Source of the DNA: Bullifex porci
Lineage (GTDB): Bacteria; Spirochaetota; Spirochaetia; Sphaerochaetales; Sphaerochaetaceae
Length of the DNA stretch: 64,000 nt
NCBI RefSeq assembly: GCF_009695635.1
Contig: NZ_VUNN01000002.1
Coordinates: forward strand, 1-64,000
Direction of reading: 5' to 3'
Under the pieces are notes generated by a model. The model was given only the letters and a program-made list of their open reading frames with translations. It was not told the DNA's origin and did no database searches. Below, in pieces: positions 1 to 64,000 of this stretch. Every line of letters begins with the position of its first letter. Positions within the stretch are counted from its first letter, which is position 1. Both the position numbers and the translations under genes were made by a program.

Positions 1-2
1 TG

Positions 3-284
3 TTTTCAACAGAGTATGACAAAGTAGAAAAGGAAAAGGTATTAAGAGAAAAATATAAGCTTTCGATAGAAGCGATAAATGAAGGAGAGGCTATGTGTAA
101 TTATTCTCAAATGGTTTTAGATAATGGTAGGTTAGAAGGTAGGTTAAATGGCTTACATGAAGCATATATTAAAATGTATCTCTCTAATATTCTTACTCTT
201 GATAGAGCAGCTAAGGAATGTAGTGTTTCTAATGAGCAGTTTATTAGCTTAGTTGAAGATTATAAAAAGGATGGAAAAGTATAA
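3..284 (+). CDS. C-terminal end of Rpn/PD-(D/E)XK transposase-like protein (5' partial)
   Basis: The reading frame enters from the left edge and is open for 93 codons to a TAA. The visible part reads FSTEYDKVEKEK, then INEGEAM, then MVLDNGRLEGRLNGL and an end with AAKECSVSNEQFISLV. This layout (charged stretch, RLEG-type glycine-rich linker, short helical tail with DRAAKE) is that of the C-terminus of the Rpn family of recombination-promoting nuclease/putative transposases. The nuclease core lies outside the window, so activity cannot be judged. An internal ATG at 93 is not a convincing start because the frame continues upstream with family-like sequence. A terminator hairpin follows, and the whole unit is repeated downstream. 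Confidence 0.6.
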   Translation, partial: FSTEYDKVEKEKVLREKYKLSIEAINEGEAMCNYSQMVLDNGRLEGRLNGLHEAYIKMYLSNILTLDRAAKECSVSNEQFISLVEDYKKDGKV

Positions 285-313
285 TTATTAGCTTTTAGAT
301 CATCAAAAAGAAG

Positions 314-346
314 AACCTCATTTCTATGCGTGGAATGAGGTTTTTA
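314..346 (+). terminator. Rho-independent terminator, copy 1
   Basis: Nine-bp stem AACCTCATT (314-322) / AATGAGGTT (334-342) with an 11-nt loop, followed by a run of T. It lies 30 bp after the Rpn-like gene end. The same hairpin recurs at 809-837. Confidence 0.7.
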
Positions 347-446
347 TCAAAAAATGATTAAAGAAAAATGTCCTATTGAATTAATACTTTTAGCTGAGGA
401 TTTAAATCGAAGTCTTTATTCTTATCCCTTCTTATTAGAGATTTAA

Positions 447-761
447 ACTCATTGTATATGGGCACTATTTTCGACAGAATATGATAAAGAAGAAAAAGAA
501 AAAGGTATTAAGAGAGAAATAGAAGCGATAAATGAAGGAGAGGTTATGTGTAATTATTCGCAAATGGTTTTAGATAATGGTAGGTTAGAAGGAATGTCGC
601 AAGGCTTGTCACAGGGTAGGTTAAATGGCTTACACGAAGCATATATTAAAATGTATCTCTCTAATATTCTTACTTTTGATAGAGCAGCTAAGGAATGTAA
701 TGTTTCTAAAGAAGAGTTTATTAGCTTAGTTGAAAATTATAAAAAGGATGGAAAATTATAA
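447..761 (+). pseudogene. Second, N-terminally truncated copy of the Rpn-like C-terminus
   Basis: This frame is closely similar to the first copy from TTTTCGACAGAATATGAT at 467 onward and ends in the same AAKEC..EFISLV..YKKDGKL tail. It is open only from 447, just after a stop, so the nuclease domain is missing. An ORF of 71 codons begins at ATG 546 and has a GGAGAGG upstream, so a short peptide could be made. Against copy 1 it carries an in-frame insertion giving an extra GMSQGLSQ in the glycine-rich linker, and a short deletion in the charged stretch. It is best read as a duplicated gene end rather than an independent gene. Confidence 0.55.
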
Positions 762-808
762 TTATTAACTCAAATATTTAGGACTTTTAGATTCTCAAAA
801 ATGCAAAA

Positions 809-842
809 AACCTCATTTCTGTGCGTAGAATGAGGTTTTTAT
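809..842 (+). terminator. Rho-independent terminator, copy 2
   Basis: Stem AACCTCATT (809-817) / AATGAGGTT (829-837) and a T run. It duplicates the hairpin after copy 1. Between here and 1081 I see only AT-rich sequence with no gene. Confidence 0.7.
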
Positions 843-1081
843 CAAAAAAAGATTAAAGAAAAATGTCCTATTGAATTAGTGCTTTTAACATGTATAGGTC
901 ATGAGTATCTTTAACAAAAACCTTGATATCAATATAGCTACCATAGGCGATAAGCAAAAAATAAGCAAGTACATAAAATATTCACTATAATAATTGAGGA
1001 TATCATCAAAAAATAAATAATAATTAATTATTAAAGCAGAATTCAAGATAAACTACTTCTATAATTACTTATATTTACTAA

Positions 1082-1663
1082 TCAAATATTTGAAAGATAG
1101 AAGAGTGTAAATATTTGCATTATAATCATTAAGGGAATGCCAATAGTGAAGTAGCTTTTATTTGTTTTGTGTCTTAACCCATACATTCCTAATAATGCGC
1201 CAAGTGAACCTCCTATAAAAGAGAGAAAAAGAAGAGTAGCTATTTTTACTCTATCCTTTCCCTTCTCTGCCGCTTTCTTATCCTTTAGATAAAATAGGAA
1301 TGTAATAATATTAATTAAGGCTAAATAGATAAAAGAAATCGGGTATTTAACTAATATGCTCCAAAAAGCAAATGTAATTTTATTTGATATAAAGCCTTTA
1401 AATATTAGATAAATAATTGTTTGTATCACAACCAAGCAAGATATTATTACTCTCGAAAGCATATTACCTTTTTCTGCTTTTCTATCAAAAATTAAAAGTG
1501 AAATTAGAGCGCCAATAGAGCCTCCCGCTATTGAAGCTATTGCAACTATTATATCGCTTCTTCCATCAGGCTTTTTTGATGGAATCTTAGAATTAATAGC
1601 TGCGATAATAAAAGCTAAGATATTAATTATTAATAAATAGAATTCAAGTTTTGTAATATTCAT
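1082..1663 (-). CDS. Tandem DUF1294 membrane protein
   Basis: This 193-residue hydrophobic protein has two similar halves. The second half is a good DUF1294 domain: NIITFLFYLKDKKAAEKG, then IGGSLGALLGMYGLRHKTNK. The first half repeats the plan (NILAFIIAAINSK, IAGGSIGALISLLIFDRKAEKG) but has lost the RHKT signature. DUF1294 is a small inner-membrane domain of unknown function, normally present once per protein of about 90-120 residues, so this looks like an internal duplication with one diverged half. It is monocistronic and starts at an ATG opposite the next gene. No substrate or role can be assigned. Confidence 0.6.
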   Translation of the reverse strand: MNITKLEFYLLIINILAFIIAAINSKIPSKKPDGRSDIIVAIASIAGGSIGALISLLIFDRKAEKGNMLSRVIISCLVVIQTIIYLIFKGFISNKITFAFWSILVKYPISFIYLALINIITFLFYLKDKKAAEKGKDRVKIATLLFLSFIGGSLGALLGMYGLRHKTNKSYFTIGIPLMIIMQIFTLFYLSNI

Positions 1664-1890
1664 TTTCAGATTGTCCCTTCTTGATATTATCTAGATATAG
1701 TTTATTTGGCTACTAATCTCGATTAGTATGGTTAAGCTAATGGAAATTTCTGTTAATTTCTTACCTAATTTTTTAAATTTGATTTTTTATGCATTTTTAT
1801 GCTCATTTTGGGTTGTGAAGAGATTATTTCAGTTGCTAGAAGTAGGGCGGTCAAAGTATTTTTGAGAAAACTAATTTTGGAGGTAAAGTA

Positions 1891-2316
1891 ATGAGCAATC
1901 ATTCAATAGGCTATGCTATGGGACCTATATTAATGCATTTAATGGAGTTAAGAGAGAAAAAGATTATATCCGATGAGGCTACAAAGCTAATCGTGGATGA
2001 TGTGTATGATGCTGTTAGGGAATATTTTGGAAATAAATATGAAGCTTCTGAATTAATAGATCATGCATATTGTGGTCATTGTGGAAGGCATCTTGAGAAT
2101 GGTGAGAAACTATATAATTTTGATGATTTTATGTATAGTTGCAATTGTGGTAATGGTATGAATTATCGTGATTTCTTGCTATTCAGCGATTATCTTTGTG
2201 AAAAGTGTTTTAAAGAAGGTATAAAAAATTTTACAAAAGACCTTAATCCTTCTAATGTAATAAAGAAGCTAAATTCTAAGAGATATTTCAACACTGCTGA
2301 TGATGATTATCAATAA
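1891..2316 (+). CDS. Small cysteine-rich (zinc-ribbon-like) hypothetical protein
   Basis: I do not recognise this 141-residue protein. The N-terminal 60 residues look helical (GYAMGPILMHLMELREKK). The middle has CGHCGRHLENGEKL, a CNCGNG segment and LCEKCFKEG, that is several CxC or CxxC pairs that could bind zinc. A good TTTTGGAGG ribosome binding site precedes the ATG. It stands alone and ends at a strong hairpin terminator. It may be a small cytosolic zinc protein; nothing else points to a role. Confidence 0.55.
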   Translation: MSNHSIGYAMGPILMHLMELREKKIISDEATKLIVDDVYDAVREYFGNKYEASELIDHAYCGHCGRHLENGEKLYNFDDFMYSCNCGNGMNYRDFLLFSDYLCEKCFKEGIKNFTKDLNPSNVIKKLNSKRYFNTADDDYQ

Positions 2317-2329
2317 AATGAATTAATGA

Positions 2330-2370
2330 AATACCCTAAGCTTAATGATAAACTTAGGGTATTCTTTTTT
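2330..2370. terminator. Terminator between convergent genes
   Basis: An 11-bp perfect stem AATACCCTAAG (2330-2340) / CTTAGGGTATT (2353-2363) is followed on the + strand by a T run. It ends the cysteine-rich gene and abuts the stop of the convergent OYE-family gene, so it may serve both strands. Confidence 0.8.
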
Positions 2371-3721
2371 AGCCTCTAAAATTAGCAGGAAGATTTTTCT
2401 TTTCCTCTAAGAATTCCTTATAGTAAGGCATAAAGGTTTTATTATCTCTAATAACACAACCAGTTGGTTTGTGAGAGCGAATTAAATCACCACACTTACC
2501 ACAGGTTAAGCAGATACGATTTGGATCTATTCTTCCATTTATTATTTCGTTTGCAAAGTCAGGATCTGCAAATTGCATTCTGCCAAAGAGCATTCCATCA
2601 CAAAGTCCTTCTTCAATTGCACCTGCAGTATATAAATCACAATATTGTCTTAAGTATGTAGGTGCTGAAGCAAGAATAGTCATATCAGGGACAGCCTTTT
2701 TTACCTCTCCAATAGAGTTAATCATTCTAGCAATACCTTCAAATGGATGCTCCTCAGGTGGATATTTACCCATATCAAATGGTCTAACAACGTGAGTAGT
2801 TGTATATGGGTTACCCATGGTTAGGTCTACTATATCAAGGCCCATGCTCTTTAATTCCTTAATAAGTCTAATTGGCTCAGTTAAATCTAATTCCATTGAG
2901 CCATCTGTTTTTTGGCCAAAGCCTGCATAGATAGGGTATCCATCATAAATACCTACACGAGAGGTTACCATGAATGATGAGTCCTCAAAGACTTGAGCAG
3001 CTTTAATAGAGTTCTTTAATAGCCTAGTACGATTTTCATATGAGCCACCATAAAGGCCTGGACGATAGAATGCTGATGCTACCTCCTGAAATAAGTACCC
3101 ATGACATGATTTTATGTCAACTGCATCAAAGCCAGCCTCCTTTGCTAGCCTTGCTCCTTCACCAAAGTTCTCTTCTGTTTGTTTTAAATAATCATCAGAT
3201 ACTATACAGCTATCATCTGCAGCTCTAAACTGCTCGAGATATGGATGGCGGTAAGCAATAAGTGGTGCAGGCTTATTATCAGGATTTGAGTATCGACCAG
3301 AGTGGTTAGCCTGCATAACAAGGTATGGTGCATATCCATTCTTCTTTAACCCTGCTTCCTTAATAGTATCTGTAAATCTCTTATAAGTATCTACATTATC
3401 CTTTGTAATGAGAAGCTGTGTTCTTGAGGATCTTCCCTCTTGTGCAACAGATATTGCTTCAAACCACATAATTGCAGAGCCACCCTCTGCAACCTTCTTA
3501 TATCGTCTAAGAGTTATATCAGAAGGACTTCCATCAAGAGTAGAATCTGAACCCTCCATAGGTGCTGAGCCCAATCTATTTTGCAATGTAATATTTCTAA
3601 TTCTTAGCTTATTTGCGAGGATAGATGTATCATTTGCAAATGGGATATATACTCCTAGCTCCTTGCATTTAGCTTTTACTTCTTCAAGTGTTTTATAGTG
3701 AAATTTTTCATGGTTTGACAT
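2369..3721 (-). CDS. Old yellow enzyme family oxidoreductase with C-terminal Fe-S motif
   Basis: A 450-residue FMN-type TIM barrel of the OYE/2,4-dienoyl-CoA reductase family. It shows NRLGSAPMEG near residue 50, QANHSGRYS near 138, DIKSCHGYLFQEV near 203 and YGGSYENRTR near 228. Near the end is Cys404-x2-Cys-x2-Cys-x11-Cys422, close to the 4Fe-4S loop of dienoyl-CoA and enoate reductases, which have CxxCxxxC. Those enzymes carry a C-terminal FAD/NAD(P) domain that is absent here. The residue matching OYE1 His191 is Lys (in DIKSCH). It is the last gene of the left arm (GH43-SDR-flavoprotein-OYE), so it probably reduces an unsaturated or keto intermediate; the substrate is unknown. Confidence 0.8.
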   Translation of the reverse strand: MSNHEKFHYKTLEEVKAKCKELGVYIPFANDTSILANKLRIRNITLQNRLGSAPMEGSDSTLDGSPSDITLRRYKKVAEGGSAIMWFEAISVAQEGRSSRTQLLITKDNVDTYKRFTDTIKEAGLKKNGYAPYLVMQANHSGRYSNPDNKPAPLIAYRHPYLEQFRAADDSCIVSDDYLKQTEENFGEGARLAKEAGFDAVDIKSCHGYLFQEVASAFYRPGLYGGSYENRTRLLKNSIKAAQVFEDSSFMVTSRVGIYDGYPIYAGFGQKTDGSMELDLTEPIRLIKELKSMGLDIVDLTMGNPYTTTHVVRPFDMGKYPPEEHPFEGIARMINSIGEVKKAVPDMTILASAPTYLRQYCDLYTAGAIEEGLCDGMLFGRMQFADPDFANEIINGRIDPNRICLTCGKCGDLIRSHKPTGCVIRDNKTFMPYYKEFLEEKKNLPANFRG

Positions 3722-3735
3722 ATTTTATTCCTTTT

Positions 3736-5664
3736 TTAATTTATATTTCCATTTTCTCTATAGCTTCTCCAGACGTTTTCAAAAAAGTCATCATTTTTTG
3801 GAAGAGGTCTAACAGGGCGCCAATTAAATGAACACTTACCATCCTTATAAAGCATTTCTTGTATTAAGCTATCCTTTGCTCCATCATCAAGTGAGAATGT
3901 AAAGGTGTTAGGAAGAGAAGCATAAGGCTTAAAGCCTGTATAATCTGTATATAGAGCACTTCCTCTACTTTTCCCTTTTTCTGAAGCATAGTTTAACATA
4001 CTTTCGAGATAACACTTTTGAGTAAGCAATGTATCTCTAAGCCTAAAGACATGCTTTAGTGCTGTAGGTTTTGAATACTTTACTTCCTCATTGAATTGCT
4101 TAATGTAGCTATCAATAGAGCTAATGAGCTCTACAATAGCATCTCTATCTCTAATAGCTCCTCCGCAATTACTCATCGCTAATGTAAGCTTGTCACGAAG
4201 AGTAAATACATTTTCCTCACTAGAGAGAGTTGCTTTAGCAATTCCAGTAACCTCTTCTAAAGCTTTTTTAGCTATCTCTTTAAACTTTTTTTCATCTTGA
4301 GTTGATGAGCTATACTTCTTCGCAATATAGGTTGCAGCTCTAGTTGATCCAACCTGACCTGCATTAAGTGCAGAGCCACCTGGACGATATACTCCGTGGC
4401 TACCTGCAGCTTCTCCTACAACAAAGAAGTTTTTAATATTACTTTCCCACCAGCAGTTTATCTCAAGACCACCATTATTATGCTGTGCACATAGAGAAAT
4501 TTCTAATGGCTCTGTGTTTAGATCAACACCCTTATCCTGGTAGAACAGGATAGCAGGGCTATTCATAATTCTTAATCTTTCAATAGGCTTTTTTACTAAT
4601 GCTCCTGCTCTTTCTAGGTAGGAATATGCTTCACTAGATAGAGCCTTAAACTCGAAGTTTCCATCAAGAGGGTCACGAGTAAAGTCGAGGAAAACTCTTC
4701 TTCCCTTACAGGTTTCTAAATAGACTAGTATATCTATTATTGAGCTTCCTCCATCAACCTTTCTAACGTCGAATGGCCATTGATATCCCTTCAAGAATAC
4801 TTTAGATAGCATATCTCCGGCATTTGAAAAGAAATCATTTAAGAATTCTCTCTCATCTGTACCATCCTTATTAACAGAAATGAAACGAGGAAGGGCCTGC
4901 ATATATGTTCCAGATACATTCCAACGTGGAGCTACTGAGGCTAAGCCAAATTGCCATTCAGTTAAATTTCGTCCCTTAACTCCGGCTTCAAAGGCGAGTC
5001 CTGTCGCTCCAAATTGACTTTCGGGATAAACACTATTTTTATATATCCCAGCAGGACCACCTGTTGCATAAATAATGTTCTCTGCCTGTATTACTACAAA
5101 TGTATTATCATTTGTGTTTAGACAAATAGCACCATAGCTACGTTCTCTATCAGAGAGAATCTTTATTACCTGCAGATGATCTTTGAAAGGAACTTGAAGT
5201 GCTTCAGCTTCTCTTTCTAATGCTCTTGTCATCTCTCTTGATGTATAAGGGCCAATAGAGGTTGCTCTATTTCTTGGGTCATGGTCCGTTTTATACCCTA
5301 CATATTCTCCATATCTATTTACAGGAAATGGAAGACCTAGCTCTACAAGACGTAAAAAGCTAGGAGCACTTAGTGCAGCTTCACAAAGTGCTATATCACC
5401 ATCAACGGCTTTACCCTCAAATAGAGTATTTGCCATTTCACTAACACTATCAGGAGTGTCTCCACTTAGTGTGAGCTTATAGTAGGTTTGCTTATCGCTT
5501 CCAGTATTTCTACTAGTTCCACCAACACGGTTTTCGCTAATTAATATAATATCACTCTGTCCAAGCTTCTTTAGCTTACATGCAGCATTGTAGCCTGCTG
5601 CGCCGGTGCCTACTATAAGTGTATTAACACTAATATACTCAACATCATAATCATTAAACTTCAT
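3736..5664 (-). CDS. FAD-dependent oxidoreductase, fumarate reductase/aspartate oxidase-like flavoprotein
   Basis: A 642-residue FAD_binding_2 protein. The dinucleotide-binding motif VGTGAAGYNAA is at residues 18-28. The substrate-side region is GGTSRNTGSDKQT near 48, ATGGPAGIYKNS follows near 205, and the FAD-closing motif VVGEAAGSHGVYRPGGSALN is near 415. The C-terminal helical domain resembles that of succinate dehydrogenase flavoproteins. There is no signal peptide and no covalent-FMN domain, so it should be cytosolic. It lies 14 bp upstream of the OYE gene and 2 bp after the SDR gene, in one operon. It may pair with the OYE/Fe-S protein, which lacks its own FAD/NAD domain. The substrate is unknown; automatic labels as fumarate reductase should not be trusted. 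Confidence 0.75.
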   Translation of the reverse strand: MKFNDYDVEYISVNTLIVGTGAAGYNAACKLKKLGQSDIILISENRVGGTSRNTGSDKQTYYKLTLSGDTPDSVSEMANTLFEGKAVDGDIALCEAALSAPSFLRLVELGLPFPVNRYGEYVGYKTDHDPRNRATSIGPYTSREMTRALEREAEALQVPFKDHLQVIKILSDRERSYGAICLNTNDNTFVVIQAENIIYATGGPAGIYKNSVYPESQFGATGLAFEAGVKGRNLTEWQFGLASVAPRWNVSGTYMQALPRFISVNKDGTDEREFLNDFFSNAGDMLSKVFLKGYQWPFDVRKVDGGSSIIDILVYLETCKGRRVFLDFTRDPLDGNFEFKALSSEAYSYLERAGALVKKPIERLRIMNSPAILFYQDKGVDLNTEPLEISLCAQHNNGGLEINCWWESNIKNFFVVGEAAGSHGVYRPGGSALNAGQVGSTRAATYIAKKYSSSTQDEKKFKEIAKKALEEVTGIAKATLSSEENVFTLRDKLTLAMSNCGGAIRDRDAIVELISSIDSYIKQFNEEVKYSKPTALKHVFRLRDTLLTQKCYLESMLNYASEKGKSRGSALYTDYTGFKPYASLPNTFTFSLDDGAKDSLIQEMLYKDGKCSFNWRPVRPLPKNDDFFENVWRSYRENGNIN

Positions 5665-5666
5665 AG

Positions 5667-6434
5667 CTATAGCCTTTTTATGTGGAAGCCACCATCAACA
5701 TCGATATAATTACCAGTTGTATACATAAACTTATCTGATACTAAGGCGCTAACTACATTAGCAACATCCTCTGGCGTTCCCCAACGAGCAATTGGGAATA
5801 AGCCATCCTCTATAAGCTTGTCATATTTGCTTTGAACCTTCGATGTCATATCTGTTGCTATAACACCTGGTCTTACCTCATGAACTAAAATACCCTCTGA
5901 GGCTAAGCGGTCTGCATAAAGAGTAGTTAGCATAGAAATACCTGCCTTAGAGACACAATACTCACCTCTGCTTGTTGATGATACTACAGAAGAGCAGGAG
6001 GAAATATTAACAATTACACCCTTTCTTTTCTCTATCGCTTCCTGTGCTATCATCTGCTTACTTACAGCTTGTGTTAGGAACATATTACTCTTAGTATTAA
6101 TATTCAAAACTCTATCGAAGGATTCCTCACTCATTTCAAGTAAATCCTTTCTCTCTAGAGGCGCAACTCCAGCATTGTTGACTAAGACATCTATTCTATT
6201 AAAGCGTGATATAGCCTCATTAACTATTTTTAGTCTATCATCGTGGCATGAAACATCTGCTTGGACGTAATGAACATTAATATTATCTTCCTCAAGCTGT
6301 TTTATAGCATCAATATTTTTTTCCTTGCTTCCTGTTGCTACCATTACAATATTAAAGCCATCTTTTCCTAGCTGTTTTGCAATTGCATATCCAATTCCTC
6401 TACTTGCACCAGTTACGATTGCAGTCTTTTTCAT
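5667..6434 (-). CDS. Short-chain dehydrogenase/reductase (SDR), 3-oxoacyl-ACP reductase-like
   Basis: A 255-residue classical SDR. The cofactor motif TGASRGIG is at 8-15, NNAG near 87, and the catalytic Ser and YxxxK (EYCVSKAG) are near 150-160. VRPGVIATDM follows, and the end has TTGNYIDVDGG. Paralogues in sugar-use loci commonly act on polyols or keto-sugars, although databases label them FabG. The gene overlaps the GH43 gene by 4 bp (ATGA type) and leads directly into the flavoprotein gene, so the three are translated together. It probably interconverts a keto-sugar or uronate with its alcohol using NAD(P)H. Confidence 0.8.
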   Translation of the reverse strand: MKKTAIVTGASRGIGYAIAKQLGKDGFNIVMVATGSKEKNIDAIKQLEEDNINVHYVQADVSCHDDRLKIVNEAISRFNRIDVLVNNAGVAPLERKDLLEMSEESFDRVLNINTKSNMFLTQAVSKQMIAQEAIEKRKGVIVNISSCSSVVSSTSRGEYCVSKAGISMLTTLYADRLASEGILVHEVRPGVIATDMTSKVQSKYDKLIEDGLFPIARWGTPEDVANVVSALVSDKFMYTTGNYIDVDGGFHIKRL

Positions 6435-7921
6435 CTATTTATCTCCCTTGTTTTCATTTCAATTTGATCTAAAAATTTTGCTCTACCATTTTCTGAATAG
6501 ATACCAAAAAGTGCACCAGTGAAGGTGTTATACATGGTTCCTTCAGCTGCAAGGCCATATACAGTAGCTTTATCAATGAAGGTATCATTAGCATAAAAAT
6601 AGTAGTTTTCATCATCAGAAACTATCTTTAAGGATATTATTTCTGAATATGGAAGAGTTATTTCCTCTGTTACTGCTTCAAAATCATGAATGTGTCTAAT
6701 AAGAGATATGTTAATATTATCTTCCGCTTTTATAACTTGAAGGCGGTAGTGGTAATCACTACTAAGCCAAGAAGTAATACCCGCTGTACCTTCAAGCTCC
6801 TTAATACTTAGCAATACCTTACACTCTTCATAAAAGCCCCTCTGCCTAAAGCAAAGTAAGGTAGGGTGACCTAAAAAGGTATTTATCTTCTCTTCTCCAA
6901 TTAAGGTTAATGTTCTTTTATCTCTATCTAAAATGTAGCAATCATCCTTAGGTACTCTTACCTTTAAATATGGGTAGCTTTCTAAAGGGTGAGAAAAAGA
7001 AACTGAGTAATCGAAACTTTCCTTTTGATTAGGACCTTCTTCATAAAATAGTTCAACATAACCATTATCACCTATAATTGGCCAGCCATCCTTCCAAGTG
7101 ACATTACTTATGAAGGTCTCTCTTCCTAAATGGTGTAGTAGAGGTCTTGGCTTTACTCTAATTGCTAAGAAAACTGCATACCAATCACCAGCTGGAGTTT
7201 CAATTAAGTCAGCATGACCAGTTGCTTGAATAGGGTGACCCTTTCTTGCAACATGAGAAAGAATTGGATTATTAGGATTTTTCTCATATGGCCCATGAAT
7301 ATCCTTTGACCTTAGTATTGCTTCATAGTGTCCATAACCAGTTCCGCCTTCAGCGATCATAAGGTAGTAGTAGCCATCCTTATAATAAATGTGTGGCCCC
7401 TCTGTTGCATGACCTCCGCATCCTCTAGTTAACAAATGAAAATCCTCTAATAACTCTCCTGTATCGGGATTAATAAAGGCACCCTTAATTCCTCTAACAC
7501 CATCAACACTGCCATTAGAGGTGTAAAAGCACCTTCCATCTGGAAGAAATAGAAGTGATGGGTCTATTCCATCCTTAGCTATAAAGTGTATCTCTGACCA
7601 CTCTTTATTTATATCATCTGTATGGCAAATAAAGTTCTCATGTGTGAACTTATTGGTAGTAACCATATAAAAGCGCCCAGCGGAATTTACTCTAATAGAG
7701 GCAGCATAAAGTCCGGAGCTACTATTAGCTTTATCTAAGTTAAGCTGAGAAGTTTTAGTTAAGATACTACTATGATAAGACCAAGAGACAAGATCTGGGC
7801 TACTCCAGAGAGTAACACCTGGAAAATACTCAAAGGTAGAGGTTACAAGATAGTAAATACCATTGTAAAAGGTAATAGAAGGGTCTGGGGCAAAGCCTGG
7901 TATAATTGGATTTGTAAACAT
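6431..7921 (-). CDS. Glycoside hydrolase family 43 (beta-xylosidase/arabinofuranosidase type)
   Basis: A 496-residue five-bladed propeller enzyme beginning NPIIPGFAPDPS, with the general base Asp13. GIDPSLLF supplies the second Asp near 137, and ATEGPHIY the acid Glu near 190. The last 180 residues look like the concanavalin-like beta-sandwich domain of GH43 xylosidases (FLGHPTLLCFRQ, ending TGALFGIYSENG). There is no signal peptide, so it works on imported oligosaccharides in the cytosol. It is the first gene of the leftward operon, with its ATG facing the rightward ABC transporter operon across a 243-bp promoter region. Specificity for xylose versus arabinose cannot be read by eye. Confidence 0.85.
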   Translation of the reverse strand: MFTNPIIPGFAPDPSITFYNGIYYLVTSTFEYFPGVTLWSSPDLVSWSYHSSILTKTSQLNLDKANSSSGLYAASIRVNSAGRFYMVTTNKFTHENFICHTDDINKEWSEIHFIAKDGIDPSLLFLPDGRCFYTSNGSVDGVRGIKGAFINPDTGELLEDFHLLTRGCGGHATEGPHIYYKDGYYYLMIAEGGTGYGHYEAILRSKDIHGPYEKNPNNPILSHVARKGHPIQATGHADLIETPAGDWYAVFLAIRVKPRPLLHHLGRETFISNVTWKDGWPIIGDNGYVELFYEEGPNQKESFDYSVSFSHPLESYPYLKVRVPKDDCYILDRDKRTLTLIGEEKINTFLGHPTLLCFRQRGFYEECKVLLSIKELEGTAGITSWLSSDYHYRLQVIKAEDNINISLIRHIHDFEAVTEEITLPYSEIISLKIVSDDENYYFYANDTFIDKATVYGLAAEGTMYNTFTGALFGIYSENGRAKFLDQIEMKTREINR

Positions 7922-8164
7922 AATTCGATTATTGCATCACAATTTGAGAAAAAGCACCTGTTAAGTTTTTCTGTCAAATTTTCAACTATGTATATTTTTA
8001 ATTTCTGGCATTATTATATCTATATAAAATAAGGAGATAATATACTAAATTACATAAAATTTACGAAATTACTAAGTAAAAAATTGGCAATTAAAGTATT
8101 ATTTTTGTCAATTTCGTGATTTATCTCTGTGCTCCATACTGAAGTTACAAAAGGTTGGTAACTC
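7922..8164. promoter_or_regulatory. Divergent control region of the carbohydrate locus
   Basis: This 243-bp AT-rich space separates the leftward GH43 operon from the rightward transporter operon. It contains an inverted repeat with arms ACGAAATT (8063-8070) and AATTTCGT (8110-8117), 39 bp apart. This is a possible site for the AraC-type regulator encoded later in the locus. I cannot fix clear -35/-10 boxes. Confidence 0.35.
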
Positions 8165-9115
8165 ATGAAAAAGAAACAAAAGTTAGCAAATCCAAATCAG
8201 GATATTCCTCTTGGATTAAAGCTTAAAAAGGATTGGTCTAAGTATAAAACCTTATATTTCCTTTTTATTCCAGTTTTAGTTTATTACATTGTTTTCCAGT
8301 ATGGATCAATGTTTGGTCTTATTATTGCTTTTGAAAACTATAAGCCAAGACTTGGATTCTTTAAATCACCATTTGTTGGCCTTACACATTTTAAGAACTT
8401 TATCAATGACTACTACTTTAAGAGAACATTGATGAATACAATTAGGATATCTGTAACAAACCTAATCTTTACATTCCCATGTCCTATTCTCCTCGCAATT
8501 TTTATTAGCGAGCTAAGATCAAAGACATATTCTAAGGCTGTTCAGACAATTACTTATATCCCTCACTTTGTATCTGTAGTAGTAGTTACATCTATCCTTA
8601 TGGATTTAACTGGTAGAAATGGTGCTATTACACAGTTCTTAGCAAAGTTTGGCTTTGAGCCTGTTACAATGCTTAATGAGCCAAAGTACTTCTTACCATT
8701 GTATATCATCTCTAATATTTGGCAGAACATTGGTTGGAACTCTATTGTTTACTTAGCAGCTCTCTTAGCAATCGATGCACAGCTATATGAAGCAGCTAGA
8801 ATCGATGGAGCTGGAAAACTAAGACAGCTTTGGTCAATTACACTTCCATCATTATTACCTACTATTATCATCATGCTCATCCTTCAGATTGGAAAGATGT
8901 TCAATGTTGGATATGAGAAGATTATTTTGATGTACAACCCAATGACCTATGAGGTTGCAGATGTAATTAACTCCTATGTTTATAGAGAAGGTCTCTTGAA
9001 CCTTAACTACTCCTATGCAGCTGCTGTAGGTATGTTCAACTCTATTGTTAGCTTCATTCTTGTTTGGACGACTAACAAGATATCGAACAAATTAACAGGC
9101 TCAGGACTTTGGTAA
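8165..9115 (+). CDS. ABC sugar transporter permease, LplB family
   Basis: A 316-residue inner-membrane permease with about six transmembrane segments. The first is at residues 25-50 after a basic N-terminus. The binding-protein-dependent transport signature EAARIDGAGKLRQLWSITLP is near 220. It matches the LplB/YteP group, which pairs with YtcP-type permeases and large binding proteins to import uronate-containing or complex oligosaccharides. It opens the rightward operon and is followed 15 bp later by its partner. No ABC ATPase gene is present, as is usual for this family, which borrows an MsmX-like ATPase. Confidence 0.85.
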   Translation: MKKKQKLANPNQDIPLGLKLKKDWSKYKTLYFLFIPVLVYYIVFQYGSMFGLIIAFENYKPRLGFFKSPFVGLTHFKNFINDYYFKRTLMNTIRISVTNLIFTFPCPILLAIFISELRSKTYSKAVQTITYIPHFVSVVVVTSILMDLTGRNGAITQFLAKFGFEPVTMLNEPKYFLPLYIISNIWQNIGWNSIVYLAALLAIDAQLYEAARIDGAGKLRQLWSITLPSLLPTIIIMLILQIGKMFNVGYEKIILMYNPMTYEVADVINSYVYREGLLNLNYSYAAAVGMFNSIVSFILVWTTNKISNKLTGSGLW

Positions 9116-9130
9116 TAGGGAGGTGTGATT

Positions 9131-10009
9131 ATGAAAGTAAAATATACTGTTGGTGAACAAATTTTCCACGCATTTGTTGTTCTTGTTACAATTCTTCTAT
9201 CTCTTGCTGTAATTATTCCTCTTATGAGTATAGTATTTGCTTCCTTCTCTGATCCATTTGAGGTAATGAAGCACTCAGGAATTTATTGGCATCCAATTAA
9301 GTTCTCACTCTATAGCTATCAGATGGTATTTCAGGATAAGAGTATTATTACAGGTTATTTAAATACTATCTTTGTAGTAGTTGTAGGAACCTCTATAAAC
9401 TTAGTTTTAACAATCATTTCTGCATATGTTTTATCAAGAAAGGGACCGATGTTTGTTAAGTTCTTTACATTAATGATTGTTTTCACAATGTACTTCCAGG
9501 GTGGTACGATCCCAACCTATATCATCGTTGATAAGCTGGGCTTAGTAGGTAGCCGTTGGGCTCTAATCCTACCTAGTGCTGTTAATACCTTCAACCTAGT
9601 AGTTCTTCGTACTGCTATGGCAGCAGTCCCAGAGTCTCTACCTGAATCTGCGATGATCGATGGTGCAGGACATGCAACTATTCTTACATATATCATGGTA
9701 CCTGTAACAAAGGCATCTATTGCAGTAATTACTCTTTACTATGCTGTATCACACTGGAACTCATGGTTCCCAGCTATGATTTACCTCAGAAAAAAGAGTA
9801 TGTATCCTTTACAGCTCATCTTAAGAACAATCCTTGTTCAGGATGATACATCTACAATGTCTTCTGGTTCTATGGAAGCCCTTGCACTCTCTTCTGATTC
9901 AGTAAAGTATGCAACTATTGTTGTGGCAACACTTCCTATCCTCCTCATTTATCCATTGCTTCAGAAGTACTTTGTAAAGGGTGTTATGGTTGGTGCTGTT
10001 AAGGGGTAA
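9131..10009 (+). CDS. ABC sugar transporter permease, YtcP family
   Basis: A 292-residue permease partner of the LplB protein, with about six transmembrane helices. The cytoplasmic loop motif ESAMIDGAGHATILTYIMVP is near 175. An AGGGAGGTG sequence at 9117-9125 sits at the right distance for ATG 9131, so I prefer this start over the in-frame GTG at 9125 that lies inside the ribosome binding site. The stop overlaps the next start (TAATG), indicating coupled translation. Together with the upstream permease and the binding protein at 13157 it forms the importer for this locus. Confidence 0.85.
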   Translation: MKVKYTVGEQIFHAFVVLVTILLSLAVIIPLMSIVFASFSDPFEVMKHSGIYWHPIKFSLYSYQMVFQDKSIITGYLNTIFVVVVGTSINLVLTIISAYVLSRKGPMFVKFFTLMIVFTMYFQGGTIPTYIIVDKLGLVGSRWALILPSAVNTFNLVVLRTAMAAVPESLPESAMIDGAGHATILTYIMVPVTKASIAVITLYYAVSHWNSWFPAMIYLRKKSMYPLQLILRTILVQDDTSTMSSGSMEALALSSDSVKYATIVVATLPILLIYPLLQKYFVKGVMVGAVKG

Positions 10010-10764
10010 TGACGATGGTTATACCGGGAATTGTTAGTGCTACATTCAAAACAAGGAGTATCGAAGAGGTCCTTAGAATAGCTAAGAATGCAGGTTTATG
10101 CGCAATCGAGTGGAGCGAAAACCATCACATTGCAAAGAGCGATATTGAATTAGCAAAGCATGTTTCAATACTCACTCAAGAAAGTGGCCTTGAGATAGCT
10201 GGATATGGCTCATACTATCGTCTTGGTGAGGGTATGGATATTAAGCCAAGCCTTGAAACAGCTAAGGCCTTAGGTGCAAAGATGGTTAGAATTTGGGCGG
10301 GAAGTAAGCCATCTGCAGCTTTAACAGAGGATGAAAGAAAGGCGCTTATTTCTGAGCTTTCTAAAGCCGTTGAATTAGCAAAGCAATATGACATTGTCTT
10401 AAATCTAGAGTGGCACAAAAATACCTTAACCGATGAAAATGAATCGGGATTAGAGGTTTTAAGGACCATTAATAGTCCATATCTTCATACATTGTGGCAG
10501 CCTACTCAGGCTCTATCGTTTGAGGAGAGAAAAGAGGGACTAAGGATGATTCTTCCATATCTTTCTTATCTCCACGTTTACTACTGGGATGAGAGTGGAA
10601 GAAGACCATTTGATGAGGGACTTGAGCATTGGAGAGAATATTTCTCAGTACTCGAGAAAGATAAAAAATATTATGCACTTTTGGAATTTGTACTAAAGGA
10701 TTCTGAAGAGCAATTTTATCAAGATGCAGCAGCCTTAAAGGCTTTGCTACAAAAAGGAGTTTGA
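10009..10764 (+). CDS. Sugar phosphate isomerase/epimerase (xylose isomerase-like TIM barrel) 1
   Basis: A 251-residue AP_endonuc_2-type TIM barrel. It shows the expected metal-ligand acidic residues: EWSE near 36, LNLEWHKN near 130 and ALLEFV near 230, with HVYYWDE between. Such proteins isomerise or epimerise sugars, act as hydratases, or cleave 3-keto-glycosides together with Gfo/Idh dehydrogenases. Its ATG overlaps the stop of the permease gene; ATG 10015 is an alternative two codons in. Its neighbours are transporter and redox genes. A paralogue lies at 16778, so two related steps are likely. Actual chemistry is unknown. Confidence 0.7.
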   Translation: MTMVIPGIVSATFKTRSIEEVLRIAKNAGLCAIEWSENHHIAKSDIELAKHVSILTQESGLEIAGYGSYYRLGEGMDIKPSLETAKALGAKMVRIWAGSKPSAALTEDERKALISELSKAVELAKQYDIVLNLEWHKNTLTDENESGLEVLRTINSPYLHTLWQPTQALSFEERKEGLRMILPYLSYLHVYYWDESGRRPFDEGLEHWREYFSVLEKDKKYYALLEFVLKDSEEQFYQDAAALKALLQKGV

Positions 10765-10766
10765 AT

Positions 10767-11996
10767 ATGGCAGATATGCATGTTGATTGTTTTGACATGA
10801 TTAATCCATTCGTTATTGCGTCTAGCCCAGCAACTAGGGGTGCCGATAACGTTATAAAGAGTAGTAGCTGTAAGCCAGGTGCTATTACAATGAGAAACTT
10901 TGGACATGGAATGGGTGGCGGTGGATTCTTTTATCCTAGCTTTGATGCTGTAGTTAAGGGTCAACCAGCATTCCACTCTCATGCTGTTGGAAAGCAGTGT
11001 CCTGATAACATTGCTTCTCTAGATGAGTACTGTGAAGAGGTTAAAAGAGCAAGAAGGGATATGTACCCTGATACTAAGCTTTGGGCTTCTGTTGGACACT
11101 ATCATGATATTGAAAAGTATACAGATTGGAAGAAGCGTTGGGTTACTGAGGCTAAAGAGGTTGTAAACGCTGGTGCTGATGCTATTGAGCTCCACTTTAA
11201 TACCCCAGGTGTTGCTACTGCTTCTGATAGACAATTTAACTACTACCAGCTAGTAGAGAGCTGCACAAAGATGATCAAAGAAGCTGTTCCTGGTACTCCT
11301 GTAATGGTAAAGCTTGCAGTTGAGGATATCGATTGCTTAACCTCAATTCGTCGTGCTGTTGCCGCTGGTGCAGATGCTGTTGGTCCAACAGCAAGATGGA
11401 AGGCATTCTACTTTGATCTTGATTGGCAGACAACTCAGCCTCGTCCAGGTTCAGGCTATGGTGGAACTCAAGCATGTCCAATAGTTTGCTTTGAGGTTGC
11501 AGATGCTCGTTCACGCGGAATTACAATTCCTATGTATGCAGGTGGTGGAGTATTCTCATATGACCAAGCTCTTCGCTATATCATGGCTGGCTCTGAGATG
11601 GTTCAGTTAGGTGCGCTTGCTTGCTCAGGTGGTATTAAGCAATGTGCTCGTCTTATGAAGCAGTGCTCAGATTGGATGGATCAAAATGGGTATAGCTCAG
11701 TAAAGGAGCTACAGGGAGCTGCATTAAAGCTCTTCAATATGGAAGATAGCTTTGCTAAGGAAAGACAAAATAAGCTTGGAGAAGCATATCGCTTAAGAAG
11801 AGTTGACCAGGAAAAGTGTATTGGCTGTGGTCGCTGTGAGGATGTTTGCTGGTACAAGGGTATAGCCTTAGATGGTAAGAAGGCTCAAAAGACAGATAAC
11901 TGTATTGGTTGTGGCTATTGCTTCCAGGTATGTCCTACTAAGGCTCTTGAGGTCGATGCAGCAGGAATTCTAAAGTCTGCTTTCGAGGAGAAATAA
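10767..11996 (+). CDS. PreA-like flavin enzyme with C-terminal 2x[4Fe-4S] ferredoxin domain
   Basis: A 409-residue protein built like the PreA subunit of NAD-dependent dihydropyrimidine dehydrogenase: a dihydroorotate-dehydrogenase-type FMN barrel (1-330), then two ferredoxin clusters (Cys351, 354, 357, 361 and Cys379, 382, 385, 389). The barrel has MYAGGGVFSYDQALRYIMAG for FMN phosphate binding. The loop that in PreA carries the catalytic cysteine (NFSCPH) reads HFNTPG at 143-148, with Thr146 at the Cys position. It is therefore unlikely to act on pyrimidines. An AAGGAG at 10753-10758 selects ATG 10767. No PreT partner is nearby. It probably channels electrons to or from a sugar-derived intermediate. 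Confidence 0.75.
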   Translation: MADMHVDCFDMINPFVIASSPATRGADNVIKSSSCKPGAITMRNFGHGMGGGGFFYPSFDAVVKGQPAFHSHAVGKQCPDNIASLDEYCEEVKRARRDMYPDTKLWASVGHYHDIEKYTDWKKRWVTEAKEVVNAGADAIELHFNTPGVATASDRQFNYYQLVESCTKMIKEAVPGTPVMVKLAVEDIDCLTSIRRAVAAGADAVGPTARWKAFYFDLDWQTTQPRPGSGYGGTQACPIVCFEVADARSRGITIPMYAGGGVFSYDQALRYIMAGSEMVQLGALACSGGIKQCARLMKQCSDWMDQNGYSSVKELQGAALKLFNMEDSFAKERQNKLGEAYRLRRVDQEKCIGCGRCEDVCWYKGIALDGKKAQKTDNCIGCGYCFQVCPTKALEVDAAGILKSAFEEK

Positions 11997-11997
11997 G

Positions 11998-13128
11998 GTG
12001 GGTATTAAAGTTCTACTTTGTGGAATGGGTGGTTATGGCGAAAACTACGTCAAGGAGTATTTATCTCGTGATGTCCTTGGCTCTAGTTTAGTTGCCATCG
12101 CAGATCCATTTGCTAGTAAAAGTTCATTATATGAAGAGGTATTAAATAGAAATATTCCTATTTATGCCTCTCCTGAGGAGTTCTTTGCTACAAATAAGGT
12201 GGATTTGACTATTATTTCATCTCCTATCCACACTCATTTTACATATACCATGCTCGCATTAGAAAATGGTAGTAACGTCTTAACTGAAAAGCCAGTTTGC
12301 TTTGACGAAGCACAAATTGATGTAATGGAGCAAAAGAGCCGTGAAACTGGACTCTTTGTAGCTGTTGGCTACCAGCTCTGCTTTTCTCATGATGTACTTG
12401 CTATAAAGAAGGATATTATAGCTGGACTTTTTGGAAAGCCTATTCGTTTTAAGACTATTCGTTTAATGAGAAGAAATGACATTTACTACTCACGCTCAAA
12501 TTGGGCAGGTGCACTACTTTGCCATGGAGAGAAGGTATTTGACTCTCCTTTTACAAATGCTTGTGCACACCAATATCAGAATATGGTCTTTTTGTTAGGA
12601 AAGAATATGGATGAAAGTACAAGTAGCATAAGCTGCGAAGGCTCTTTAATTCGTGTTCGTCCTAATATTACCAATTGTGATACTGCAATCTTAAAGCTAA
12701 CAACAGTAGATGGTGTAGAGCTTTATTACTACGCTTCACATGCAGTAGATGAGGTAAAGGTAGGGCCATTAAGCTTATATGAATTTGATGGTGGCTATAT
12801 CGAAGAGAATAATAGGGGCTTTGTCGGTCACTTAGCAGATGGAAGAGTAATTGATTATTCTTCGATCGATAAGGGTGAGCGTCTTGAAAAGCTTTGGGAA
12901 GTAATACGCTGCATAGAGGAAAAGCGAACTCCTGTATGTACTCTAAAAACCTCACGTGAGCACACACATGGTGTGTTACTTGCACAGGAGATGGGTGTTA
13001 AGGAAATGTCCAATTTAGCAGTAGCTAAAAAGGATGATAAGGATAGTATCTATTACACCTTACCTGATTTAGGAAAGGCACTCCAAGAGGCCTACAACTC
13101 TTGGTCTATTGATTTGAACCTAAATTAA
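11998..13128 (+). CDS. Gfo/Idh/MocA family oxidoreductase 1
   Basis: A 376-residue NAD(P)-dependent dehydrogenase. The Rossmann motif is LLCGMGGYGENY near the start, and the family catalytic motif TEKPV is near 97. The C-terminal half is the usual alpha/beta substrate domain. It starts at a GTG immediately after the PreA-like stop (one base between), so the two are co-translated. This is the first of three Gfo/Idh proteins in the locus, the least similar of them to simple inositol dehydrogenases. Members oxidise a sugar hydroxyl to a ketone, or reduce it back, and in glycoside-cleaving routes make 3-keto-sugars. The particular substrate is unknown. Confidence 0.75.
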   Translation: MGIKVLLCGMGGYGENYVKEYLSRDVLGSSLVAIADPFASKSSLYEEVLNRNIPIYASPEEFFATNKVDLTIISSPIHTHFTYTMLALENGSNVLTEKPVCFDEAQIDVMEQKSRETGLFVAVGYQLCFSHDVLAIKKDIIAGLFGKPIRFKTIRLMRRNDIYYSRSNWAGALLCHGEKVFDSPFTNACAHQYQNMVFLLGKNMDESTSSISCEGSLIRVRPNITNCDTAILKLTTVDGVELYYYASHAVDEVKVGPLSLYEFDGGYIEENNRGFVGHLADGRVIDYSSIDKGERLEKLWEVIRCIEEKRTPVCTLKTSREHTHGVLLAQEMGVKEMSNLAVAKKDDKDSIYYTLPDLGKALQEAYNSWSIDLNLN

Positions 13129-13156
13129 TTTAAAAACCAAAAAAAGGAGATAAATT

Positions 13157-14707
13157 ATGAAAAAAGTATTATTACTTGCACTCGCTATCATGATGGTAGC
13201 ACTTCCTCTTTTTGCACAAGGTGCACAGGAAGGTTCAAAGGCATCAGGTCCTGATAAGCTCACATATTGGGCTCCAATGAGCGCAAAGATTAAGAATGCC
13301 AACGATTTCTCAGAGCTTCCTTATTGGCAGGAAGTAATGAAGAGAACTAACACAGAGATTGAATTCACAAACGTATCTTCTGAAACAAAGATCTTAGGTG
13401 AGCAGTTCTCTATTCTCCAGGTATCAAGTGATCTTCCTGATATCGTTGAATATAAGTGGGCTTCATATGTAGGTGGACCACAGAGCGCTATCGATGATGG
13501 CTTTATCATCCCACTTAACGATGTATTTGAAAAGTATTGTCCAAATATCACAAAGTACTTAAATGAGCACCCAGACATCGCAAAAGAGTGTTCAACAGAT
13601 GATGGTACATATTACTGCTTCCCATTCTTCAGAGGCTATGACTACAACAATAACAGCTTATTGTTCTCTGAAGGTATTATCTACAGAATGGATATCTTAA
13701 AGAAGCTTGGTTTTGATAAGACTCCTGAAACAGCAGATGAATTATATGATGTTTTAGTAGCTATCAAGAAATCTGGCTTAGTAGAAATTCCTATGTCTGT
13801 TCGCCCAGACCACATCAACAGAGTATTTGCTCCTGCATTTGATTCATGGGATAGCTGGTATGTAGAGAATGGTGTTGTTAAGCACGGTTATCTCGAAGCT
13901 AACAGATATGACTACCTTGCATACCTCAGAAAGCTCTATGCTGAAGGTCTCTTAGATAATGACTATATGTCTGTTAACAAGAACGGCATGAACTCTATGT
14001 TCTTAAGTGGCAAGATTGCTATTGGTTACAACCCAGGTTCATTAATTGCTTCTGCAGTTAAGACAATGGGACCAGATGTTGAAATCTCATCTGCTAAGCC
14101 ATTAACAAAGGTTGCTGGAACAAATTCTAAGTTCGCTAAGATGAACACAGTATTCGATACAACTGCTTCTTCTGCTGCTGCAATTACAACAAGCTGTAAG
14201 AATATTGAAGCTGCTGCAAGACTCCTTGACTATGCTTATGGTGAAGAAGGCCACATGCTTGCTAACTTCGGTATCGAGGGTGTTACATATGAAATGGTTA
14301 ATGGCTACCCAACATACACAGACTTCGTTAAGCAGAATGCTGATGATGTTATGGCTAAGTATATGAGATGTTCTGTTAACGGTGCTTTCATCCAGGATCC
14401 AAGATATATCGAGCAGTACTACGATACTAAGGAACAGTCTGAAGCACTCTCAATGTGGGCTCAGACAGATTATGGTAAGTACATGCTTCCTCCAGTATCT
14501 GTTCCATCAGAGGATGGTGCTAAGGTTGCTTCTATTGTCAACAAGGTAAATACATTTGCTGAAGAGATGGAGACAAAGTTCATCACAGGTGCACTTGAGC
14601 TCAATGAGAAGACATTTAAAGAGTACCAGAATCAGATAAAGGCATTTGGTCTTGAGGATGCTCTAGTAATTTACCAGAAAGCTTACGACGCATACATGGC
14701 TAAATAA
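13157..14707 (+). CDS. Extracellular solute-binding protein, family 1 (sugar ABC transporter)
   Basis: A 516-residue secreted protein. It has a Lys-Lys signal peptide (1-20) ending FAQGAQEG, the usual spirochaete style, without a lipobox Cys. The mature part fits the large YtcQ/LipO class of binding proteins that serve LplB/YtcP permeases: DLPDIVEYKW near 95, WAQTDYGKYMLPP near 440. It acts in the periplasm and delivers the oligosaccharide to the two permeases. An AAAAAAGGAG ribosome binding site is present. A GC-rich hairpin directly after it may raise its mRNA level over the downstream genes. Confidence 0.85.
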   Translation: MKKVLLLALAIMMVALPLFAQGAQEGSKASGPDKLTYWAPMSAKIKNANDFSELPYWQEVMKRTNTEIEFTNVSSETKILGEQFSILQVSSDLPDIVEYKWASYVGGPQSAIDDGFIIPLNDVFEKYCPNITKYLNEHPDIAKECSTDDGTYYCFPFFRGYDYNNNSLLFSEGIIYRMDILKKLGFDKTPETADELYDVLVAIKKSGLVEIPMSVRPDHINRVFAPAFDSWDSWYVENGVVKHGYLEANRYDYLAYLRKLYAEGLLDNDYMSVNKNGMNSMFLSGKIAIGYNPGSLIASAVKTMGPDVEISSAKPLTKVAGTNSKFAKMNTVFDTTASSAAAITTSCKNIEAAARLLDYAYGEEGHMLANFGIEGVTYEMVNGYPTYTDFVKQNADDVMAKYMRCSVNGAFIQDPRYIEQYYDTKEQSEALSMWAQTDYGKYMLPPVSVPSEDGAKVASIVNKVNTFAEEMETKFITGALELNEKTFKEYQNQIKAFGLEDALVIYQKAYDAYMAK

Positions 14708-14728
14708 TTAGACTTTATCTTAAAATTA

Positions 14729-14759
14729 TTAGGACAGTCTTGTTATAGGACTGTCCTAA
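14729..14759 (+). terminator. Intercistronic hairpin after the binding-protein gene
   Basis: An 11-bp stem TTAGGACAGTC (14729-14739) / GACTGTCCTAA (14749-14759) has a 9-nt loop and no following T run. It is more likely an mRNA-stabilising or partial-termination hairpin than a full stop. Such a hairpin would give more binding protein than lyase. Confidence 0.6.
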
Positions 14760-14789
14760 CTATAATCAAATACTAATTTGGGGTTTACA

Positions 14790-16781
14790 ATGAATTATAT
14801 GGAAGAACTTATTCCTCTCTTAGACTTAGATAATCCTAAGCTTAAGATGTTGGGTAATATAACAGGTGAGAAGCTAGTTGAATACTATAGAAATAGAGAA
14901 AATCCTAAGTACCTTTTTTCTATTAAGGATGCAGAGGAATTAGTTGATGACCAAATAATTGATGATGCAGAAAAAGTAATGGAGCACGATATTTTTGGTC
15001 ATAAGTTTAATGGTCCTATTGACTGGAAGTTTAATCCAACCACTGAGACTAGTCGTGATAATGAGTGGAGCTGGTCTCTTTTCCGTACAATTTATTGGCA
15101 GCCTCTTGCTAGGGCTTATGCATTAACAAAGGATGAAAAGTATACTAAGGAGTTTATAAGTCAAATGCACTCCTTCCGCAATGCTTGGCCTGCAGATGAT
15201 TTCATTAAGGACTTTACCTTTGTCCCTAAGCAGCCATTCCCAGGAACTGCTTGGAGAACTATTGAAACAGGTATTCGTGTTTATACTACTTGGCTACCTG
15301 TATTTGAAATCTTTAGACATTCAAATGTAATTACTGGTGAAGATTTAGCAAGCTTTATGCTTGGAATTAGAGAGCATGCACTCTTCTTGATGGGTCACTA
15401 CTCTAACCATGATAGATCCTCAAACTGGCTAAGTATGGAAACTAGTGCACTTCTACAGATTGCTATTATGTTCCCAGAGTTTAAGGAGTCTAAACAGTGG
15501 TTTGATACTGCATATTCAAGAGTAATGCATGAGGTAAGATTCTGCTTTAGCGATAATGGAATTCATATGGAAAAGACACCTATTTACCATATGGTTGCAT
15601 CAATTGCCTTTGCACAGGCTTTAGTTATGTGCCGCTTAAATGGAATATATGTTCCAGATTATGCTTGGGAAGCAATTAGAAGAAGTGCTCTTTATATTTG
15701 CTCTTTAATTAAACCAGATTTATCAACACCTATGATTGGCGATGCAGATAGGGATGATTTAACTACTAGAAGAGCAGATACATCAATTTATGAGGGCATG
15801 AATCTATCCTTCTTCCCTAAGGATTTAAATGAGCTCAGAGCATATATGAATTGGATGTATGAGCTCTTTGGCGATGAGGAGTTTAAATACTTTGCAACCT
15901 TAAGAAAGGAGGGTGAGGAACCAAAGGCTAAGGACTTTAAATATAGTGAAGAGGGTATTTATGTAATGCGCTCTGGCTGGGATAGTAAGGCCGATTACCT
16001 ATGCACACATTCAACTCAGCTCGAGTTAGGAGAGAGGTCAACACATAGTCATAACGACTGTATGCATGCAGAGATCACTCTTAAGGGTGAGGATATTTTA
16101 GTTGACTCAGGTAGATATATCTATCGCTCATCAATATGGAAGGATTGGAGAGCATATTTCTGCTCTGCTCTAGCTCATAATACTTTATATGTAGATGACC
16201 ATGAGATGGGTGAAATTAAGGGTGTTGATAGAAGAAGAAATGTACGTTGTCTTTGCTTCTACTTTGGACAAAAGGAGGGCTTAAAGCTCATTGACCTTTC
16301 TCACAATGGATATGCATACCTTAATGACCCAGTATTCCATAGAAGAAAGCTGATTCTTTTACCTGACTCTGTAGCTGTTTTAGTTGATTACGTAGATGGC
16401 CCTGCAAAGGAAGACCATGATTTTAGATTAATGTATAACTTCAATACTACAGATGTAGCACTAAGTGGTAAGCATATAGATTATAAATCTAAGAATGGCT
16501 TAGAGTTTGAGGTTGACTTTGTATCATCTGTTGACTTTAATTCATACCTTTTATGTGGTAGTGAGGATCCAAAGGGCGGTTGGATTAGCTATGGTTATCC
16601 AGTAAGAGAGCCTATAGGACAGGTAACTATGGCTTATGGTGGAAAAGCTCCTTTTATGGCAGCAACAATTGTTAAGGAAAAGGGGTCAAAGGCTTCTGTA
16701 TCACTTGATGGGGAAAGCGTTATCATAAGTAGTGATAGTGGAAAATGGGTTATCACAAGAGAAGGAGTTAAGAGAGTATGA
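14790..16781 (+). CDS. Heparinase II/III family protein, cytosolic polysaccharide/oligosaccharide lyase
   Basis: A 663-residue protein with the (alpha/alpha) toroid N-terminal domain and the heparinase II/III beta-sandwich. Toroid landmarks are GHYSNHDRSSNWLSMETS near 207, where lyases of this fold place catalytic Asn/His, and FSDNGIHMEKTPIYHMVAS near 255, with candidate Tyr/His. The sandwich has THSHNDCMHAEITLKGEDIL near 420 and ALAHNTLYVDDHEMG near 467. There is no signal peptide, unlike most polymer-degrading lyases, so it should cut imported uronate oligosaccharides by beta-elimination. I prefer ATG 14790 over an upstream TTG. Family members act on heparin, alginate, hyaluronan or other uronates; which one is not visible. 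Confidence 0.75.
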   Translation: MNYMEELIPLLDLDNPKLKMLGNITGEKLVEYYRNRENPKYLFSIKDAEELVDDQIIDDAEKVMEHDIFGHKFNGPIDWKFNPTTETSRDNEWSWSLFRTIYWQPLARAYALTKDEKYTKEFISQMHSFRNAWPADDFIKDFTFVPKQPFPGTAWRTIETGIRVYTTWLPVFEIFRHSNVITGEDLASFMLGIREHALFLMGHYSNHDRSSNWLSMETSALLQIAIMFPEFKESKQWFDTAYSRVMHEVRFCFSDNGIHMEKTPIYHMVASIAFAQALVMCRLNGIYVPDYAWEAIRRSALYICSLIKPDLSTPMIGDADRDDLTTRRADTSIYEGMNLSFFPKDLNELRAYMNWMYELFGDEEFKYFATLRKEGEEPKAKDFKYSEEGIYVMRSGWDSKADYLCTHSTQLELGERSTHSHNDCMHAEITLKGEDILVDSGRYIYRSSIWKDWRAYFCSALAHNTLYVDDHEMGEIKGVDRRRNVRCLCFYFGQKEGLKLIDLSHNGYAYLNDPVFHRRKLILLPDSVAVLVDYVDGPAKEDHDFRLMYNFNTTDVALSGKHIDYKSKNGLEFEVDFVSSVDFNSYLLCGSEDPKGGWISYGYPVREPIGQVTMAYGGKAPFMAATIVKEKGSKASVSLDGESVIISSDSGKWVITREGVKRV

Positions 16782-17536
16782 GATTTGGACTTTGTACAGA
16801 TATAAAGAAGGTTAAGGAGGTTGAAGAGCTTGGCTTTGACTATGTTGAAGGTAAGCTAAATCAACTAGCACTTTGGCCTCAAGAGGAGTTTGATGAGGTT
16901 CTTAAAAGCTTTTATTCATCAAAAATAAAGATGGAGACAGCATGCTTGCTCCTTCCTAAAACAATGAATGTAATAGGTGATAGCTATAATGAGGCTGAGT
17001 TAATTAGCTATCTTAAGGTTGCCTTTGCTAGAATGGATGCTCTTGACTGTAAGCTAGTAGTCTTTGGATCAGGAAAGAGTAGAGTTATCCCTGATGGTAT
17101 GAATTACCAAGAGGGCTTTAAGAGCCTTGTTAAGGTAACAAAGCTTATCGGTTCAATTGCTGAAGAGCATGGAATTTCAATTGCTATAGAGCCATTAAAT
17201 AGAAGTGAAACAAATTTAATTAATTCACTTTGTGAAGGAGCTGCTTTACAAGCTGCTGTTGATATGCCTAATGTTGGTCTTTTAGCAGATGCATTTCATA
17301 TGAGAAAGGAAAATGAGGATTTAGCTTTAATTCCTAAGTGCTCTCCTTTGCTCCATACTCACATAGCTCTTAAGGAGGGTAGAGTCTTTCCTACAGAGGA
17401 GAGTGATGAAGTTAAGGAATTCTTCTCTGCACTTAAAAGTGCTGCTTACAATAATAGAATGTCTATCGAAGGAAAGAGTGACGATATAAAGAGTGACTCA
17501 ATAAAGGCTCTAAGGGTCTTGAGAGCGTACGCATAA
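16778..17536 (+). CDS. Sugar phosphate isomerase/epimerase TIM barrel 2
   Basis: A 252-residue AP_endonuc_2-type barrel. The acidic metal ligands are visible in FDYVEGKLN near 25, IAIEPLNRSETN near 140, LADAFHM near 170 and MSIEGK near 230. These are the four-ligand signature of xylose-isomerase-like epimerases. The ATG overlaps the lyase stop (ATGA), so expression is coupled to the lyase and the product probably acts on the lyase's unsaturated or keto-sugar product. It differs clearly from the barrel at 10009. Epimerase, isomerase and 3-keto-lyase functions all remain possible. Confidence 0.7.
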   Translation: MRFGLCTDIKKVKEVEELGFDYVEGKLNQLALWPQEEFDEVLKSFYSSKIKMETACLLLPKTMNVIGDSYNEAELISYLKVAFARMDALDCKLVVFGSGKSRVIPDGMNYQEGFKSLVKVTKLIGSIAEEHGISIAIEPLNRSETNLINSLCEGAALQAAVDMPNVGLLADAFHMRKENEDLALIPKCSPLLHTHIALKEGRVFPTEESDEVKEFFSALKSAAYNNRMSIEGKSDDIKSDSIKALRVLRAYA

Positions 17537-17547
17537 GGAGCTTTATC

Positions 17548-18666
17548 ATGGAAAAGGTTAGAATTGGTATAATTGGTTTTGGACATATGGGTTCTCAACA
17601 CTCAAATGCCCTTCTTGCAAATAAGGTTGATAACGCTGTTCTTACAGCTATCGCAGATATCGACCCAAAAAAGCTTGAGAAGGCAAAGGCCTTAGCAGGT
17701 GATAAAGTAAAGTATTTTAATAGCGCTGAGGAGCTAATGGATTCAGGTGAGGTTGATGCAGTAATTCCAACATGTCCTCACTACTACCACCCAGTATATG
17801 GTATTTATGCCCTTGAGCATGGCTTACACTATCTTTGTGAGAAGCCAGCAGGAGTATATACTAATGCAGTAAAAAAGATGAATGAGGTAGCTGAGAAATC
17901 TGATAGAGTCTTTGGTGTAATGTTTAACCAAAGAACTAATCCTCTCTATCAAAAGGCAAGAGACCTTGTCCAAGGAGGAGAGCTTGGAAGAATACTACAT
18001 TGTCACTGGTTAATTTCTTCATGGTTCAGACCTCAATCATATTATGATAACTCTACTTGGCGTGCTACCTGGAAGGGCGAGGGCGGTGGCCTTTTGATGA
18101 ACCAAAATCCTCATAATCTAGATCTATGGCAGTGGATTTGTGGAATGCCTTCTCGTGTTAAAGCAGATGTTTACTATGGTAAGTATAGAAATATCGAGGT
18201 TGAGGATGATGTTTATGCTTTAATGGAATACCCTGATGGTCACATTGGAACATACATTACAACTATTGCCGATGAGCCAGGAACTAACCGCCTTGAGATT
18301 TCAGGTACTAGAGGTAAGCTTGTAATTGAAAATGATACTATTACATTTTGGCGCTGTAGAGAGGATACAGATGATTTCCAAAAGAGATTTAAGGGAGAAA
18401 TTGGACACCCAGAGATTTGGAAGTGTGAAATCCCTGTTAAGGGTACATACACCTCACATTGTGGTATAATTAAAAATTTCTGTGATGCTATCTTAAAGGG
18501 AACACCTCTCCTTGCTCCAGGTAGCGATGGAATTAAGAGCCTAGAGATTATAAACGCTATCTTCCTATCCTCCTGGACAGGTGGTGGTTGGGTTGATCTC
18601 CCAATTGATGGCGATAAATATGAAGAATTATTAAAGGAAAAGTGTGGAGGTTCCTTTTGCTGCTAA
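17548..18666 (+). CDS. Gfo/Idh/MocA family oxidoreductase 2
   Basis: A 372-residue dehydrogenase with GIIGFGHMGSQHSNAL at 7-22 and YLCEKPAGVYT near 95. The stretch GGGLLMNQNPHNLDLWQW near 180 contains the conserved catalytic Asp/His of the inositol/glucose-fructose oxidoreductase type. It follows the TIM barrel by 11 bp with an AAGGAG site. Pairing of a Gfo/Idh enzyme with an AP_endonuc_2 barrel is the arrangement known from inositol catabolism and from 3-keto-glycoside cleavage (DgpA with DgpBC and relatives). A role in oxidising the sugar C3 hydroxyl is therefore attractive but inferred. Confidence 0.78.
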   Translation: MEKVRIGIIGFGHMGSQHSNALLANKVDNAVLTAIADIDPKKLEKAKALAGDKVKYFNSAEELMDSGEVDAVIPTCPHYYHPVYGIYALEHGLHYLCEKPAGVYTNAVKKMNEVAEKSDRVFGVMFNQRTNPLYQKARDLVQGGELGRILHCHWLISSWFRPQSYYDNSTWRATWKGEGGGLLMNQNPHNLDLWQWICGMPSRVKADVYYGKYRNIEVEDDVYALMEYPDGHIGTYITTIADEPGTNRLEISGTRGKLVIENDTITFWRCREDTDDFQKRFKGEIGHPEIWKCEIPVKGTYTSHCGIIKNFCDAILKGTPLLAPGSDGIKSLEIINAIFLSSWTGGGWVDLPIDGDKYEELLKEKCGGSFCC

Positions 18667-18689
18667 AGCAATAAGTAAGGATTAAAGGT

Positions 18690-20882
18690 ATGAAGGAGAA
18701 AAAACAGAGCTTTAAAAGAAGGACAGTGATGAGATGGACACTGTCCTACCTCCTTTCTACCTTAATACCTCTGTTAATGGTCCTTCTTCTTGCTCTTTTG
18801 ACCTTATACTTTAATTCCTCTGCTGTAACATATTCAAATTCTATTGCAGCCTCATATGTTCAAAGAAACTTTCGCGACGTATTAACAAGAATTAATGAAA
18901 TAAAGTCAGAGATTATTGTTGATAGTGATTTCGATATCCTGAGAAATGTTAATTATTTAAATGAGATATCGAGTCTAAATCTATCATATCATGCAGCTGA
19001 TATTAGACGCCTAGAGCAAACTAGTAGCAGTGTAAATAAGCTATTTCTCTTTAGCCCGACAAATAATTGGTATATATCAGATCAATCGTGGGGTGTTATT
19101 AGTGAGATGGCTTTAATGGAGGTCCTCCCGCTAGAGCAAAGCGAAATAGATAAAATACTCCGAGGCGAGATTTGGGATGTCTATATGTATGATGTAACAG
19201 ATAGTGAGGTATTAATACTTATTCCTCTATCATATATAAAATCCTATAACCCAAATAATCTTTGCTTAGGAGTAAGAGTATCTAAAAATGAGCTTTTTTC
19301 GACCGTTATAGATATTTACCACGATGTAATTATTTATAGTGAGAGACAAAATAGCTTAGTTTATTGTCTATCTGGAAAATATGAGGCAGGAGAGGTAGAT
19401 AGTCGTTTTGCTTCCTTAGAGCTTGGCTCGACAGCAAAAATTGATAAATCAATTGTTTCTGTTGCTGAGGATCTTATCTTAAGCCTTAAATGTATAGTTG
19501 TAATGGATAGAAATACCTATTTTAAGAATTACTATCTCTTAATTGAGGTAATAACCTTAGGCTTAGTAACTGCTGCATTCTTTGGTACAGTTTTAATTGT
19601 AAGAAGTGTTAAGCGAAACTGGACTCACTATGAGGCTGCGGCTGTTGAATCTGGAGTAGATTTAAATGAAATACCACTTAGCTCAAATGACTATGCGCCA
19701 TTTGTATCTAGTGTTTCAAATCTAAGAGCTCAACAAGAGGAGCTTAGTAATGTAATTACAAAGCAGAAACGCTCCTTAATAGAGAGTGCCTTTAGTAAGC
19801 TTATTGATGGTGATAATACAGTTACTAAGGAAACTCTTGCAGCCTTAGGCTTTGAGGTGCTATCTGATTTATTTTTTGTATTAATTGCTAAGAGTGAGAA
19901 GGAAGATATTTTACAATACTTAGAAAAGCTATTTGGTACTTCAATTGTAATTCCTTTTCAATCGGAGTATGGGGATGCTTTTATAGTTAATACAAAAAGA
20001 GATGATGAAGAGTTCTTTATTGAAAGCTACAAAAGAGTTAAAGAGGATGGTGTATTAGAAAGTTTATCTGCATCATATCTTCATACAGGCTTAGACTCTA
20101 TTCGTGATAGCTATTTAGAGGCTATTAGTGTACATGAATATCAGAAGGACCATGATATTCCATTCTTATCATATAGTGAGCTCTTAAATACTACAAAGCA
20201 AACCACCTACCAATTCACTCTAGAGGAGAATATGATGCTCCAAAAGGCGCTAAAGGAGGGTGATGGTGAAAGAGCTAAGGGGATTATCAATAAGGTTATT
20301 GAGAGAAATAGAGAAAATGGGGTATCTCCAAAGACTCTTAGATTTTTACTATTTAGCATGAGTGGAACAATTGTTAGAACAATTAATAGCTTAGATAACC
20401 AATATAGAGAGGTTATACCTGATATAAACTTTCCTCCTATTTTACAGTCTCAGCACTTTCAGAAGTCGCTAATGGGTGTTGAGGAAATTATTGATACTAT
20501 TTGCTATAGCATAAAGGCTATTAGTGAGACCTATACAGATGAGTCCTCTGAGACCTATCAGATATATAAGAAGGTTTTACAATATATTCATGAAAACTAT
20601 TCAGATGCGATGATGAACGTCTCATCCATTGCCGATAGCTTTAATATCTCAATAGCATATCTTTCGAGAATATTTAAGAAATATCACACAATTAATATTT
20701 CTGAGTACATAACAAGCTACCGTCTAGACCGTGCTAAGGAGCTACTTAATGAAGGTAAAATGGTTGGCGATGTAGTATCGATGTGTGGATTTGGAAGCTT
20801 AAGAACCTTCCTACGTGTCTTTAAGGCCGTAGAAGGAATTACACCAGGACAGTATAAATCATCTGTCGCAAAGGAGAACTAA
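18690..20882 (+). CDS. Membrane-anchored AraC-family transcriptional regulator
   Basis: A 730-residue sensor-regulator. After a basic start it has a transmembrane helix near 17-40, a presumed extracellular (periplasmic) sensing domain to about 275, a second helix near 283-305 (LIEVITLGLVTAAFFGTVLI) and a cytoplasmic linker. A C-terminal AraC-type double helix-turn-helix covers the last 100 residues (SSIADSFNISIAYLSRIFKK, then DVVSMCGFGSLRTFLRVFKA). This one-piece design is common beside LplB/YtcP loci, where it senses extracellular glycan fragments and activates the operon. It is encoded inside the operon it probably controls, with the third Gfo/Idh gene starting right after its stop. Confidence 0.82.
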   Translation: MKEKKQSFKRRTVMRWTLSYLLSTLIPLLMVLLLALLTLYFNSSAVTYSNSIAASYVQRNFRDVLTRINEIKSEIIVDSDFDILRNVNYLNEISSLNLSYHAADIRRLEQTSSSVNKLFLFSPTNNWYISDQSWGVISEMALMEVLPLEQSEIDKILRGEIWDVYMYDVTDSEVLILIPLSYIKSYNPNNLCLGVRVSKNELFSTVIDIYHDVIIYSERQNSLVYCLSGKYEAGEVDSRFASLELGSTAKIDKSIVSVAEDLILSLKCIVVMDRNTYFKNYYLLIEVITLGLVTAAFFGTVLIVRSVKRNWTHYEAAAVESGVDLNEIPLSSNDYAPFVSSVSNLRAQQEELSNVITKQKRSLIESAFSKLIDGDNTVTKETLAALGFEVLSDLFFVLIAKSEKEDILQYLEKLFGTSIVIPFQSEYGDAFIVNTKRDDEEFFIESYKRVKEDGVLESLSASYLHTGLDSIRDSYLEAISVHEYQKDHDIPFLSYSELLNTTKQTTYQFTLEENMMLQKALKEGDGERAKGIINKVIERNRENGVSPKTLRFLLFSMSGTIVRTINSLDNQYREVIPDINFPPILQSQHFQKSLMGVEEIIDTICYSIKAISETYTDESSETYQIYKKVLQYIHENYSDAMMNVSSIADSFNISIAYLSRIFKKYHTINISEYITSYRLDRAKELLNEGKMVGDVVSMCGFGSLRTFLRVFKAVEGITPGQYKSSVAKEN

Positions 20883-21884
20883 ATGCTAAAAAGTGCTGTA
20901 ATAGGGTGTGGTGCTGTATCAAAGAACCATGGAAAGGCTTTACTTGGTAATGCTTATACTACACTTGAATATTGCGTTGATATCGATTATGAGAGGGCTT
21001 TAGCCTTTTCAAAAACCTATGGAGGTATTCCTCTAACAGATTATCGTGAGCTTTTTGATAAAAATCTTGATGTAGTACATGTTATTACACCACACAATAC
21101 TCATCCTCAAATTGTAATTGATCTCCTTGAGCATGGTATTAATGTCTTTTGTGAGAAGCCTCTTGCTATAACAGTAAATGAAGCAAAGCAGATGATTAAA
21201 AAGAGTGAGGAGAGTGGAAAGCTTCTAGGAGTTTGCTTTCAAAATCGTCTAAATAAAGCAACTATAGAGGCAAAGCAAATTCTAGATAGCGGTAAGTATG
21301 GAAAAATAGTTAGTGGAATGGCACTAGTCACCTGGTATAGAAATGGAAAGTACTATAGTGAATCCCCATGGAGAGGAAAGTATAGTGGAGAGGGTGGCGG
21401 CTGTATTATTAATCAATCAATACACACACTTGATTTAGTTGACTACCTTACAGGAGGTGTTGAATCTCTTGCGGGCTTTGATGGGAAGCTTCGTGATAGC
21501 AATGACTATGAGGTTGAGGATACAGCAATGGCCTTAATGCGTCTTAAGTGTGGTGCAGAGGTTGTTGCCTTCTGTACTAACTGCTACCTAGGCTCCAAGG
21601 TTTGTGATGTAGAGCTAAGACTAGAGAAGGCAGTTATGACAGTTAGACAATCAGGACTTACTATAGTTGAGGAGGGTGGAAATACTATATTCCATCCAGC
21701 AGAGGTCTTAACTGGTGAGAAATCAGAGTGGGGAATTAGCCATGGAGTTTTAATTAATGAGTTCTATAAAGCTTTGATTAATAAAACACCATTTATTGCT
21801 GATTGTCATACAGCACTTGCAGCTGTATCGATCGTTAATGCAATTCAGCATAGTAAGGGCAGATATATAAAAATAGAGAGATAA
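20883..21884 (+). CDS. Gfo/Idh/MocA family oxidoreductase 3
   Basis: A 333-residue dehydrogenase: AVIGCGAVSKNHGKAL at the N-terminus, VFCEKPLAIT near 91, and GGGCIINQSIHTLDLVDYL near 170 with the expected Asp/His. It begins directly after the regulator stop (TAA then ATG), so translation is coupled. It is shorter than the other two and closest to the YteT/MviM-type group. With three family members in one locus, at least two may work as an oxidise-then-reduce pair around a cleavage step. Confidence 0.75.
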   Translation: MLKSAVIGCGAVSKNHGKALLGNAYTTLEYCVDIDYERALAFSKTYGGIPLTDYRELFDKNLDVVHVITPHNTHPQIVIDLLEHGINVFCEKPLAITVNEAKQMIKKSEESGKLLGVCFQNRLNKATIEAKQILDSGKYGKIVSGMALVTWYRNGKYYSESPWRGKYSGEGGGCIINQSIHTLDLVDYLTGGVESLAGFDGKLRDSNDYEVEDTAMALMRLKCGAEVVAFCTNCYLGSKVCDVELRLEKAVMTVRQSGLTIVEEGGNTIFHPAEVLTGEKSEWGISHGVLINEFYKALINKTPFIADCHTALAAVSIVNAIQHSKGRYIKIER

Positions 21885-21894
21885 GGAGGAATTT

Positions 21895-22929
21895 ATGGTT
21901 AAGATTTCAATTCAGGAAGCAAAAGAGAAAATAGCAGCTATCTTCATGGAGGTTGGTGTAAATAGAGAGGAAGCTAGTATCATCGCTGATATGCTAGTTG
22001 AGGCAGACCAAAGAGGTGTTCACTCACATGGTATTTTATGCACAGCAAGATATGTAAAGCTAATTAAAGAGGGCAAGATGATACCTAACATGAGTGTTAA
22101 GGTTGTTAAAGATAATGGTACAGTTGCTGTTTGGGATGGTAACCATTCAAGTGGTCAAATCCTTGGATATAGATCTATGGAGGAGGCTATAAAGAAGGCT
22201 AAGGAGCATGGTATTGGTGTTGTTTGTGTTAAGGGTGCTAACCACTTTGGCGCTTTAGCATACTATGCTCAAATGGCTCAAAGAGCCGGTATGATCGGAA
22301 CAGCTCTTGGAACTGGTGACTCAACAATGGCTCCTTGGGGCGGTTGTGAGAAGGTAATTGGAAATAACCCAGTTAGTGTAGCAGCTCCAGCTAGAAATGA
22401 AGTATCTCCAGTATTAGATATGGCGATGACAGTAGTTGCTAATGGTAAGGTCTCTAATATGAAGAGACAGGGTGCAACTGAGATCCCTGAGGGGTGGGGA
22501 CTTGATAGAGATGGACTTCCTACAACAAGCATGAAGGACTACTATACAATACCTCCTATGGCAGGCTATAAGGGCTGGGGTATGGCTGTTATGGTTGATA
22601 TTTTAGCAGGTGTACTCTTTGGTGGTGGAACAGGTGATAGAGCAAAGGATTTTGCTGATGGACCATCTATCATGATGATCGCAATGGATATTTCAGCCTT
22701 CAACGATGAAGAGAAGTACTATAACGATATCGATGCAAGAATTAATGAGCTTAAGTCCTCAAAGAAGGCAAAGAACTCAAATGGTATATTAATGCCAGGT
22801 GAAATCGAAGCAAATAAATTTGCAGCCTCTCAAGCAAGTGGCCTTGTTGAGGTCCTTCCAGAAAACCTTGAGATGGTAAATGCTATTGCAAGAGAAATGG
22901 CAATGGAGCCAATTGCTGTAATAGAATAA
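21895..22929 (+). CDS. Ldh2/MDH2-type NAD(P)-dependent dehydrogenase
   Basis: A 344-residue member of the type 2 malate/L-lactate/ureidoglycolate/sulfolactate dehydrogenase family, which has its own fold. RGVHSHGI near 45 holds the catalytic His, and VKGANHFGALAYY near 108, IGNNPVS near 147 and DMAMTVVANGKV near 165 line the cofactor site. It is the last gene of the rightward operon, behind an AAGGAGG site and before a strong terminator. Relatives reduce 2-keto acids or delta-1-piperideine/2,3-diketo sugars, including 2,3-diketo-L-gulonate. Reduction of a keto acid formed from a uronate is therefore a reasonable guess. Confidence 0.78.
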   Translation: MVKISIQEAKEKIAAIFMEVGVNREEASIIADMLVEADQRGVHSHGILCTARYVKLIKEGKMIPNMSVKVVKDNGTVAVWDGNHSSGQILGYRSMEEAIKKAKEHGIGVVCVKGANHFGALAYYAQMAQRAGMIGTALGTGDSTMAPWGGCEKVIGNNPVSVAAPARNEVSPVLDMAMTVVANGKVSNMKRQGATEIPEGWGLDRDGLPTTSMKDYYTIPPMAGYKGWGMAVMVDILAGVLFGGGTGDRAKDFADGPSIMMIAMDISAFNDEEKYYNDIDARINELKSSKKAKNSNGILMPGEIEANKFAASQASGLVEVLPENLEMVNAIAREMAMEPIAVIE

Positions 22930-22938
22930 ATAGCTATA

Positions 22939-22977
22939 AGATAACTACTTACTATGTGAGTAGTTATCTTTTTTTTA
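22939..22977 (+). terminator. Strong terminator ending the carbohydrate operon
   Basis: An 11-bp perfect stem AGATAACTACT (22939-22949) / AGTAGTTATCT (22959-22969) with a 9-nt loop and eight T. This is the only convincing full terminator after the divergent region at 8 kb, so 8165-22929 may be one transcription unit. Confidence 0.9.
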
Positions 22978-23133
22978 GCTTAAATAGCTACATGAGTCTA
23001 GGTCTATCGATATAGATTTTATCTCAGTTTTATTTTTATCATTAGCTTTAAACCAAATACTATTTTTCCTCATATCCTCAAGTAGGAGTGTGTTTCCCTC
23101 CTCCTCCTTTAAGAGCTCTACAGTAGTGATTCC
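22975..23133 (-). pseudogene. Possible gene remnant (C-terminal fragment) on the minus strand
   Basis: The minus strand has 52 codons that look coding (GITTVELLKEEEGNTLLLED, later SIWFKANDKN), ending in a stop at the terminator. A stop lies immediately upstream and there is no good start, so if real it is the tail of a lost gene. I do not recognise the family. The rest of 22930-23247 is AT-rich with no other gene. Confidence 0.3.
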
Positions 23134-23247
23134 TTTTTTTTAAACATTCACTTATATTTTTATGTATATAATGGATTATTTTTACATATACTTTTCAAAA
23201 CCAGGTAAGTTAGTCTATACTAACTATAGTAATGGTTAGAAAAAATA

Positions 23248-23838
23248 ATGGAAAAAAGTGATTATAAAGTAATTGAGAGCTCATCAAGTGATGGCTCTAC
23301 TATATATTCATTTGTAGATAAAAGTGGGGACTCACAGCTTAGGGTTTATGACCTTATGACTGGAATAACACTTACACACCATTCTGCACATACAAATCGT
23401 TTTTACTCATATACTAAAAAGGGTGAAAGCTTAATAGAAATTTATCATTGTAGAGAAGGTCGGATGGAGTGCTCCTATAAGGATGGATATTTTTATCTTA
23501 TGCCAGGTGATTTAGCTATTGGAATTATTGAAAATTGTAAAAATGAATATATCTTTCCTCTTAACCATTACCATGGTATTACGATTACTATAAATACAGC
23601 TATCGCACCAAAATGCTTTTCATGCTTTTTAGAGGATGTTAATGTCCAGCCCATAAAGGTCGCATCGAAGCTTTGTAATGGTAATTCCTTCTTCGTTATA
23701 CGCTCTCGCTCCTATATCGAGGATCTATTTAGTGAGATGTACAAGGTCCCTTGTGACAGCACTAAGGGCTATTACAAGATTAAGGTATTAGAGCTTTTAT
23801 TAATTCTTAGTGGTGTTGATCCAAAGGAAAATAGATGA
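23248..23838 (+). pseudogene. AraC-family regulator, N-terminal sensing half only
   Basis: This 196-residue product has the N-terminal cupin-like part of the small AraC regulators found in anaerobes: IEIYHCREGRMECSYKDGYF, YLMPGDLAIGI, FPLNHYHGITI, later RSRSYIEDLFSEMY and KVLELLLILSGVDP. It stops at the point where the linker to the helix-turn-helix should begin, and no AraC DNA-binding domain follows in any frame. The sequence immediately after belongs to a DUF3793 gene, so a deletion has fused two genes out of frame. A truncated sensor without DNA-binding ability might still be made. Confidence 0.6.
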
Positions 23839-24061
23839 ATTTCCTCATGAAATAGGACTTTTCCTTGGGTATCCTCCAGAGGATGTGCTTGGCTTTATCA
23901 CAAATAAGGCAGAGAAGTATAAGTGCTCAGGGATTTGGAAGGTATATGGTGATGAGAAAAAGGCTACCAAGACCTTTGAGATGTATCGAAAGTGTACAGA
24001 TACATACTTTCATCACTATTCAAATGGAATATCGATCGAACGTCTTGCAGTAGCAGTTTGA
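23825..24061 (+). pseudogene. DUF3793 C-terminal fragment
   Basis: In the frame shifted from the AraC piece, about 75 codons read DEFPHEIGLFLGYPPEDVLG, then FITNKAEKYKCSGIWKVYGD and MYRKCTDTYF. This is the conserved C-terminal half of DUF3793, a family of unknown function usually found beside flavodoxin in anaerobes. The N-terminal half is gone, replaced by the AraC fragment. The flavodoxin gene follows 31 bp later, as in intact loci. Confidence 0.65.
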
Positions 24062-24092
24062 GATAAAAATAAATTTTTAAGAGGTTTTAAAT

Positions 24093-24515
24093 ATGAGTAA
24101 AGTAGCAGTTGTTTATTGGAGTGGTACTGGTAATACAGAAGCAATGGCATATGCAGTAGCAGATGGTGCAAAGGAGAAGGGTTTTGATGTAACTGTTTTC
24201 TCTGCTGTAGAATTTTCTCCGTCAGATGTTGATGCCTTTGATGCCATTGCTTTTGGTTGTCCTTCTATGGGCTCAGAGGAGCTTGAGGATAGTGAATTTG
24301 CTCCTATGTTTAGCTCTTGTGAAGCAAAGCTTTCTGGAAAGAAAATTGCACTCTTTGGCTCCTATGGCTGGGGTGATGGAGAGTGGATGAGAAACTGGGA
24401 AGATACATGTAAAGCAGATGGTGCTGTTTTATCATGTGAGAGTGTAATTTGTAATGGTACTCCTGATGATGAAGCAATATCTCAATGTAAGGTTTTGGGC
24501 TCCTCCCTTAGTTAA
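24093..24515 (+). CDS. Flavodoxin
   Basis: A 140-residue short-chain flavodoxin. The phosphate loop WSGTGNTEAMA is at 9-19, aromatic flavin-stacking regions lie around AFGCPSMGSEE near 52 and GSYGWGDGEWM near 87, and the expected acidic surface is present. It carries electrons at low potential between flavin and Fe-S enzymes in the cytosol. It sits directly after the DUF3793 remnant with an AAGAGG site before ATG. It appears complete, but the DNA changes character right after its stop codon, where a truncated macrodomain gene begins. Confidence 0.88.
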   Translation: MSKVAVVYWSGTGNTEAMAYAVADGAKEKGFDVTVFSAVEFSPSDVDAFDAIAFGCPSMGSEELEDSEFAPMFSSCEAKLSGKKIALFGSYGWGDGEWMRNWEDTCKADGAVLSCESVICNGTPDDEAISQCKVLGSSLS

Positions 24516-25024
24516 ATATTTTTCTTTGGCAGGGAGACATTACAAGGCTCAAGGTTGGTGCAATCGTCAATGCTGCTAACAGCGGTATGTCCGGATGCTA
24601 TCAGCCTTGCCATAACTGTATTGACAACTGTATTCATACATATGCTGGAATTCAGCTACGCAATTACTGTGCTAAGCTGATGGAAAAGCAGGGCCATGAG
24701 GAGCCGACAGGTAAGGCAAAAATCACACCAGGCTTCAACCTTCCATGTGATTTTGTGATTCATACAGTAGGTCCGATCGTACAGGGGAAGTTGACTATAC
24801 GCCATGAGGAGCTACTTCATTCCTGCTATGAGTCCTGCCTAAAGATTGCAGATGAAAACAACGTGGAAAGCATTGCTTTCGTATTTATGTTCCCTAATAG
24901 ACCGGCAGCAGAAATTGCAGTGCAAACTGTAAAGAAGTATAAGCAGAGTACTGGAAGTCAGATTAAGGTCATTTTCAATGTGTTTAAGGATTTAGACCGT
25001 GAAATCTATAAGGAGCTTCTATGA
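24512..25024 (+). pseudogene. Zinc macrodomain (protein-ADP-ribose hydrolase), N-terminally truncated
   Basis: From about 24527 the frame reads WQGDITRLKVGAIVNAANSG, then CYQPCHNCIDNCIHTYAG, EEPTGKAKITPGF and HTVGP. This is the SirTM-linked zinc macrodomain that removes ADP-ribose from proteins. The family normally has about 80-100 residues before WQGD. Here only five codons separate WQGD from a TAG that overlaps the flavodoxin end. The first ATG is 24587, past the NAAN nucleotide-binding loop, so a product from it should be inactive. Its stop overlaps the sirtuin start (ATGAG). Codon use (CAG, CTG, CCG) departs from the genes to the left. Confidence 0.7.
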
Positions 25025-25965
25025 GTTTTTGCAATAAAAGAATCACATTTGAAAATTTCTTAAGCGGCATTCCCTCAAGAGATTATATCTTTCAAAAAGC
25101 TCCTTACGAAGATCAGATTTATCAAGCAGCAAAGATGATTCAGGAAGCTGAATATGTACTAGTTGGTATTGGTGCAGGAATGAGCGTTGCAGCCTGTGCA
25201 ATCTATGGTGGAGATTGGTTTAAGGAAAATTTTGCTGATTTTTGTGCGAAGTATGGCAATGGGTCATATATGCAGGATATGTATAGTGCAGGCTTTTATC
25301 CCTATCCAAGTGAAGAAGCATACTGGGGGTACTGGTCAAAACAGTGCATGAAAGCCGGAATTGAAGCAAATCATACAATGCTGTATAAAACACTGCTTTC
25401 AATGCTTGGTAGCAAAGAAATCTTTTGCCTTTCTACAAATGTGGATGGCCAGCTTGAGAAAGCAGGACTTACAGCAGATAAGATTTTTTGTACACAGGGA
25501 GATTACTTTCATATCCAGTGTGCAAAAGGCTGTCATCAAAATCGTTACGATGCTAGAGAACTATTCCGGCAGATGGATGCAGCGAGGGTTGATTGTCTGA
25601 TTCCAAGTACAATGGTACCCAAATGTCCAGTCTGCGGTGGACGAATGAATATGAATTTGCGTATCGATCAATACTTTGTTCAAGACGCGGAATGGTACAT
25701 AGCTGAGAAGCATTTTGAAGATTTCCTATCAGAAGCCATCAGCTCAGGCAGGAAAATATGTTTACTGGAATTAGGTGTGGGTTTTAATACTCCGACCATC
25801 ATTCGTTTTCCTTTTGAAAAGCTGACGCGTGAAAATAAACAGATTTCATTATTACGAGTGAACCTGAATGAAGCTGTGGTACCTGAACACCTTGGAGCAA
25901 GGGCTATTGGAATCAATGTTGATATAAAGCAGAGCATCGAGGATATCTGTCGTGCGATGAAATAA
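25021..25965 (+). CDS. Class M sirtuin (SirTM), protein ADP-ribosyltransferase type
   Basis: A 314-residue Sir2-fold protein. GAGMS (51-55) forms the NAD loop, STNVDGQ (138-144) the catalytic-site motif, and QGDY (159-162) replaces the ELHG of deacetylase sirtuins. Cys167, Cys171, Cys202 and Cys205 form the zinc site. These features mark class M sirtuins, known to ADP-ribosylate a lipoylated GcvH-like carrier and to be paired with a zinc macrodomain that reverses it. Here the start overlaps the macrodomain stop by 4 bp, but the GcvH-L and lipoate-ligase genes of complete operons are absent. The sirtuin itself looks intact. Confidence 0.82.
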   Translation: MSFCNKRITFENFLSGIPSRDYIFQKAPYEDQIYQAAKMIQEAEYVLVGIGAGMSVAACAIYGGDWFKENFADFCAKYGNGSYMQDMYSAGFYPYPSEEAYWGYWSKQCMKAGIEANHTMLYKTLLSMLGSKEIFCLSTNVDGQLEKAGLTADKIFCTQGDYFHIQCAKGCHQNRYDARELFRQMDAARVDCLIPSTMVPKCPVCGGRMNMNLRIDQYFVQDAEWYIAEKHFEDFLSEAISSGRKICLLELGVGFNTPTIIRFPFEKLTRENKQISLLRVNLNEAVVPEHLGARAIGINVDIKQSIEDICRAMK

Positions 25966-26219
25966 TCTTACTTCTTTCGCCGTTAGAACATAATCGAATA
26001 AAAAACCTTAGATAGCCGGAGCTGAGAAATCATCAGTTACAGCTAGAGTTTTGTTTAACAGACTTGCTAACTACCATGCCTACAGATCGTTGGTTTATGG
26101 AGAGATATTTTAAAATCAAATTCCGTAATAGGAATAATTTTTAGTTATAGTTTTGTAATTCATTGAACTGCTTTCATATAGATTGATTATTCCAAGGACT
26201 TAATCTCGTAAATATTATT

Positions 26220-26721
26220 GTGGAGAACTTGGAGTTGGATCCATTTCTAGCCATTCCAATCTTCATTCATGACTTTCTGTGCATCCATCCGTTCAATGAT
26301 GGAAATGGAAGAATTAGTCACCTTCTTACAACATTTCTCTTTTATTGCAACGGTTTCTACGTAGGCAAATATATTTCATTGGAAGCCAAGATTAATAGAC
26401 CCCAAGGATCTCTATTATGATGCACTGCAGAACTCCCAATATGGCTGGCATGAGGGGACATAAGACTTCATGCCATTCGTGAAGTATCTTCTGGGGACTA
26501 TTCTCTCTGCTTACAAGGACTTTGAGGACAGGATGGAGATTATGTATGCAAAACTTCCTGCCAAGGAGATGGTACGAAAGGCGGTTCTGCCGGATATCTG
26601 GGAACTCTGTTCGTCCTTGAGCATCAGCTCCATAGAAGGAGGATTCCGAGAGTTGGTCAAGGAAGGAGCAATCCAGAGGCTTGGTCAGGGAAAGAGCACC
26701 CGCTACGTCAGATTGATCTAA
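26220..26721 (+). pseudogene. Fic family protein, decayed (frameshift and stop)
   Basis: Two frames together resemble the C-terminal half of a Fic AMPylase-type protein. The first gives FLCIHPFNDGNGRISHLLTT, with the HPFxDGNGR catalytic motif, and FYVGKYISLEAKIN. At about 26398 the reading shifts frame (DPKDLYYDALQNSQYGWHEG), meets a TAA near 26460, and resumes in the same frame with MPFVKYLLGTI, FEDRMEIMYAKLP and the winged-helix tail SSIEGGFRELVKEG. The N-terminal half is missing. It is therefore an inactive relic, distinct in subfamily from the intact Fic gene 380 bp downstream. Confidence 0.75.
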
Positions 26722-26982
26722 CTTTCCTTTGTAGAAGAGTTTCCATATGACACTATGAATAGGGCTCATATGGAATTGAAACCTTGTAAGAAGTATTTCT
26801 TGAATAGGCAGAATGCTGTGAAGTAGTAACTATAGTTAACTGTACCGATTGTATCAGTAATTAAATAATGTCAGAGATTATTTTATTTGATGCATACACT
26901 GAGCTATAGCTACAAGCAATGCAGTCACACAATTATCATAATAATGTGATGGATTAGGAATGCGACAAAACTAAACTTCCCA

Positions 26983-27037
26983 TATCGGCAAAAAGATGAA
27001 AGCATATTATGGATTTGTTGATATTTTTTTGCCGATA
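26983..27037. promoter_or_regulatory. Inverted repeat upstream of fic (candidate operator)
   Basis: Perfect 12-bp arms TATCGGCAAAAA (26983-26994) and TTTTTGCCGATA (27026-27037), 31 bp apart, end just before a TATACT-like -10 element (about 27043). The position suggests a repressor site or DNA looping at the fic promoter. The rest of 26722-27101 shows no gene. Confidence 0.5.
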
Positions 27038-27101
27038 GTGTGATATACTATACAGTAGATTAGTGTAGTTTTTTGATTCGATTTATGACGGAGGAGAGCA
27101 G

Positions 27102-27992
27102 ATGCGATACCTTTCAGTTACGGAAATAGCAAAAAAATGGAATGTGTCGGAACGAAGCGTTAGAAATTATTGTGCCAAAGATCGTGTGATTGGTGCGTTC
27201 CTTACTGGCAAGACCTGGAACATTCCTGAAAATGCAGAAAAGCCAGAGCGTGCCAACAAGAGAAAAGAGGAACCGATTACTCTGTTGGATATCCTGAAAG
27301 AGCAGAAAGCAAGTAAATACCCTGGTGGCATTTACCATAAGACACAGATTGATTTAACATACAATTCCAATCATATCGAAGGTAGCCGCCTGACTCACGA
27401 TCAGACCCGATATATTTTTGAAACAAATACTATCGGCGTGGAAAACGAAGTTCTCAATGTAGACGATGTGATCGAAACGGCTAACCATTTTCGTTGCATT
27501 GACATGATTATTGAGAATGCAAAAATAGCTTTAACTGAGAGGTTTATTAAGGAACTTCATCTAACCTTGAAGAATGGAACCAGCGATTCCAGAAAAGATT
27601 GGTTCGCTGTTGGTGATTACAAGAAATTTCCAAATGAAGTTGGTGGTATGGATACTGCCCTCCCCGAAGAAGTTGCTGATAAGATGAAAGCATTGCTGTC
27701 AGAATACAATTCCAAGGAGGATAAGACCTTTGAAGACATTCTAGACTTCCATGTGAAGTTTGAGCGAATTCATCCATTCCAGGACGGCAACGGTCGTGTA
27801 GGCAGATTGATTATGTTCAAGGAGTGCCTGAAATATAATATTGTTCCGTTCATCATCGAGGATAATCTGAAGATGTTCTATTATCGTGGATTGAAAGAGT
27901 GGAATAATGAAAAAGGCTACCTAATAGATACTTGTCTGACAGCACAGGATAAATATAAGGCATATTTGGATTATTTTAGAATTACATATTAA
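27102..27992 (+). CDS. Fic family protein with N-terminal HTH
   Basis: A 296-residue protein. The first 45 residues are a MerR/excisionase-like helix-turn-helix (SVTEIAKKWNVSERSVRNYC). The inhibitory helix carries SNHIEG (89-94), matching the (S/T)xxxE(G/N) motif that blocks ATP binding in class II Fic proteins. The active site HPFQDGNGRVGR starts at His224. It is expected to transfer AMP (or another nucleotide/phosphate group) to a protein target, and the intramolecular inhibitory motif makes it self-restrained. There is a GGAGGAG ribosome binding site. It is surrounded by broken toxin genes, in the foreign segment. Confidence 0.85.
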   Translation: MRYLSVTEIAKKWNVSERSVRNYCAKDRVIGAFLTGKTWNIPENAEKPERANKRKEEPITLLDILKEQKASKYPGGIYHKTQIDLTYNSNHIEGSRLTHDQTRYIFETNTIGVENEVLNVDDVIETANHFRCIDMIIENAKIALTERFIKELHLTLKNGTSDSRKDWFAVGDYKKFPNEVGGMDTALPEEVADKMKALLSEYNSKEDKTFEDILDFHVKFERIHPFQDGNGRVGRLIMFKECLKYNIVPFIIEDNLKMFYYRGLKEWNNEKGYLIDTCLTAQDKYKAYLDYFRITY

Positions 27993-28391
27993 GCAAGAAA
28001 TGAGGTGCGTCGTTGTCAGCTGAAAAGAACTGGCAATTTGAGCTTGTAGAATAAATTAAACAAAGTGCTCCTGGTTGTAGATAGTTATTTTATATATAGA
28101 TAATCTAGTCAAAATAAATGAAGATAGATAACCAACAATAAGACTAATAGCTAGTCAAAATATATAGAAACAAAAGAGTAAAAAATATGAGAGTTATCAA
28201 CAACCGCTAATTCGTTATAACTCTCATCAAAAAAGGTATTTCCATGATAATACTAAAGGTAGAAAAAGAAAATAGGCAGGTGGAAGCATTGGAGATCTTA
28301 CTTTAAATTCTATTTCGAGAAAATGAAAAAAATGAAAATCTCGAAATGTAGTTGTATTATGATATTTACCGATTCTTGGAGGCTTATTGAT

Positions 28392-28511
28392 ATGAAGCTA
28401 ATTGAGAGAACTAAGTATCTGCAACAGCTAAAAAGTGTGCAGGGAGTACCGGATATAAAGGTAATTACAGGAATTCAAAGAAGTGTTATGTGCAGTAATC
28501 CATTATGTTGA
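28392..28511 (+). pseudogene. N-terminal stub of an AAA_14/DUF4143 ATPase
   Basis: About 31 codons from ATG 28392 read MKLIERTKYLQQLKSV and DIKVITGIQRS, matching the start of the intact ATPase at 38439 (MKLIDRNQYL...DIKVIIGVRRSGKS). The match breaks just where the Walker A motif should be completed and the frame soon stops. It is the left end of a deleted gene. Apart from this stub, 27993-28752 holds no gene that I can see. Confidence 0.6.
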
Positions 28512-28752
28512 GAGAATCATCAAAACCTCAACATAACGGAATAAAACAGCCAAATCAGCAGAAATCACTCAACATAATATTTTGTTATTTTTAAGGCGCT
28601 GCAGGAATTTCTTAACTTCATCATCCTTTTCCAGACAGGTTCCTCACCTTTGACAATAGCATCTGAAATACGGTTAACGTTTTTAGATAAGCATATGAGC
28701 AAAAAAAATAAAAATTGCCAATGTGCGTGATTACTGTAAAGGAGATGATATC

Positions 28753-29490
28753 ATGCAGTGGTATAAAGAAGTGCTTGATCGCATGGATAATAAAAAAATA
28801 TATGGCCATAAAGAGCTCATTGATGAACTGAAAATGCTGAAAACAGATTTGTCTGAAAGCACATATCACTGGGCAATCAGCGGTTTGGTCCGCGATGGCG
28901 CATTAACTAGATTAGGCTATGATTCTTATTCGCTATCTTCGGGCATACCCAAGAATGAATATGTACCGGTATATTCTGACACAGCCGAAAGATTGATACG
29001 GCTTATTTCTGAAAAGTATCCTTATGTGCAGTTTACGGTCTTTGAAACAGTTTTAATGAACGAGTTTTTAAACCATCTGATTGCGCAGAATACGGTTTTT
29101 ATACAGGCTGAGAAGGAAAGCAGTATCTATGTTTTCTGATTTCTTCAGGACCAAGGGATTTATAATGTCATGTATAAGCCCAGCAAAAATGATTTTAATC
29201 TGTATTGGGCGAAAGATAGTGTTGTTGTAACGGATTTGATATCGGAGGCGCCAATTAGGACGAGCAAGCCCAACTATATAATGCTGGAGAAAATGCTTGT
29301 TGATATGTCTGCTGACAAGCTCATAGCTGCAACGTTCAGCAAATCGGAATTGCCTGATGTTTACGAGCAGGCACAGAGCCGGTATCTTCTGGATAAAGTG
29401 AGGATGCTAAGATATGCCCGCAGGCGTAACCGTCAGGACGTAATATTGAATTATCTTGAAGGGAGTAAAGCAGAACATGCTACTAAGTGA
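28753..29490 (+). pseudogene. AbiEi-like antitoxin interrupted by an in-frame TGA
   Basis: One frame codes for a type IV antitoxin-like protein: a winged-helix start (YGHKELIDELKMLKTDLSES, WAISGLVRDGALTRLG), then FETVLMNEFLNHLI, MYKPSKNDFNLYW, a middle part and a basic tail (YARRRNRQDV). A TGA at 29137-29139 splits it within ESSIYVF-stop-FLQDQG with no frame change, so it is a point nonsense mutation or a sequencing error. AAAGGAG at 28738-28744 supports ATG 28753. The start of the toxin gene overlaps the end by 14 bp, the usual AbiE arrangement. In this family the antitoxin represses its own promoter. Confidence 0.65.
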
Positions 29491-29752
29491 AAACTATACA
29501 GCGGAACACATTTTAAGGCTTAGGGAAGAAACTGGGGCGGATCCTTCCATTCTAGAAAGGACGGTATTCGCTTTTGGCCTTCTTGAAGCCATCCGTAGTG
29601 TTGGCATGCCCTTTATTTTCAAGGGCGGCACATCACTTCTGGTTATAGATGCTGCTATCATCCCACACGCAAGCGTGAGGGTTTTTCATAGCATATATAT
29701 AACCAGACCACTGCCCAGGATTGCTAGAGAAGCTATTTGTAATGGCCCATGA
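29477..29752 (+). pseudogene. AbiEii/AbiGii nucleotidyltransferase toxin, truncated
   Basis: From ATG 29477 the product begins LLSENYTAEHILRLREE, ERTVFAFGLLEAI and MPFIFKGGTSLLVI, the N-terminus of AbiEii toxins, including the GGTSL part of the nucleotidyltransferase motif. After residue 55 or so similarity ends. The DxD that should follow GGTSL is absent and unrelated codons lead to a stop at 29752. The remaining 200 or more residues are gone. The deletion end meets the 3' end of the minus-strand ATPase gene, so that insertion or a deletion beside it probably broke the toxin. Confidence 0.65.
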
Positions 29753-29753
29753 A

Positions 29754-31055
29754 TCAGACAAGCGTGTCATCCAGCAGAAAGTCGATGACGCTGATATTAA
29801 GGATGCCGTTGTCATCATACCAACGCTTGCGAATGTCATGGCGTACGATAATCTTTGGGAAGGAATCACCTGTCAGCGCGAAAGGCTTGTTCTCGGTGAT
29901 TGCCTTTTCCTCTGTTCCCAAAGCGTAGGCGGACTGAATGTAGGTCTTCTTGCCACCGGAGGTTGCAATAAAGTCAATTTCCCTTGCAACCTGAGAAACC
30001 TTTCCCTTGGCATTCTTCTCATTGCTGTAGACGATACCGATGTCAACGGAGCATTCACGGATCAGCAGTTCATTGTAAATGATATTCTCCATGATATGCG
30101 TTATTTCCTGCTGGCGGAAGCCGATACGGGCGTTTCTCAGCCCAATATCCTCACAGTAGTATTTGTTGGGATAGTCAAAATAGCTTTTGCCCTTGACATC
30201 CCAGCGTTTACACTCGGAAAACAGAAACGAATCTGCCAGATAATCCATATAGGCTTTCACTGTGTTCAGGGCAACCACATTTTCGCCGCTGCGTTTCTGC
30301 ATGGTATTGATGGTAGCTGCCACCTTCGTTGGATTGGTCAGAGAACCGATAGACGAACACAGCAGATCAAGAATAGCGGATAGCACATCCTCACGCTTGA
30401 TCTTCTTCCGTTCTACGATGTCCTTCAGATAAACCTCCGAAAAAAGAGATTTCAGATAAGCCATCTTTGCAGCATCAGTGGGTCGGGACAGAATCAGAGG
30501 CATACCGCCGTAGAAAGCAAAATTATCAAAAGCGTCCTGCTTATCACCGCCAACGGCTGAATAGTATTCGGCAAAAGAAAGCGGATGCACATGGATTTCA
30601 TCACTGCGCCCCCGGAACTCTGTCAGAATATCGGAGGACAGCATTTTAGAGTTGCTGCCGGTCACATAAATATCCAGATTGGACAGGGACTTTAAATCAT
30701 TGAGTGCATCGTAGAAGGTAATCTTCTTTCCTTCGGGATTGTAGGGATTCGGAACTTCATCGGACATCTGTATCTCGTCTACAAAGAGATAGTATTGTTC
30801 TGCGCTGTGTTCCACAATTCCCCGAACATGAGATGCAAGCTCTAAAGGATTGCGATAACGAATATCACGGGTCGAGTCCAACTCGAAGGATAGAATGTGA
30901 TCTTCAGCAACCCCCTCGCTGAGAAGGTAGTTCCCAAATAGATTGCGAAGCAAATAGGACTTGCCACATCTGCGAATACCAGTAATCACCTTTACCTGAC
31001 CATCCCACATAAAGGAGATGATTTTCTTCAAATAACGGTCTCGTTTTATTTCCAC
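29754..31055 (-). CDS. AAA_14/DUF4143 ATPase 1
   Basis: A 433-residue ATPase with Walker A GIRRCGKS at 26-33, Walker B YYLFVDEIQM near 90, and the sensor-like VTGSNSKMLSSDILTEFRGR near 137 that marks the AAA_14 domain. The DUF4143 C-terminal half has a PD-(D/E)XK-like pattern (ENIIYNELL, then REIDFIATSGGKKTYIQ). Such proteins are common in host-associated bacteria, often in many copies, and their function is not established. It starts at GTG 31055 behind an AGGTTGAGG site. Codon use is unlike that of the native genes. It is about 2 bp from the truncated toxin gene on the other strand. Confidence 0.8.
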   Translation of the reverse strand: MEIKRDRYLKKIISFMWDGQVKVITGIRRCGKSYLLRNLFGNYLLSEGVAEDHILSFELDSTRDIRYRNPLELASHVRGIVEHSAEQYYLFVDEIQMSDEVPNPYNPEGKKITFYDALNDLKSLSNLDIYVTGSNSKMLSSDILTEFRGRSDEIHVHPLSFAEYYSAVGGDKQDAFDNFAFYGGMPLILSRPTDAAKMAYLKSLFSEVYLKDIVERKKIKREDVLSAILDLLCSSIGSLTNPTKVAATINTMQKRSGENVVALNTVKAYMDYLADSFLFSECKRWDVKGKSYFDYPNKYYCEDIGLRNARIGFRQQEITHIMENIIYNELLIRECSVDIGIVYSNEKNAKGKVSQVAREIDFIATSGGKKTYIQSAYALGTEEKAITENKPFALTGDSFPKIIVRHDIRKRWYDDNGILNISVIDFLLDDTLV

Positions 31056-31066
31056 ACCTCAACCTC

Positions 31067-31106
31067 CATTGAAAACTTGCTGACGTTAACGTCTTACTTT
31101 TCAATG
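31067..31106. promoter_or_regulatory. Nested dyad upstream of ATPase 1
   Basis: An outer repeat CATTGAAAA (31067-31075) / TTTTCAATG (31098-31106) encloses a perfect 12-bp palindrome GACGTTAACGTC (31082-31093). It lies 12 bp upstream of the gene's start codon, where it could act as an operator or as an mRNA hairpin in the 5' leader. Confidence 0.5.
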
Positions 31107-31229
31107 AATATGATACATCAAAGAGAAAGAGAAATTAAAGGCCTTACTGAAATGTTTAAAAGAAAACCCGCAAAGATTTCAATGAAAAACTAAAGTTAGG
31201 AGGTAAATGACCATACTGTAATTCCCGAT

Positions 31230-31849
31230 TAAATGGAACGCCATTTTCTGATAGAAACGGAATGGAACAGTAGCAGACTGAAAGAAATGCTGAAGCATTT
31301 CAATGGTCTTTCCACCCACGGTACGGTGTTTAATTTCCGAACGCTGGGGCCACTGGGGTGAAACGTGGAGCCTGAGGTTGAAAGCTAAACTGCTTAAATG
31401 ACAGTCTGAGATTGAGTCTAACGTAGTTCCCGGCGTAACGGAAGTTATTACTCGCCGGTGCCACAGGACTTAGCGCGGGTATCAAAGTAATCGTTAAAAG
31501 GTGAAGTATACATATTCTATCTGCTCGGGTATCCCAGTTTTTGAATTACCTTCGATATCGAACCTGTTTCATCATACAATTGAAGTGCCTTCTTTTTTTT
31601 CTTCCTAACTAAACGACATTTCTTCTACTCGCTGTTATCGTAGGTCCAAGAATTTGTCCGCATTCCCCCTCTTGAATTCCCCAGAAATATAGAGTCAATT
31701 ACGGGCACTTCTCTCCGCAGGCGGAGCATCTGTATGAATGTCGTCTATTAACCTTCGCTTCCACATATACAGGCACGATACCATCTGAGGATATCTCAAT
31801 TCTCATGTTCTTGAAGACAGCGGTGTATACATTCAGAATTGATTACTAA
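31230..31849 (+). other. Unassigned, partly GC-rich segment with a short coding-like remnant
   Basis: Between two ATPase genes, 31107-32020 has no complete gene. The part 31330-31510 is richer in G+C than anything nearby, with no long frame and several complementary short stretches (for example CCCGGCG...CGCCGG around 31430-31462), as in a structured RNA or intron piece. From 31676 to 31849 one frame is open for 57 codons (GHFSPQAEHLYECRLL, later MFLKTAVYTFRIDY-stop), which may be the tail of a lost gene. I cannot name either. Confidence 0.25.
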
Positions 31850-31989
31850 GCGTAGCTATTGTTCTTTCCTTTTGTGTTTGTTTGGTTACTTATCACTTTA
31901 GGTTAATCCCATGGTTATTTTTAATACAACAAGAGTACTTGGTTTCGAGAGCGGATATGGGCATGTCTGTACTGATAGTGTAAATACAC

Positions 31990-32013
31990 AAAAATGTAGA
32001 ATTCTACATTTTT
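31990..32013. promoter_or_regulatory. 24-bp perfect palindrome upstream of ATPase 2
   Basis: Left arm AAAAATGTAGAA (31990-32001) is exactly complementary to the right arm to 32013, centred on GAATTC. A TATAAT lies at 32043-32048 and the gene starts at 32086, so the palindrome lies about 30 bp upstream of the -10 box. It could be an operator or the terminator of older upstream transcription. Confidence 0.55.
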
Positions 32014-32085
32014 AGTGATTATATTTACGTTGTGCGCTATGATATAATCATCAAAGATGTAGAAATATACAGAAAAGGTGAATAT

Positions 32086-33396
32086 ATGATTCGCAGAGAA
32101 AAGTATCTTCAGCAGCTGATAGCAAACCGGGATAACGGTTTTCCAAAAATTATTACAGGGATAAGACGCTGTGGAAAATCTTTCTTGATGAAGGAGATAT
32201 TCAGGGAGTATCTGTTATCAGATGGGATGAAGGAGGATGATATTCTTATCCTTGAGCTGGATGATGACAGGAACATCAGATATCGGGATCCACTCTATCT
32301 TGGAGAATATGTCAGGGAGTATTGTAAAGGTCGATCAAAATGTGTCGTATTTCTTGATGAGATTCAGATGGTATATTCAATCGTCAATCCCAATCTGACA
32401 GAAGGTAAGCATGTTCTGGCAAAGAAAGGGGACTCTGAAACCGTATCTTTTGTGACCGTTGTTCTGGGTCTGTCTAGAGAAAAGAACATAGACCTATATG
32501 TTTCAGGTTCAAATTCCAGAATGCTGTCCTCTGACATCGTCACGGAATTCCGCGATAAGGCCGTCACCATTCAGGTTTTTCCTCTGTCGTTCTCTGAATT
32601 CTATGAATATATTGGAGGATCAAAGACAGAGGCTATCTATGAATACATGCAATATGGCGGCATGCCATTGGCTGTGCTGAAGAATGATCTTGAAAAGAAG
32701 GAGTACCTGAAAAGCCTTTTTGAAACTACCTATTTCAGAGATATCGTGGAAAGGAATGGCCTGAGAAAGGGAGAAGCTCTTGATGAGCTTTGTAATATCC
32801 TTTCAGAAGGAACAGGATCACTGCTGAATGCGGAACGTATTGCAAATACTTACCGCAGTGTCAGACATGAAAACATCGACAAACAGACGGTTGAGAAGTA
32901 TATCTGGTACTTTACTGATTCATTTCTTTTAAAGGAGGCCAGACGGTATGATCTGAAGGGGCGGGCTGAAATCGGTGCCTTGAGGAAATACTACTTTGCC
33001 GATACTGGTTTAAGGAATGCAAGATTGAACTTCTCGTTCCCGGATGAAGGGCAGATGCTGGAAAACATTGTCTACAATGAACTTGTCTATAATGGCTTTA
33101 CTGTCAATGTCGGAACATTTGACAACATTGAAAAGAACAGGATGGGAACCTCTATAAGGAATACCTATGAGGTGGATTTCTTTGCGAGAAAATGGAATCG
33201 ACAATACTATATCCAGGTCACGGATGATATTTCCAATGCACCGACAAGGGCAAGAGAGTTAAGGCCGTATATCATGCTTAATGATCAGGTCCGAAAGATA
33301 ATAGTCATCAATAAGCCTATTGGAGAGTGTCTTGATGAGAATGGATACACAATAATAGGAATTGCTGATTTCCTTTTGAGATTCATCAGGGAATAG
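32086..33396 (+). CDS. AAA_14/DUF4143 ATPase 2
   Basis: A 436-residue ATPase with Walker A GIRRCGKS at 25-32, Walker B VVFLDEIQM near 87, YVSGSNSRMLSSDIVTEFRD near 138 and the DUF4143 half ending with ENIVYNELVYNG and YEVDFFARKWNRQYYIQV. A longer form could begin at GTG 32032, but AAAAGGTG just before ATG 32086 and the family's normal N-terminus (IRREKYLQQLI) favour this start. It is related to ATPase 1 but not a recent copy: the protein identity seems moderate and insertions differ. Function is unknown. It has its own promoter region with a strong palindrome. Confidence 0.8.
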   Translation: MIRREKYLQQLIANRDNGFPKIITGIRRCGKSFLMKEIFREYLLSDGMKEDDILILELDDDRNIRYRDPLYLGEYVREYCKGRSKCVVFLDEIQMVYSIVNPNLTEGKHVLAKKGDSETVSFVTVVLGLSREKNIDLYVSGSNSRMLSSDIVTEFRDKAVTIQVFPLSFSEFYEYIGGSKTEAIYEYMQYGGMPLAVLKNDLEKKEYLKSLFETTYFRDIVERNGLRKGEALDELCNILSEGTGSLLNAERIANTYRSVRHENIDKQTVEKYIWYFTDSFLLKEARRYDLKGRAEIGALRKYYFADTGLRNARLNFSFPDEGQMLENIVYNELVYNGFTVNVGTFDNIEKNRMGTSIRNTYEVDFFARKWNRQYYIQVTDDISNAPTRARELRPYIMLNDQVRKIIVINKPIGECLDENGYTIIGIADFLLRFIRE

Positions 33397-33775
33397 AAGC
33401 TGGCCTGAAATGCTCCGACCTATATGATGCCATTGCCAGAGCCGGGCCTGAACCAATTACCTGATTTTTTCCTCTGATTCCCGACTTGTTGTATAGGCAC
33501 ATATCTTTATGAGTGTATCAGTAATTGCACCGCTTATTTATTAAAATGGACAGCCTAGTAAACTGTCCTTATAAATAAAAGATATAATTGCTTAAATATC
33601 ACCTTAATTGTTACGGCCCCTAATTACATAAGGCTCTGTTCTGCATTCAAGAGGGTTAGCTTCATCTATTTGCTTTATTAATCATGAAAGAATACATCAA
33701 AGTTTAGATTATCATTGCTCTAGATGAAGTATATAAGCAGGGAATTTTCCCTAATATTAAGATAGAAGAGGTAGA
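33397..33775. other. Gene-poor debris between ATPase 2 and the small minus-strand ORF
   Basis: Just after the ATPase stop, about 22 codons (33399-33464) read AGLKCSDLYDAIARAGPEPI then stop, which looks like the end of a lost gene. A hairpin GGACAG/CTGTCC spans 33549-33570 without a T run. From about 33718 a second tail-like piece reads ALDEVYKQGIFPNIKIEEVD to a stop near 33779. None is recognisable as an intact gene. Confidence 0.25.
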
Positions 33776-33910
33776 TTAATTATTCGGATAATTTTTAACC
33801 AATTGTCTTGACATGTCTCTTAGCACACTTCTTAAACAATTGATGATCAAGTCCTCTCCGTTAATTGCCTTAAGAAGCTCTCGTCTGAGATCCTCTTCCT
33901 TTACTTTCAT
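33776..33910 (-). CDS. Small hypothetical protein, 44 residues
   Basis: A short ORF has a strong TAGGAGG site (33919-33925 on the minus strand) eight bases before its ATG. The product is charged and probably helical (MKVKEEDLRRELLKAINGED, then a Leu/Arg-rich end). It lies about 110 bp downstream of the LysR gene on the same strand. It may be a real small protein or the start of a truncated gene, since the next sequence is debris. No family is recognised. Confidence 0.35.
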   Translation of the reverse strand: MKVKEEDLRRELLKAINGEDLIINCLRSVLRDMSRQLVKNYPNN

Positions 33911-34019
33911 GAAAAAACCTCCTAATTGGATTTTTGGTCCACCTAGAAGGTCACAGGTCAGAATGGGTATGGAGATTGACTTCATTATATCTATATCGCA
34001 TTCAATTCTCCCAGCAACC

Positions 34020-34913
34020 TTAGACACTTGCTGTTTTTCCGTAGATGCGGATTATATCATCAAGAACTTCTTTATGCCTGAAATCTTTGTTGTACACGAT
34101 TCTTGTCTCCCTTACCATTGAGAAGTTCTCAATAGGAAGAGCCTTTATCTTTCCTTTTCTTATTTCATCCAGGCAGGCGCTTCTAGGAATAATGGATACT
34201 CCCAAATCTTTTCTTATCAAGTCTTTTATAGTAGCGATGTTGTCCACTTCAAGAATAACATCGAAGGAGGATATGTCCTCTCCGTTATAGACCAAAGTCT
34301 CTTCAAAGAGTTTGCGTGTAGCGCTTTCAGAGGAACGGAGTATCATCTTTTCTTTCTTCAGCTCAGAGATTGTCACTGCACTTCTCTGAGACAGAGGATT
34401 ATCAGGACTCAACACACACATAAGGTAGTCTATATCAAGTAGCATGGAAGAGAACTTGGGATTATTGGAAGAAGCGTCTATGATTGCTAAATCAAGCTCA
34501 TAGTTTTCTAGTTTATCATAAAGATTATTTATAGTATCAGTAGTAAGCATAATCTTTACACCATTGTTTTCAATGCTGTATTTTGCTAGGGCGGCGGCTG
34601 TGACGTTGCTCTCCGAGGTATGGGTGATTCCTATTCTCAAAGGGCCTACGTTTTTTTCTGAGTTCTCCAATTCCAAAAGCATCTTATCATAGAGAGCTTT
34701 TTGCCTACGGGCATATTTAAGAACAATTTCTCCTTGCTGTGTAAGGATTAAGCCATTTTTATTCCTAATAAAGACCTTAGCGCCCACTTCCTCTTCCAGT
34801 TGCTTGATCTGTTGGCTGACAGCTGGCTGAGTCATATATAGAGCCTCTGCTGCTTTTGTGAAATTCAGATACTCTGCAACTTTTAGGAAAGTATACATTT
34901 TTGTTCCAAGCAT
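34020..34913 (-). CDS. LysR-family transcriptional regulator
   Basis: A 297-residue regulator. The winged helix is at 1-65 (FLKVAEYLNFTKAAEALYMT, QPAVSQQIKQLEEE), followed by the linker helix and a two-lobe effector domain from about 90. It is divergent from the cation:proton antiporter gene across 100 bp, the classic LysR arrangement, so it probably controls that gene and itself. The effector is unknown. Both genes lie within the foreign-looking segment. Confidence 0.85.
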   Translation of the reverse strand: MLGTKMYTFLKVAEYLNFTKAAEALYMTQPAVSQQIKQLEEEVGAKVFIRNKNGLILTQQGEIVLKYARRQKALYDKMLLELENSEKNVGPLRIGITHTSESNVTAAALAKYSIENNGVKIMLTTDTINNLYDKLENYELDLAIIDASSNNPKFSSMLLDIDYLMCVLSPDNPLSQRSAVTISELKKEKMILRSSESATRKLFEETLVYNGEDISSFDVILEVDNIATIKDLIRKDLGVSIIPRSACLDEIRKGKIKALPIENFSMVRETRIVYNKDFRHKEVLDDIIRIYGKTASV

Positions 34914-35014
34914 AGTAACTCCAATTAAATATTTTTATAGGAATAAAGAATAATATAATTTGCATTTATCTTCAACAACAAATATCATTCTATTCCATAC
35001 AAGGAGAGATTATT

Positions 35015-36307
35015 ATGGATACATTATCTTTTATTGAAAGAATCGGAATTACAGACCCTACTGCAATAAAAGTCATATCAGTATCCTTAATGCTTTTTTT
35101 CGGCTTTTTTATGACACGAATAACGAAGTTCATGAGACTTCCTAATGTCACGGCATACATCCTATCTGGAATTCTTATGGGCCCCTTTGTCTTTAACTTA
35201 ATCCCCAAAGGCACAATCGAAGGAATGAGCTTTATAGGTGACATAGCATTGTCTTTTATCGCTTTTGGAACAGGCGAGTACTTCAAAATGGGTATTTTAA
35301 AGAAAAATGGAAGAAAAGTTGTAATCATTACAATCATGGAGGCTCTTGCCTCTTCCATAGTTGTGTTTATGTCCACATTCTATATTCTCAAACTAGACTT
35401 CGGCTTCTCCCTTATTCTTTCTGCCCTGGCTTCTGCTACGGCACCGGCTTCAACATTGATGACAATAAGACAGACAGGGGCAAAGGGTGATTTCGTGGAT
35501 ACACTTTTGGGCGTAGTGGCCTTGGATGATGTGGTGGGATTGATTGCTTTTTCCCTTGCCATTTCTATTTCTTCATCTATCGCAATGGGAGTATTAGATT
35601 TCAAGGTCCTCTCTGTGCCTATCCTTTCAAATATTGTGGTTCTAACAGTAGGAGGAGCTTTCGGTTTTCTTTTAAAATATCTTCTCAGAAAAAGAAGCAC
35701 AGACAACAGACTGATTGTTACTGTGGCGATTCTCTTCGGATTCTGCGGAATCTGCACCTTATTGGGTGTATCGCCTCTTCTGGGATGTATGTCTATGGGC
35801 ATGGTCTATATAAATGCAACAGGAGACGAAAGATTATTTAAGCAACTCAACTACTTCAGTCCTCCGATCCTGCTGCTATTCTTCGTCAGATCAGGATTGA
35901 ACTTCGATCTTGGATCGCTATTTAGCGGCATGAAGAGGTTTGGAGCCATGCCCCTCTCAATAATCGGCCTCATGTATTTCTTTACAAGAATTATTGGTAA
36001 ATACTCCGGAGCATATTTGGGATCTCTTATTACGAAAAAAGAAAAAAGAATCCGCTCCTATCTGGGTCTGGCCCTCATCCCTCAGGCGGGAGTAGCCATA
36101 GGCTTGGCTGCCATGGGCGCAAAAGTATTGGGAGGAGATGAAGGAAGGGCTCTTGAAACAATAATCCTCTCTTCAAGTGTCCTCTATGAATTAATAGGCC
36201 CTGTATCTGCAAAACTATCTCTTTATCTATCCCATTCTTATCCAAGAAAAGAAAAAGCGAAAGAGAGCGTCCAAGAAATAAGTATCACTTCCATGACAAG
36301 AGGTTAA
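35015..36307 (+). CDS. Cation:proton antiporter (CPA2, Na+/H+ exchanger family)
   Basis: A 430-residue membrane protein with about 12 hydrophobic segments. FGFFMTRITKFMRLPNVTAY and LSGILMGPFVFNLIPKG near 20-60 are the typical CPA2 opening. The core has SATAPASTLMTIRQTGAKGD near 140 and VALDDVVGLIAFSLA near 165, where the acidic pair expected to bind the cation lies (LDDVVG). There is no TrkA-type C-terminal domain. It should exchange Na+ or K+ for protons at the inner membrane. It is probably controlled by the divergent LysR protein. A 53-residue gene follows 15 bp downstream. Confidence 0.83.
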   Translation: MDTLSFIERIGITDPTAIKVISVSLMLFFGFFMTRITKFMRLPNVTAYILSGILMGPFVFNLIPKGTIEGMSFIGDIALSFIAFGTGEYFKMGILKKNGRKVVIITIMEALASSIVVFMSTFYILKLDFGFSLILSALASATAPASTLMTIRQTGAKGDFVDTLLGVVALDDVVGLIAFSLAISISSSIAMGVLDFKVLSVPILSNIVVLTVGGAFGFLLKYLLRKRSTDNRLIVTVAILFGFCGICTLLGVSPLLGCMSMGMVYINATGDERLFKQLNYFSPPILLLFFVRSGLNFDLGSLFSGMKRFGAMPLSIIGLMYFFTRIIGKYSGAYLGSLITKKEKRIRSYLGLALIPQAGVAIGLAAMGAKVLGGDEGRALETIILSSSVLYELIGPVSAKLSLYLSHSYPRKEKAKESVQEISITSMTRG

Positions 36308-36322
36308 GAAACAGGAGAGACA

Positions 36323-36484
36323 ATGAAATCTATAGAAAAGATGAATAAGTCCCAAGAAGGGACTGAAAAGGCTATCGAGGAAAAAGATGAGAAATATAGA
36401 GACTACGAACCTCTTATCACAAGACCAAATGTATGGAGAGTCTTCGCTTTCTCTGGGAAAAAGAATTATGGAGACAATGATTAA
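36323..36484 (+). CDS. Small charged protein downstream of the antiporter, 53 residues
   Basis: ATG 36323 with AGGAGA upstream opens 53 codons. The first 30 residues are highly charged (MKSIEKMNKSQEGTEKAIEE), followed by YEPLITRPNVWRVFAFSGKK. There is no membrane segment. Fifteen bp separate it from the antiporter stop, so it is in the same transcript. It may be a small partner of the antiporter; no family is recognised. Confidence 0.5.
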   Translation: MKSIEKMNKSQEGTEKAIEEKDEKYRDYEPLITRPNVWRVFAFSGKKNYGDND

Positions 36485-36597
36485 ATATCCTCATAAAGGG
36501 CATAATCCAGATTGTCTCGGACTGTTAGCGTCGGCCTAAATCAACCATTCGGGACTGCGGACAAAATCCTAGACTTTTCTTAAGGAGGAAAAAAGTT

Positions 36598-36734
36598 TTG
36601 GCAAAGTACACCAAGGAAGAGAAGCAGAAGGCAGCCGGTGAGAATAAAAACGTTACACAGCTAAGTTTTAGAGCAATATAAAATCTTCTACAAAAAAAAC
36701 AGGCACTCATTCATTGGCGGATGGGTGCTTTTTT
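36598..36734 (+). other. Short transposase-like remnant ending at a terminator
   Basis: Behind AAGGAGG, a TTG at 36598 opens 27 codons (MAKYTKEEKQKAAGENKNVT and a short end), reminiscent of the first residues of an IS3-type OrfA but stopping at 36681. A hairpin GCACTCAT (36703-36710) / ATGGGTGC (36721-36728) with a T run follows. Around 36735-36818 another short frame (FMRALGKIKENLNYEHFIAK) looks like the end of a lost gene. Confidence 0.35.
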
Positions 36735-36814
36735 AGTTACTTTGCCAATAGAGCTTTTATGCGAGCTCTTGGTAAAATCAAAGAAAATCTGAATTATGAG
36801 CACTTTATCGCTAA

Positions 36815-36875
36815 AAGGTGAACCCACCCCTGAAAATAAACGTTAAAATGTGAACCCAGGCTGAACCATGACATT
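36815..36875 (+). repeat. Degenerate GTGAACCCA repeats (possible IS end)
   Basis: Two units, AAAGGTGAACCCA (about 36817) and AAATGTGAACCCA (about 36846), lie close together, the second preceded by AACGTTA. Close tandem repeats of this sort are typical of the ends of IS21-family elements; no transposase is attached. Confidence 0.35.
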
Positions 36876-36935
36876 ATCCATACACAATATATATAGTAAA
36901 TAGTAGTCAATTGAAAGCAAGGTTCAGAAAAAGGT

Positions 36936-37100
36936 GCAGTAGTCAGTTTTCCCGATTTTGACTACGTTTTGACTACTTTTGCCTGACGCGGTTTGCCTTG
37001 TTTTGGAAATTATGCAACGATAGCTTAAAATGAAAACGTTAAAAGGTATGCAAATCGTGGCCAATTAAGGCCTTTTGCGGCATTTCAGGAGGAAAAACAG
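36936..37100 (+). repeat. Direct repeat A (about 165 bp)
   Basis: This sequence starts GCAGTAGTCAGTTTT, includes GACTACGTTTTGACTAC, GCCTGACGCGG and GAAAACGTTAAAAGGTATG, and ends CATTTCAGGAGG..AAAAACAG. It recurs at 39771-39945 with about 90% identity and a 9-10 bp length difference. Here the ribosome-binding-site-like end is not followed by a gene. The remaining stretch to 37292 has no gene that I can see. Confidence 0.85.
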
Positions 37101-37292
37101 ACAGGTTTCAGAACATAGATAAACTGCGTCAGTGCGGGGCTTTACGGTGCAGATTGTAACCACTGGGGAGAAGGATTACTACCGAAATACTACTTTTCAG
37201 GGAATAGACTTTGGTGCCTGTTTTACTGACTACTTTGGCTTCTTATAGAGCATTTTCTTGCCTTTCACAACAGTTTTCAGCATATTATATAT

Positions 37293-37706
37293 ATGCATGA
37301 TAAAGACCCTCGCCCGCCTCCTAACAGTGCGTACCATGCGGGGGCCGAATTTTTAATCCAAGGTGATTATCCTTTGAAATTACATAAGTCTTACACGGAT
37401 CAGGTTGCTTTGTTGAAATCACGTGGACTCATCATTCATGATGAGTTCCAAGCTGCAAAGGTTCTTGAGACTGTCAATTATTATAGACTTTCCGGATATC
37501 TTCATGAATTTAAGAAGAATGGAGAAGATTGTTACATCGACGGTCTTTCTTTTGAAAAAGTCTTGGCTCTTTATCACTTTGATGCAAAACTAACAAGGGT
37601 TTTGATGTATGCCTTAGAAGATGTCGAGGAGTCTCTCAAGACTAGATTTTCCTATGTGAATATTTCACGTGAAAAGCACCAGTGCTACGCGAAGGAGCAC
37701 CAGTAG
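37293..37706 (+). pseudogene. Abi_2 (AbiD/F-type) abortive infection protein, truncated by an IS relic
   Basis: The frame shows the start of an Abi_2 protein: LKLHKSYTDQVALLKSRGLI, VLETVNYYRLSGYLHEFKKN and YHFDAKLTRVLMYALEDVEE. Intact members have about 280-320 residues. After about residue 125 the frame runs into the end of an IS21-like relic and stops. The downstream half is not found on the far side of the relic. Its family confers phage exclusion or acts as an RNase-like toxin; this copy should be dead. Confidence 0.72.
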
Positions 37707-38114
37707 CGATTCGCAGAAGAGCACCATATCAAATATTTGATCTTATTGCTGGAATAATTAATAATATCTTTAATCTTTGCATCCTATATGACTCAATCCA
37801 AGGGATAGTACATTCTGATAATACTTCATCCGTCTCTGCAATTGCAACTTAAACACTATTTTTAGATGTTCCATAAGTAGATGCAATATTGTTGCTTGAA
37901 AAACCATAGAGCTTAGCTTCTAAGATTTTACGCACAGTGATTTTTATACTAATAAATGTCCTCCTAAAATAAAAAATTCCCTTGCGGGTACTATAATTTT
38001 AAGAGCAGGTTAAGTGGTGCTGAAACGTGAATTGCTTTTTAAACTTATTGTGGTGCTGAAGTGTGAATTGGGTGGTGATCAACTGTGAATTACTGGTGCT
38101 CTTGATGTGTAATA
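37668..38114. mobile_element. IS21-family relic with multiple terminal repeats
   Basis: The left end has three AGCACCA units (37675, 37696, 37720). The right end has the complementary TGGTGCT/TGGTGAT units (38015, 38051, 38073, 38094), several spaced 21-24 bp apart and each followed by a version of GAAnnGTGAATT. Inverted sets of short repeats at both ends are the hallmark of the IS21 family. Between them lies an istA start fragment on the minus strand; the rest of istA and istB are deleted. The relic interrupts an Abi_2 gene. Confidence 0.7.
37741..37947 (-). pseudogene. istA: IstA transposase fragment
   Basis: On the minus strand, after an AGGAGG, codons read ITVRKILEAKLYGFSSNNIA, STYGTSKNSV, a stop, then VAIAETDEVLS. 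This matches the N-terminal helix-turn-helix of IstA (ITxRKILEL...GLS..IA...G.SRNTV). The start codon is mutated (ATA) and a TAA interrupts the domain. No catalytic core is left. Confidence 0.65.
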
Positions 38115-38438
38115 CTCAAGGAGACAGAAGTCTTAACCTTGGTGGGCGCTATTAACAATAATTTAGCATGAAAATCAAAAAGGGTAGAGTAAATATTGAG
38201 GGGAAAGGGTTGTTTTATAGTCAGTGATGCGTGTGACGAATTAAGTCTAAAATGAATAGCTATGGACAAATCATCTGTCGTCTTTGAAATGTCATCCATA
38301 TCGTGATGGTCAGCAGGGTTTTTCTGCAGCAGGAATTGTCACTGCGCATGTTTTGATATATCAATCTATTTACCATTTTTAAAAAATAATTGATTTTGGT
38401 AATTTGAATAGGCATAATATATCGAGAGGTGATGAGCA
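38115..38438. other. Region upstream of ATPase 3
   Basis: No gene is recognised. A minus-strand frame here is an unlikely gene because it has no family resemblance and runs into the IS end repeats. TTACCA near 38370 and TGGTAA near 38397 form a loose dyad about 40 bp upstream of the ATPase start, echoing the TTACCAAAAA/TTTTTGGTAA hairpin after that gene. Confidence 0.3.
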
Positions 38439-39641
38439 GTGAAATTGATTGACCGTAACCAGTATTTAGATAAATTGATCAATGTGATTGGAACGCCGGA
38501 TATCAAAGTTATCATAGGTGTGCGTCGTAGTGGCAAATCCAAGCTGCTTGAAGCTTTTAAAGATTATGTGGAAGCTGAGATTTCGGACTGTAATATTGTC
38601 CATATAAATTTCAATCTGCTTGAATATGACCATCTGCTTGAGTACAGAGCGTTGTATGATTATGTGAATGCTCAATACGTCAAGGGTAAGCATAACTTTA
38701 TTCTGATTGATGAAGTGCAGATGTGTAAGGATTTTGAGAAAGCGATTAACGGGTTACACGCTATGGAGAAGTTTGATATTTACATCACCGGTTCTAATGC
38801 TTTTTTACTCAGTTCCGATCTTGCCACACTGTTTACCGGACGAACCTTTGAAATAAAGGTATTCCCTTTCTCTTTCAGCGAATATATGCAGTACTTTGGG
38901 TACCGTGACAAATATACCGCTATGGATAAATATATGATGGAGGGCGGTATGTCCGGTTCCTACTTGTATAAAGATCAGGAATCTAAATATGACTATATTG
39001 CCGATGTTTTTGATACTTTGATCGTGAGAGATATCCGCAAAAAGTATAAAATCCGCAATATACAGCTAATGGAGAGACTGGTGGACTTTCTGATGGACAA
39101 CATCTCAAATCTGACCTCTGCACGAAATATCGCAAACACATTCGGTGTTTTCAAAGAAAAGGTCAACCATGTGACCATTAGTTCCTATATGCAGTATCTG
39201 TGCAATGCTTTTGCGTTTTACAAAATTCGCAGATATGATATTACGGGCAAAAAGTATCTTTCCAGCAACGATAAATACTACTTGTGCGACCATACGTTTC
39301 GATATGCTAAGCTCGGTACAAAAAATATGGACTACGGCAGAATTTTGGAAAACATCGTTGCAATCGAGCTGCTGCGCCGGGGATATGAGGTCTATGTTGG
39401 TGTTCTCTATAAGAAAGAAATAGATTTTGTCGCCATCAAGCGAAACGAAAAGATCTATATTCAGGTATCTGATAATATTAACGACGAAAAGACCTTTAAG
39501 CGTGAGGTGTCCCCACTGCTGCAAATCAGGGATGCTTATCCAAAGATGATTGTTGCTCGGACCCGGCACGATGAGTACCAATACGAAGGCATTCGAATTG
39601 TTGATATTGCGGACTGGTTGCTTGATTACCAAAAATTATAA
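38439..39641 (+). CDS. AAA_14/DUF4143 ATPase 3
   Basis: A 400-residue ATPase with Walker A GVRRSGKS at 27-34, Walker B FILIDEVQM near 88, YITGSNAFLLSSDLATLFTG near 113 and a DUF4143 half ending in RILENIVAIELLRRGYEVYV and KEIDFVAIKRNEKIYIQV. It starts at GTG with GAGAGGTG upstream. It belongs to a different subgroup from ATPases 1 and 2 (MKLIDRNQYL start) and is the intact version of the stub at 28392. It lies between the two long direct repeats, with a hairpin at its end, so it may be the cargo of the last insertion. Confidence 0.8.
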   Translation: MKLIDRNQYLDKLINVIGTPDIKVIIGVRRSGKSKLLEAFKDYVEAEISDCNIVHINFNLLEYDHLLEYRALYDYVNAQYVKGKHNFILIDEVQMCKDFEKAINGLHAMEKFDIYITGSNAFLLSSDLATLFTGRTFEIKVFPFSFSEYMQYFGYRDKYTAMDKYMMEGGMSGSYLYKDQESKYDYIADVFDTLIVRDIRKKYKIRNIQLMERLVDFLMDNISNLTSARNIANTFGVFKEKVNHVTISSYMQYLCNAFAFYKIRRYDITGKKYLSSNDKYYLCDHTFRYAKLGTKNMDYGRILENIVAIELLRRGYEVYVGVLYKKEIDFVAIKRNEKIYIQVSDNINDEKTFKREVSPLLQIRDAYPKMIVARTRHDEYQYEGIRIVDIADWLLDYQKL

Positions 39642-39658
39642 ATTTTCGTTTTTGGTAA
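39626..39658. terminator. Hairpin at the end of ATPase 3
   Basis: Perfect 10-bp arms TTACCAAAAA (39626-39635) and TTTTTGGTAA (39649-39658); the left arm overlaps the last codons. There is no clear T run beyond the arm. A second dyad GAGGCAG/CTGCCTC spans 39721-39764. Confidence 0.5.
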
Positions 39659-39770
39659 ATGGGAAGAAATTGATATAAAAATAGTGGAATTGATTTTTAG
39701 AAGTCAATGCCAAAAAGATAGAGGCAGCAATTTCTTAACGTAAAATGATGGATATCCCTGCCTCAAAAAC

Positions 39771-39945
39771 GCAGTAGTCTGTTTTCACGATTTCGACTAC
39801 GTTTTGACTACTTTTGCCTGACGCGGCTTGCACCGGTTTGCCTTGTTTTGGAAATTATGTAACGATAGCTTAAAATGAAAACGTTAAAAGGTACGCAAAT
39901 AGGGTCAAAATGCGGCCTTTTGCGGCATTTCAGGAGGGAAAAACA
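39771..39945 (+). repeat. Direct repeat B (about 175 bp)
   Basis: The second copy of the repeat at 36936, in the same orientation, differs by scattered bases and an extra CTTGCACCG-like stretch. Its last bases (CAGGAGGG then AAAAACA) form the ribosome binding site of the phosphatase gene that starts at 39946. It marks the right border of the foreign segment. Confidence 0.85.
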
Positions 39946-40398
39946 GTGATTAAGATACTTTTTGTTTGCCATGGCAATATTTGCCGCTCCCCAATGGCTG
40001 AGTTTGTATTTAACGATATCGTAGCTAAAAAAGGATTAGCTGGAAAATATCATGCTGATTCAGCAGCAACTAGTAGTGAGGAGATTGGTAACCCCGTATA
40101 TCCTCCTGTAAGACAGCTACTTTATTCAAAGGGAATAAGTACAAAGGGAAAGACTTCTCGTCGTATAAGAAAGGATGACTACGATCAATATGATCTTATA
40201 ATTGGTATGGATAGTGCTAATATGAGAAATTTGAGGCTCTTCTTTGATGATAAAAAAGGAAAGCTTCACTCATTACTTTCATATGCAGGAAGTAGCCGAG
40301 ATATCTCTGATCCTTGGTATACTGATGATTTCGATACCTGCTATAGTGATGTGCTTGAGGGAGTAACAGCCTTAATAAAGAGCTTGGAGAATTCATAA
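39946..40398 (+). CDS. Low-molecular-weight protein-tyrosine phosphatase
   Basis: A 150-residue phosphatase. The P-loop CHGNICRSP (8-16) fits CxGNxCRSP with nucleophile Cys8 and Arg14, and the general-acid Asp lies in ISDPWY near 125. CAGGAGGG at 39931-39938 selects GTG 39946 over an ATG upstream inside the repeat. It removes phosphate from Tyr residues in the cytosol; in bacteria such enzymes often control capsule or polysaccharide kinases, but no partner is nearby. Codon use is native again from here on, although the translation start region belongs to direct repeat B. Confidence 0.88.
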   Translation: MIKILFVCHGNICRSPMAEFVFNDIVAKKGLAGKYHADSAATSSEEIGNPVYPPVRQLLYSKGISTKGKTSRRIRKDDYDQYDLIIGMDSANMRNLRLFFDDKKGKLHSLLSYAGSSRDISDPWYTDDFDTCYSDVLEGVTALIKSLENS

Positions 40399-40460
40399 TT
40401 CATACTTTATTTTCAAAGCTGTAAATCGAAATGTGACATTAATATTAAGATGGCATAGCT

Positions 40461-41063
40461 TTAATAATTTAACCTTCTATTTCTATCTAATTCTATCCAC
40501 TCATCGAGTGATAGAGGAGTGTAGTTAGAGAACATACAAAAGCAGTTAATCATATTAAATGGAGTAGTAGTCTCACTATCAAATCCCTTTGCTGGTCGCT
40601 TTTTTGAGGAAGCAAGCTTAATAAAGTCGTTAATTAAAACCTCGTCAAAGGAGTTATGTACGTGGCCATAGAGCATATAGGTGCTTTGCTTAAATTGGCC
40701 ATTATAAAACATTATAGGATAGTGAGATAGAATTACTCTTCTATTATTATCATTTATCTCCATATAGCTTTTTATTTCTCGAATTCTAGTTGAATTAAAT
40801 GCAGTCTTTTTTGCAAAGCTATCATGGTTACCCATAATTAAAGTAAGCTTACCCTTAAGCCGATTTAATAGCTTTGTTGTCTCTTCAACATTGCCAAATG
40901 ATAAATCCCCTAAAACATAAACCTCATCGTGGCTCTTTACTCTTTCATTCCATTTATAAACCATATATTCATTCATATCCTCTACAGAAGAAAATGGTCT
41001 ATTATCAAGATTGTTTAATAATGATTCATGGAAAAAATGTAAATCAGATATGTAGAGCTTCAT
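40461..41063 (-). CDS. Calcineurin-like metallophosphoesterase
   Basis: A 200-residue phosphoesterase with metal ligands in YISDLHFFH (3-11), VLGDLSFGN near 52, MGNHDSF near 78, LSHYP near 110 and YGHVHNSF near 128. This is the compact YfcE-like layout. I choose ATG at 41063 (AGGAAAA upstream) over a longer in-frame form, because the family begins with KLYISDLHF. It is probably cytosolic; the substrate is unknown. It is divergent from the radical SAM gene by about 78 bp. Confidence 0.8.
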   Translation of the reverse strand: MKLYISDLHFFHESLLNNLDNRPFSSVEDMNEYMVYKWNERVKSHDEVYVLGDLSFGNVEETTKLLNRLKGKLTLIMGNHDSFAKKTAFNSTRIREIKSYMEINDNNRRVILSHYPIMFYNGQFKQSTYMLYGHVHNSFDEVLINDFIKLASSKKRPAKGFDSETTTPFNMINCFCMFSNYTPLSLDEWIELDRNRRLNY

Positions 41064-41141
41064 TTTTCCTATGATATTAGGTTGAAGAAAAAAATAAAAG
41101 ATGACATACAGCTGTCTTAGCTTGTGTATTATCATTAAAGT

Positions 41142-41993
41142 ATGCATCTAGTTAATGTTAAATCGATATTATCACCAAAGAATGGTATGAACCTCTATAG
41201 GGGATGTACCCATGGCTGTATATATTGCGACTCAAGAAGTAAATGCTATGGTATGGACCATGAGTTTACAAACGTTGCTGTAAAGGAAAACTCTATAGAG
41301 CTATTAAAGGAAGCGCTAAGAAAAAAGAGAAAAAGCTGCATGATTGGAACAGGCTCAATGAGTGATCCATATATGAGCCTTGAGAAGGAATTAAAATATA
41401 CAAGAAGAGCTTTAGAGGTAATTGATAATTTTGGCTTTGGTGTAACGCTAATTACTAAATCAGATTTAGTTTTAAGAGATATAGATTTACTCTCTAGCAT
41501 TAATAGAAAAAGTAAAGCAGTAGTTCAAATGACACTTACAACAGCCGATGATGAGCTATGTAAAATAATAGAGCCAAATGTTTGTCCCACCTCAAAAAGA
41601 GTTAGGGCTCTAGAGATATTAAGAGATAATAATATCCCAACTATTGTTTGGCTCTCTCCAATATTACCCTTTATCAACGATACTAGAGGTAATATTTTGT
41701 CTCTGCTTGATATGTGTAAGCGTGTAAATGTAAAGGGCATTATTTGCTTTGGAATGGGATTAACTCTAAGAGAAGGTAATAGAGAGTATTACTATAAGAA
41801 GCTTGATGAGCATTTTCCTGCTCTGAAAGACCAATATATTAAGCTTTATGGTAATAGCTATGTAATATCAAGCCCAAGGGAAGGTGCATTAATGAAGCTT
41901 TTTCATGAAAAATGTGAAGCTTTGGGCATATTACATGATAATAATAAAATCTTCTCCTACCTCGAGACCTTTGAGGAGCCTACATTATTTTAA
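41142..41993 (+). CDS. Radical SAM protein, SPL/Rv2578c-like
   Basis: A 283-residue radical SAM enzyme. The cluster motif CTHGCIYC (22-29) is in NLYRGCTHGCIYCDSR. GTGSMSDPYMSLEKE near 70 is the SAM-binding region, and LKYTRRALEVI and LITKSDLVLRD follow. It resembles the spore photoproduct lyase-like/Rv2578c group, of unknown reaction. It has a weak ribosome binding site. Its stop overlaps the stop of the convergent peptidase gene by 9 bp, leaving no room for a terminator between them. Confidence 0.8.
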   Translation: MHLVNVKSILSPKNGMNLYRGCTHGCIYCDSRSKCYGMDHEFTNVAVKENSIELLKEALRKKRKSCMIGTGSMSDPYMSLEKELKYTRRALEVIDNFGFGVTLITKSDLVLRDIDLLSSINRKSKAVVQMTLTTADDELCKIIEPNVCPTSKRVRALEILRDNNIPTIVWLSPILPFINDTRGNILSLLDMCKRVNVKGIICFGMGLTLREGNREYYYKKLDEHFPALKDQYIKLYGNSYVISSPREGALMKLFHEKCEALGILHDNNKIFSYLETFEEPTLF

Positions 41994-43160
41994 GCAATAT
42001 TCTATCTCTAAATCTCTACCTTCAATAAAGGAGTTAATATCCTTTTTTATCTCGATATCAGGTCTAATACTACCATCATATTTTTTACTGAGCTTAAAAT
42101 ACTTTGTTGAGTAAGAAACCTCCCAACCGCTTTCTGGAAGAATAAAGCTCTTTATTTCTCCATAGTGATTAATACTTCCACCAGTTGGAGTGCCTACTAA
42201 TGAAAAACGCGCATCATCCTTTAATGAAACTGCATTTAATACTGCACTTGAAAAGGTTTGCTCTCCAATTAAGCAATATTTTTCACATTTTTGTTTCTTT
42301 AGTAGCTTAATAATTGGCTCAAATAGGGCTGAATTACCACCTCCATTGTACCTTAAGTCAACAATAATTTTTTTATATTTTGTCTTAGAGAGCATACTTT
42401 TAATATCACTTGTAAAGGAGCTTATTGGGTAGCTTGGATCCTCAGAGCATGTGTTATAGGATATTAAAAGTGTATCTTTTCTGATTTCTCTTGCACAATA
42501 ATACCCTTGATAGATATATGGTGAGTATTGCTTTACACTACTAATTAGCTCTCTACTTCTTAGCTCAGTAATTAAAATTGGTTTAAGCATTATTGTTGTA
42601 TTATCTGAAAATGTAAGAACTACATCATCATCTAAGCTATTCGCAACCTTGATAAAGCTAAGAAAAGCAGTGTTATTTAATTGGTTGCTTAGAAAAAGCC
42701 TTAGATATACATCGTTATCATGAGGGATTACTGCTTTACTCTTTTCTATAATACTTTCTATAGAGTAATTATTTATTTTAATAACCTCTTTCCCCATATA
42801 TTCCTTTAAATCTGCAGTACCTGATAATACATAGGCCTCAGAACCGATAAAGTATAGCTGAAGAGGATAGTACTTAAACTGTAGGCCTAAATCTGGTGCA
42901 TACAGCGATGTATGGGAATCATTTGAGAGAGCTAGATATGATAGTAAAGCAAAGTAATATGAAGAATCATCATAGCTATCAATATTGCTACTTAGAGCGG
43001 AAAATACTTTATCACATTCCTCTTTAGAATTTGAATTATAAAAGTTTTTATGTAATGAGCTTATATTAGACTTAAGATATTCAAACTCACTACTTTTTGA
43101 GCCAAATAGCTGAGTTGATAACAATAAAATAAATAACAAAAGATTAATAATTCTTTTCAT
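41985..43160 (-). CDS. Secreted S41-family peptidase
   Basis: A 391-residue exported protein with a signal peptide (1-20, ending LFGSKS). The catalytic half has IIVDLRYNGGGNSALFEPII near 270 and GEQTFSSAVLNAV near 302, where the Ser nucleophile of C-terminal-processing/TSP peptidases lies. GTPTGGSINHYGE near 330 completes the fold. No clear PDZ domain is visible. It probably acts in the periplasm or at the cell surface on unknown substrates. It is monocistronic. Confidence 0.75.
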   Translation of the reverse strand: MKRIINLLLFILLLSTQLFGSKSSEFEYLKSNISSLHKNFYNSNSKEECDKVFSALSSNIDSYDDSSYYFALLSYLALSNDSHTSLYAPDLGLQFKYYPLQLYFIGSEAYVLSGTADLKEYMGKEVIKINNYSIESIIEKSKAVIPHDNDVYLRLFLSNQLNNTAFLSFIKVANSLDDDVVLTFSDNTTIMLKPILITELRSRELISSVKQYSPYIYQGYYCAREIRKDTLLISYNTCSEDPSYPISSFTSDIKSMLSKTKYKKIIVDLRYNGGGNSALFEPIIKLLKKQKCEKYCLIGEQTFSSAVLNAVSLKDDARFSLVGTPTGGSINHYGEIKSFILPESGWEVSYSTKYFKLSKKYDGSIRPDIEIKKDINSFIEGRDLEIEYCLK

Positions 43161-43231
43161 AAAAAGAGTGTAGCATATAAATTAGATTTATTGTATTTTT
43201 TGAATTAATAATTTGTTTATAGAGGTTTTTC

Positions 43232-44224
43232 ATGAAAATAACACTAAAAAACCTAAAGAGGGATTATGGAACACTTCATGCAGTGCAGGATGTGTCTCTT
43301 ACTATCCCTTCTAATAAGATATATGGAATTATTGGTCGTTCAGGGGCTGGTAAGTCAACTTTAGTACGTCTAATTAGCATGCTAGAAAAGCCAGATAGTG
43401 GAGAGGTTTGGTACGATGAGGAAAGAGTTGATAACCTTTCTAAGAAGGAGCTAATTGCAAAAAGAAGAAGAATTGGAATGATTTTCCAAAACTTCAACCT
43501 GTTTTCTTCTAGAAATGCTTTAGAGAATATTGCTTATCCAATGGAGATTTGCCATATGGAAAAAGGCTATATTAAAAAGAGAAGTGAAGAGCTTCTAGCA
43601 TTAGTAGGCTTAGAGGGTAGAGGTGATGCTCCAATATCTACTCTATCAGGTGGTCAAAAGCAGAGAGTTGCTATCGCAAGAGCGCTTGCTGTTCAGCCAG
43701 ATATCTTATTTTGTGATGAAGCAACTAGTGCTCTAGACCCTCAAACAACAAGAGCAATATTGGCTTTAATTAAAGAAATTCAAAAGAAGATGAACCTTAC
43801 AGTTGTTATGATCACACACCAAATGGAGGTTGTTCGTGATGCCTGTGACTTTGTTGCTGTATTAGATTCAGGAAGAGTAGTTGAGGAAGGAAAGGTAAGT
43901 GAGGTCTTCGCATCCCCTGTATCTGATGTTACAAAGGACTTTTTATCAACTGGAACAAATATGAGTCAATCTGTAGTTAGATGGTCCCAGGAGCCTGGTC
44001 ACTATACTCTTCGTTTCCGCGGTCAAGCAACAGATGAACCTATAATTAGTAGCGTAACAAAGGAAACTGGAGCTCTATTTAATATTAGAGCTGCAGGGGT
44101 TCAGACTGTTAATGGTGAAGAGATGGGTATTATGGCATTAGATATCGGACCTAATGAGGAGGTTGCTAAAAAGGCAATCGAAAAGCTCAAAGAGGGTGGT
44201 ATTTCTGTGGAGGTAGTAAAATGA
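43232..44224 (+). CDS. metN: Methionine ABC transporter ATP-binding protein MetN
   Basis: A 330-residue ATPase with Walker A GRSGAGKST (35-43), the Q-loop in MIFQNFNLFSSR, signature LSGGQKQRVAIARAL near 140, Walker B ILFCDEATSALDP near 161 and the H-loop His in MITHQMEV. The last 75 residues form the NIL (C2) domain, which in MetN binds methionine and inhibits transport. Its stop overlaps the metI start (ATGA). I see no SAM riboswitch or T-box upstream. It energises methionine uptake with MetI and MetQ. Confidence 0.93.
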   Translation: MKITLKNLKRDYGTLHAVQDVSLTIPSNKIYGIIGRSGAGKSTLVRLISMLEKPDSGEVWYDEERVDNLSKKELIAKRRRIGMIFQNFNLFSSRNALENIAYPMEICHMEKGYIKKRSEELLALVGLEGRGDAPISTLSGGQKQRVAIARALAVQPDILFCDEATSALDPQTTRAILALIKEIQKKMNLTVVMITHQMEVVRDACDFVAVLDSGRVVEEGKVSEVFASPVSDVTKDFLSTGTNMSQSVVRWSQEPGHYTLRFRGQATDEPIISSVTKETGALFNIRAAGVQTVNGEEMGIMALDIGPNEEVAKKAIEKLKEGGISVEVVK

Positions 44225-44883
44225 ATCAGATGATTAATCTAGTTATGAGTGCCACAGGAGAAACTCTTGTAATGGTATTCTTTTCAACTCTATTTTCTTT
44301 AATTTTAGGGCTTCCTATTGGTGTGCTTTTACACGTTACCTCATCAGAGGAGCAGGGTGGTATCATCCCACAGCCAATTTTTAACAATATCTTGGGAAGA
44401 ATAGTAAATGTATTAAGAAGCTTTCCATTTATCATCCTTATGATACTCTTAATCCCACTTTCAAGATTAATTGTAGGTACAAGTATTGGAACTAAAGCTA
44501 CTATCGTACCTCTTTCAATTGCCGCTGCTCCATTTGTTGCAAGAATCATCGAATCTGCTTTAAAGGAGGTAGATCCAGGTGTTGTTCAGGCTGCTAAGGC
44601 TATGGGCTCAACAAATGCACAAATAATAATAAAGGTATTAATCCCAGAGGCAATGCCTTCATTGGTATCTGGTGTTACCTTGACTATCATTAACCTTATT
44701 GGATACTCAGCAATGGCTGGTGCTATTGGTGGTGGCGGTCTTGGTGACCTTGCTATTAGATATGGTTATCAGCGCTTTAGACCATCCTATATGGTAGCTG
44801 CTGTACTTGTTATTCTTATCCTTGTAGAGGTAATCCAGGTAGCAGGAAATAAGCTATCTGCTAAGCTATTAGCTTCACGATGA
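44221..44883 (+). CDS. metI: Methionine ABC transporter permease MetI
   Basis: A 220-residue permease with five hydrophobic segments. The EAA loop reads VVQAAKAMGSTNAQIIIKVL near 120, and GYSAMAGAIGGGGLGDLAIR near 160 is typical of MetI. It overlaps metN by 4 bp and the next gene by 4 bp, so three genes are translated as a unit. It forms the membrane channel for methionine. Confidence 0.92.
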   Translation: MNQMINLVMSATGETLVMVFFSTLFSLILGLPIGVLLHVTSSEEQGGIIPQPIFNNILGRIVNVLRSFPFIILMILLIPLSRLIVGTSIGTKATIVPLSIAAAPFVARIIESALKEVDPGVVQAAKAMGSTNAQIIIKVLIPEAMPSLVSGVTLTIINLIGYSAMAGAIGGGGLGDLAIRYGYQRFRPSYMVAAVLVILILVEVIQVAGNKLSAKLLASR

Positions 44884-45419
44884 AAAAAGAATTTAGAAAA
44901 AGAATTAAAGAGCTAAGACATATAATTCCTATAAAGGAGATCTTTCCTGAGGTGGGTAAGGATATTGAAGTACTCATCACAGGAAAGGAGCTTTTTAGTG
45001 AAGTAAACTCTGATATTCCTTCAAATGATGTAATTGAATATCTTGAAACCATTTCATCAAACCTTCCAATGGCTACTGAGCTTAATATAGTTGTTGATGA
45101 TGAGGTTGATTTCGAAAAGGTTCAAAAATCATATAAGAGCTTTATTGCGCTTTCATTAAAGAGAAAAATTAATGAATTAAGGGTCCTTACACTTAAGGTA
45201 AGTGCCTTTTTAATTGTTGGGGCTTTATTACTTATAGTCTCATATTTCTTAGAAAATCTAGCAAAAAGAGTTATCTACGATGCTGTTAATATTATTGGTG
45301 GCTTTTCAATTTGGGAAGCTGCTGATACCTTTGTATTTGCTCGCTCTGAAAAGAAAAAGGAAGTAATTACAATGCTTAAGCTATATAAAGCAAAGTGGAA
45401 AAAACGTAATATTAGTTAA
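44880..45419 (+). CDS. Conserved hypothetical protein coupled to metNI
   Basis: A 179-residue protein with a charged, probably cytoplasmic first 100 residues (RELRHIIPIKEIFPEV, IVVDDEVDFEKVQKSYKSF), one clear transmembrane helix near 112-130 (AFLIVGALLLIVSYFLE) and a second weak hydrophobic segment (IIGGFSIWEAADTFVF) followed by a basic tail. The gene overlaps metI by 4 bp. I do not recognise a family. Context suggests only co-expression with the methionine transporter. Confidence 0.6.
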   Translation: MKKEFRKRIKELRHIIPIKEIFPEVGKDIEVLITGKELFSEVNSDIPSNDVIEYLETISSNLPMATELNIVVDDEVDFEKVQKSYKSFIALSLKRKINELRVLTLKVSAFLIVGALLLIVSYFLENLAKRVIYDAVNIIGGFSIWEAADTFVFARSEKKKEVITMLKLYKAKWKKRNIS

Positions 45420-45470
45420 TCACCTGTGAATATCCGTTGCATAAAAATTTAAAAAAATGAATAAAAAATA

Positions 45471-45499
45471 TTGATTTTTTTCTTAAGGGTCGATATTCT
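45471..45499 (+). promoter_or_regulatory. Promoter of the metQ leader
   Basis: TTGATT (45471-45476), 17 bp, TATTCT (45494-45499). Transcription would start near 45506 and give a leader of about 200 nt before metQ, including the short Met-rich ORF. Confidence 0.6.
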
Positions 45500-45532
45500 A
45501 TTGCCAAGCTATCGAAATAAAGGAGATTGAAT

Positions 45533-45610
45533 ATGACAAATAATATTTATGCAATGTGTTCAGTTTCTATGATGGCTTCTTCAATGATGATGATGCCCGT
45601 TTGGGCATAA
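45533..45610 (+). CDS. Methionine-rich leader peptide upstream of metQ (25 codons)
   Basis: Behind a perfect AAAGGAG site, ATG 45533 opens 25 codons to TAA. Eight are Met: positions 1, 8, 13, 14 and the run 18-21 (SMMMMPVWA at the end). It lies between its own promoter and metQ, whose start is 95 bp after the stop. No SAM riboswitch or T-box is seen in the operon. A strong translation signal, extreme Met content and the transporter context make a regulatory leader peptide, stalling when charged tRNA-Met is scarce, the most likely reading. The coupling structure is not obvious: no T-run terminator is visible, only a hairpin CATCCA/TGGATG at 45671-45690 next to the metQ ribosome binding site. 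Confidence 0.65.
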   Translation: MTNNIYAMCSVSMMASSMMMMPVWA

Positions 45611-45670
45611 TATTTTAAATTAAACCATTTTTATAACCACAATCAAAAAATCTTAAAAATTAAATCATTA

Positions 45671-45699
45671 ACATCCATATTATTTGGATGGCGAAGGAG
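45671..45699 (+). promoter_or_regulatory. Hairpin beside the metQ ribosome binding site
   Basis: CATCCA, a 7-nt loop, then TGGATG sits immediately upstream of the AAGGAG (45694-45699) that serves metQ. It could modulate ribosome access in response to translation of the leader ORF. The stem is short, so this is tentative. Confidence 0.35.
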
Positions 45700-45705
45700 T
45701 ATATC

Positions 45706-46512
45706 ATGAAAAAATTATTTACTGTTTTAGTTGTTGTATTATTTGCATTTACATCTGTTTTCGCACAAGGAAGTAAAGAAGCTGCAGCTTCAAATGTCAT
45801 CAAGGTTGGCGCAACCCCTGATCCTCACGCAATTTTACTCAATCTAGTCGTTGATGACCTTGCAGCTGAAGGCTATACACTTCAGGTAATCGAATTTACA
45901 GACTATGTAACACCTAATGATGCACTCGAAAGTGGTGAGATCGATGCTAACTATTTCCAGCATATTCCTTACCTTGAATCATTTAATACAGAGCATGGTT
46001 ATCACCTTGTAAATGCTGGTGGTATTCACGTTGAGCCTCTCGCACTCTATTCAAAGAAGGTAGCAAGCTTAGCTGATCTAAAGAATGGTGCTACAATTGC
46101 AATTCCTAATGACCCAACTAATGAGGGTAGAGCACTTCTTCTCTTACAGTCTGCTGGTTTAATTAAGCTTTCTGCTTCTGCTGGTCTCGAAGCAACACCT
46201 TCTGATATCACAGAGAATGCAAAGGGTCTTAAGTTTAAGGAAATTGAAGCAGCTACACTCCCAAGAATTCTTGATGATGTTGATGCAGCTGTAATAAATG
46301 GTAACTATGCAATTCCTGCTGGCTTAATCGCAACTCGTGATGGTCTATTCGTAGAAGGTGCAGACAGCCCATATGTAAACGTAATCGCAGTTAAGGCTGG
46401 TAATGAAAACAATCCTGGCATCCAGGCTCTTGTAAAAGCACTTAAGAGCGAAAAGGTTGCTAAGTTTGTTAGTGAGAAATATCCAAACGGTGAAGTTGTT
46501 CTCGTAAAATAA
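45706..46512 (+). CDS. metQ: Methionine-binding protein MetQ
   Basis: A 268-residue NLPA-family binding protein. The signal peptide ends VFAQGSKEAA; unlike most MetQ proteins it has no lipobox Cys. The family motifs VGATPDPHAILL, DYVTPNDALESGEIDANYFQ and AIPNDPTNEGRALLLLQSAG are clear. AAGGAG at 45694-45699 supports ATG 45706 rather than the in-frame ATG 45688, which lies in the upstream hairpin. It binds methionine in the periplasm and hands it to MetNI. It is separated from metNI and has its own promoter and leader, so it can be regulated separately. Confidence 0.92.
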   Translation: MKKLFTVLVVVLFAFTSVFAQGSKEAAASNVIKVGATPDPHAILLNLVVDDLAAEGYTLQVIEFTDYVTPNDALESGEIDANYFQHIPYLESFNTEHGYHLVNAGGIHVEPLALYSKKVASLADLKNGATIAIPNDPTNEGRALLLLQSAGLIKLSASAGLEATPSDITENAKGLKFKEIEAATLPRILDDVDAAVINGNYAIPAGLIATRDGLFVEGADSPYVNVIAVKAGNENNPGIQALVKALKSEKVAKFVSEKYPNGEVVLVK

Positions 46513-46530
46513 TAATTAGTATTCTCTTTT

Positions 46531-46561
46531 GGGAGTGGTTGTCCTGGCCACTCCCTTTTTT
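46531..46561 (+). terminator. Terminator after metQ
   Basis: Stem GGGAGTGG (46531-46538) / CCACTCCC (46548-46555), 9-nt loop, six T. Confidence 0.9.
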
Positions 46562-46661
46562 CTTACCTAAGAAGGTAAGTAACAAAAAAAGATTAAAATA
46601 GAAGTGTATTTTATTAATCCTGTAATGATGAAAGACAATTTTTAATACTATATTAATAGGT

Positions 46662-47870
46662 ATGAATATTAGTTTAATTGTAATAATAAGTTTGTTAGTT
46701 TTAAATTTACTCTCCTTTATTGTTATTATTTTTAAAATAAAGCCTAATAAAGCTTCAAACAGAGATTTTCTTGAGCTTGAAAGAGAGCACAATGAGGGGC
46801 TAAATGAGTTTCGTGATTCCATCACAGAGCGTTTTGATACTCTAAATCATAGAAATGCAATATTAACTGAGAGTATTAATAAGACTCTTAATGAGGTATC
46901 TGTTTCAACTACTAGATTAATGCAATCTGTTAGCGTAAGCATGGAAAACCTTAGAAAGGAAAATAATGACCAGCTTGAGAGGATGAGAAGAGTAGTTGAT
47001 GAAAAGCTTCAAGAGACTCTTGAGAATAGAATATCTAAGTCCTTTGAGCAGGTTCAAAAGCAGCTTGAAGCTGTTTATAAGGGACTTGGAGAGATGCAGA
47101 GTCTTGCAAAAAATGTTGGAGACCTTTCTAAGCTATTTACAAATGTAAAGAGTAGAGGCGTCTGGGGAGAGGTTCAAGCAGAGGCTATAATTAATGAAAT
47201 CTTAACTGTTGATCAATTTGTTAAGAACTTTAAGCCAAAGGAGAGAAGCAGTGAGGTTGTTGAGTTTGCAATAAAGCTCCCAGGCAAAACAGAGAAGGAT
47301 AACTGCTACCTTCCAATTGATTCAAAGTTCCCTAGAGAGGACTATGAAAACTACGTTAAAGCTAGTGAAAATGGTAATATTGATGAAATGAGATATTACC
47401 AGACTCAGATGAAAAACAGAGTCTTATCAGAAGCAAAGGATATTTATTCAAAGTATATAAATCCACCAAGAACAACTGACTTTGCAATTTTATTTCTCCC
47501 AACTGAGAGTCTTTATGCTGAGATTCTATCAATTCCAGGCTTTACAGATAGCTTACAAACTCAATATAGAGTTACTATTGCAGGTCCAACAACACTTGCT
47601 GCCTTAATTAATAGCTTACAAATGGGCTTTAAAACTCTTGCAGTTGAGAAGCGAAGTCATGAGGTTTGGAAGCTGTTTGCAGCTATGAAAAAGCAATTTG
47701 GTAATTTTGCAAAGAGTGTTGATGCCGCAGTAAAAAGTATTGATAGTGCTTCCTTAAAGCTTAGTGATGTTTCTTCAAGAACTCAAAAAATATCTTCAAA
47801 GCTTGAAGCTATTGAGCTTCCAGAGGAGGATGCAAATACAGATATTATTCAAATTACTGATGAGCAATGA
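46662..47870 (+). CDS. rmuC: DNA recombination protein RmuC
   Basis: A 402-residue protein. There is one N-terminal membrane helix (1-22), a coiled coil with SISMENL/NDQLERMRRVVDEKLQ features to about 130, then the RmuC nuclease-like domain: SRGVWGEVQAEAI near 165, YLPIDSKFPREDYENY near 215, FAILFLPTESLYAEIL near 275 and GPTTLAALINSLQMGF near 308. RmuC limits inversion at short inverted repeats in E. coli. The length is close to the shorter family members. It is monocistronic between metQ and argF. Confidence 0.9.
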   Translation: MNISLIVIISLLVLNLLSFIVIIFKIKPNKASNRDFLELEREHNEGLNEFRDSITERFDTLNHRNAILTESINKTLNEVSVSTTRLMQSVSVSMENLRKENNDQLERMRRVVDEKLQETLENRISKSFEQVQKQLEAVYKGLGEMQSLAKNVGDLSKLFTNVKSRGVWGEVQAEAIINEILTVDQFVKNFKPKERSSEVVEFAIKLPGKTEKDNCYLPIDSKFPREDYENYVKASENGNIDEMRYYQTQMKNRVLSEAKDIYSKYINPPRTTDFAILFLPTESLYAEILSIPGFTDSLQTQYRVTIAGPTTLAALINSLQMGFKTLAVEKRSHEVWKLFAAMKKQFGNFAKSVDAAVKSIDSASLKLSDVSSRTQKISSKLEAIELPEEDANTDIIQITDEQ

Positions 47871-48019
47871 ATCTGCATTATTATTAAATTATTTATAGCT
47901 TTTTTAATGTGTGAAAATATTTTAATAAATATTTATGAAATAATAAATAATATTTATTTGATATAAAATATATATATTAAAAAATATAGAGATTAATATG
48001 CATATTTATGCAAATTCTA

Positions 48020-48048
48020 TTGACGATGCTTTTAGAAATTAATATATT
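48020..48048 (+). promoter_or_regulatory. Promoter of argF
   Basis: TTGACG (48020-48025), 17 bp, TATATT (48043-48048), with an AT-rich upstream tract. The start codon is at 48070, so the leader is very short. Confidence 0.6.
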
Positions 48049-48069
48049 ATTCTCCAAGAGGTGTATCTT

Positions 48070-49083
48070 ATGAAATTAAAGGGTCGTAGTTTTCTAACAT
48101 TAAAGGATTATACTAAGGATGAGATTATGTATTTAATCTCCTTAGCAGAAGAATTAAAGAAGAAAAAGTATGTAAAGCCTTGTGATCCAGGTGTAATGGG
48201 AAACTTGCTCTCAGGTAAAAATATCGTATTACTTTTTGATAAAACTAGTACTCGTACCCGTTGCTCATTTGAGGTTGCAGCTTTTGATGAAGGTGCTGGT
48301 GTAACCTTCCTCACAAATTCACAGATGGGTAAAAAGGAATCTCTTGAAGATACAGCTAAGGTTCTTGGACGTCTCTATGATGGTATTGAATATAGAGGCT
48401 TTAAGCACAGTGTAGTTGAGGATTTAGCAAAATATGCAGGAGTTCCTATTTGGAATGGTCTTACAGATGATGACCATCCTACACAGGTTCTTGCTGATTT
48501 CTTAACTGCTAAGGAGCATTTAAAGAAGCCTTTAGACAAGATGAAGCTTGCATACGTTGGAGATGGAAGAAACAATGTAGCAAATGCACTCTTCATTGGT
48601 GCTACTAAGGTAGGTATGGATTTTGCAGTTGCAACTCCAGAGAGTCTTTTCCCTGCTAAGGAATTAGTTGATGAGTGTAAGGCCTTTGCTGAGATTAGTG
48701 GTAGTAAAATTACAATAACTTCTAGTATTGAAGAGGCTGTAAATGGTGCTGATATCATTTATACAGATATTTGGTGCTCCATGGGTGAAGAGGATAAGAT
48801 GGCTGAGCGTATTGCTCTATTAAAGCCTTATCAAGTAACTATGGATGTGCTAAAGCTAACTGGTAATGAGAATTGTATCTTTGAACACTGCTTACCATCA
48901 TTCCATGATCTAAATACTACAACTGCTCAGATGGTAAAAGAGAAGTTTGGCTTAGATGAAATGGAAGTAACAGATGAGGTATTCAGAAGTAGCCACAGTG
49001 TAGTTTTTGATGAAGCTGAAAATAGAATGCATACTATTAAGGCTGTAATGGTTGCAACTATCTCAGATTCTCTCAGATTTTAA
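48070..49083 (+). CDS. argF: Ornithine carbamoyltransferase
   Basis: A 337-residue transcarbamylase. Carbamoyl-phosphate binding [12 protein letters not shown] is near 57, HPTQVLADF near 137, the ornithine loop DIWCSMGEE near 235 and [10 protein letters not shown] near 276. AGAGGTG before ATG 48070 sets the start. It makes citrulline from ornithine and carbamoyl phosphate, or works in reverse in the arginine deiminase pathway. No other arg or arc gene is nearby, so direction cannot be decided; arcB is an equally possible name. Confidence 0.9.
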
Positions 49084-49090
49084 TTAATAG

Positions 49091-49117
49091 AGTGCTTCCT
49101 TTGTGAAGCACTTTTTT
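49091..49117 (+). terminator. Terminator after argF
   Basis: Stem AGTGCTTC (49091-49098) / GAAGCACT (49105-49112), 6-nt loop, then T run. Confidence 0.9.
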
Positions 49118-49124
49118 ATTATTA

Positions 49125-49201
49125 TTGACAGTGTCATAACTCTTTGACAAATTTGACAATAATATATTTACTTGTCATTTTTGACATTTTATCGATATAA
49201 T
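49125..49201 (+). promoter_or_regulatory. Promoter with six TGACA/TGTCA half-sites before the TetR gene
   Basis: Half-sites lie at 49125 (TTGACA), 49132 (TGTCA), 49144, 49153 (TTGACA), 49172 (TTGTCA) and 49181 (TTGACA). TTGTCA at 49172 with TATAAT at 49196-49201 (18-bp spacing) can serve as promoter. Several pairs form inverted repeats, which suggests autoregulation by the TetR product. Confidence 0.5.
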
Positions 49202-49207
49202 TACTTT

Positions 49208-49810
49208 ATGCCAAAAAAGATTGACCATGAAGAAAGAAAGATAACAATCCTAAAGAAAGCATTAGAGATTTTTGCTCGTGATGGATATAGAGATAGTAAT
49301 CTCTCTACTATCGCACAGGAGTGCGGGCTATCGCGTCCAACCTTATATCAATATTTTAAGGATAAGAAAGAAATCTACTACTATGCTGTAAAGCTTGTTA
49401 CAGGAAAAATGTTCTTTGAATATAGTCAAATGGCATGGGATGAAAGCTATGGTAATACTATAGATCGTATTTCTTGGATTTGCTGTGATATTGTTGACCA
49501 AGCTGTTGCTTCAGAGGGTGAGCTACAATCATTAATGGATGTTATGCTTCAAAGCAAGAGAGAGCATGTAGATTTTTCAGACATCATCATGAAAAGAACT
49601 GCGAAGCTTACTATTTTGTTTAAACGACTTTTAAATCACGGTGTTCAAAATGGTGAGATTATTCCAGGGTGTGATATAGAGATGGTTTCAAGACATCTAT
49701 TTACACTCTTGGAAGCTTTCTGCTTTCAAATTGCATTTTTGGGTAATTTCTCTGCTTCTGACTCTAAAGCATTTATTGCAACCTATCTCGATTTCTTCAG
49801 AAAAAAGTAA
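49208..49810 (+). CDS. TetR-family transcriptional regulator
   Basis: A 200-residue regulator. The helix-turn-helix lies in ILKKALEIFARDGYRDSNLS and IAQECGLSRPTLYQYFKDKK (residues 12-52), followed by a helical ligand-binding half (AWDESYGNTIDRISWICCDI, HLFTLLEAFCFQIAF). ATG 49208 is only 6 bp after the -10 box, so the mRNA may be leaderless. It has no obvious target beside it except its own promoter. The ligand is unknown. Confidence 0.82.
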   Translation: MPKKIDHEERKITILKKALEIFARDGYRDSNLSTIAQECGLSRPTLYQYFKDKKEIYYYAVKLVTGKMFFEYSQMAWDESYGNTIDRISWICCDIVDQAVASEGELQSLMDVMLQSKREHVDFSDIIMKRTAKLTILFKRLLNHGVQNGEIIPGCDIEMVSRHLFTLLEAFCFQIAFLGNFSASDSKAFIATYLDFFRKK

Positions 49811-49845
49811 TACCCTACTAATTTTGTAGGTAAATTAATAAAAAG

Positions 49846-49950
49846 ATTATTGCTTGCTGCAATCTCAGCTACTGTCCTCTTTCCGTCCATCGCTTCGATG
49901 GCTACCTGCTTCTTGAAACTTTCTGAGTAAGTTTTTCTGTTTCTTCCCAT
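49846..49950 (-). pseudogene. IS3-family OrfA transposase fragment
   Basis: On the minus strand from ATG 49950 about 35 codons read MGRNRKTYSESFKKQVAIEA, MDGKRTVAEIAASNN. This is the N-terminal helix-turn-helix of an IS3-family OrfA. The rest of the element is missing. Its start joins a truncated gene on the other strand, so the element probably inserted there and then decayed. Confidence 0.65.
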
Positions 49951-49965
49951 TGCTTTCTCTTTTTT

Positions 49966-50291
49966 CAGAGTCTAGCAATTATTTCTTACTTTTGCATCCT
50001 CCTGTCTATTTGGATGGTCTTAGTATACTTAAGGTTTATCTAGAAAATAATACAGATAAGAATGTTCTATTTTCTCTCGATTATTCATCTATAAATGGAT
50101 ATATGGCGGATCCATATTGGGCAACCTCTGTCCTACCATATTCTTCAAAGTATTCAACTATTAGCTGGAGTCAAAGAACTCTTGAAGAAAATTTAATATT
50201 TGAGGTTGAGGATATTGAGTTTGAGCTTAAGGCCTATGATTATTGGTTAAGTCCTAATATTGTTCAGAAGAAAATTAAAATAGAGCTTTAA
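49966..50291 (+). pseudogene. C-terminal fragment of a conserved hypothetical protein
   Basis: The frame reads ESSNYFLLLHPPVYLDGLSI, YLENNTDKNVLF, SINGYMADPYWATSVLPYSS, ISWSQRTLEEN and IEFELKAYDYW to the stop at 50289. The pattern of an N-x-T-D-K beta domain with NGYM.DPFWA is known from repeated C-terminal domains of uncharacterised secreted proteins of gut anaerobes. The N-terminus is lost at the IS3 remnant junction near 49960. Confidence 0.5.
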
Positions 50292-50367
50292 AAAAAACTT
50301 GTCGATTTACTCTTTGATAGTTACATTTTCGATTGTGTGAAGCGTTCTCCAAAGCTTGGAGATTATT

Positions 50368-52932
50368 ATGGATTTAAATAAATTTACTATTAAAATGCAG
50401 GAGGCAGTTGAGAGAGCTAATCAATTTGCTGGTGAAGAGGGACATAGCGAATTGACCTCAGCACATATCTTAATTGCACTCCTTGACCAAAAGGAAGGTG
50501 TAATTAGACCTCTTTTGGAAAAGCTAGGAATTAGCGTTCAAAGTGTAACTTCCGCAATGCGAGATGTACTTGCTAAGCTTCCAAAGGCATATGGCAATGT
50601 ACAAAGAAGTCTTTCCCAGAGCTGTTATCAGGACTTAAATCAAGCTGAAAAAATAGCTTCCTCTTTTAAGGATGAATATACTAGTGCAGAGCATTTCCTA
50701 CTTGCGCTAGTAGAGTCCTCAAGTGCTGAGGGACGTGCTTTAAACGAACTCGGACTTAAGAAGGAAGAGATTCTTAAGGCTTTAAAGGATATTAGGGGGA
50801 ACGTTAGAATTACTAACCAAGATCCTGAGGCTAGCTACCAGGTACTTGAGAAGTATTGTAAGGATTTAACTAAGGCAGCTAGAGAGGATAAGCTTGACCC
50901 AGTTATCGGCCGTGATGAGGAGATAAGAAGGGTTATGCAGGTTCTTTGCCGTAAGACTAAGAACAACCCTGTATTAATTGGTGAGCCTGGTGTTGGTAAA
51001 ACAGCTATTGTAGAGGGACTTGCTCAAAGAATTGTAAAGGGTGATGTACCTGAATCCTTAAGAAGTAAGAGAATACTTTCTCTTGATGTAGGCTCCTTGG
51101 TTGCAGGTGCAAAGTTTAGGGGTGAATTCGAGGAAAGATTAAAGGGCGTTATTAATGAAGTTACTAAAAGTAATGGCGAGGTAATACTCTTTATCGATGA
51201 GCTTCATACTATTGTTGGTGCCGGTGCAAGTGAGGGCTCTACCGATGCTTCTAACCTAATTAAGCCTGCTCTAGCAAGAGGTGAGTTACATGCTATTGGT
51301 GCAACTACACTCGATGAATACAGAAAGTATATCGAAACAGATAAGGCTCTTGAGAGAAGATTCCAGACTGTTTATACAAAGGAACCAACTGTAGAGGATA
51401 CTATTGCTATTCTTAGAGGTCTTCAGCCTAAATATGAAGTACACCATGGTGTAAGAATTAAGGATGAAGCCCTAGTTGCTGCTGCTACTTTATCAGATAG
51501 ATACATTACTAATAGATTCCTTCCTGATAAAGCAATTGACCTTGTCGATGAGGCTGCATCACAGCTAAAGATGGAGATCGAAAGCCAGCCTGTAGAGCTC
51601 GATAAAATCGATAGAAAGATGCTTCAGCTATCTGTTGAAAAGAGTGCTCTAGCTAGAGAAAAGGATGAAGCTAGTAAGGAGCGTCTTGATAAGATTAATA
51701 GCGAGCTTGCCGACTTAAAGTCTCGTCACGATGCAATGCATCTTCAATGGAGTAATGAAAAAGAGCTTATTGATGGTCTAAAGAGCAAAAAGAGTGAGCT
51801 TGAAAGACTTTCTAGTGAGCAAGCACAAGCTGAGAGGGATGGTAACCTAAATAGAGCTGCTGAGATTAAATATGGTTTAATTCCAGCTGTCCAGAAGGAT
51901 ATCAAGGAGAGAGAGGAGAAGCTAAAGCAATCACAAAACTCTGAGCATCGTCTCTTAAGAGAGGAGGTAACAGAGGATGATATTGCTAGAATAGTTTCCT
52001 CCTGGACCGGTGTACCTGTTAGTAAGATGATGGGTAGTGAGATGCAAAAGTACCTAAAGCTTGAGGATACTCTTTCTAAGAAGGTAATTGGACAAGAGGA
52101 AGCAATTAGAGCTGTTAGTAATGCGATTAGACGTAATAAGACAGGTATTGGCGATGAGCATAGACCTCTTGGCTCATTCCTATTTGCAGGTCCAACTGGT
52201 GTAGGTAAGACATTACTTGCAAAGATTCTTGCAGATTTTCTCTTTGATGATGAGAGAGCTTTAACTCGTATAGATATGTCTGAGTATATGGAGAAATACT
52301 CAGTGTCTAGATTAATTGGAGCACCTCCAGGATATGTTGGTTATGATCAGGGTGGTCAGCTTACAGAGGTTGTAAGAAGAAGACCTTATTCAGTTATCTT
52401 GTTTGATGAAATTGAAAAGGCACATCCTGATGTATTTAACATCCTACTTCAGGTTCTTGATGATGGTCGTCTTACAGATGGTCAGGGTAGAGTAGTAGAT
52501 TTCACAAATACTATTATTATCATGACTAGTAACCTAGCATCACGTGAGATACTTGAGCAGAAAGCTAAGAAGGAGGATATTTTATCAATAATTGAAGCTC
52601 ACTTTAAGCCTGAGTTTATTAACCGTATCGATGAAATAGTTATCTTCAATCCTCTTGGTAAGGAGCAGGTATCTTCAATTGTTGAATTGCAGCTTGAAGC
52701 TCTAAAGAAGAGAATTCAAGGCCGTGGCTATGACTTAGTATGGGATGATAAGGTCGTTTCCTATATTAGTGATGTTGGCTTTGACCCAGATTTCGGTGCT
52801 CGTCCAATTAGACGTGCAATTCAAAATGAGATTGAAAATACTCTTGCTAAGGAGATGCTTGCAGGAACACTTTCAACCTCTAAACCAATTAAGCTAACGC
52901 TTGAAAATGACCATATAAAGGTCTCTAACTAA
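50368..52932 (+). CDS. clpB: ATP-dependent chaperone ClpB
   Basis: An 854-residue disaggregase. It has the Clp N-domain (1-145: [20 protein letters not shown]), AAA module 1 with Walker A GEPGVGKT near 205 and [12 protein letters not shown], and the coiled-coil M-domain around 400-520 that distinguishes ClpB from ClpA/C. AAA module 2 has GPTGVGKT near 608, [16 protein letters not shown] and FINRIDEI. The tail lacks a ClpP-binding loop motif that I can see. TTGGAG precedes ATG 50368. It rescues aggregated proteins with DnaK. I found no CIRCE element upstream. Confidence 0.95.
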
Positions 52933-52938
52933 ATAAAT

Positions 52939-52976
52939 GCCTCACCTATGCATAAAGCAGGGTGAGGCTTTATTTT
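52939..52976. terminator. Bidirectional terminator between clpB and the MocA-like gene
   Basis: Stem GCCTCACC (52939-52946) / GGTGAGGC (52961-52968) followed by TTTATTTT. The convergent gene ends inside this region at 52970. Confidence 0.8.
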
Positions 52977-53524
52977 AAATGCTCTTTAATAGCATTTAAT
53001 GAAGCAGGATCATCAATATCTATTATGCTTTCTCTTCTTCCGCTATAGAAATTATGAGGATGCTCTTTAATTACATCTCTAACTCTTTTATCACTTGAGA
53101 GTATTAATTCTACTAGCTCCTTCTTTAGAGCAACTGGATGACCTGCTATGCCATTAAATATCGGTCTAGCAGCTAGTACATCCTTTAAATTTATCTCTGC
53201 TTTTATAAAATCTTCCCTTTGTAAAAAGGGTACATCGGCAAGAGTTACTATGATATCTGATTGAGTATGAGAGAGTAGGCATCTTAACGATGATTCTTGT
53301 CCATTTTCATATTGTGGATTGTATATTACTTTAACGGGATAGTTTTTTAATATATCCTCGCTCCTTTCTCTTTCATAACCAGTTATTACAGTTATATCAT
53401 TTGAATATGAGAGTGCATTTATTACACTATGCTCTAGGATTGTTTTTCCTCCTACATCTATTAATAGCTTATTAATATTACCCATTCTTTTTGACAATCC
53501 TGCTGCAAGAATTCCTATTTTCAT
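52970..53524 (-). CDS. MobA/MocA-like nucleotidyltransferase
   Basis: A 184-residue NTP-transferase. LAAGLSKRMGNINKLL (6-21) is the nucleotide loop with the conserved Lys, ADVP near 96 binds metal, and GIAGHPVALKKEL near 125 closes the site. It resembles molybdenum cofactor cytidylyl/guanylyltransferases (MocA/MobA). No molybdenum cofactor genes are in the window, so the substrate could also be another sugar or cofactor phosphate. It is divergent from the DUF554 gene. Confidence 0.75.
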   Translation of the reverse strand: MKIGILAAGLSKRMGNINKLLIDVGGKTILEHSVINALSYSNDITVITGYERERSEDILKNYPVKVIYNPQYENGQESSLRCLLSHTQSDIIVTLADVPFLQREDFIKAEINLKDVLAARPIFNGIAGHPVALKKELVELILSSDKRVRDVIKEHPHNFYSGRRESIIDIDDPASLNAIKEHLK

Positions 53525-53562
53525 AATAGAACAAAACCTCTCCTAAAACTATAATAGCACCT

Positions 53563-54258
53563 ATGATAGCAACATTCATCAATGCATTTACTGTAATTTT
53601 AGGTGGCCTTTTAGGCCTTTTATTAAAGAAAAAGATATCTTCATCCTTTAAAGATATTGTTATGACTGCAGCAGGTGTTACAACCTTAGTACTTGGACTT
53701 GGAATGGCTTTAGAGGCACCAAGTGCTATAGCAAATTTATTTAGTATGATTTTAGGTGGCTTTATTGGGTTTGCCTTAAGAATAGAGGATAGAGTTTTAA
53801 GCCTTGGCGATAAGATAGAAAGACTTGGTGGTTCATCAGCTTCAAATGGAGATTTTGCAAAGGGCTTTCTTAATTCCTCACTTTTATTTTGTACTGGAGC
53901 AATGAGTATAGTTGGCTCCATTCAAGCCGGAACTACCTCAAACTATGAGCTAATATTAATTAAGAGTGTAATGGATGGCTTTATGGCTATAGTGTTTGCA
54001 TCAACCTACGGTCTTGGAGTTTTTGCTTCTGCGCTTACTATTATTGTTTATCAGGGCTTCTTTACCTTAGCAGGTGGGTATATCGAGCCTATACTAGGAG
54101 AGGTTGGAATAAGTGCTATGGCATCAACTGGAGGATTCCTTCTAGTTCTATTAGCATTAAGCCTACTAAATCTTAAGGACTCTAAAACAGGAAACTTCCT
54201 ACCTGCTTTAATCCTAGCTCCAATAATGCAATACCTATATAGCTTACTTCCTCTTTAA
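53563..54258 (+). CDS. DUF554 membrane protein
   Basis: A 231-residue integral membrane protein with about seven hydrophobic segments. It is typical DUF554 (YdfK/YqgA-like): MIATFINAFTVILGGLLGLL, VTTLVLGLGMALE near 40, MILGGFIGFALRIEDRVLSL near 65 and FCTGAMSIVGSIQAG near 110. It is probably a transporter or channel of unknown substrate. The ATG is 38 bp from the divergent gene. It ends at a strong terminator shared with glgP. Confidence 0.85.
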   Translation: MIATFINAFTVILGGLLGLLLKKKISSSFKDIVMTAAGVTTLVLGLGMALEAPSAIANLFSMILGGFIGFALRIEDRVLSLGDKIERLGGSSASNGDFAKGFLNSSLLFCTGAMSIVGSIQAGTTSNYELILIKSVMDGFMAIVFASTYGLGVFASALTIIVYQGFFTLAGGYIEPILGEVGISAMASTGGFLLVLLALSLLNLKDSKTGNFLPALILAPIMQYLYSLLPL

Positions 54259-54263
54259 AAAAT

Positions 54264-54293
54264 AAAAGCGTCTTCACAAGGAAAGACGCTTTT
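54264..54293. terminator. Bidirectional terminator between DUF554 gene and glgP
   Basis: Perfect 11-bp arms AAAAGCGTCTT (54264-54274) and AAGACGCTTTT (54283-54293) give T runs on both strands. Confidence 0.9.
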
Positions 54294-54312
54294 ATATGAC
54301 ATAGGCTATTTA

Positions 54313-56826
54313 TTAGTTGTTTTTAGCATCCTCAAGGGCACTATCTGTCTTGCTCTTCTTAACAGGACACTTCTTAACTTTCCAAATCTCATTTGCATAC
54401 TCAAGGATTGTTCTATCTGAAGAGAACTTACTTGAAGAAGCAATATTGATGATAGCCTTCTTATTCCATTCATCAATATTATTCTTGTAAAGATCTGTAG
54501 CTTTGTTATGCATGTCGTTATACATTCTAAGATCAGCAAAGATACAATACTTATCACCATATTCAAATAGGGATCTTAAGAGTGGCTCAAAGATATTTGG
54601 CTCACTAACGTTGAAGTGACCAGAGGTAACTAGATCAACAGCCTTCTTGATTTCTGCATCCTTATTTACCCAGTCCATTGGGTTGTAGCCATTATTCTTA
54701 AGAGCTGTGATTTCATCCTCAGTATGACCGAAGATAAAGCAGTTCTCTGCGCCAGCCTCTTCCTGGATTTCAACGTTTGCACCATCGAGAGTACCCATTG
54801 TGAGAGCACCGTTGATCATGAACTTCATGTTACCTGTACCACTAGCCTCAAGACCTGCTGTTGAGATCTGCTCTGAGATGTTAGTAGCTGGGATAACCTT
54901 TTCAGCCATTGTTACACGGTAGTTAGGCATGAAGAATACCTGTAAGCTCTTATTAACCTGTGGGTCAGAGTTGATAACTGCTGCAACGTTATTAATAAAC
55001 TTAATAATAAGCTTAGCATTAACATATCCAGGAGCAGCCTTACCACCAAATAAGAAGGTTGTAGGTGGGAATGATTCTCTATAAGCCTTATCTTCCTTCA
55101 TTCTTGAATAGATTAAGATAACGTTAAAGATATTCATTAGCTGTCTCTTATACTCGTGAATACGCTTAACCTGAACATCAAATAGGGTAGATGGGTCTAC
55201 AATGATACCACAATCCTTCTTGAGGAATGCTGCTGCTGTTTCCTTAGCACTTCTTTTAATCTTATTAAAGTCCTCTCTGAAGGCAGCATCATCTGCATAG
55301 CTCTTAAGGTTAGCAATTTGGCTAAAGTCTGTAATCCAGCCATCACCAATTACTTCTGTAATCTTTTTAGCAAGTAATGGGTTTGCATCTAAGAGCCAAC
55401 GGCGCTGTGTAATACCATTAGTCTTATTATTAAATCTTTCTGGGTAGATTTGGTTAAACTCAGGGAACATACTAGTCTTGAGAAGCTCTGAGTGGAGTGC
55501 TGCAACACCGTTTGTTGAGTGAGTACCAATAATAGAAAGGTTAGCCATTCTAATCATCTTAGGATTTGATTCCTCGATAATAGAAACCTTTGCAATCTTG
55601 TCATTTTGGAATGGGAAGAATGCTACAGCCTTCTGGAGGAAGCGATGATTTATTTCATAGATGATCTGGAGGTGTCTTGGGAGAATTGAACCAAGCATTG
55701 GTACTGACCACTTTTCAAGTGCTTCTGGCATCAATGTGTGGTTTGTATATCCAAGAGTTTTAACTGTAATATCCCAAGCCTCATCCCACTCGAGTCCCTC
55801 TAGGTCGATGAGTACTCTCATTAGCTCTGGAACTGTAATTGATGGGTGAGTATCGTTAAGCTGGATAGCTGCTTCATTAGGGAAGTTCTTCCAATTGTAG
55901 TTAGGATTTCTCTTAAATCTTCTAACGATATCTGCAACTGAGCACGCAACAAAGAAGTACTGCTGCTTTAATCTTAGCTCCTTACCCATATAAAGAGTAT
56001 CATTAGGGTAGAGAACCTGTGAGATATTCTCTGCATTAATCTTGTTTCTTACTGCTTCTGTGTAATCACCTGAGTTAAACTCCTGGAAGCTGAATTCAGC
56101 TGGTGACATTGCAGACCAGAGACGAAGTGTGTTGATAGTCTTACCACCGTAGCCAATAATTGGTGTGTCGTAAGCCATACCATTTACCTGTTCAGCTGGA
56201 ACCCACTTATAGATATCCTTTCCATTTTCTCTGATAACCTTTACCTCACCACCAAAATATACTGGGTATACGATAGAAGGTCTCTTTACTTCCCAAGGAT
56301 TTCCGTTTTCAAGCCAGTTATCTGGGAGCTCTGCCTGCCAGCCATTTCTAATTTGCTGCTTAAAGATACCATAATTATATCTAATACCATAGCCATAAGC
56401 TGGAAGCTCTAGAGTTGCTAAGCTATCGAGGAAGCATGCTGCAAGACGTCCTAAACCACCATTACCAAGGCCTGCATCTGGTTCAATATCTGCAAGCTCT
56501 TCAAATTGATATCCAAGAGAAGCAAAAGCATCCTTAACCTGCTTTTCAATACCAAGGTTGATGATGTTGTTGGTCATAGCTCTACCCATGAGGAATTCTA
56601 GTGAAAGGTAGTAGACCCTCTTAGCGCTCTTCGCTCTCTGAGTTTTTCTGGAGAGATCCCACTGGTGGATTATCCTATCACGGATTGCCAGCACTGCAGC
56701 CTGATATTTAGCTTGATCATCTACATGATAAGTATCTGCATCGAGAGTATATTTTAATTGCTCTGCAAAATCCTGTGCGATGTCTTTGGCAGTGTGTCCG
56801 TATTTTGTACGAATTTCGTTGGCCAT
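54313..56826 (-). CDS. glgP: Glycogen/starch phosphorylase
   Basis: An 837-residue GT35 phosphorylase. It has VYYLSLEFLMGRAMTNNIIN near 72, EPDAGLGNGGLGRLAACFLD near 115, YKRQLMNIFNVILIYSRMKE in the C-terminal domain, and EASGTGNMKFMINGALTMGT near 655 with the Lys that binds pyridoxal phosphate. It releases glucose 1-phosphate from alpha-1,4 glucans in the cytosol. Its length matches the family. It is monocistronic, facing the terminator at 54264, and starts about 200 bp from the tRNA-Thr cluster on the other strand. Confidence 0.95.
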   Translation of the reverse strand: MANEIRTKYGHTAKDIAQDFAEQLKYTLDADTYHVDDQAKYQAAVLAIRDRIIHQWDLSRKTQRAKSAKRVYYLSLEFLMGRAMTNNIINLGIEKQVKDAFASLGYQFEELADIEPDAGLGNGGLGRLAACFLDSLATLELPAYGYGIRYNYGIFKQQIRNGWQAELPDNWLENGNPWEVKRPSIVYPVYFGGEVKVIRENGKDIYKWVPAEQVNGMAYDTPIIGYGGKTINTLRLWSAMSPAEFSFQEFNSGDYTEAVRNKINAENISQVLYPNDTLYMGKELRLKQQYFFVACSVADIVRRFKRNPNYNWKNFPNEAAIQLNDTHPSITVPELMRVLIDLEGLEWDEAWDITVKTLGYTNHTLMPEALEKWSVPMLGSILPRHLQIIYEINHRFLQKAVAFFPFQNDKIAKVSIIEESNPKMIRMANLSIIGTHSTNGVAALHSELLKTSMFPEFNQIYPERFNNKTNGITQRRWLLDANPLLAKKITEVIGDGWITDFSQIANLKSYADDAAFREDFNKIKRSAKETAAAFLKKDCGIIVDPSTLFDVQVKRIHEYKRQLMNIFNVILIYSRMKEDKAYRESFPPTTFLFGGKAAPGYVNAKLIIKFINNVAAVINSDPQVNKSLQVFFMPNYRVTMAEKVIPATNISEQISTAGLEASGTGNMKFMINGALTMGTLDGANVEIQEEAGAENCFIFGHTEDEITALKNNGYNPMDWVNKDAEIKKAVDLVTSGHFNVSEPNIFEPLLRSLFEYGDKYCIFADLRMYNDMHNKATDLYKNNIDEWNKKAIINIASSSKFSSDRTILEYANEIWKVKKCPVKKSKTDSALEDAKNN

Positions 56827-56959
56827 ATTATCTCCTAATTTGTAAAAATCAACGAATTTTAATATAGATAATTTTTTGTAAATTAAGCAAGTACTAAACT
56901 AATGTAAATAAAAATAAACTCGAGAAGAAATATATTAAAAGAATAATTTTTTTGATATA

Positions 56960-56989
56960 TTGACAAAATATGAAATATTCTGATACATT
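56960..56989 (+). promoter_or_regulatory. Promoter of the trnT-rpmG-trnW-secE-nusG unit
   Basis: TTGACA (56960-56965), 18 bp, TACATT (56984-56989), with TG just upstream of the -10 box. Transcription would start about 35 bp before tRNA-Thr. Confidence 0.6.
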
Positions 56990-57031
56990 ATCTTCTGCAT
57001 GTTCGACATAGTCGGATAAGTGTATATTTGT

Positions 57032-57104
57032 GCCCTTGTAGCTCAGTCGGTAGAGCACCACCATGGTAAGGTGGGGGTCAGCGGTTCAAATCCGCTCGAG
57101 GGCT
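57032..57104 (+). tRNA. tRNA-Thr (anticodon GGT)
   Basis: A complete cloverleaf: acceptor GCCCTTG (57032-57038) pairs with CGAGGGC (57097-57103) and the discriminator is T. The D-arm starts TAGCTC. The anticodon arm CCACC-ATGGTAA-GGTGG gives GGT. The T-arm is AGCGG-TTCAAAT-CCGCT. CCA is not encoded. Thr(GGT) before rpmG/secE is a common arrangement. Confidence 0.95.
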
Positions 57105-57147
57105 CGATAAGAGAAAAGAACGGTAATAACCGAGGAGATATATTGGT

Positions 57148-57327
57148 ATGGCAAGTTCAAAGAAGAAAGGTCCAGTAGAGAAAATTGCTCTTCAGTGCAC
57201 AGAGTGTAAGCAGAAGAACTATACTACAGAGAAAAATCGTCGTAATACACCAAATAAGCTTGAGCTCATGAAGTATTGTCCTTTTGAGAGAAAGCACACT
57301 CTTCACAGAGAGACAAAAATCAAATAA
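57148..57327 (+). CDS. rpmG: 50S ribosomal protein L33
   Basis: A 59-residue protein starting [20 protein letters not shown] with the zinc-type CTEC pair, then [20 protein letters not shown] and the end [10 protein letters not shown]. The second pair, CxxC in zinc-binding L33, reads CPFE, so one ligand Cys is replaced by Glu. GAGGAG precedes ATG 57148. It is a structural protein of the large ribosomal subunit, placed as usual before secE. Confidence 0.95.
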
Positions 57328-57355
57328 GATTATAAGGGTACGTCAAGGTACCTGC

Positions 57356-57429
57356 AGGTCAATAGCTCCAACGGCTAGAGCACTGGTCTCCAAAACCGGG
57401 TGTTGTAGGTTCGAATCCTACTTGGCCTG
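57356..57429 (+). tRNA. tRNA-Trp (anticodon CCA)
   Basis: Acceptor AGGTCAA (57356-57362) pairs with TTGGCCT (57422-57428), and the discriminator is G57429, as usual for Trp. The D-arm starts TAGCTC; the anticodon arm CTGGT-CTCCAAA-ACCGG gives CCA; the T-arm is GTAGG-TTCGAAT-CCTAC. CCA is not encoded. Flanking bases extend the acceptor pairing by 11 bp in the precursor (57345-57355 with 57429-57439). Confidence 0.95.
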
Positions 57430-57462
57430 CAGGTACCTTGAAACAAATTGGGAGAAAATAAG

Positions 57463-57642
57463 ATGAAGAAAATTGTTAAATACTTCAAGGAATGTTACCT
57501 CGAGATGAAAAAGGTCTCATGGCCTAACCGTCAGATGGTTTTCCAGTCAACAAAGATTGTTATTATCTCTACAGTAGTATTTGCTCTTATCCTTGGCCTT
57601 GTTGATTTCCTTCTCTTGAAGGGTATCTTCTTAATTTTCTAG
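57463..57642 (+). CDS. secE: Protein translocase subunit SecE
   Basis: A 59-residue single-helix SecE. The amphipathic start MKKIVKYFKECYLEMKKVSW is followed by PNRQMVFQSTKIV and one transmembrane segment (IISTVVFALILGLVDFLLL). GGGAG at 57450-57454 selects ATG 57463. It stabilises SecY in the inner-membrane translocon. It lies 12 bp before nusG. Confidence 0.95.
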   Translation: MKKIVKYFKECYLEMKKVSWPNRQMVFQSTKIVIISTVVFALILGLVDFLLLKGIFLIF

Positions 57643-57654
57643 TAGGTAATAATA

Positions 57655-58221
57655 ATGGCGAAAGGTTGGTACATAGTACACACATACTCCGGATATGAAC
57701 AGAAGATCCAGAGAACAATCATGAAATTACGCGAGATGGATGATGACTTCGCTCTTATCGTAACTGATGTTAAGGTTCCAATGGAAACTGTAACAGAAAT
57801 AAAGGACGGTAAGAAGAAGGAGGTTAAGCATAAGCTCCTCCCTGGCTATATCCTCGTTGAGATTGATTTCCCTGAAGATGCTACTTGGAAGAATACATAT
57901 TCAAAGATTAAGAGAATCCAAGGTGTTACCGGCTTTGTTAGTGCTATGGATGGCAGAAAACCACAGCCACTTTCTGCTGCAGAGATGAAGGACATCATGC
58001 AGAAGACAGGTGAAGTACCTACAGAAAAGGTATTTAAGCCAAAACAGAACTTCCAAGTTGGAGAAGAGGTTAAGATTGTTGATGGTCCATTTGAATCATT
58101 CTCTGGTACCATCGAAGAGATTGATTCTGTAAAGAATAAGCTCAGAGTTTCTGTCCAAATCTTTGGTCGTTCAACACCTGTAGAGGTTGAATTCTTACAG
58201 GTTGAGAAGGTAGTTCTCTAA
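57655..58221 (+). CDS. nusG: Transcription termination/antitermination protein NusG
   Basis: A 188-residue protein. The NGN domain begins GWYIVHTYSGYEQKI and contains KLLPGYILVEIDFPEDATW; the KOW domain at the end has FQVGEEVKIVDGPFESFSGT. It binds RNA polymerase and links it to Rho and ribosomes. It is followed by a terminator and a separate promoter for rplK. Confidence 0.95.
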   Translation: MAKGWYIVHTYSGYEQKIQRTIMKLREMDDDFALIVTDVKVPMETVTEIKDGKKKEVKHKLLPGYILVEIDFPEDATWKNTYSKIKRIQGVTGFVSAMDGRKPQPLSAAEMKDIMQKTGEVPTEKVFKPKQNFQVGEEVKIVDGPFESFSGTIEEIDSVKNKLRVSVQIFGRSTPVEVEFLQVEKVVL

Positions 58222-58231
58222 ATATCATTGC

Positions 58232-58269
58232 TAAGACGGGTTCTTGACGCCGTCTTACATTTGTTTTTT
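58232..58269 (+). terminator. Terminator after nusG
   Basis: Stem TAAGACGG (58232-58239) / CCGTCTTA (58250-58257), 10-nt loop, then TTTGTTTTTT. Its tail runs into the -35 box of the next promoter. Confidence 0.8.
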
Positions 58270-58417
58270 GACATCGTCAAGCTAAAATCGTTTACTCCCC
58301 GCTTGGGCAATAGCTCAACCGGGTGGGAGCCAGATCGTATGACTGGCGTTAATACCAGCGCAGAGTCCCGCTTATATCGGTCAACTCAGACCAGACTCTG
58401 ACGTAAGGAGAAAGAAA
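58268..58417 (+). promoter_or_regulatory. Promoter and structured leader of rplK
   Basis: TTGACA (58268-58273), 17 bp, TTTACT (58291-58296). The following leader of about 110 nt is GC-rich and self-complementary: CCAG/CTGG pairs around 58331-58358, and AGAGTC near 58363 with GACTCT near 58394. It probably carries autogenous control by a ribosomal protein such as L1; I cannot assign the fold by eye. Confidence 0.5.
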
Positions 58418-58849
58418 ATGGCAAAGAAGAAGGTTACTGCAGTTATTAAGTTGCAGTGTCCTGCACAGAAGGCTACACCGGCACCACCAATCGGACCGGC
58501 TCTCGGCCCTCATGGTGTCAGTGCCCCACAGTTTGTTCAGCAGTTCAATGACAAGACTAAAGGTTATGAACCTGGACTTATCCTCCCAGTTATCATTACA
58601 GTTTATGCGGATAAGAGCTTCTCTTTTATCCTCAAAACACCACCAGCAGCTGTTCTCATTAAGAAAGCCCTTGGCTTACAGAGCGGTAGTGGTACTCCTA
58701 ACAAGACAAAGGTAGGAAAGCTCACTCAGGCTCAGCTTACAGAGATCGCTACTACAAAGCTTCCTGATCTTAATGCATTCGATATTGAAGCAGCAAAGAA
58801 GATCGTTGCAGGTACAGCACGCTCAATGGGCGTAGAGGTGGAGAAGTAA
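58418..58849 (+). CDS. rplK: 50S ribosomal protein L11
   Basis: A 143-residue L11. It shows [33 protein letters not shown] and the RNA-binding C-terminal half with [20 protein letters not shown] and [18 protein letters not shown] precedes the ATG. It forms the GTPase-associated centre with 23S rRNA. It is one base apart from rplA. Confidence 0.97.
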
Positions 58850-58850
58850 G

Positions 58851-59537
58851 ATGAAAAGAGGTAAGAAATATCAGGAAGCAGCTAAGAAGGTAGATAGAAA
58901 TCAGCTTTATTCTCTCTTAGATGCTGCAAAATTAGTCAAGGACTGCTCCTTCGCTAAGTTCACGGAAACAGTTGAGATTTCAGTTTGTCTTCAGCTCAAG
59001 AAGAGCCAGACAGTCCGTGATACCGTTGTTCTTCCAAACCAGTTCCAGGCTCAGAAGAAGATTCTCGTCTTCGCTAAGGGTGATAAGGCTCAGGAAGCCC
59101 TCGATGCAGGTGCTGCATATGTAGGTGATACAGAGCTTATCGAAAAGGTTCGCTCAGGTTGGATGGATTTCGATGTCGCTGTCGCAACTCCTGACATGAT
59201 GAAGGATGTAGGTCGTCTCGGTCCTATCCTTGGTAGACGTGGTTTAATGCCTAACCCAAAGACTCACACAGTTACATTTGATATTAAGGAAGCTCTTGCT
59301 GAATTAAATAAAGGTCGTGTAGAGTTCCGCGCTGATAAGACAGGTGTTGTTCACCTTGCTATCGGTAAGGTAAACATGGACGCAGAGAAGATTGCTGAAA
59401 ACGCTCAGGCAACACTTGATGAAATCATGAGAAAGAAGCCTGTTGATGCTAAGGGTGAATTTGTTCTCTCTGTAGCACTCTCTTCAACCATGGGCCCTGG
59501 TGTTCATGTTGACTTTAAAGCTCTTCAGAGCAAGTAA
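58851..59537 (+). CDS. rplA: 50S ribosomal protein L1
   Basis: A 228-residue L1 with the [20 protein letters not shown] start, [20 protein letters not shown] near 60, [32 protein letters not shown] and the end [12 protein letters not shown]. It forms the L1 stalk and in many bacteria represses its own operon by binding the mRNA leader. It is co-translated with rplK. Confidence 0.97.
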
Positions 59538-59549
59538 GGAGGAAAACGT

Positions 59550-60077
59550 ATGGAAAATTATCAGACACGTATTACCCCTGCTAAGGAAGATGCAGTAAAG
59601 GCTCTTAAGGATGAATTTGAGGGATACAACGGTTATATCTTTACAGATTATAGAGGTATGACTGTAGCTCAGATTACAGAGCTTAGGACAGCTCTCAGAA
59701 AGAACGATGCTCAGTACCGCGTTATTAAGAACCGCTTTGCAAAGATTGCAATGAAGGATCTTGGTAAGGGTGGCGCTGAAGAGCAGATGGTTGGCCCAAC
59801 TGCTGTCGCTCTCGCAAAGGGTGATGAATCAAACGTAGTTGCTAAAGCACTTTTCGAAGCAATCAAGAATGGTGCACCTATGCAAGTTAAAGGCGCTTTA
59901 ATTGATGGCGAACTCATGAGTGTAGATGAAGTTGAAGCACTCAGCAAGCTCCCAACAAAGCTCGAGCTTATTGCTTCCTTAATGGGTACAATGAAGGCTC
60001 CAGTTCAGAAGCTCGCTGCTACATTGCTTGCGTATGTCGAATCAAAGGGTGGCGTTGCTACCTCTGACAACGAATAA
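59550..60077 (+). CDS. rplJ: 50S ribosomal protein L10
   Basis: A 175-residue L10 with YIFTDYRGMTVAQITELRTA, RVIKNRFAKIA, VGPTAVALAKGDE and the C-terminal helix LIASLMGTMKAPVQKLAATL that holds the L7/L12 dimers. A strong AAGGAGG site is present. Only 12 bp separate it from rplA, so there is no room for a full L10 leader between them. Confidence 0.97.
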   Translation: MENYQTRITPAKEDAVKALKDEFEGYNGYIFTDYRGMTVAQITELRTALRKNDAQYRVIKNRFAKIAMKDLGKGGAEEQMVGPTAVALAKGDESNVVAKALFEAIKNGAPMQVKGALIDGELMSVDEVEALSKLPTKLELIASLMGTMKAPVQKLAATLLAYVESKGGVATSDNE

Positions 60078-60145
60078 TACGATCATAGTCTTCGTTAATA
60101 CGTAACCTGCTAGATCGTGAAAAATATCTTATAGGAGAAGATAAT

Positions 60146-60517
60146 ATGGCTACTAAAGAAGAAATTTTGGAATCAATTGCACAGATGTCAGTAATGGAAG
60201 TTGCTGATCTCATCAAGATGATGGAAGAGAAGTTCGGCGTTGTTGCAGCAGCTGCTGCAGTTGCTGCTGGTCCTGCTGCTGCAGCTGCTGAGGCTGTTGA
60301 AGAGCAGACAGAGTTCAACGTAACTCTTAAGAGTGTTGACGCTGCTAAGAAGATCGCTTGTATCAAGGAAGTTCGTGCTATTACAGGTCTTGGCCTCAAG
60401 GAAGCTAAGGAACTCTGCGAGAACGGCGGTGTATTAAAAGAAGGTGTCAGCAAGGACGAAGCTAAGGCTATGAAAGAGAAGCTCGAAGCTGCTGGCTGTG
60501 TAATCGAAGTAAAATAA
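60146..60517 (+). CDS. rplL: 50S ribosomal protein L7/L12
   Basis: A 123-residue stalk protein. The N-terminal dimerisation helices ([20 protein letters not shown]) lead to an alanine-rich hinge ([16 protein letters not shown]) and the factor-binding C-domain ([40 protein letters not shown]). TAGGAGAAG precedes the ATG. It recruits translation factors to the ribosome. Confidence 0.97.
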
Positions 60518-60528
60518 TTATCCTTATG

Positions 60529-60633
60529 GAGGCTCTAACTACGAGCCTCTACTGGAGGTGCCATCGGGGGGAAATACCCTTGGTGGCATAATCTGTCTTT
60601 TATAAACAGTTAAATTTAGGTGGTTTTTCCACC
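60529..60633 (+). promoter_or_regulatory. Hairpins in the rplL-rpoB spacer
   Basis: Three stems follow one another: GAGGCTC (60529-60535)/GAGCCTC (60543-60549); TGCCA (60559-60563)/TGGCA (60584-60588) with GGGG/CCCT inside; and GGTGG (60619-60623)/CCACC (60629-60633). None has a strong T run directly after it. They resemble the processing and attenuation region that in other bacteria reduces rpoB expression relative to ribosomal proteins. Confidence 0.5.
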
Positions 60634-60652
60634 AATTTTGGAGGGTACATTG

Positions 60653-63600
60653 ATGGTTGCCAGAGGCAAAGTCATTGAACGTAAATATATTGGTTCCGAT
60701 TTCCAGGAAGTCTGTGAGCTACCGAACCTTATCGGAGTTCAGCTAGATAGTTATGAGAGATTCCTGCAACTGGATAAACTTAAGGAAGGTGCAGAACCTG
60801 ATCCAAGATTTGGCCTTGAGGCAGTTTTTAGGAACACCTTTCCTATCGTAAGTCCGAATGGTGAGATGACTTTAGGCTACGATGGATATACACTAGATTT
60901 TGATGGTATTAAGTATACTGAGGATGAGTGTAAGAAAAAGGGCCGTTCATATTGTGTACCAGTTAAGGCTAGAATTAATCTAGAGCTTAAGAATGGAGAA
61001 ATTAGAGAGAAGGAGATATTCTTTGGTGATATCCCTATCATGACAGACAGAGGCACATTTATCATTAATGGTGCTGAAAGAGTTGTCGTTTCTCAGATCC
61101 ACCGTTCTCCTGGTGTTATTTTCCAGGTAGAAAAGGGTGTTTATTCTTCAAGAATCATCCCATATCGTGGCTCATGGCTCGAATTTGAAATTGATGAGAA
61201 GAAGAATATCATTTGTGCGAAGATCGATAGAAAGAAGCGTATCCTCGGTACTCTCTTCTTGAGAGCTATTGGTGTTGATACTAGAGAGAAGATCGTTAGC
61301 GCATTCTATAAGAGCGAAACTATTGCTTTAAGTAGTGAAAATAGAGAGGAAGCGGAGAACCGCTATTCCTATAAGGATATCTATGCAGTTGTAGATGGAG
61401 AGGAAAAGAAGATTGTACGTGCTGGTGATATGCTACACCCACACGAAATTGATAACCTCCTTGCATGTGGTATCACATCTGTTGATGTCGTAGATATGAA
61501 GAGTGATGATACTCTCCACTCAGAGATTATCCTCAACTGTCTCGAGTATGAATCAACAAAATATACAAGTGAAGGTGAGGACGAGCCTTCTAAGGAAGAG
61601 TACTTATCTGTAATTTATCAGGTTCTCATGCCAGGCGAAATGATCGCTATGGAGAGAGCTGAAAGAGATCTACCTGAGATGTTCTTCTCTGAAAAGAGAT
61701 ATGATCTTGGTAAGGTTGGTCGTTATAAGTTCTATAAGAAGTTTGCATCTCCTGATGAGGAGATGAATACAGACCTTACAGTTCTAACTCCTCAGGATAT
61801 TGTTAACACAATGGGCTTCTTAATTAAGGTATATAATAGAGAGGCAAACGTTGATGATATCGATCACCTTGGAAATAGACGTGTTAGATCTGTAGGTGAG
61901 CTTTTACAGACACAGCTTAATGCTGCTTTCTCAAGAATGGAGAGAATTGCTCGTGAGAGAATGAATCTTGAGAATGAATCATCTGTAAAGCCACAGGAAG
62001 TAATCTCAATTAAGCCAATTGTTGCTGCAATTAAGGAGTTCTTTGGTTCATCACAGCTTTCTCAGTTCATGGATCAGGTAAACCCACTTGCAGAGCTTAC
62101 TCACAAGAGAAGACTTAATGCTCTTGGTCCAGGTGGTCTTTCAAGAGACCGCGCAGGCTTCGAGGTTCGTGATGTACACTATACCCACTATGGTAGAATG
62201 TGTCCTATCGAAACACCTGAAGGTCCAAACATCGGTCTTATCGTTTCTCTTGCTAACTATACAAGAATTAATGAATATGGTTTCTTAGAGACTCCATACC
62301 GCAAGGTTGAGAATGGTATTGCAACAAAGACAGTATGCTACCTCGATGCTAATGATGAAGAGAAATACTACATCGCTCAGGCTTCTGCTAAGGTAGATAA
62401 GGATGGTAACTTCATCGATAAGGAAGTTCCTGTTCGTCACCAGGGTGATTACTCAACACGTTCTCCAAAGGACGTACAGTTCATGGACGTATCACCAAAG
62501 CAGGTAATCTCAGTTGCTGCATCCTTAATTCCTTTCCTTGAACACGACGATGCTAACCGTGCACTCATGGGTTCAAACATGCAGCGTCAGGCAGTACCAC
62601 TTGTATTCCCTGAGGCTCCACGTGTTGGTACAGGTATGGAAGGTAAGTCAGCCTATGACTCTGGCGTCTTAGTTAAGGCTAAGAGAGGTGGTGAGGTTGT
62701 TTATGCTTCTGCTACTGAGATAAGAATTAAGGTTAATAAGGCTGAATGTGAGATCGAGGGTGAGGTAGATACATACCACATCCATAAGTTCGAGAGAACA
62801 AACAACGATACCTGCTTAAATCAGAAGACTATCGTATCTGTTGGTCAGAAGGTAGAGAAGGGTACTGTCCTCGCAGATGGTCCTGCTACTCAAAATGGTG
62901 AGCTTGCTCTTGGACGCAATATTCTTGTAGGATTCGTTCCTTGGAACGGATATAACTACGAGGATGCTGTATTAATCAGTGAGCGTGTTGTTAGAGAGGA
63001 TATTTATACCTCTATCCATATTAAAGAGTTCTCTATCGATATTCGTGAGACAAAGCTTGGTCCAGAAAGACTTACACGCGATATTCCTAATACTAGCGAG
63101 AGAGCAGTTGCTAACCTCGATAGTGAGGGTATTGTAACAATTGGTACCTATGTTCGCCCAGGTAGTATCCTTGTTGGTAAGGTAACTCCAAAGAGTGAAT
63201 CAGATACAACTCCAGAGTTTAAGCTTCTAAACTCTATCTTCGGTGAGAAGGCTAAGGAGGTAAGAGATACCTCTCTTAAGGTTCCTCACGGTACAGAGGG
63301 TACAGTTATTGATATCCATAGAATGAAGAAGAGTGAGAAGGATGAGCTTCCTCCTGGTGTTGATGAGACTGTTACAGTATTAATCGCAATTAAGAGAAAG
63401 CTTACTCAGGGCGATAAGATGGCTGGTCGTCACGGAAATAAGGGTGTCGTTTCAAGAATTCTTCCTGAAGAGGATATGCCATACATGGAAGATGGTACTC
63501 CACTCGATGTATGTCTCAACCCTCTCGGTGTACCATCACGAATGAACATCGGTCAGCTCATGGAAACTCAGCTTGGTTGGGCAGCTGTTAAGCTTGATGA

Positions 63601-64000
63601 GTGGTATTCATCACCAGTATTCCAGTCAGCTTCAATGCAGCAGATCGAGGATAAGATGAAGGAAGCAGGTCTTCCTGTAACAAGTAAGACTAAGCTTATG
63701 GATGGTCGTACTGGTGTTCCATTTGTAAACCCAGTATTCTGTGGTTACATCTACTACCTCAAGCTACACCACCTCGTTGATGATAAGATGCATGCTCGTT
63801 CAACAGGTCCTTATTCACTTGTTACTCAGCAGCCTCTTGGTGGTAAGGCTCAGTTCGGTGGTCAGAGACTCGGAGAAATGGAAGTATGGGCACTTGAAGC
63901 ATATGGTGCTGCTAATACTCTACAGGAGCTCTTGACTATTAAGTCCGATGATATGAACGGAAGAGTAAAGATTTATGAATCTATCGTTAAGGGTGAACCA
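60653..64000 (+). CDS. rpoB: DNA-directed RNA polymerase subunit beta (3' partial)
   Basis: 1116 codons are open to the window edge from ATG 60653, behind TTGGAGG. The start [20 protein letters not shown] leads to [13 protein letters not shown]. The fork and rifampicin region reads [62 protein letters not shown]-type and [14 protein letters not shown] follow. Asn489 (62117-62119) occupies the E. coli Ser531 position, and Val476 the Asn518 position. Asn at 531 is the change linked to natural rifampicin resistance in spirochaetes. About 50-80 residues should remain beyond the window, then rpoC. Confidence 0.97.

Follow-up and report, generated by a model that had tools for sequence, protein, structure and literature searches.

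The methionine transporter gene metQ in the window (the whole stretch of DNA that was analysed, 64,000 nucleotides) is preceded by a short, Met-rich open reading frame (ORF) that relatives have conserved in its Met codons and in its RNA pairing. This leader is very likely a cis-acting, ribosome-mediated attenuator with Met control codons, and it is probably low methionine that switches metQ on. Termination of transcription as the output of the attenuator is held more tentatively, at slightly under an even chance. The original prediction of a methionine-responsive attenuator is strengthened by the conservation of the leader across eight genera, but its details concerning the terminator and a hairpin at the metQ ribosome binding site need amendment.

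The leader and its locus

The gene order in the window is metN, metI, a 179-aa ORF, the leader, and metQ (Table 1). The best NCBIfam model for metN is TIGR02314 (ABC_MetN) at 323 bits, which is under the model cut-off, and the MetQ/NlpA models of NCBIfam that match metQ are likewise under their cut-offs. The 179-aa ORF overlaps the end of metI and is probably membrane-bound.

An ORF of 25 codons, eight of them Met codons and four of these consecutive, had been predicted 95 bp ahead of metQ with a ribosome binding site of its own, and all of this was borne out. The ORF encodes MTNNIYAMCSVSMMASSMMMMPVWA and runs from an ATG at 45533, preceded by AAGGAG at 45520–45525, to a TAA at 45608–45610; the metQ ATG is at 45706. 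The promoter described as good is present and is of moderate quality, and several genomes of the same genus have TTGAAA-N17/18-TATTCT or TATGCT at the equivalent position. The locus was also said to have no SAM riboswitch or T-box. Rfam scans of 43000–47000 agree with this, and RF00162 has no match anywhere in the genome of the window. The leader element itself matches no Rfam family in scans of the same region and of six relatives.

Table 1. Features of the metN to metQ region, in positions of the window.
Feature	Position	Strand	Basis
metN, methionine ABC transporter ATPase	43232..44224	+	PF00005 (ABC_tran) and PF09383 (NIL domain)
metI, permease	44221..44883	+	PF00528
179-aa ORF between metI and leader, function unknown	44880..45419	+	No Pfam family
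Promoter candidate for leader-metQ unit, TTGATT, 17 nt, TATTCT	45471..45499	+	8/12 consensus matches
Leader ORF Shine-Dalgarno (SD), AAGGAG, 5' arm of P1	45520..45525	+	Sequence; P1 covariation over 84 leaders
Met-rich leader ORF, MTNNIYAMCSVSMMASSMMMMPVWA then stop, 25 codons, 8 Met	45533..45610	+	Sequence; conservation in 82/139 family genomes; ATG frame statistics
Anti-SD region within ORF, 3' arm of P1	45557..45581	+	Pairing; homologous position in relatives
Terminal run of four Met codons, adjoining and entering P2	45584..45595	+	Sequence
Hairpin P2, ATGCCC-GTTT-GGGCAT, overlapping last Met codon and first stop base; weakly terminator-like	45593..45608	+	Terminator scan; conserved stem
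G-free spacer after leader, 80 nt, AT-rich with some C	45606..45685	+	Sequence
Small hairpin ahead of metQ SD, CATCCA...TGGATG	45672..45690	+	Sequence
metQ SD, AAGGAG	45694..45699	+	Sequence
metQ, methionine-binding lipoprotein	45706..46512	+	PF03180, E=3.9e-97

Conservation in the Sphaerochaetaceae

Within the genus of the window, each of the 15 genomes in which DNA ahead of metQ is available has a Met-rich leader at this place; among these is a genome with the record name Candidatus Aphodenecus pullistercoris. Homologous leaders were found by profile search in 82 of 139 genomes of the Sphaerochaetaceae, a family of gut spirochaetes, representing 8 of 22 genera. The core pattern, searched for separately, was found in 60 of the 139, and the same pattern reversed as a control matched once. 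The RNA model derived from the MAFFT alignment retained 3 base pairs only and is therefore mainly a sequence profile.

When bacteria and archaea were scanned with one genome per species, most of the records returned were from spirochaetes, and the remainder looked like chance. Pattern matches in Proteobacteria, Gemmatimonadetes, and other groups were rejected, having neither an SD-led ORF nor a met gene downstream, and a single match labelled 'Erysipelotrichaceae' was set aside as chance since it has no SD-led frame. Profile matches in other families of the class were not accepted, being weak (E 3e-4 to 0.01) and, in the cases inspected, resembling stretches of unrelated genes. In a different order of spirochaetes, 30 metQ loci had no Met-rich leader.

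Nearly all of the leaders with a good SD lie ahead of metQ-family genes. The alternatives, each seen in few genomes, are metN, metY, and genes for an OppA-type binding protein and a YbdH-like dehydrogenase. One genome (G082) has a leader ahead of metN in a metNIQ operon and another ahead of an SBP_bac_5 protein gene; a leader resembling the latter is found in G083, where the downstream gene was not read cleanly. In G131 the leader is ahead of metY (TIGR01326, exceeding its cut-off), and in G116 it is ahead of a gene for a YbdH-like hydroxycarboxylate dehydrogenase (NF007880, exceeding its cut-off), which raises a possible link to methionine salvage. This G116 leader (G116:C37:8414-8509, minus strand) is divergent from a metQ leader and shares its intergenic region.

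Several loci depart from the common arrangement. The leaders in G059 and G084 have no SD, and in G084 (L311, about 297–382) the ATG is only a few nucleotides past a TATAGT -10 box, so that this leader may be on a leaderless mRNA. In G079 (G079:C1:2233352-2234180) metQ is split over two frames, through either a frameshift or an assembly error. The genome of the window also encodes a second MetQ-type protein (L064:748-1650, contig C34) in which the two halves are swapped, residues 30–171 corresponding to PF03180 positions 99–236 and residues 199–296 to the N-terminal half. The swapped order is also seen in comparison with E. coli MetQ (4yah), and such proteins are found in seven genomes of three genera (L064, L052, L066, L067, L099, L266, and L267). 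From its domain order the protein looks like a circular permutation. Those of the half-swapped genes that were read have the same Met leader upstream.

Selection on the Met codons

Among the 81 distinct homologous leaders, ATG occurs 430 times in frame and 10 times out of frame, and 146 times against 10 over the 841 codons that precede the anti-SD and the terminal run of Met codons, counts that are not phylogenetically independent, as the leaders are related by descent. The 430 to 10 ratio means that the Met-rich ORF is not a product of chance. The leaders are 17 to 28 codons long and end in TAA (34), TGA (29), or TAG (18), counts subject to the same shared descent.

Past the start codon, Met makes up 26% of the leader residues. 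The number of Met codons per leader holds at 4 to 9 while their positions move, as illustrated by MMMSFSMCMPWRA, MMCPCRA, SMMPVRA, and MMMSLCLMPGWAK. A Met codon adjoins the hairpin P2 in 81/81 of the distinct leaders, with another one codon earlier in 73/81. The comparison of metQ upstream regions of relatives that had been suggested as a check therefore finds the start, stop, and Met codons kept and the other codons free over eight genera. On this comparative evidence, the Met codons of the leader ORF are under selection.

Pairing of the leader Shine-Dalgarno within the ORF

P1 is formed by pairing between the leader's SD region and the codons directly ahead of the terminal Met run, its arms being, for example, GGAGGACAU/AUGUCCUCC, GGAGAGUAU/AUGCUCUCC, or GAGAGACAU/AUGUCUCUC. 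The two arms covary. The duplex score of SD and anti-SD from the same genome is 20.5, compared to 16.2 when these are permuted among genomes (sd 0.34; 0/5000; 84 leaders). The covariation is present within genera g1 and g10 too, and in genus g21 at 1/5000. In a control with equal kinship, in which the anti-SD was compared with the SD of metQ, there is no signal (13.8 versus 14.0 permuted). Such covariation indicates that the leader's own SD can be locked by the anti-SD within the ORF. In the fold model, a ribosome parked on the Met codons increases the mean predicted accessibility of the leader SD from 0.08 to 0.29.

The leader in the window is the exception, its predicted SD accessibility going from 0.07 to 0.02 with the parked ribosome in the fold model. 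P1 is weaker or shifted in the window relative to its relatives, with two options for the pairing: either TGTTCAGTTTCT (45557–45568) pairs with 45522–45533, or CTTCTT (45576–45581) pairs with AAGGAG. The anti-SD position in relatives is occupied by TCCTCC, TTCTCC, or CTCTCC, and the first of the window pairings is upstream of that position.

The P2 hairpin and the spacer

P2 has the consensus UGCCC-N4-GGGCA and sits directly on the last Met codon. Its stem is kept in all leaders, and its mean predicted probability is 0.91. The second metQ copies in three genera have UGCGCU-N4-AGCGCA or UGCGC-N4-GCGCA here, with the stop codon within the loop. In the window P2 is followed by AATATTTT, and a permissive terminator scan found 1, versus 0.2 expected in shuffles. 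The earlier statement that no terminator with a T run is visible needs correction. A weak terminator-like hairpin with a conserved stem does overlap the end of the ORF, but the U-run after it is not conserved: 41 of 84 leaders have 5 or more U in 8 nt, and 7 of 84 have 6 or more. P2 was rejected as a canonical intrinsic terminator for this reason. Neither a mutually exclusive antiterminator nor an alternative partner for P2 was found by eye or in folds, and only P1 covaries.

The first 30 nt past P2 contain 3–7% G and 15–29% C (84 leaders), and a motif like UUUCCACCACAU recurs in the spacer after P2. Rho is encoded, and Rho-dependent termination has been described in a spirochaete, Borrelia burgdorferi (PMC10319736). 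From the depletion of G behind P2, the presence of Rho, and the Borrelia precedent, we infer that premature termination after P2 is favoured.

Proposed mechanism

When charged elongator Met-tRNA is scarce, the ribosome would pause at the terminal Met codons. There it would shield the anti-SD together with the 5' arm of P2 and so keep both P1 and P2 open. With P1 open the leader would be reloaded, and RNA polymerase would continue into metQ. With ample methionine, the ribosome would reach the stop codon and leave, after which P1 would close, blocking further loading, and P2 would form. The unprotected, G-poor RNA behind P2 would then favour an end of the transcript ahead of metQ. This would most likely be through hairpin-assisted or Rho-assisted termination, with translational control or mRNA decay as the alternatives. 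The timing that separates the two states is an assumption of the model, since a ribosome at the stop codon would cover P2 as well.

Alternative explanations

Control of metQ at translation was suggested in the original prediction, through a hairpin at the metQ ribosome binding site. This hairpin leaves the metQ SD uncovered and was seen, in the form it has here, just in the window and in the nearest relative (G006), and no upstream segment covaries with the SD, so that the suggestion is unsupported in the family as a whole. The broader possibility that a ribosome stalled on the leader releases the metQ SD from some sequestering structure is unlikely. It is the nearest published mechanism for poly-amino-acid leaders without terminators (review PMC9031893, citing Canestrari 2020). 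For the window itself, a ribosome on the Met codons does raise the predicted metQ SD accessibility, from 0.02 to 0.21. Over 82 leaders, however, permutation tests identify no covarying partner of the metQ SD in the anti-SD or in other upstream segments, and pairing with the spacer is slightly below that of permuted partners. Its predicted accessibility is 0.31, compared to 0.30 with shuffled spacers, and the parked ribosome does not raise the mean. A generic, invariant pairing of SD and anti-SD would evade the covariation test. Sequestration by the anti-SD or by the tract after P2, which single folds had suggested, was rejected on the negative permutation and accessibility tests.

The leader might instead encode a nascent-chain arrest peptide of the TnaC or SpeFL type, the SMMMPxRA end of which would sense methionine or SAM in the ribosome tunnel. 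In tnaC the stop codon is followed by a G-poor spacer, as it is here, and the end of the peptide appears conserved (SMMMP.RA before the stop). These end residues are, however, imposed by the bases of the hairpin (CCC, NGG, and GCA), while the loop codon is unconstrained, giving V, A, G, W, S, F, L, or P. Some leaders end within the loop, as MMMP or MMMR followed by the stop, and the positions of Met shift, all of which makes an arrest peptide improbable.

A metabolite-binding RNA, either a SAM or a Met riboswitch in which the reading frame is incidental, is less probable again. There are two conserved stems with a short conserved junction, AUGAUG, and a functional linkage to methionine genes. 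The ATG codons are frame-specific, however, length changes are in frame, the stop is conserved, and there is no Rfam match. The loop of P1 is also variable and the junction is down to 3 nt or less, which leaves little space for a conserved core that could bind a ligand. That the ORF encodes a functional small protein rich in Met is the least credible of all, since despite the good SD and the conservation across genera no residue other than Met is conserved beyond those that P1 and P2 dictate, the N-terminal part is unconstrained, and the length varies.

Other methionine loci in the family

A different genus of the family, presumably Sphaerochaeta and represented by closed genomes, has metQ directly after metI with no leader. 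In that genus a related Met-rich leader is located ahead of metY in 23 genomes, and one genome of a further genus has it as well. In the metY leader the SD-adjacent GGCGGCAC pairs with GUGCCGCC within the ORF, and two genomes change both, to GGUGGCAC and GUGCCACC. A second conserved small ORF is present between this type of leader and metY (L323–L330 and L334–L345), encoding for example MKQAKHPRCGSVVDHM or MKRAPHPRCGSVKDRM, each followed by a stop.

The SAM riboswitch (RF00162) binds SAM and, in other bacteria, controls methionine and SAM genes. It is found in 22 genomes of the family, 19 of them exceeding the family cut-off. Four of the eight loci read are ahead of metK (L268, L273, L274, and L275) and none is ahead of metQ. 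Within the family, SAM and Met therefore seem to be sensed by two separate RNA devices. The chances are about even that the leaders at metQ, metNIQ, and metY form a Met-sensing regulon of the Sphaerochaetaceae, in which the ORF gates its own loading and P2 is the one decision hairpin, in place of terminator and antiterminator pairs.

Relation to known leader peptides

Leader peptides rich in the regulated amino acid are classic for the his, trp, leu, and thr operons. What is known of methionine control in bacteria comes mainly from SAM riboswitches, from Met T-boxes, and from protein repressors. The spirochaete leader is similar to the classical attenuators in being a short, SD-led ORF near the 5' end of the transcript, rich in codons of the amino acid handled, and in having RNA structure at the control codons. 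Unlike these, it uses methionine, has no canonical U-run terminator and no antiterminator that could be found, locks its own SD through an anti-SD within the ORF, and has a hairpin that overlaps the end of the ORF.

Mycobacteria have poly-Cys leader ORFs at their cys loci (PMC1262725; Canestrari 2020, cited in PMC9031893). These share with the spirochaete leaders the runs of codons for a single amino acid near the stop, the lack of an obvious terminator, the location ahead of genes for that amino acid, and a G-poor or pyrimidine-rich spacer. The mycobacterial leaders differ from the spirochaete ones, which use Met, are SD-led rather than leaderless (with one leaderless-looking case), conserve P1 and P2, and give no support for sequestration of the downstream SD.

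Leader-peptide sensing is well known for several amino acids and is barely described for methionine. For methionine, the literature covered yielded one weak candidate, metL of Streptomyces lividans, a proposed leader peptide ahead of metNIQ (PMC8079986). The gene metL (MSTTSDRTPATEATTTPGARCMCRRMCAF) precedes a methionine importer and has no Rho-independent terminator. It differs from the spirochaete leaders in that its Met codons number only two in addition to the start, and in being leaderless, and its sequence does not resemble theirs. It is a single sequence, for which the passages covered give no conservation test or comparable hairpin. No Met-rich leader peptide in spirochaetes was found in the literature covered, which is largely open-access. 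Leader peptides were once believed to be absent outside the Proteobacteria and Actinobacteria, a His case being found later in the Firmicutes (PMC2965389).

A conserved regulon of leaders with Met codons would fill the methionine gap and extend amino-acid leader peptides to the spirochaetes. If this reading is correct, the leader would be a compact attenuator that senses the charging of Met-tRNA independently of SAM riboswitches, and would exemplify a compact design in which a leader controls its own translation. With a sensor of Met-tRNA at metQ and metY and a sensor of SAM at metK in one family, the signals for uptake and for use would become testable.
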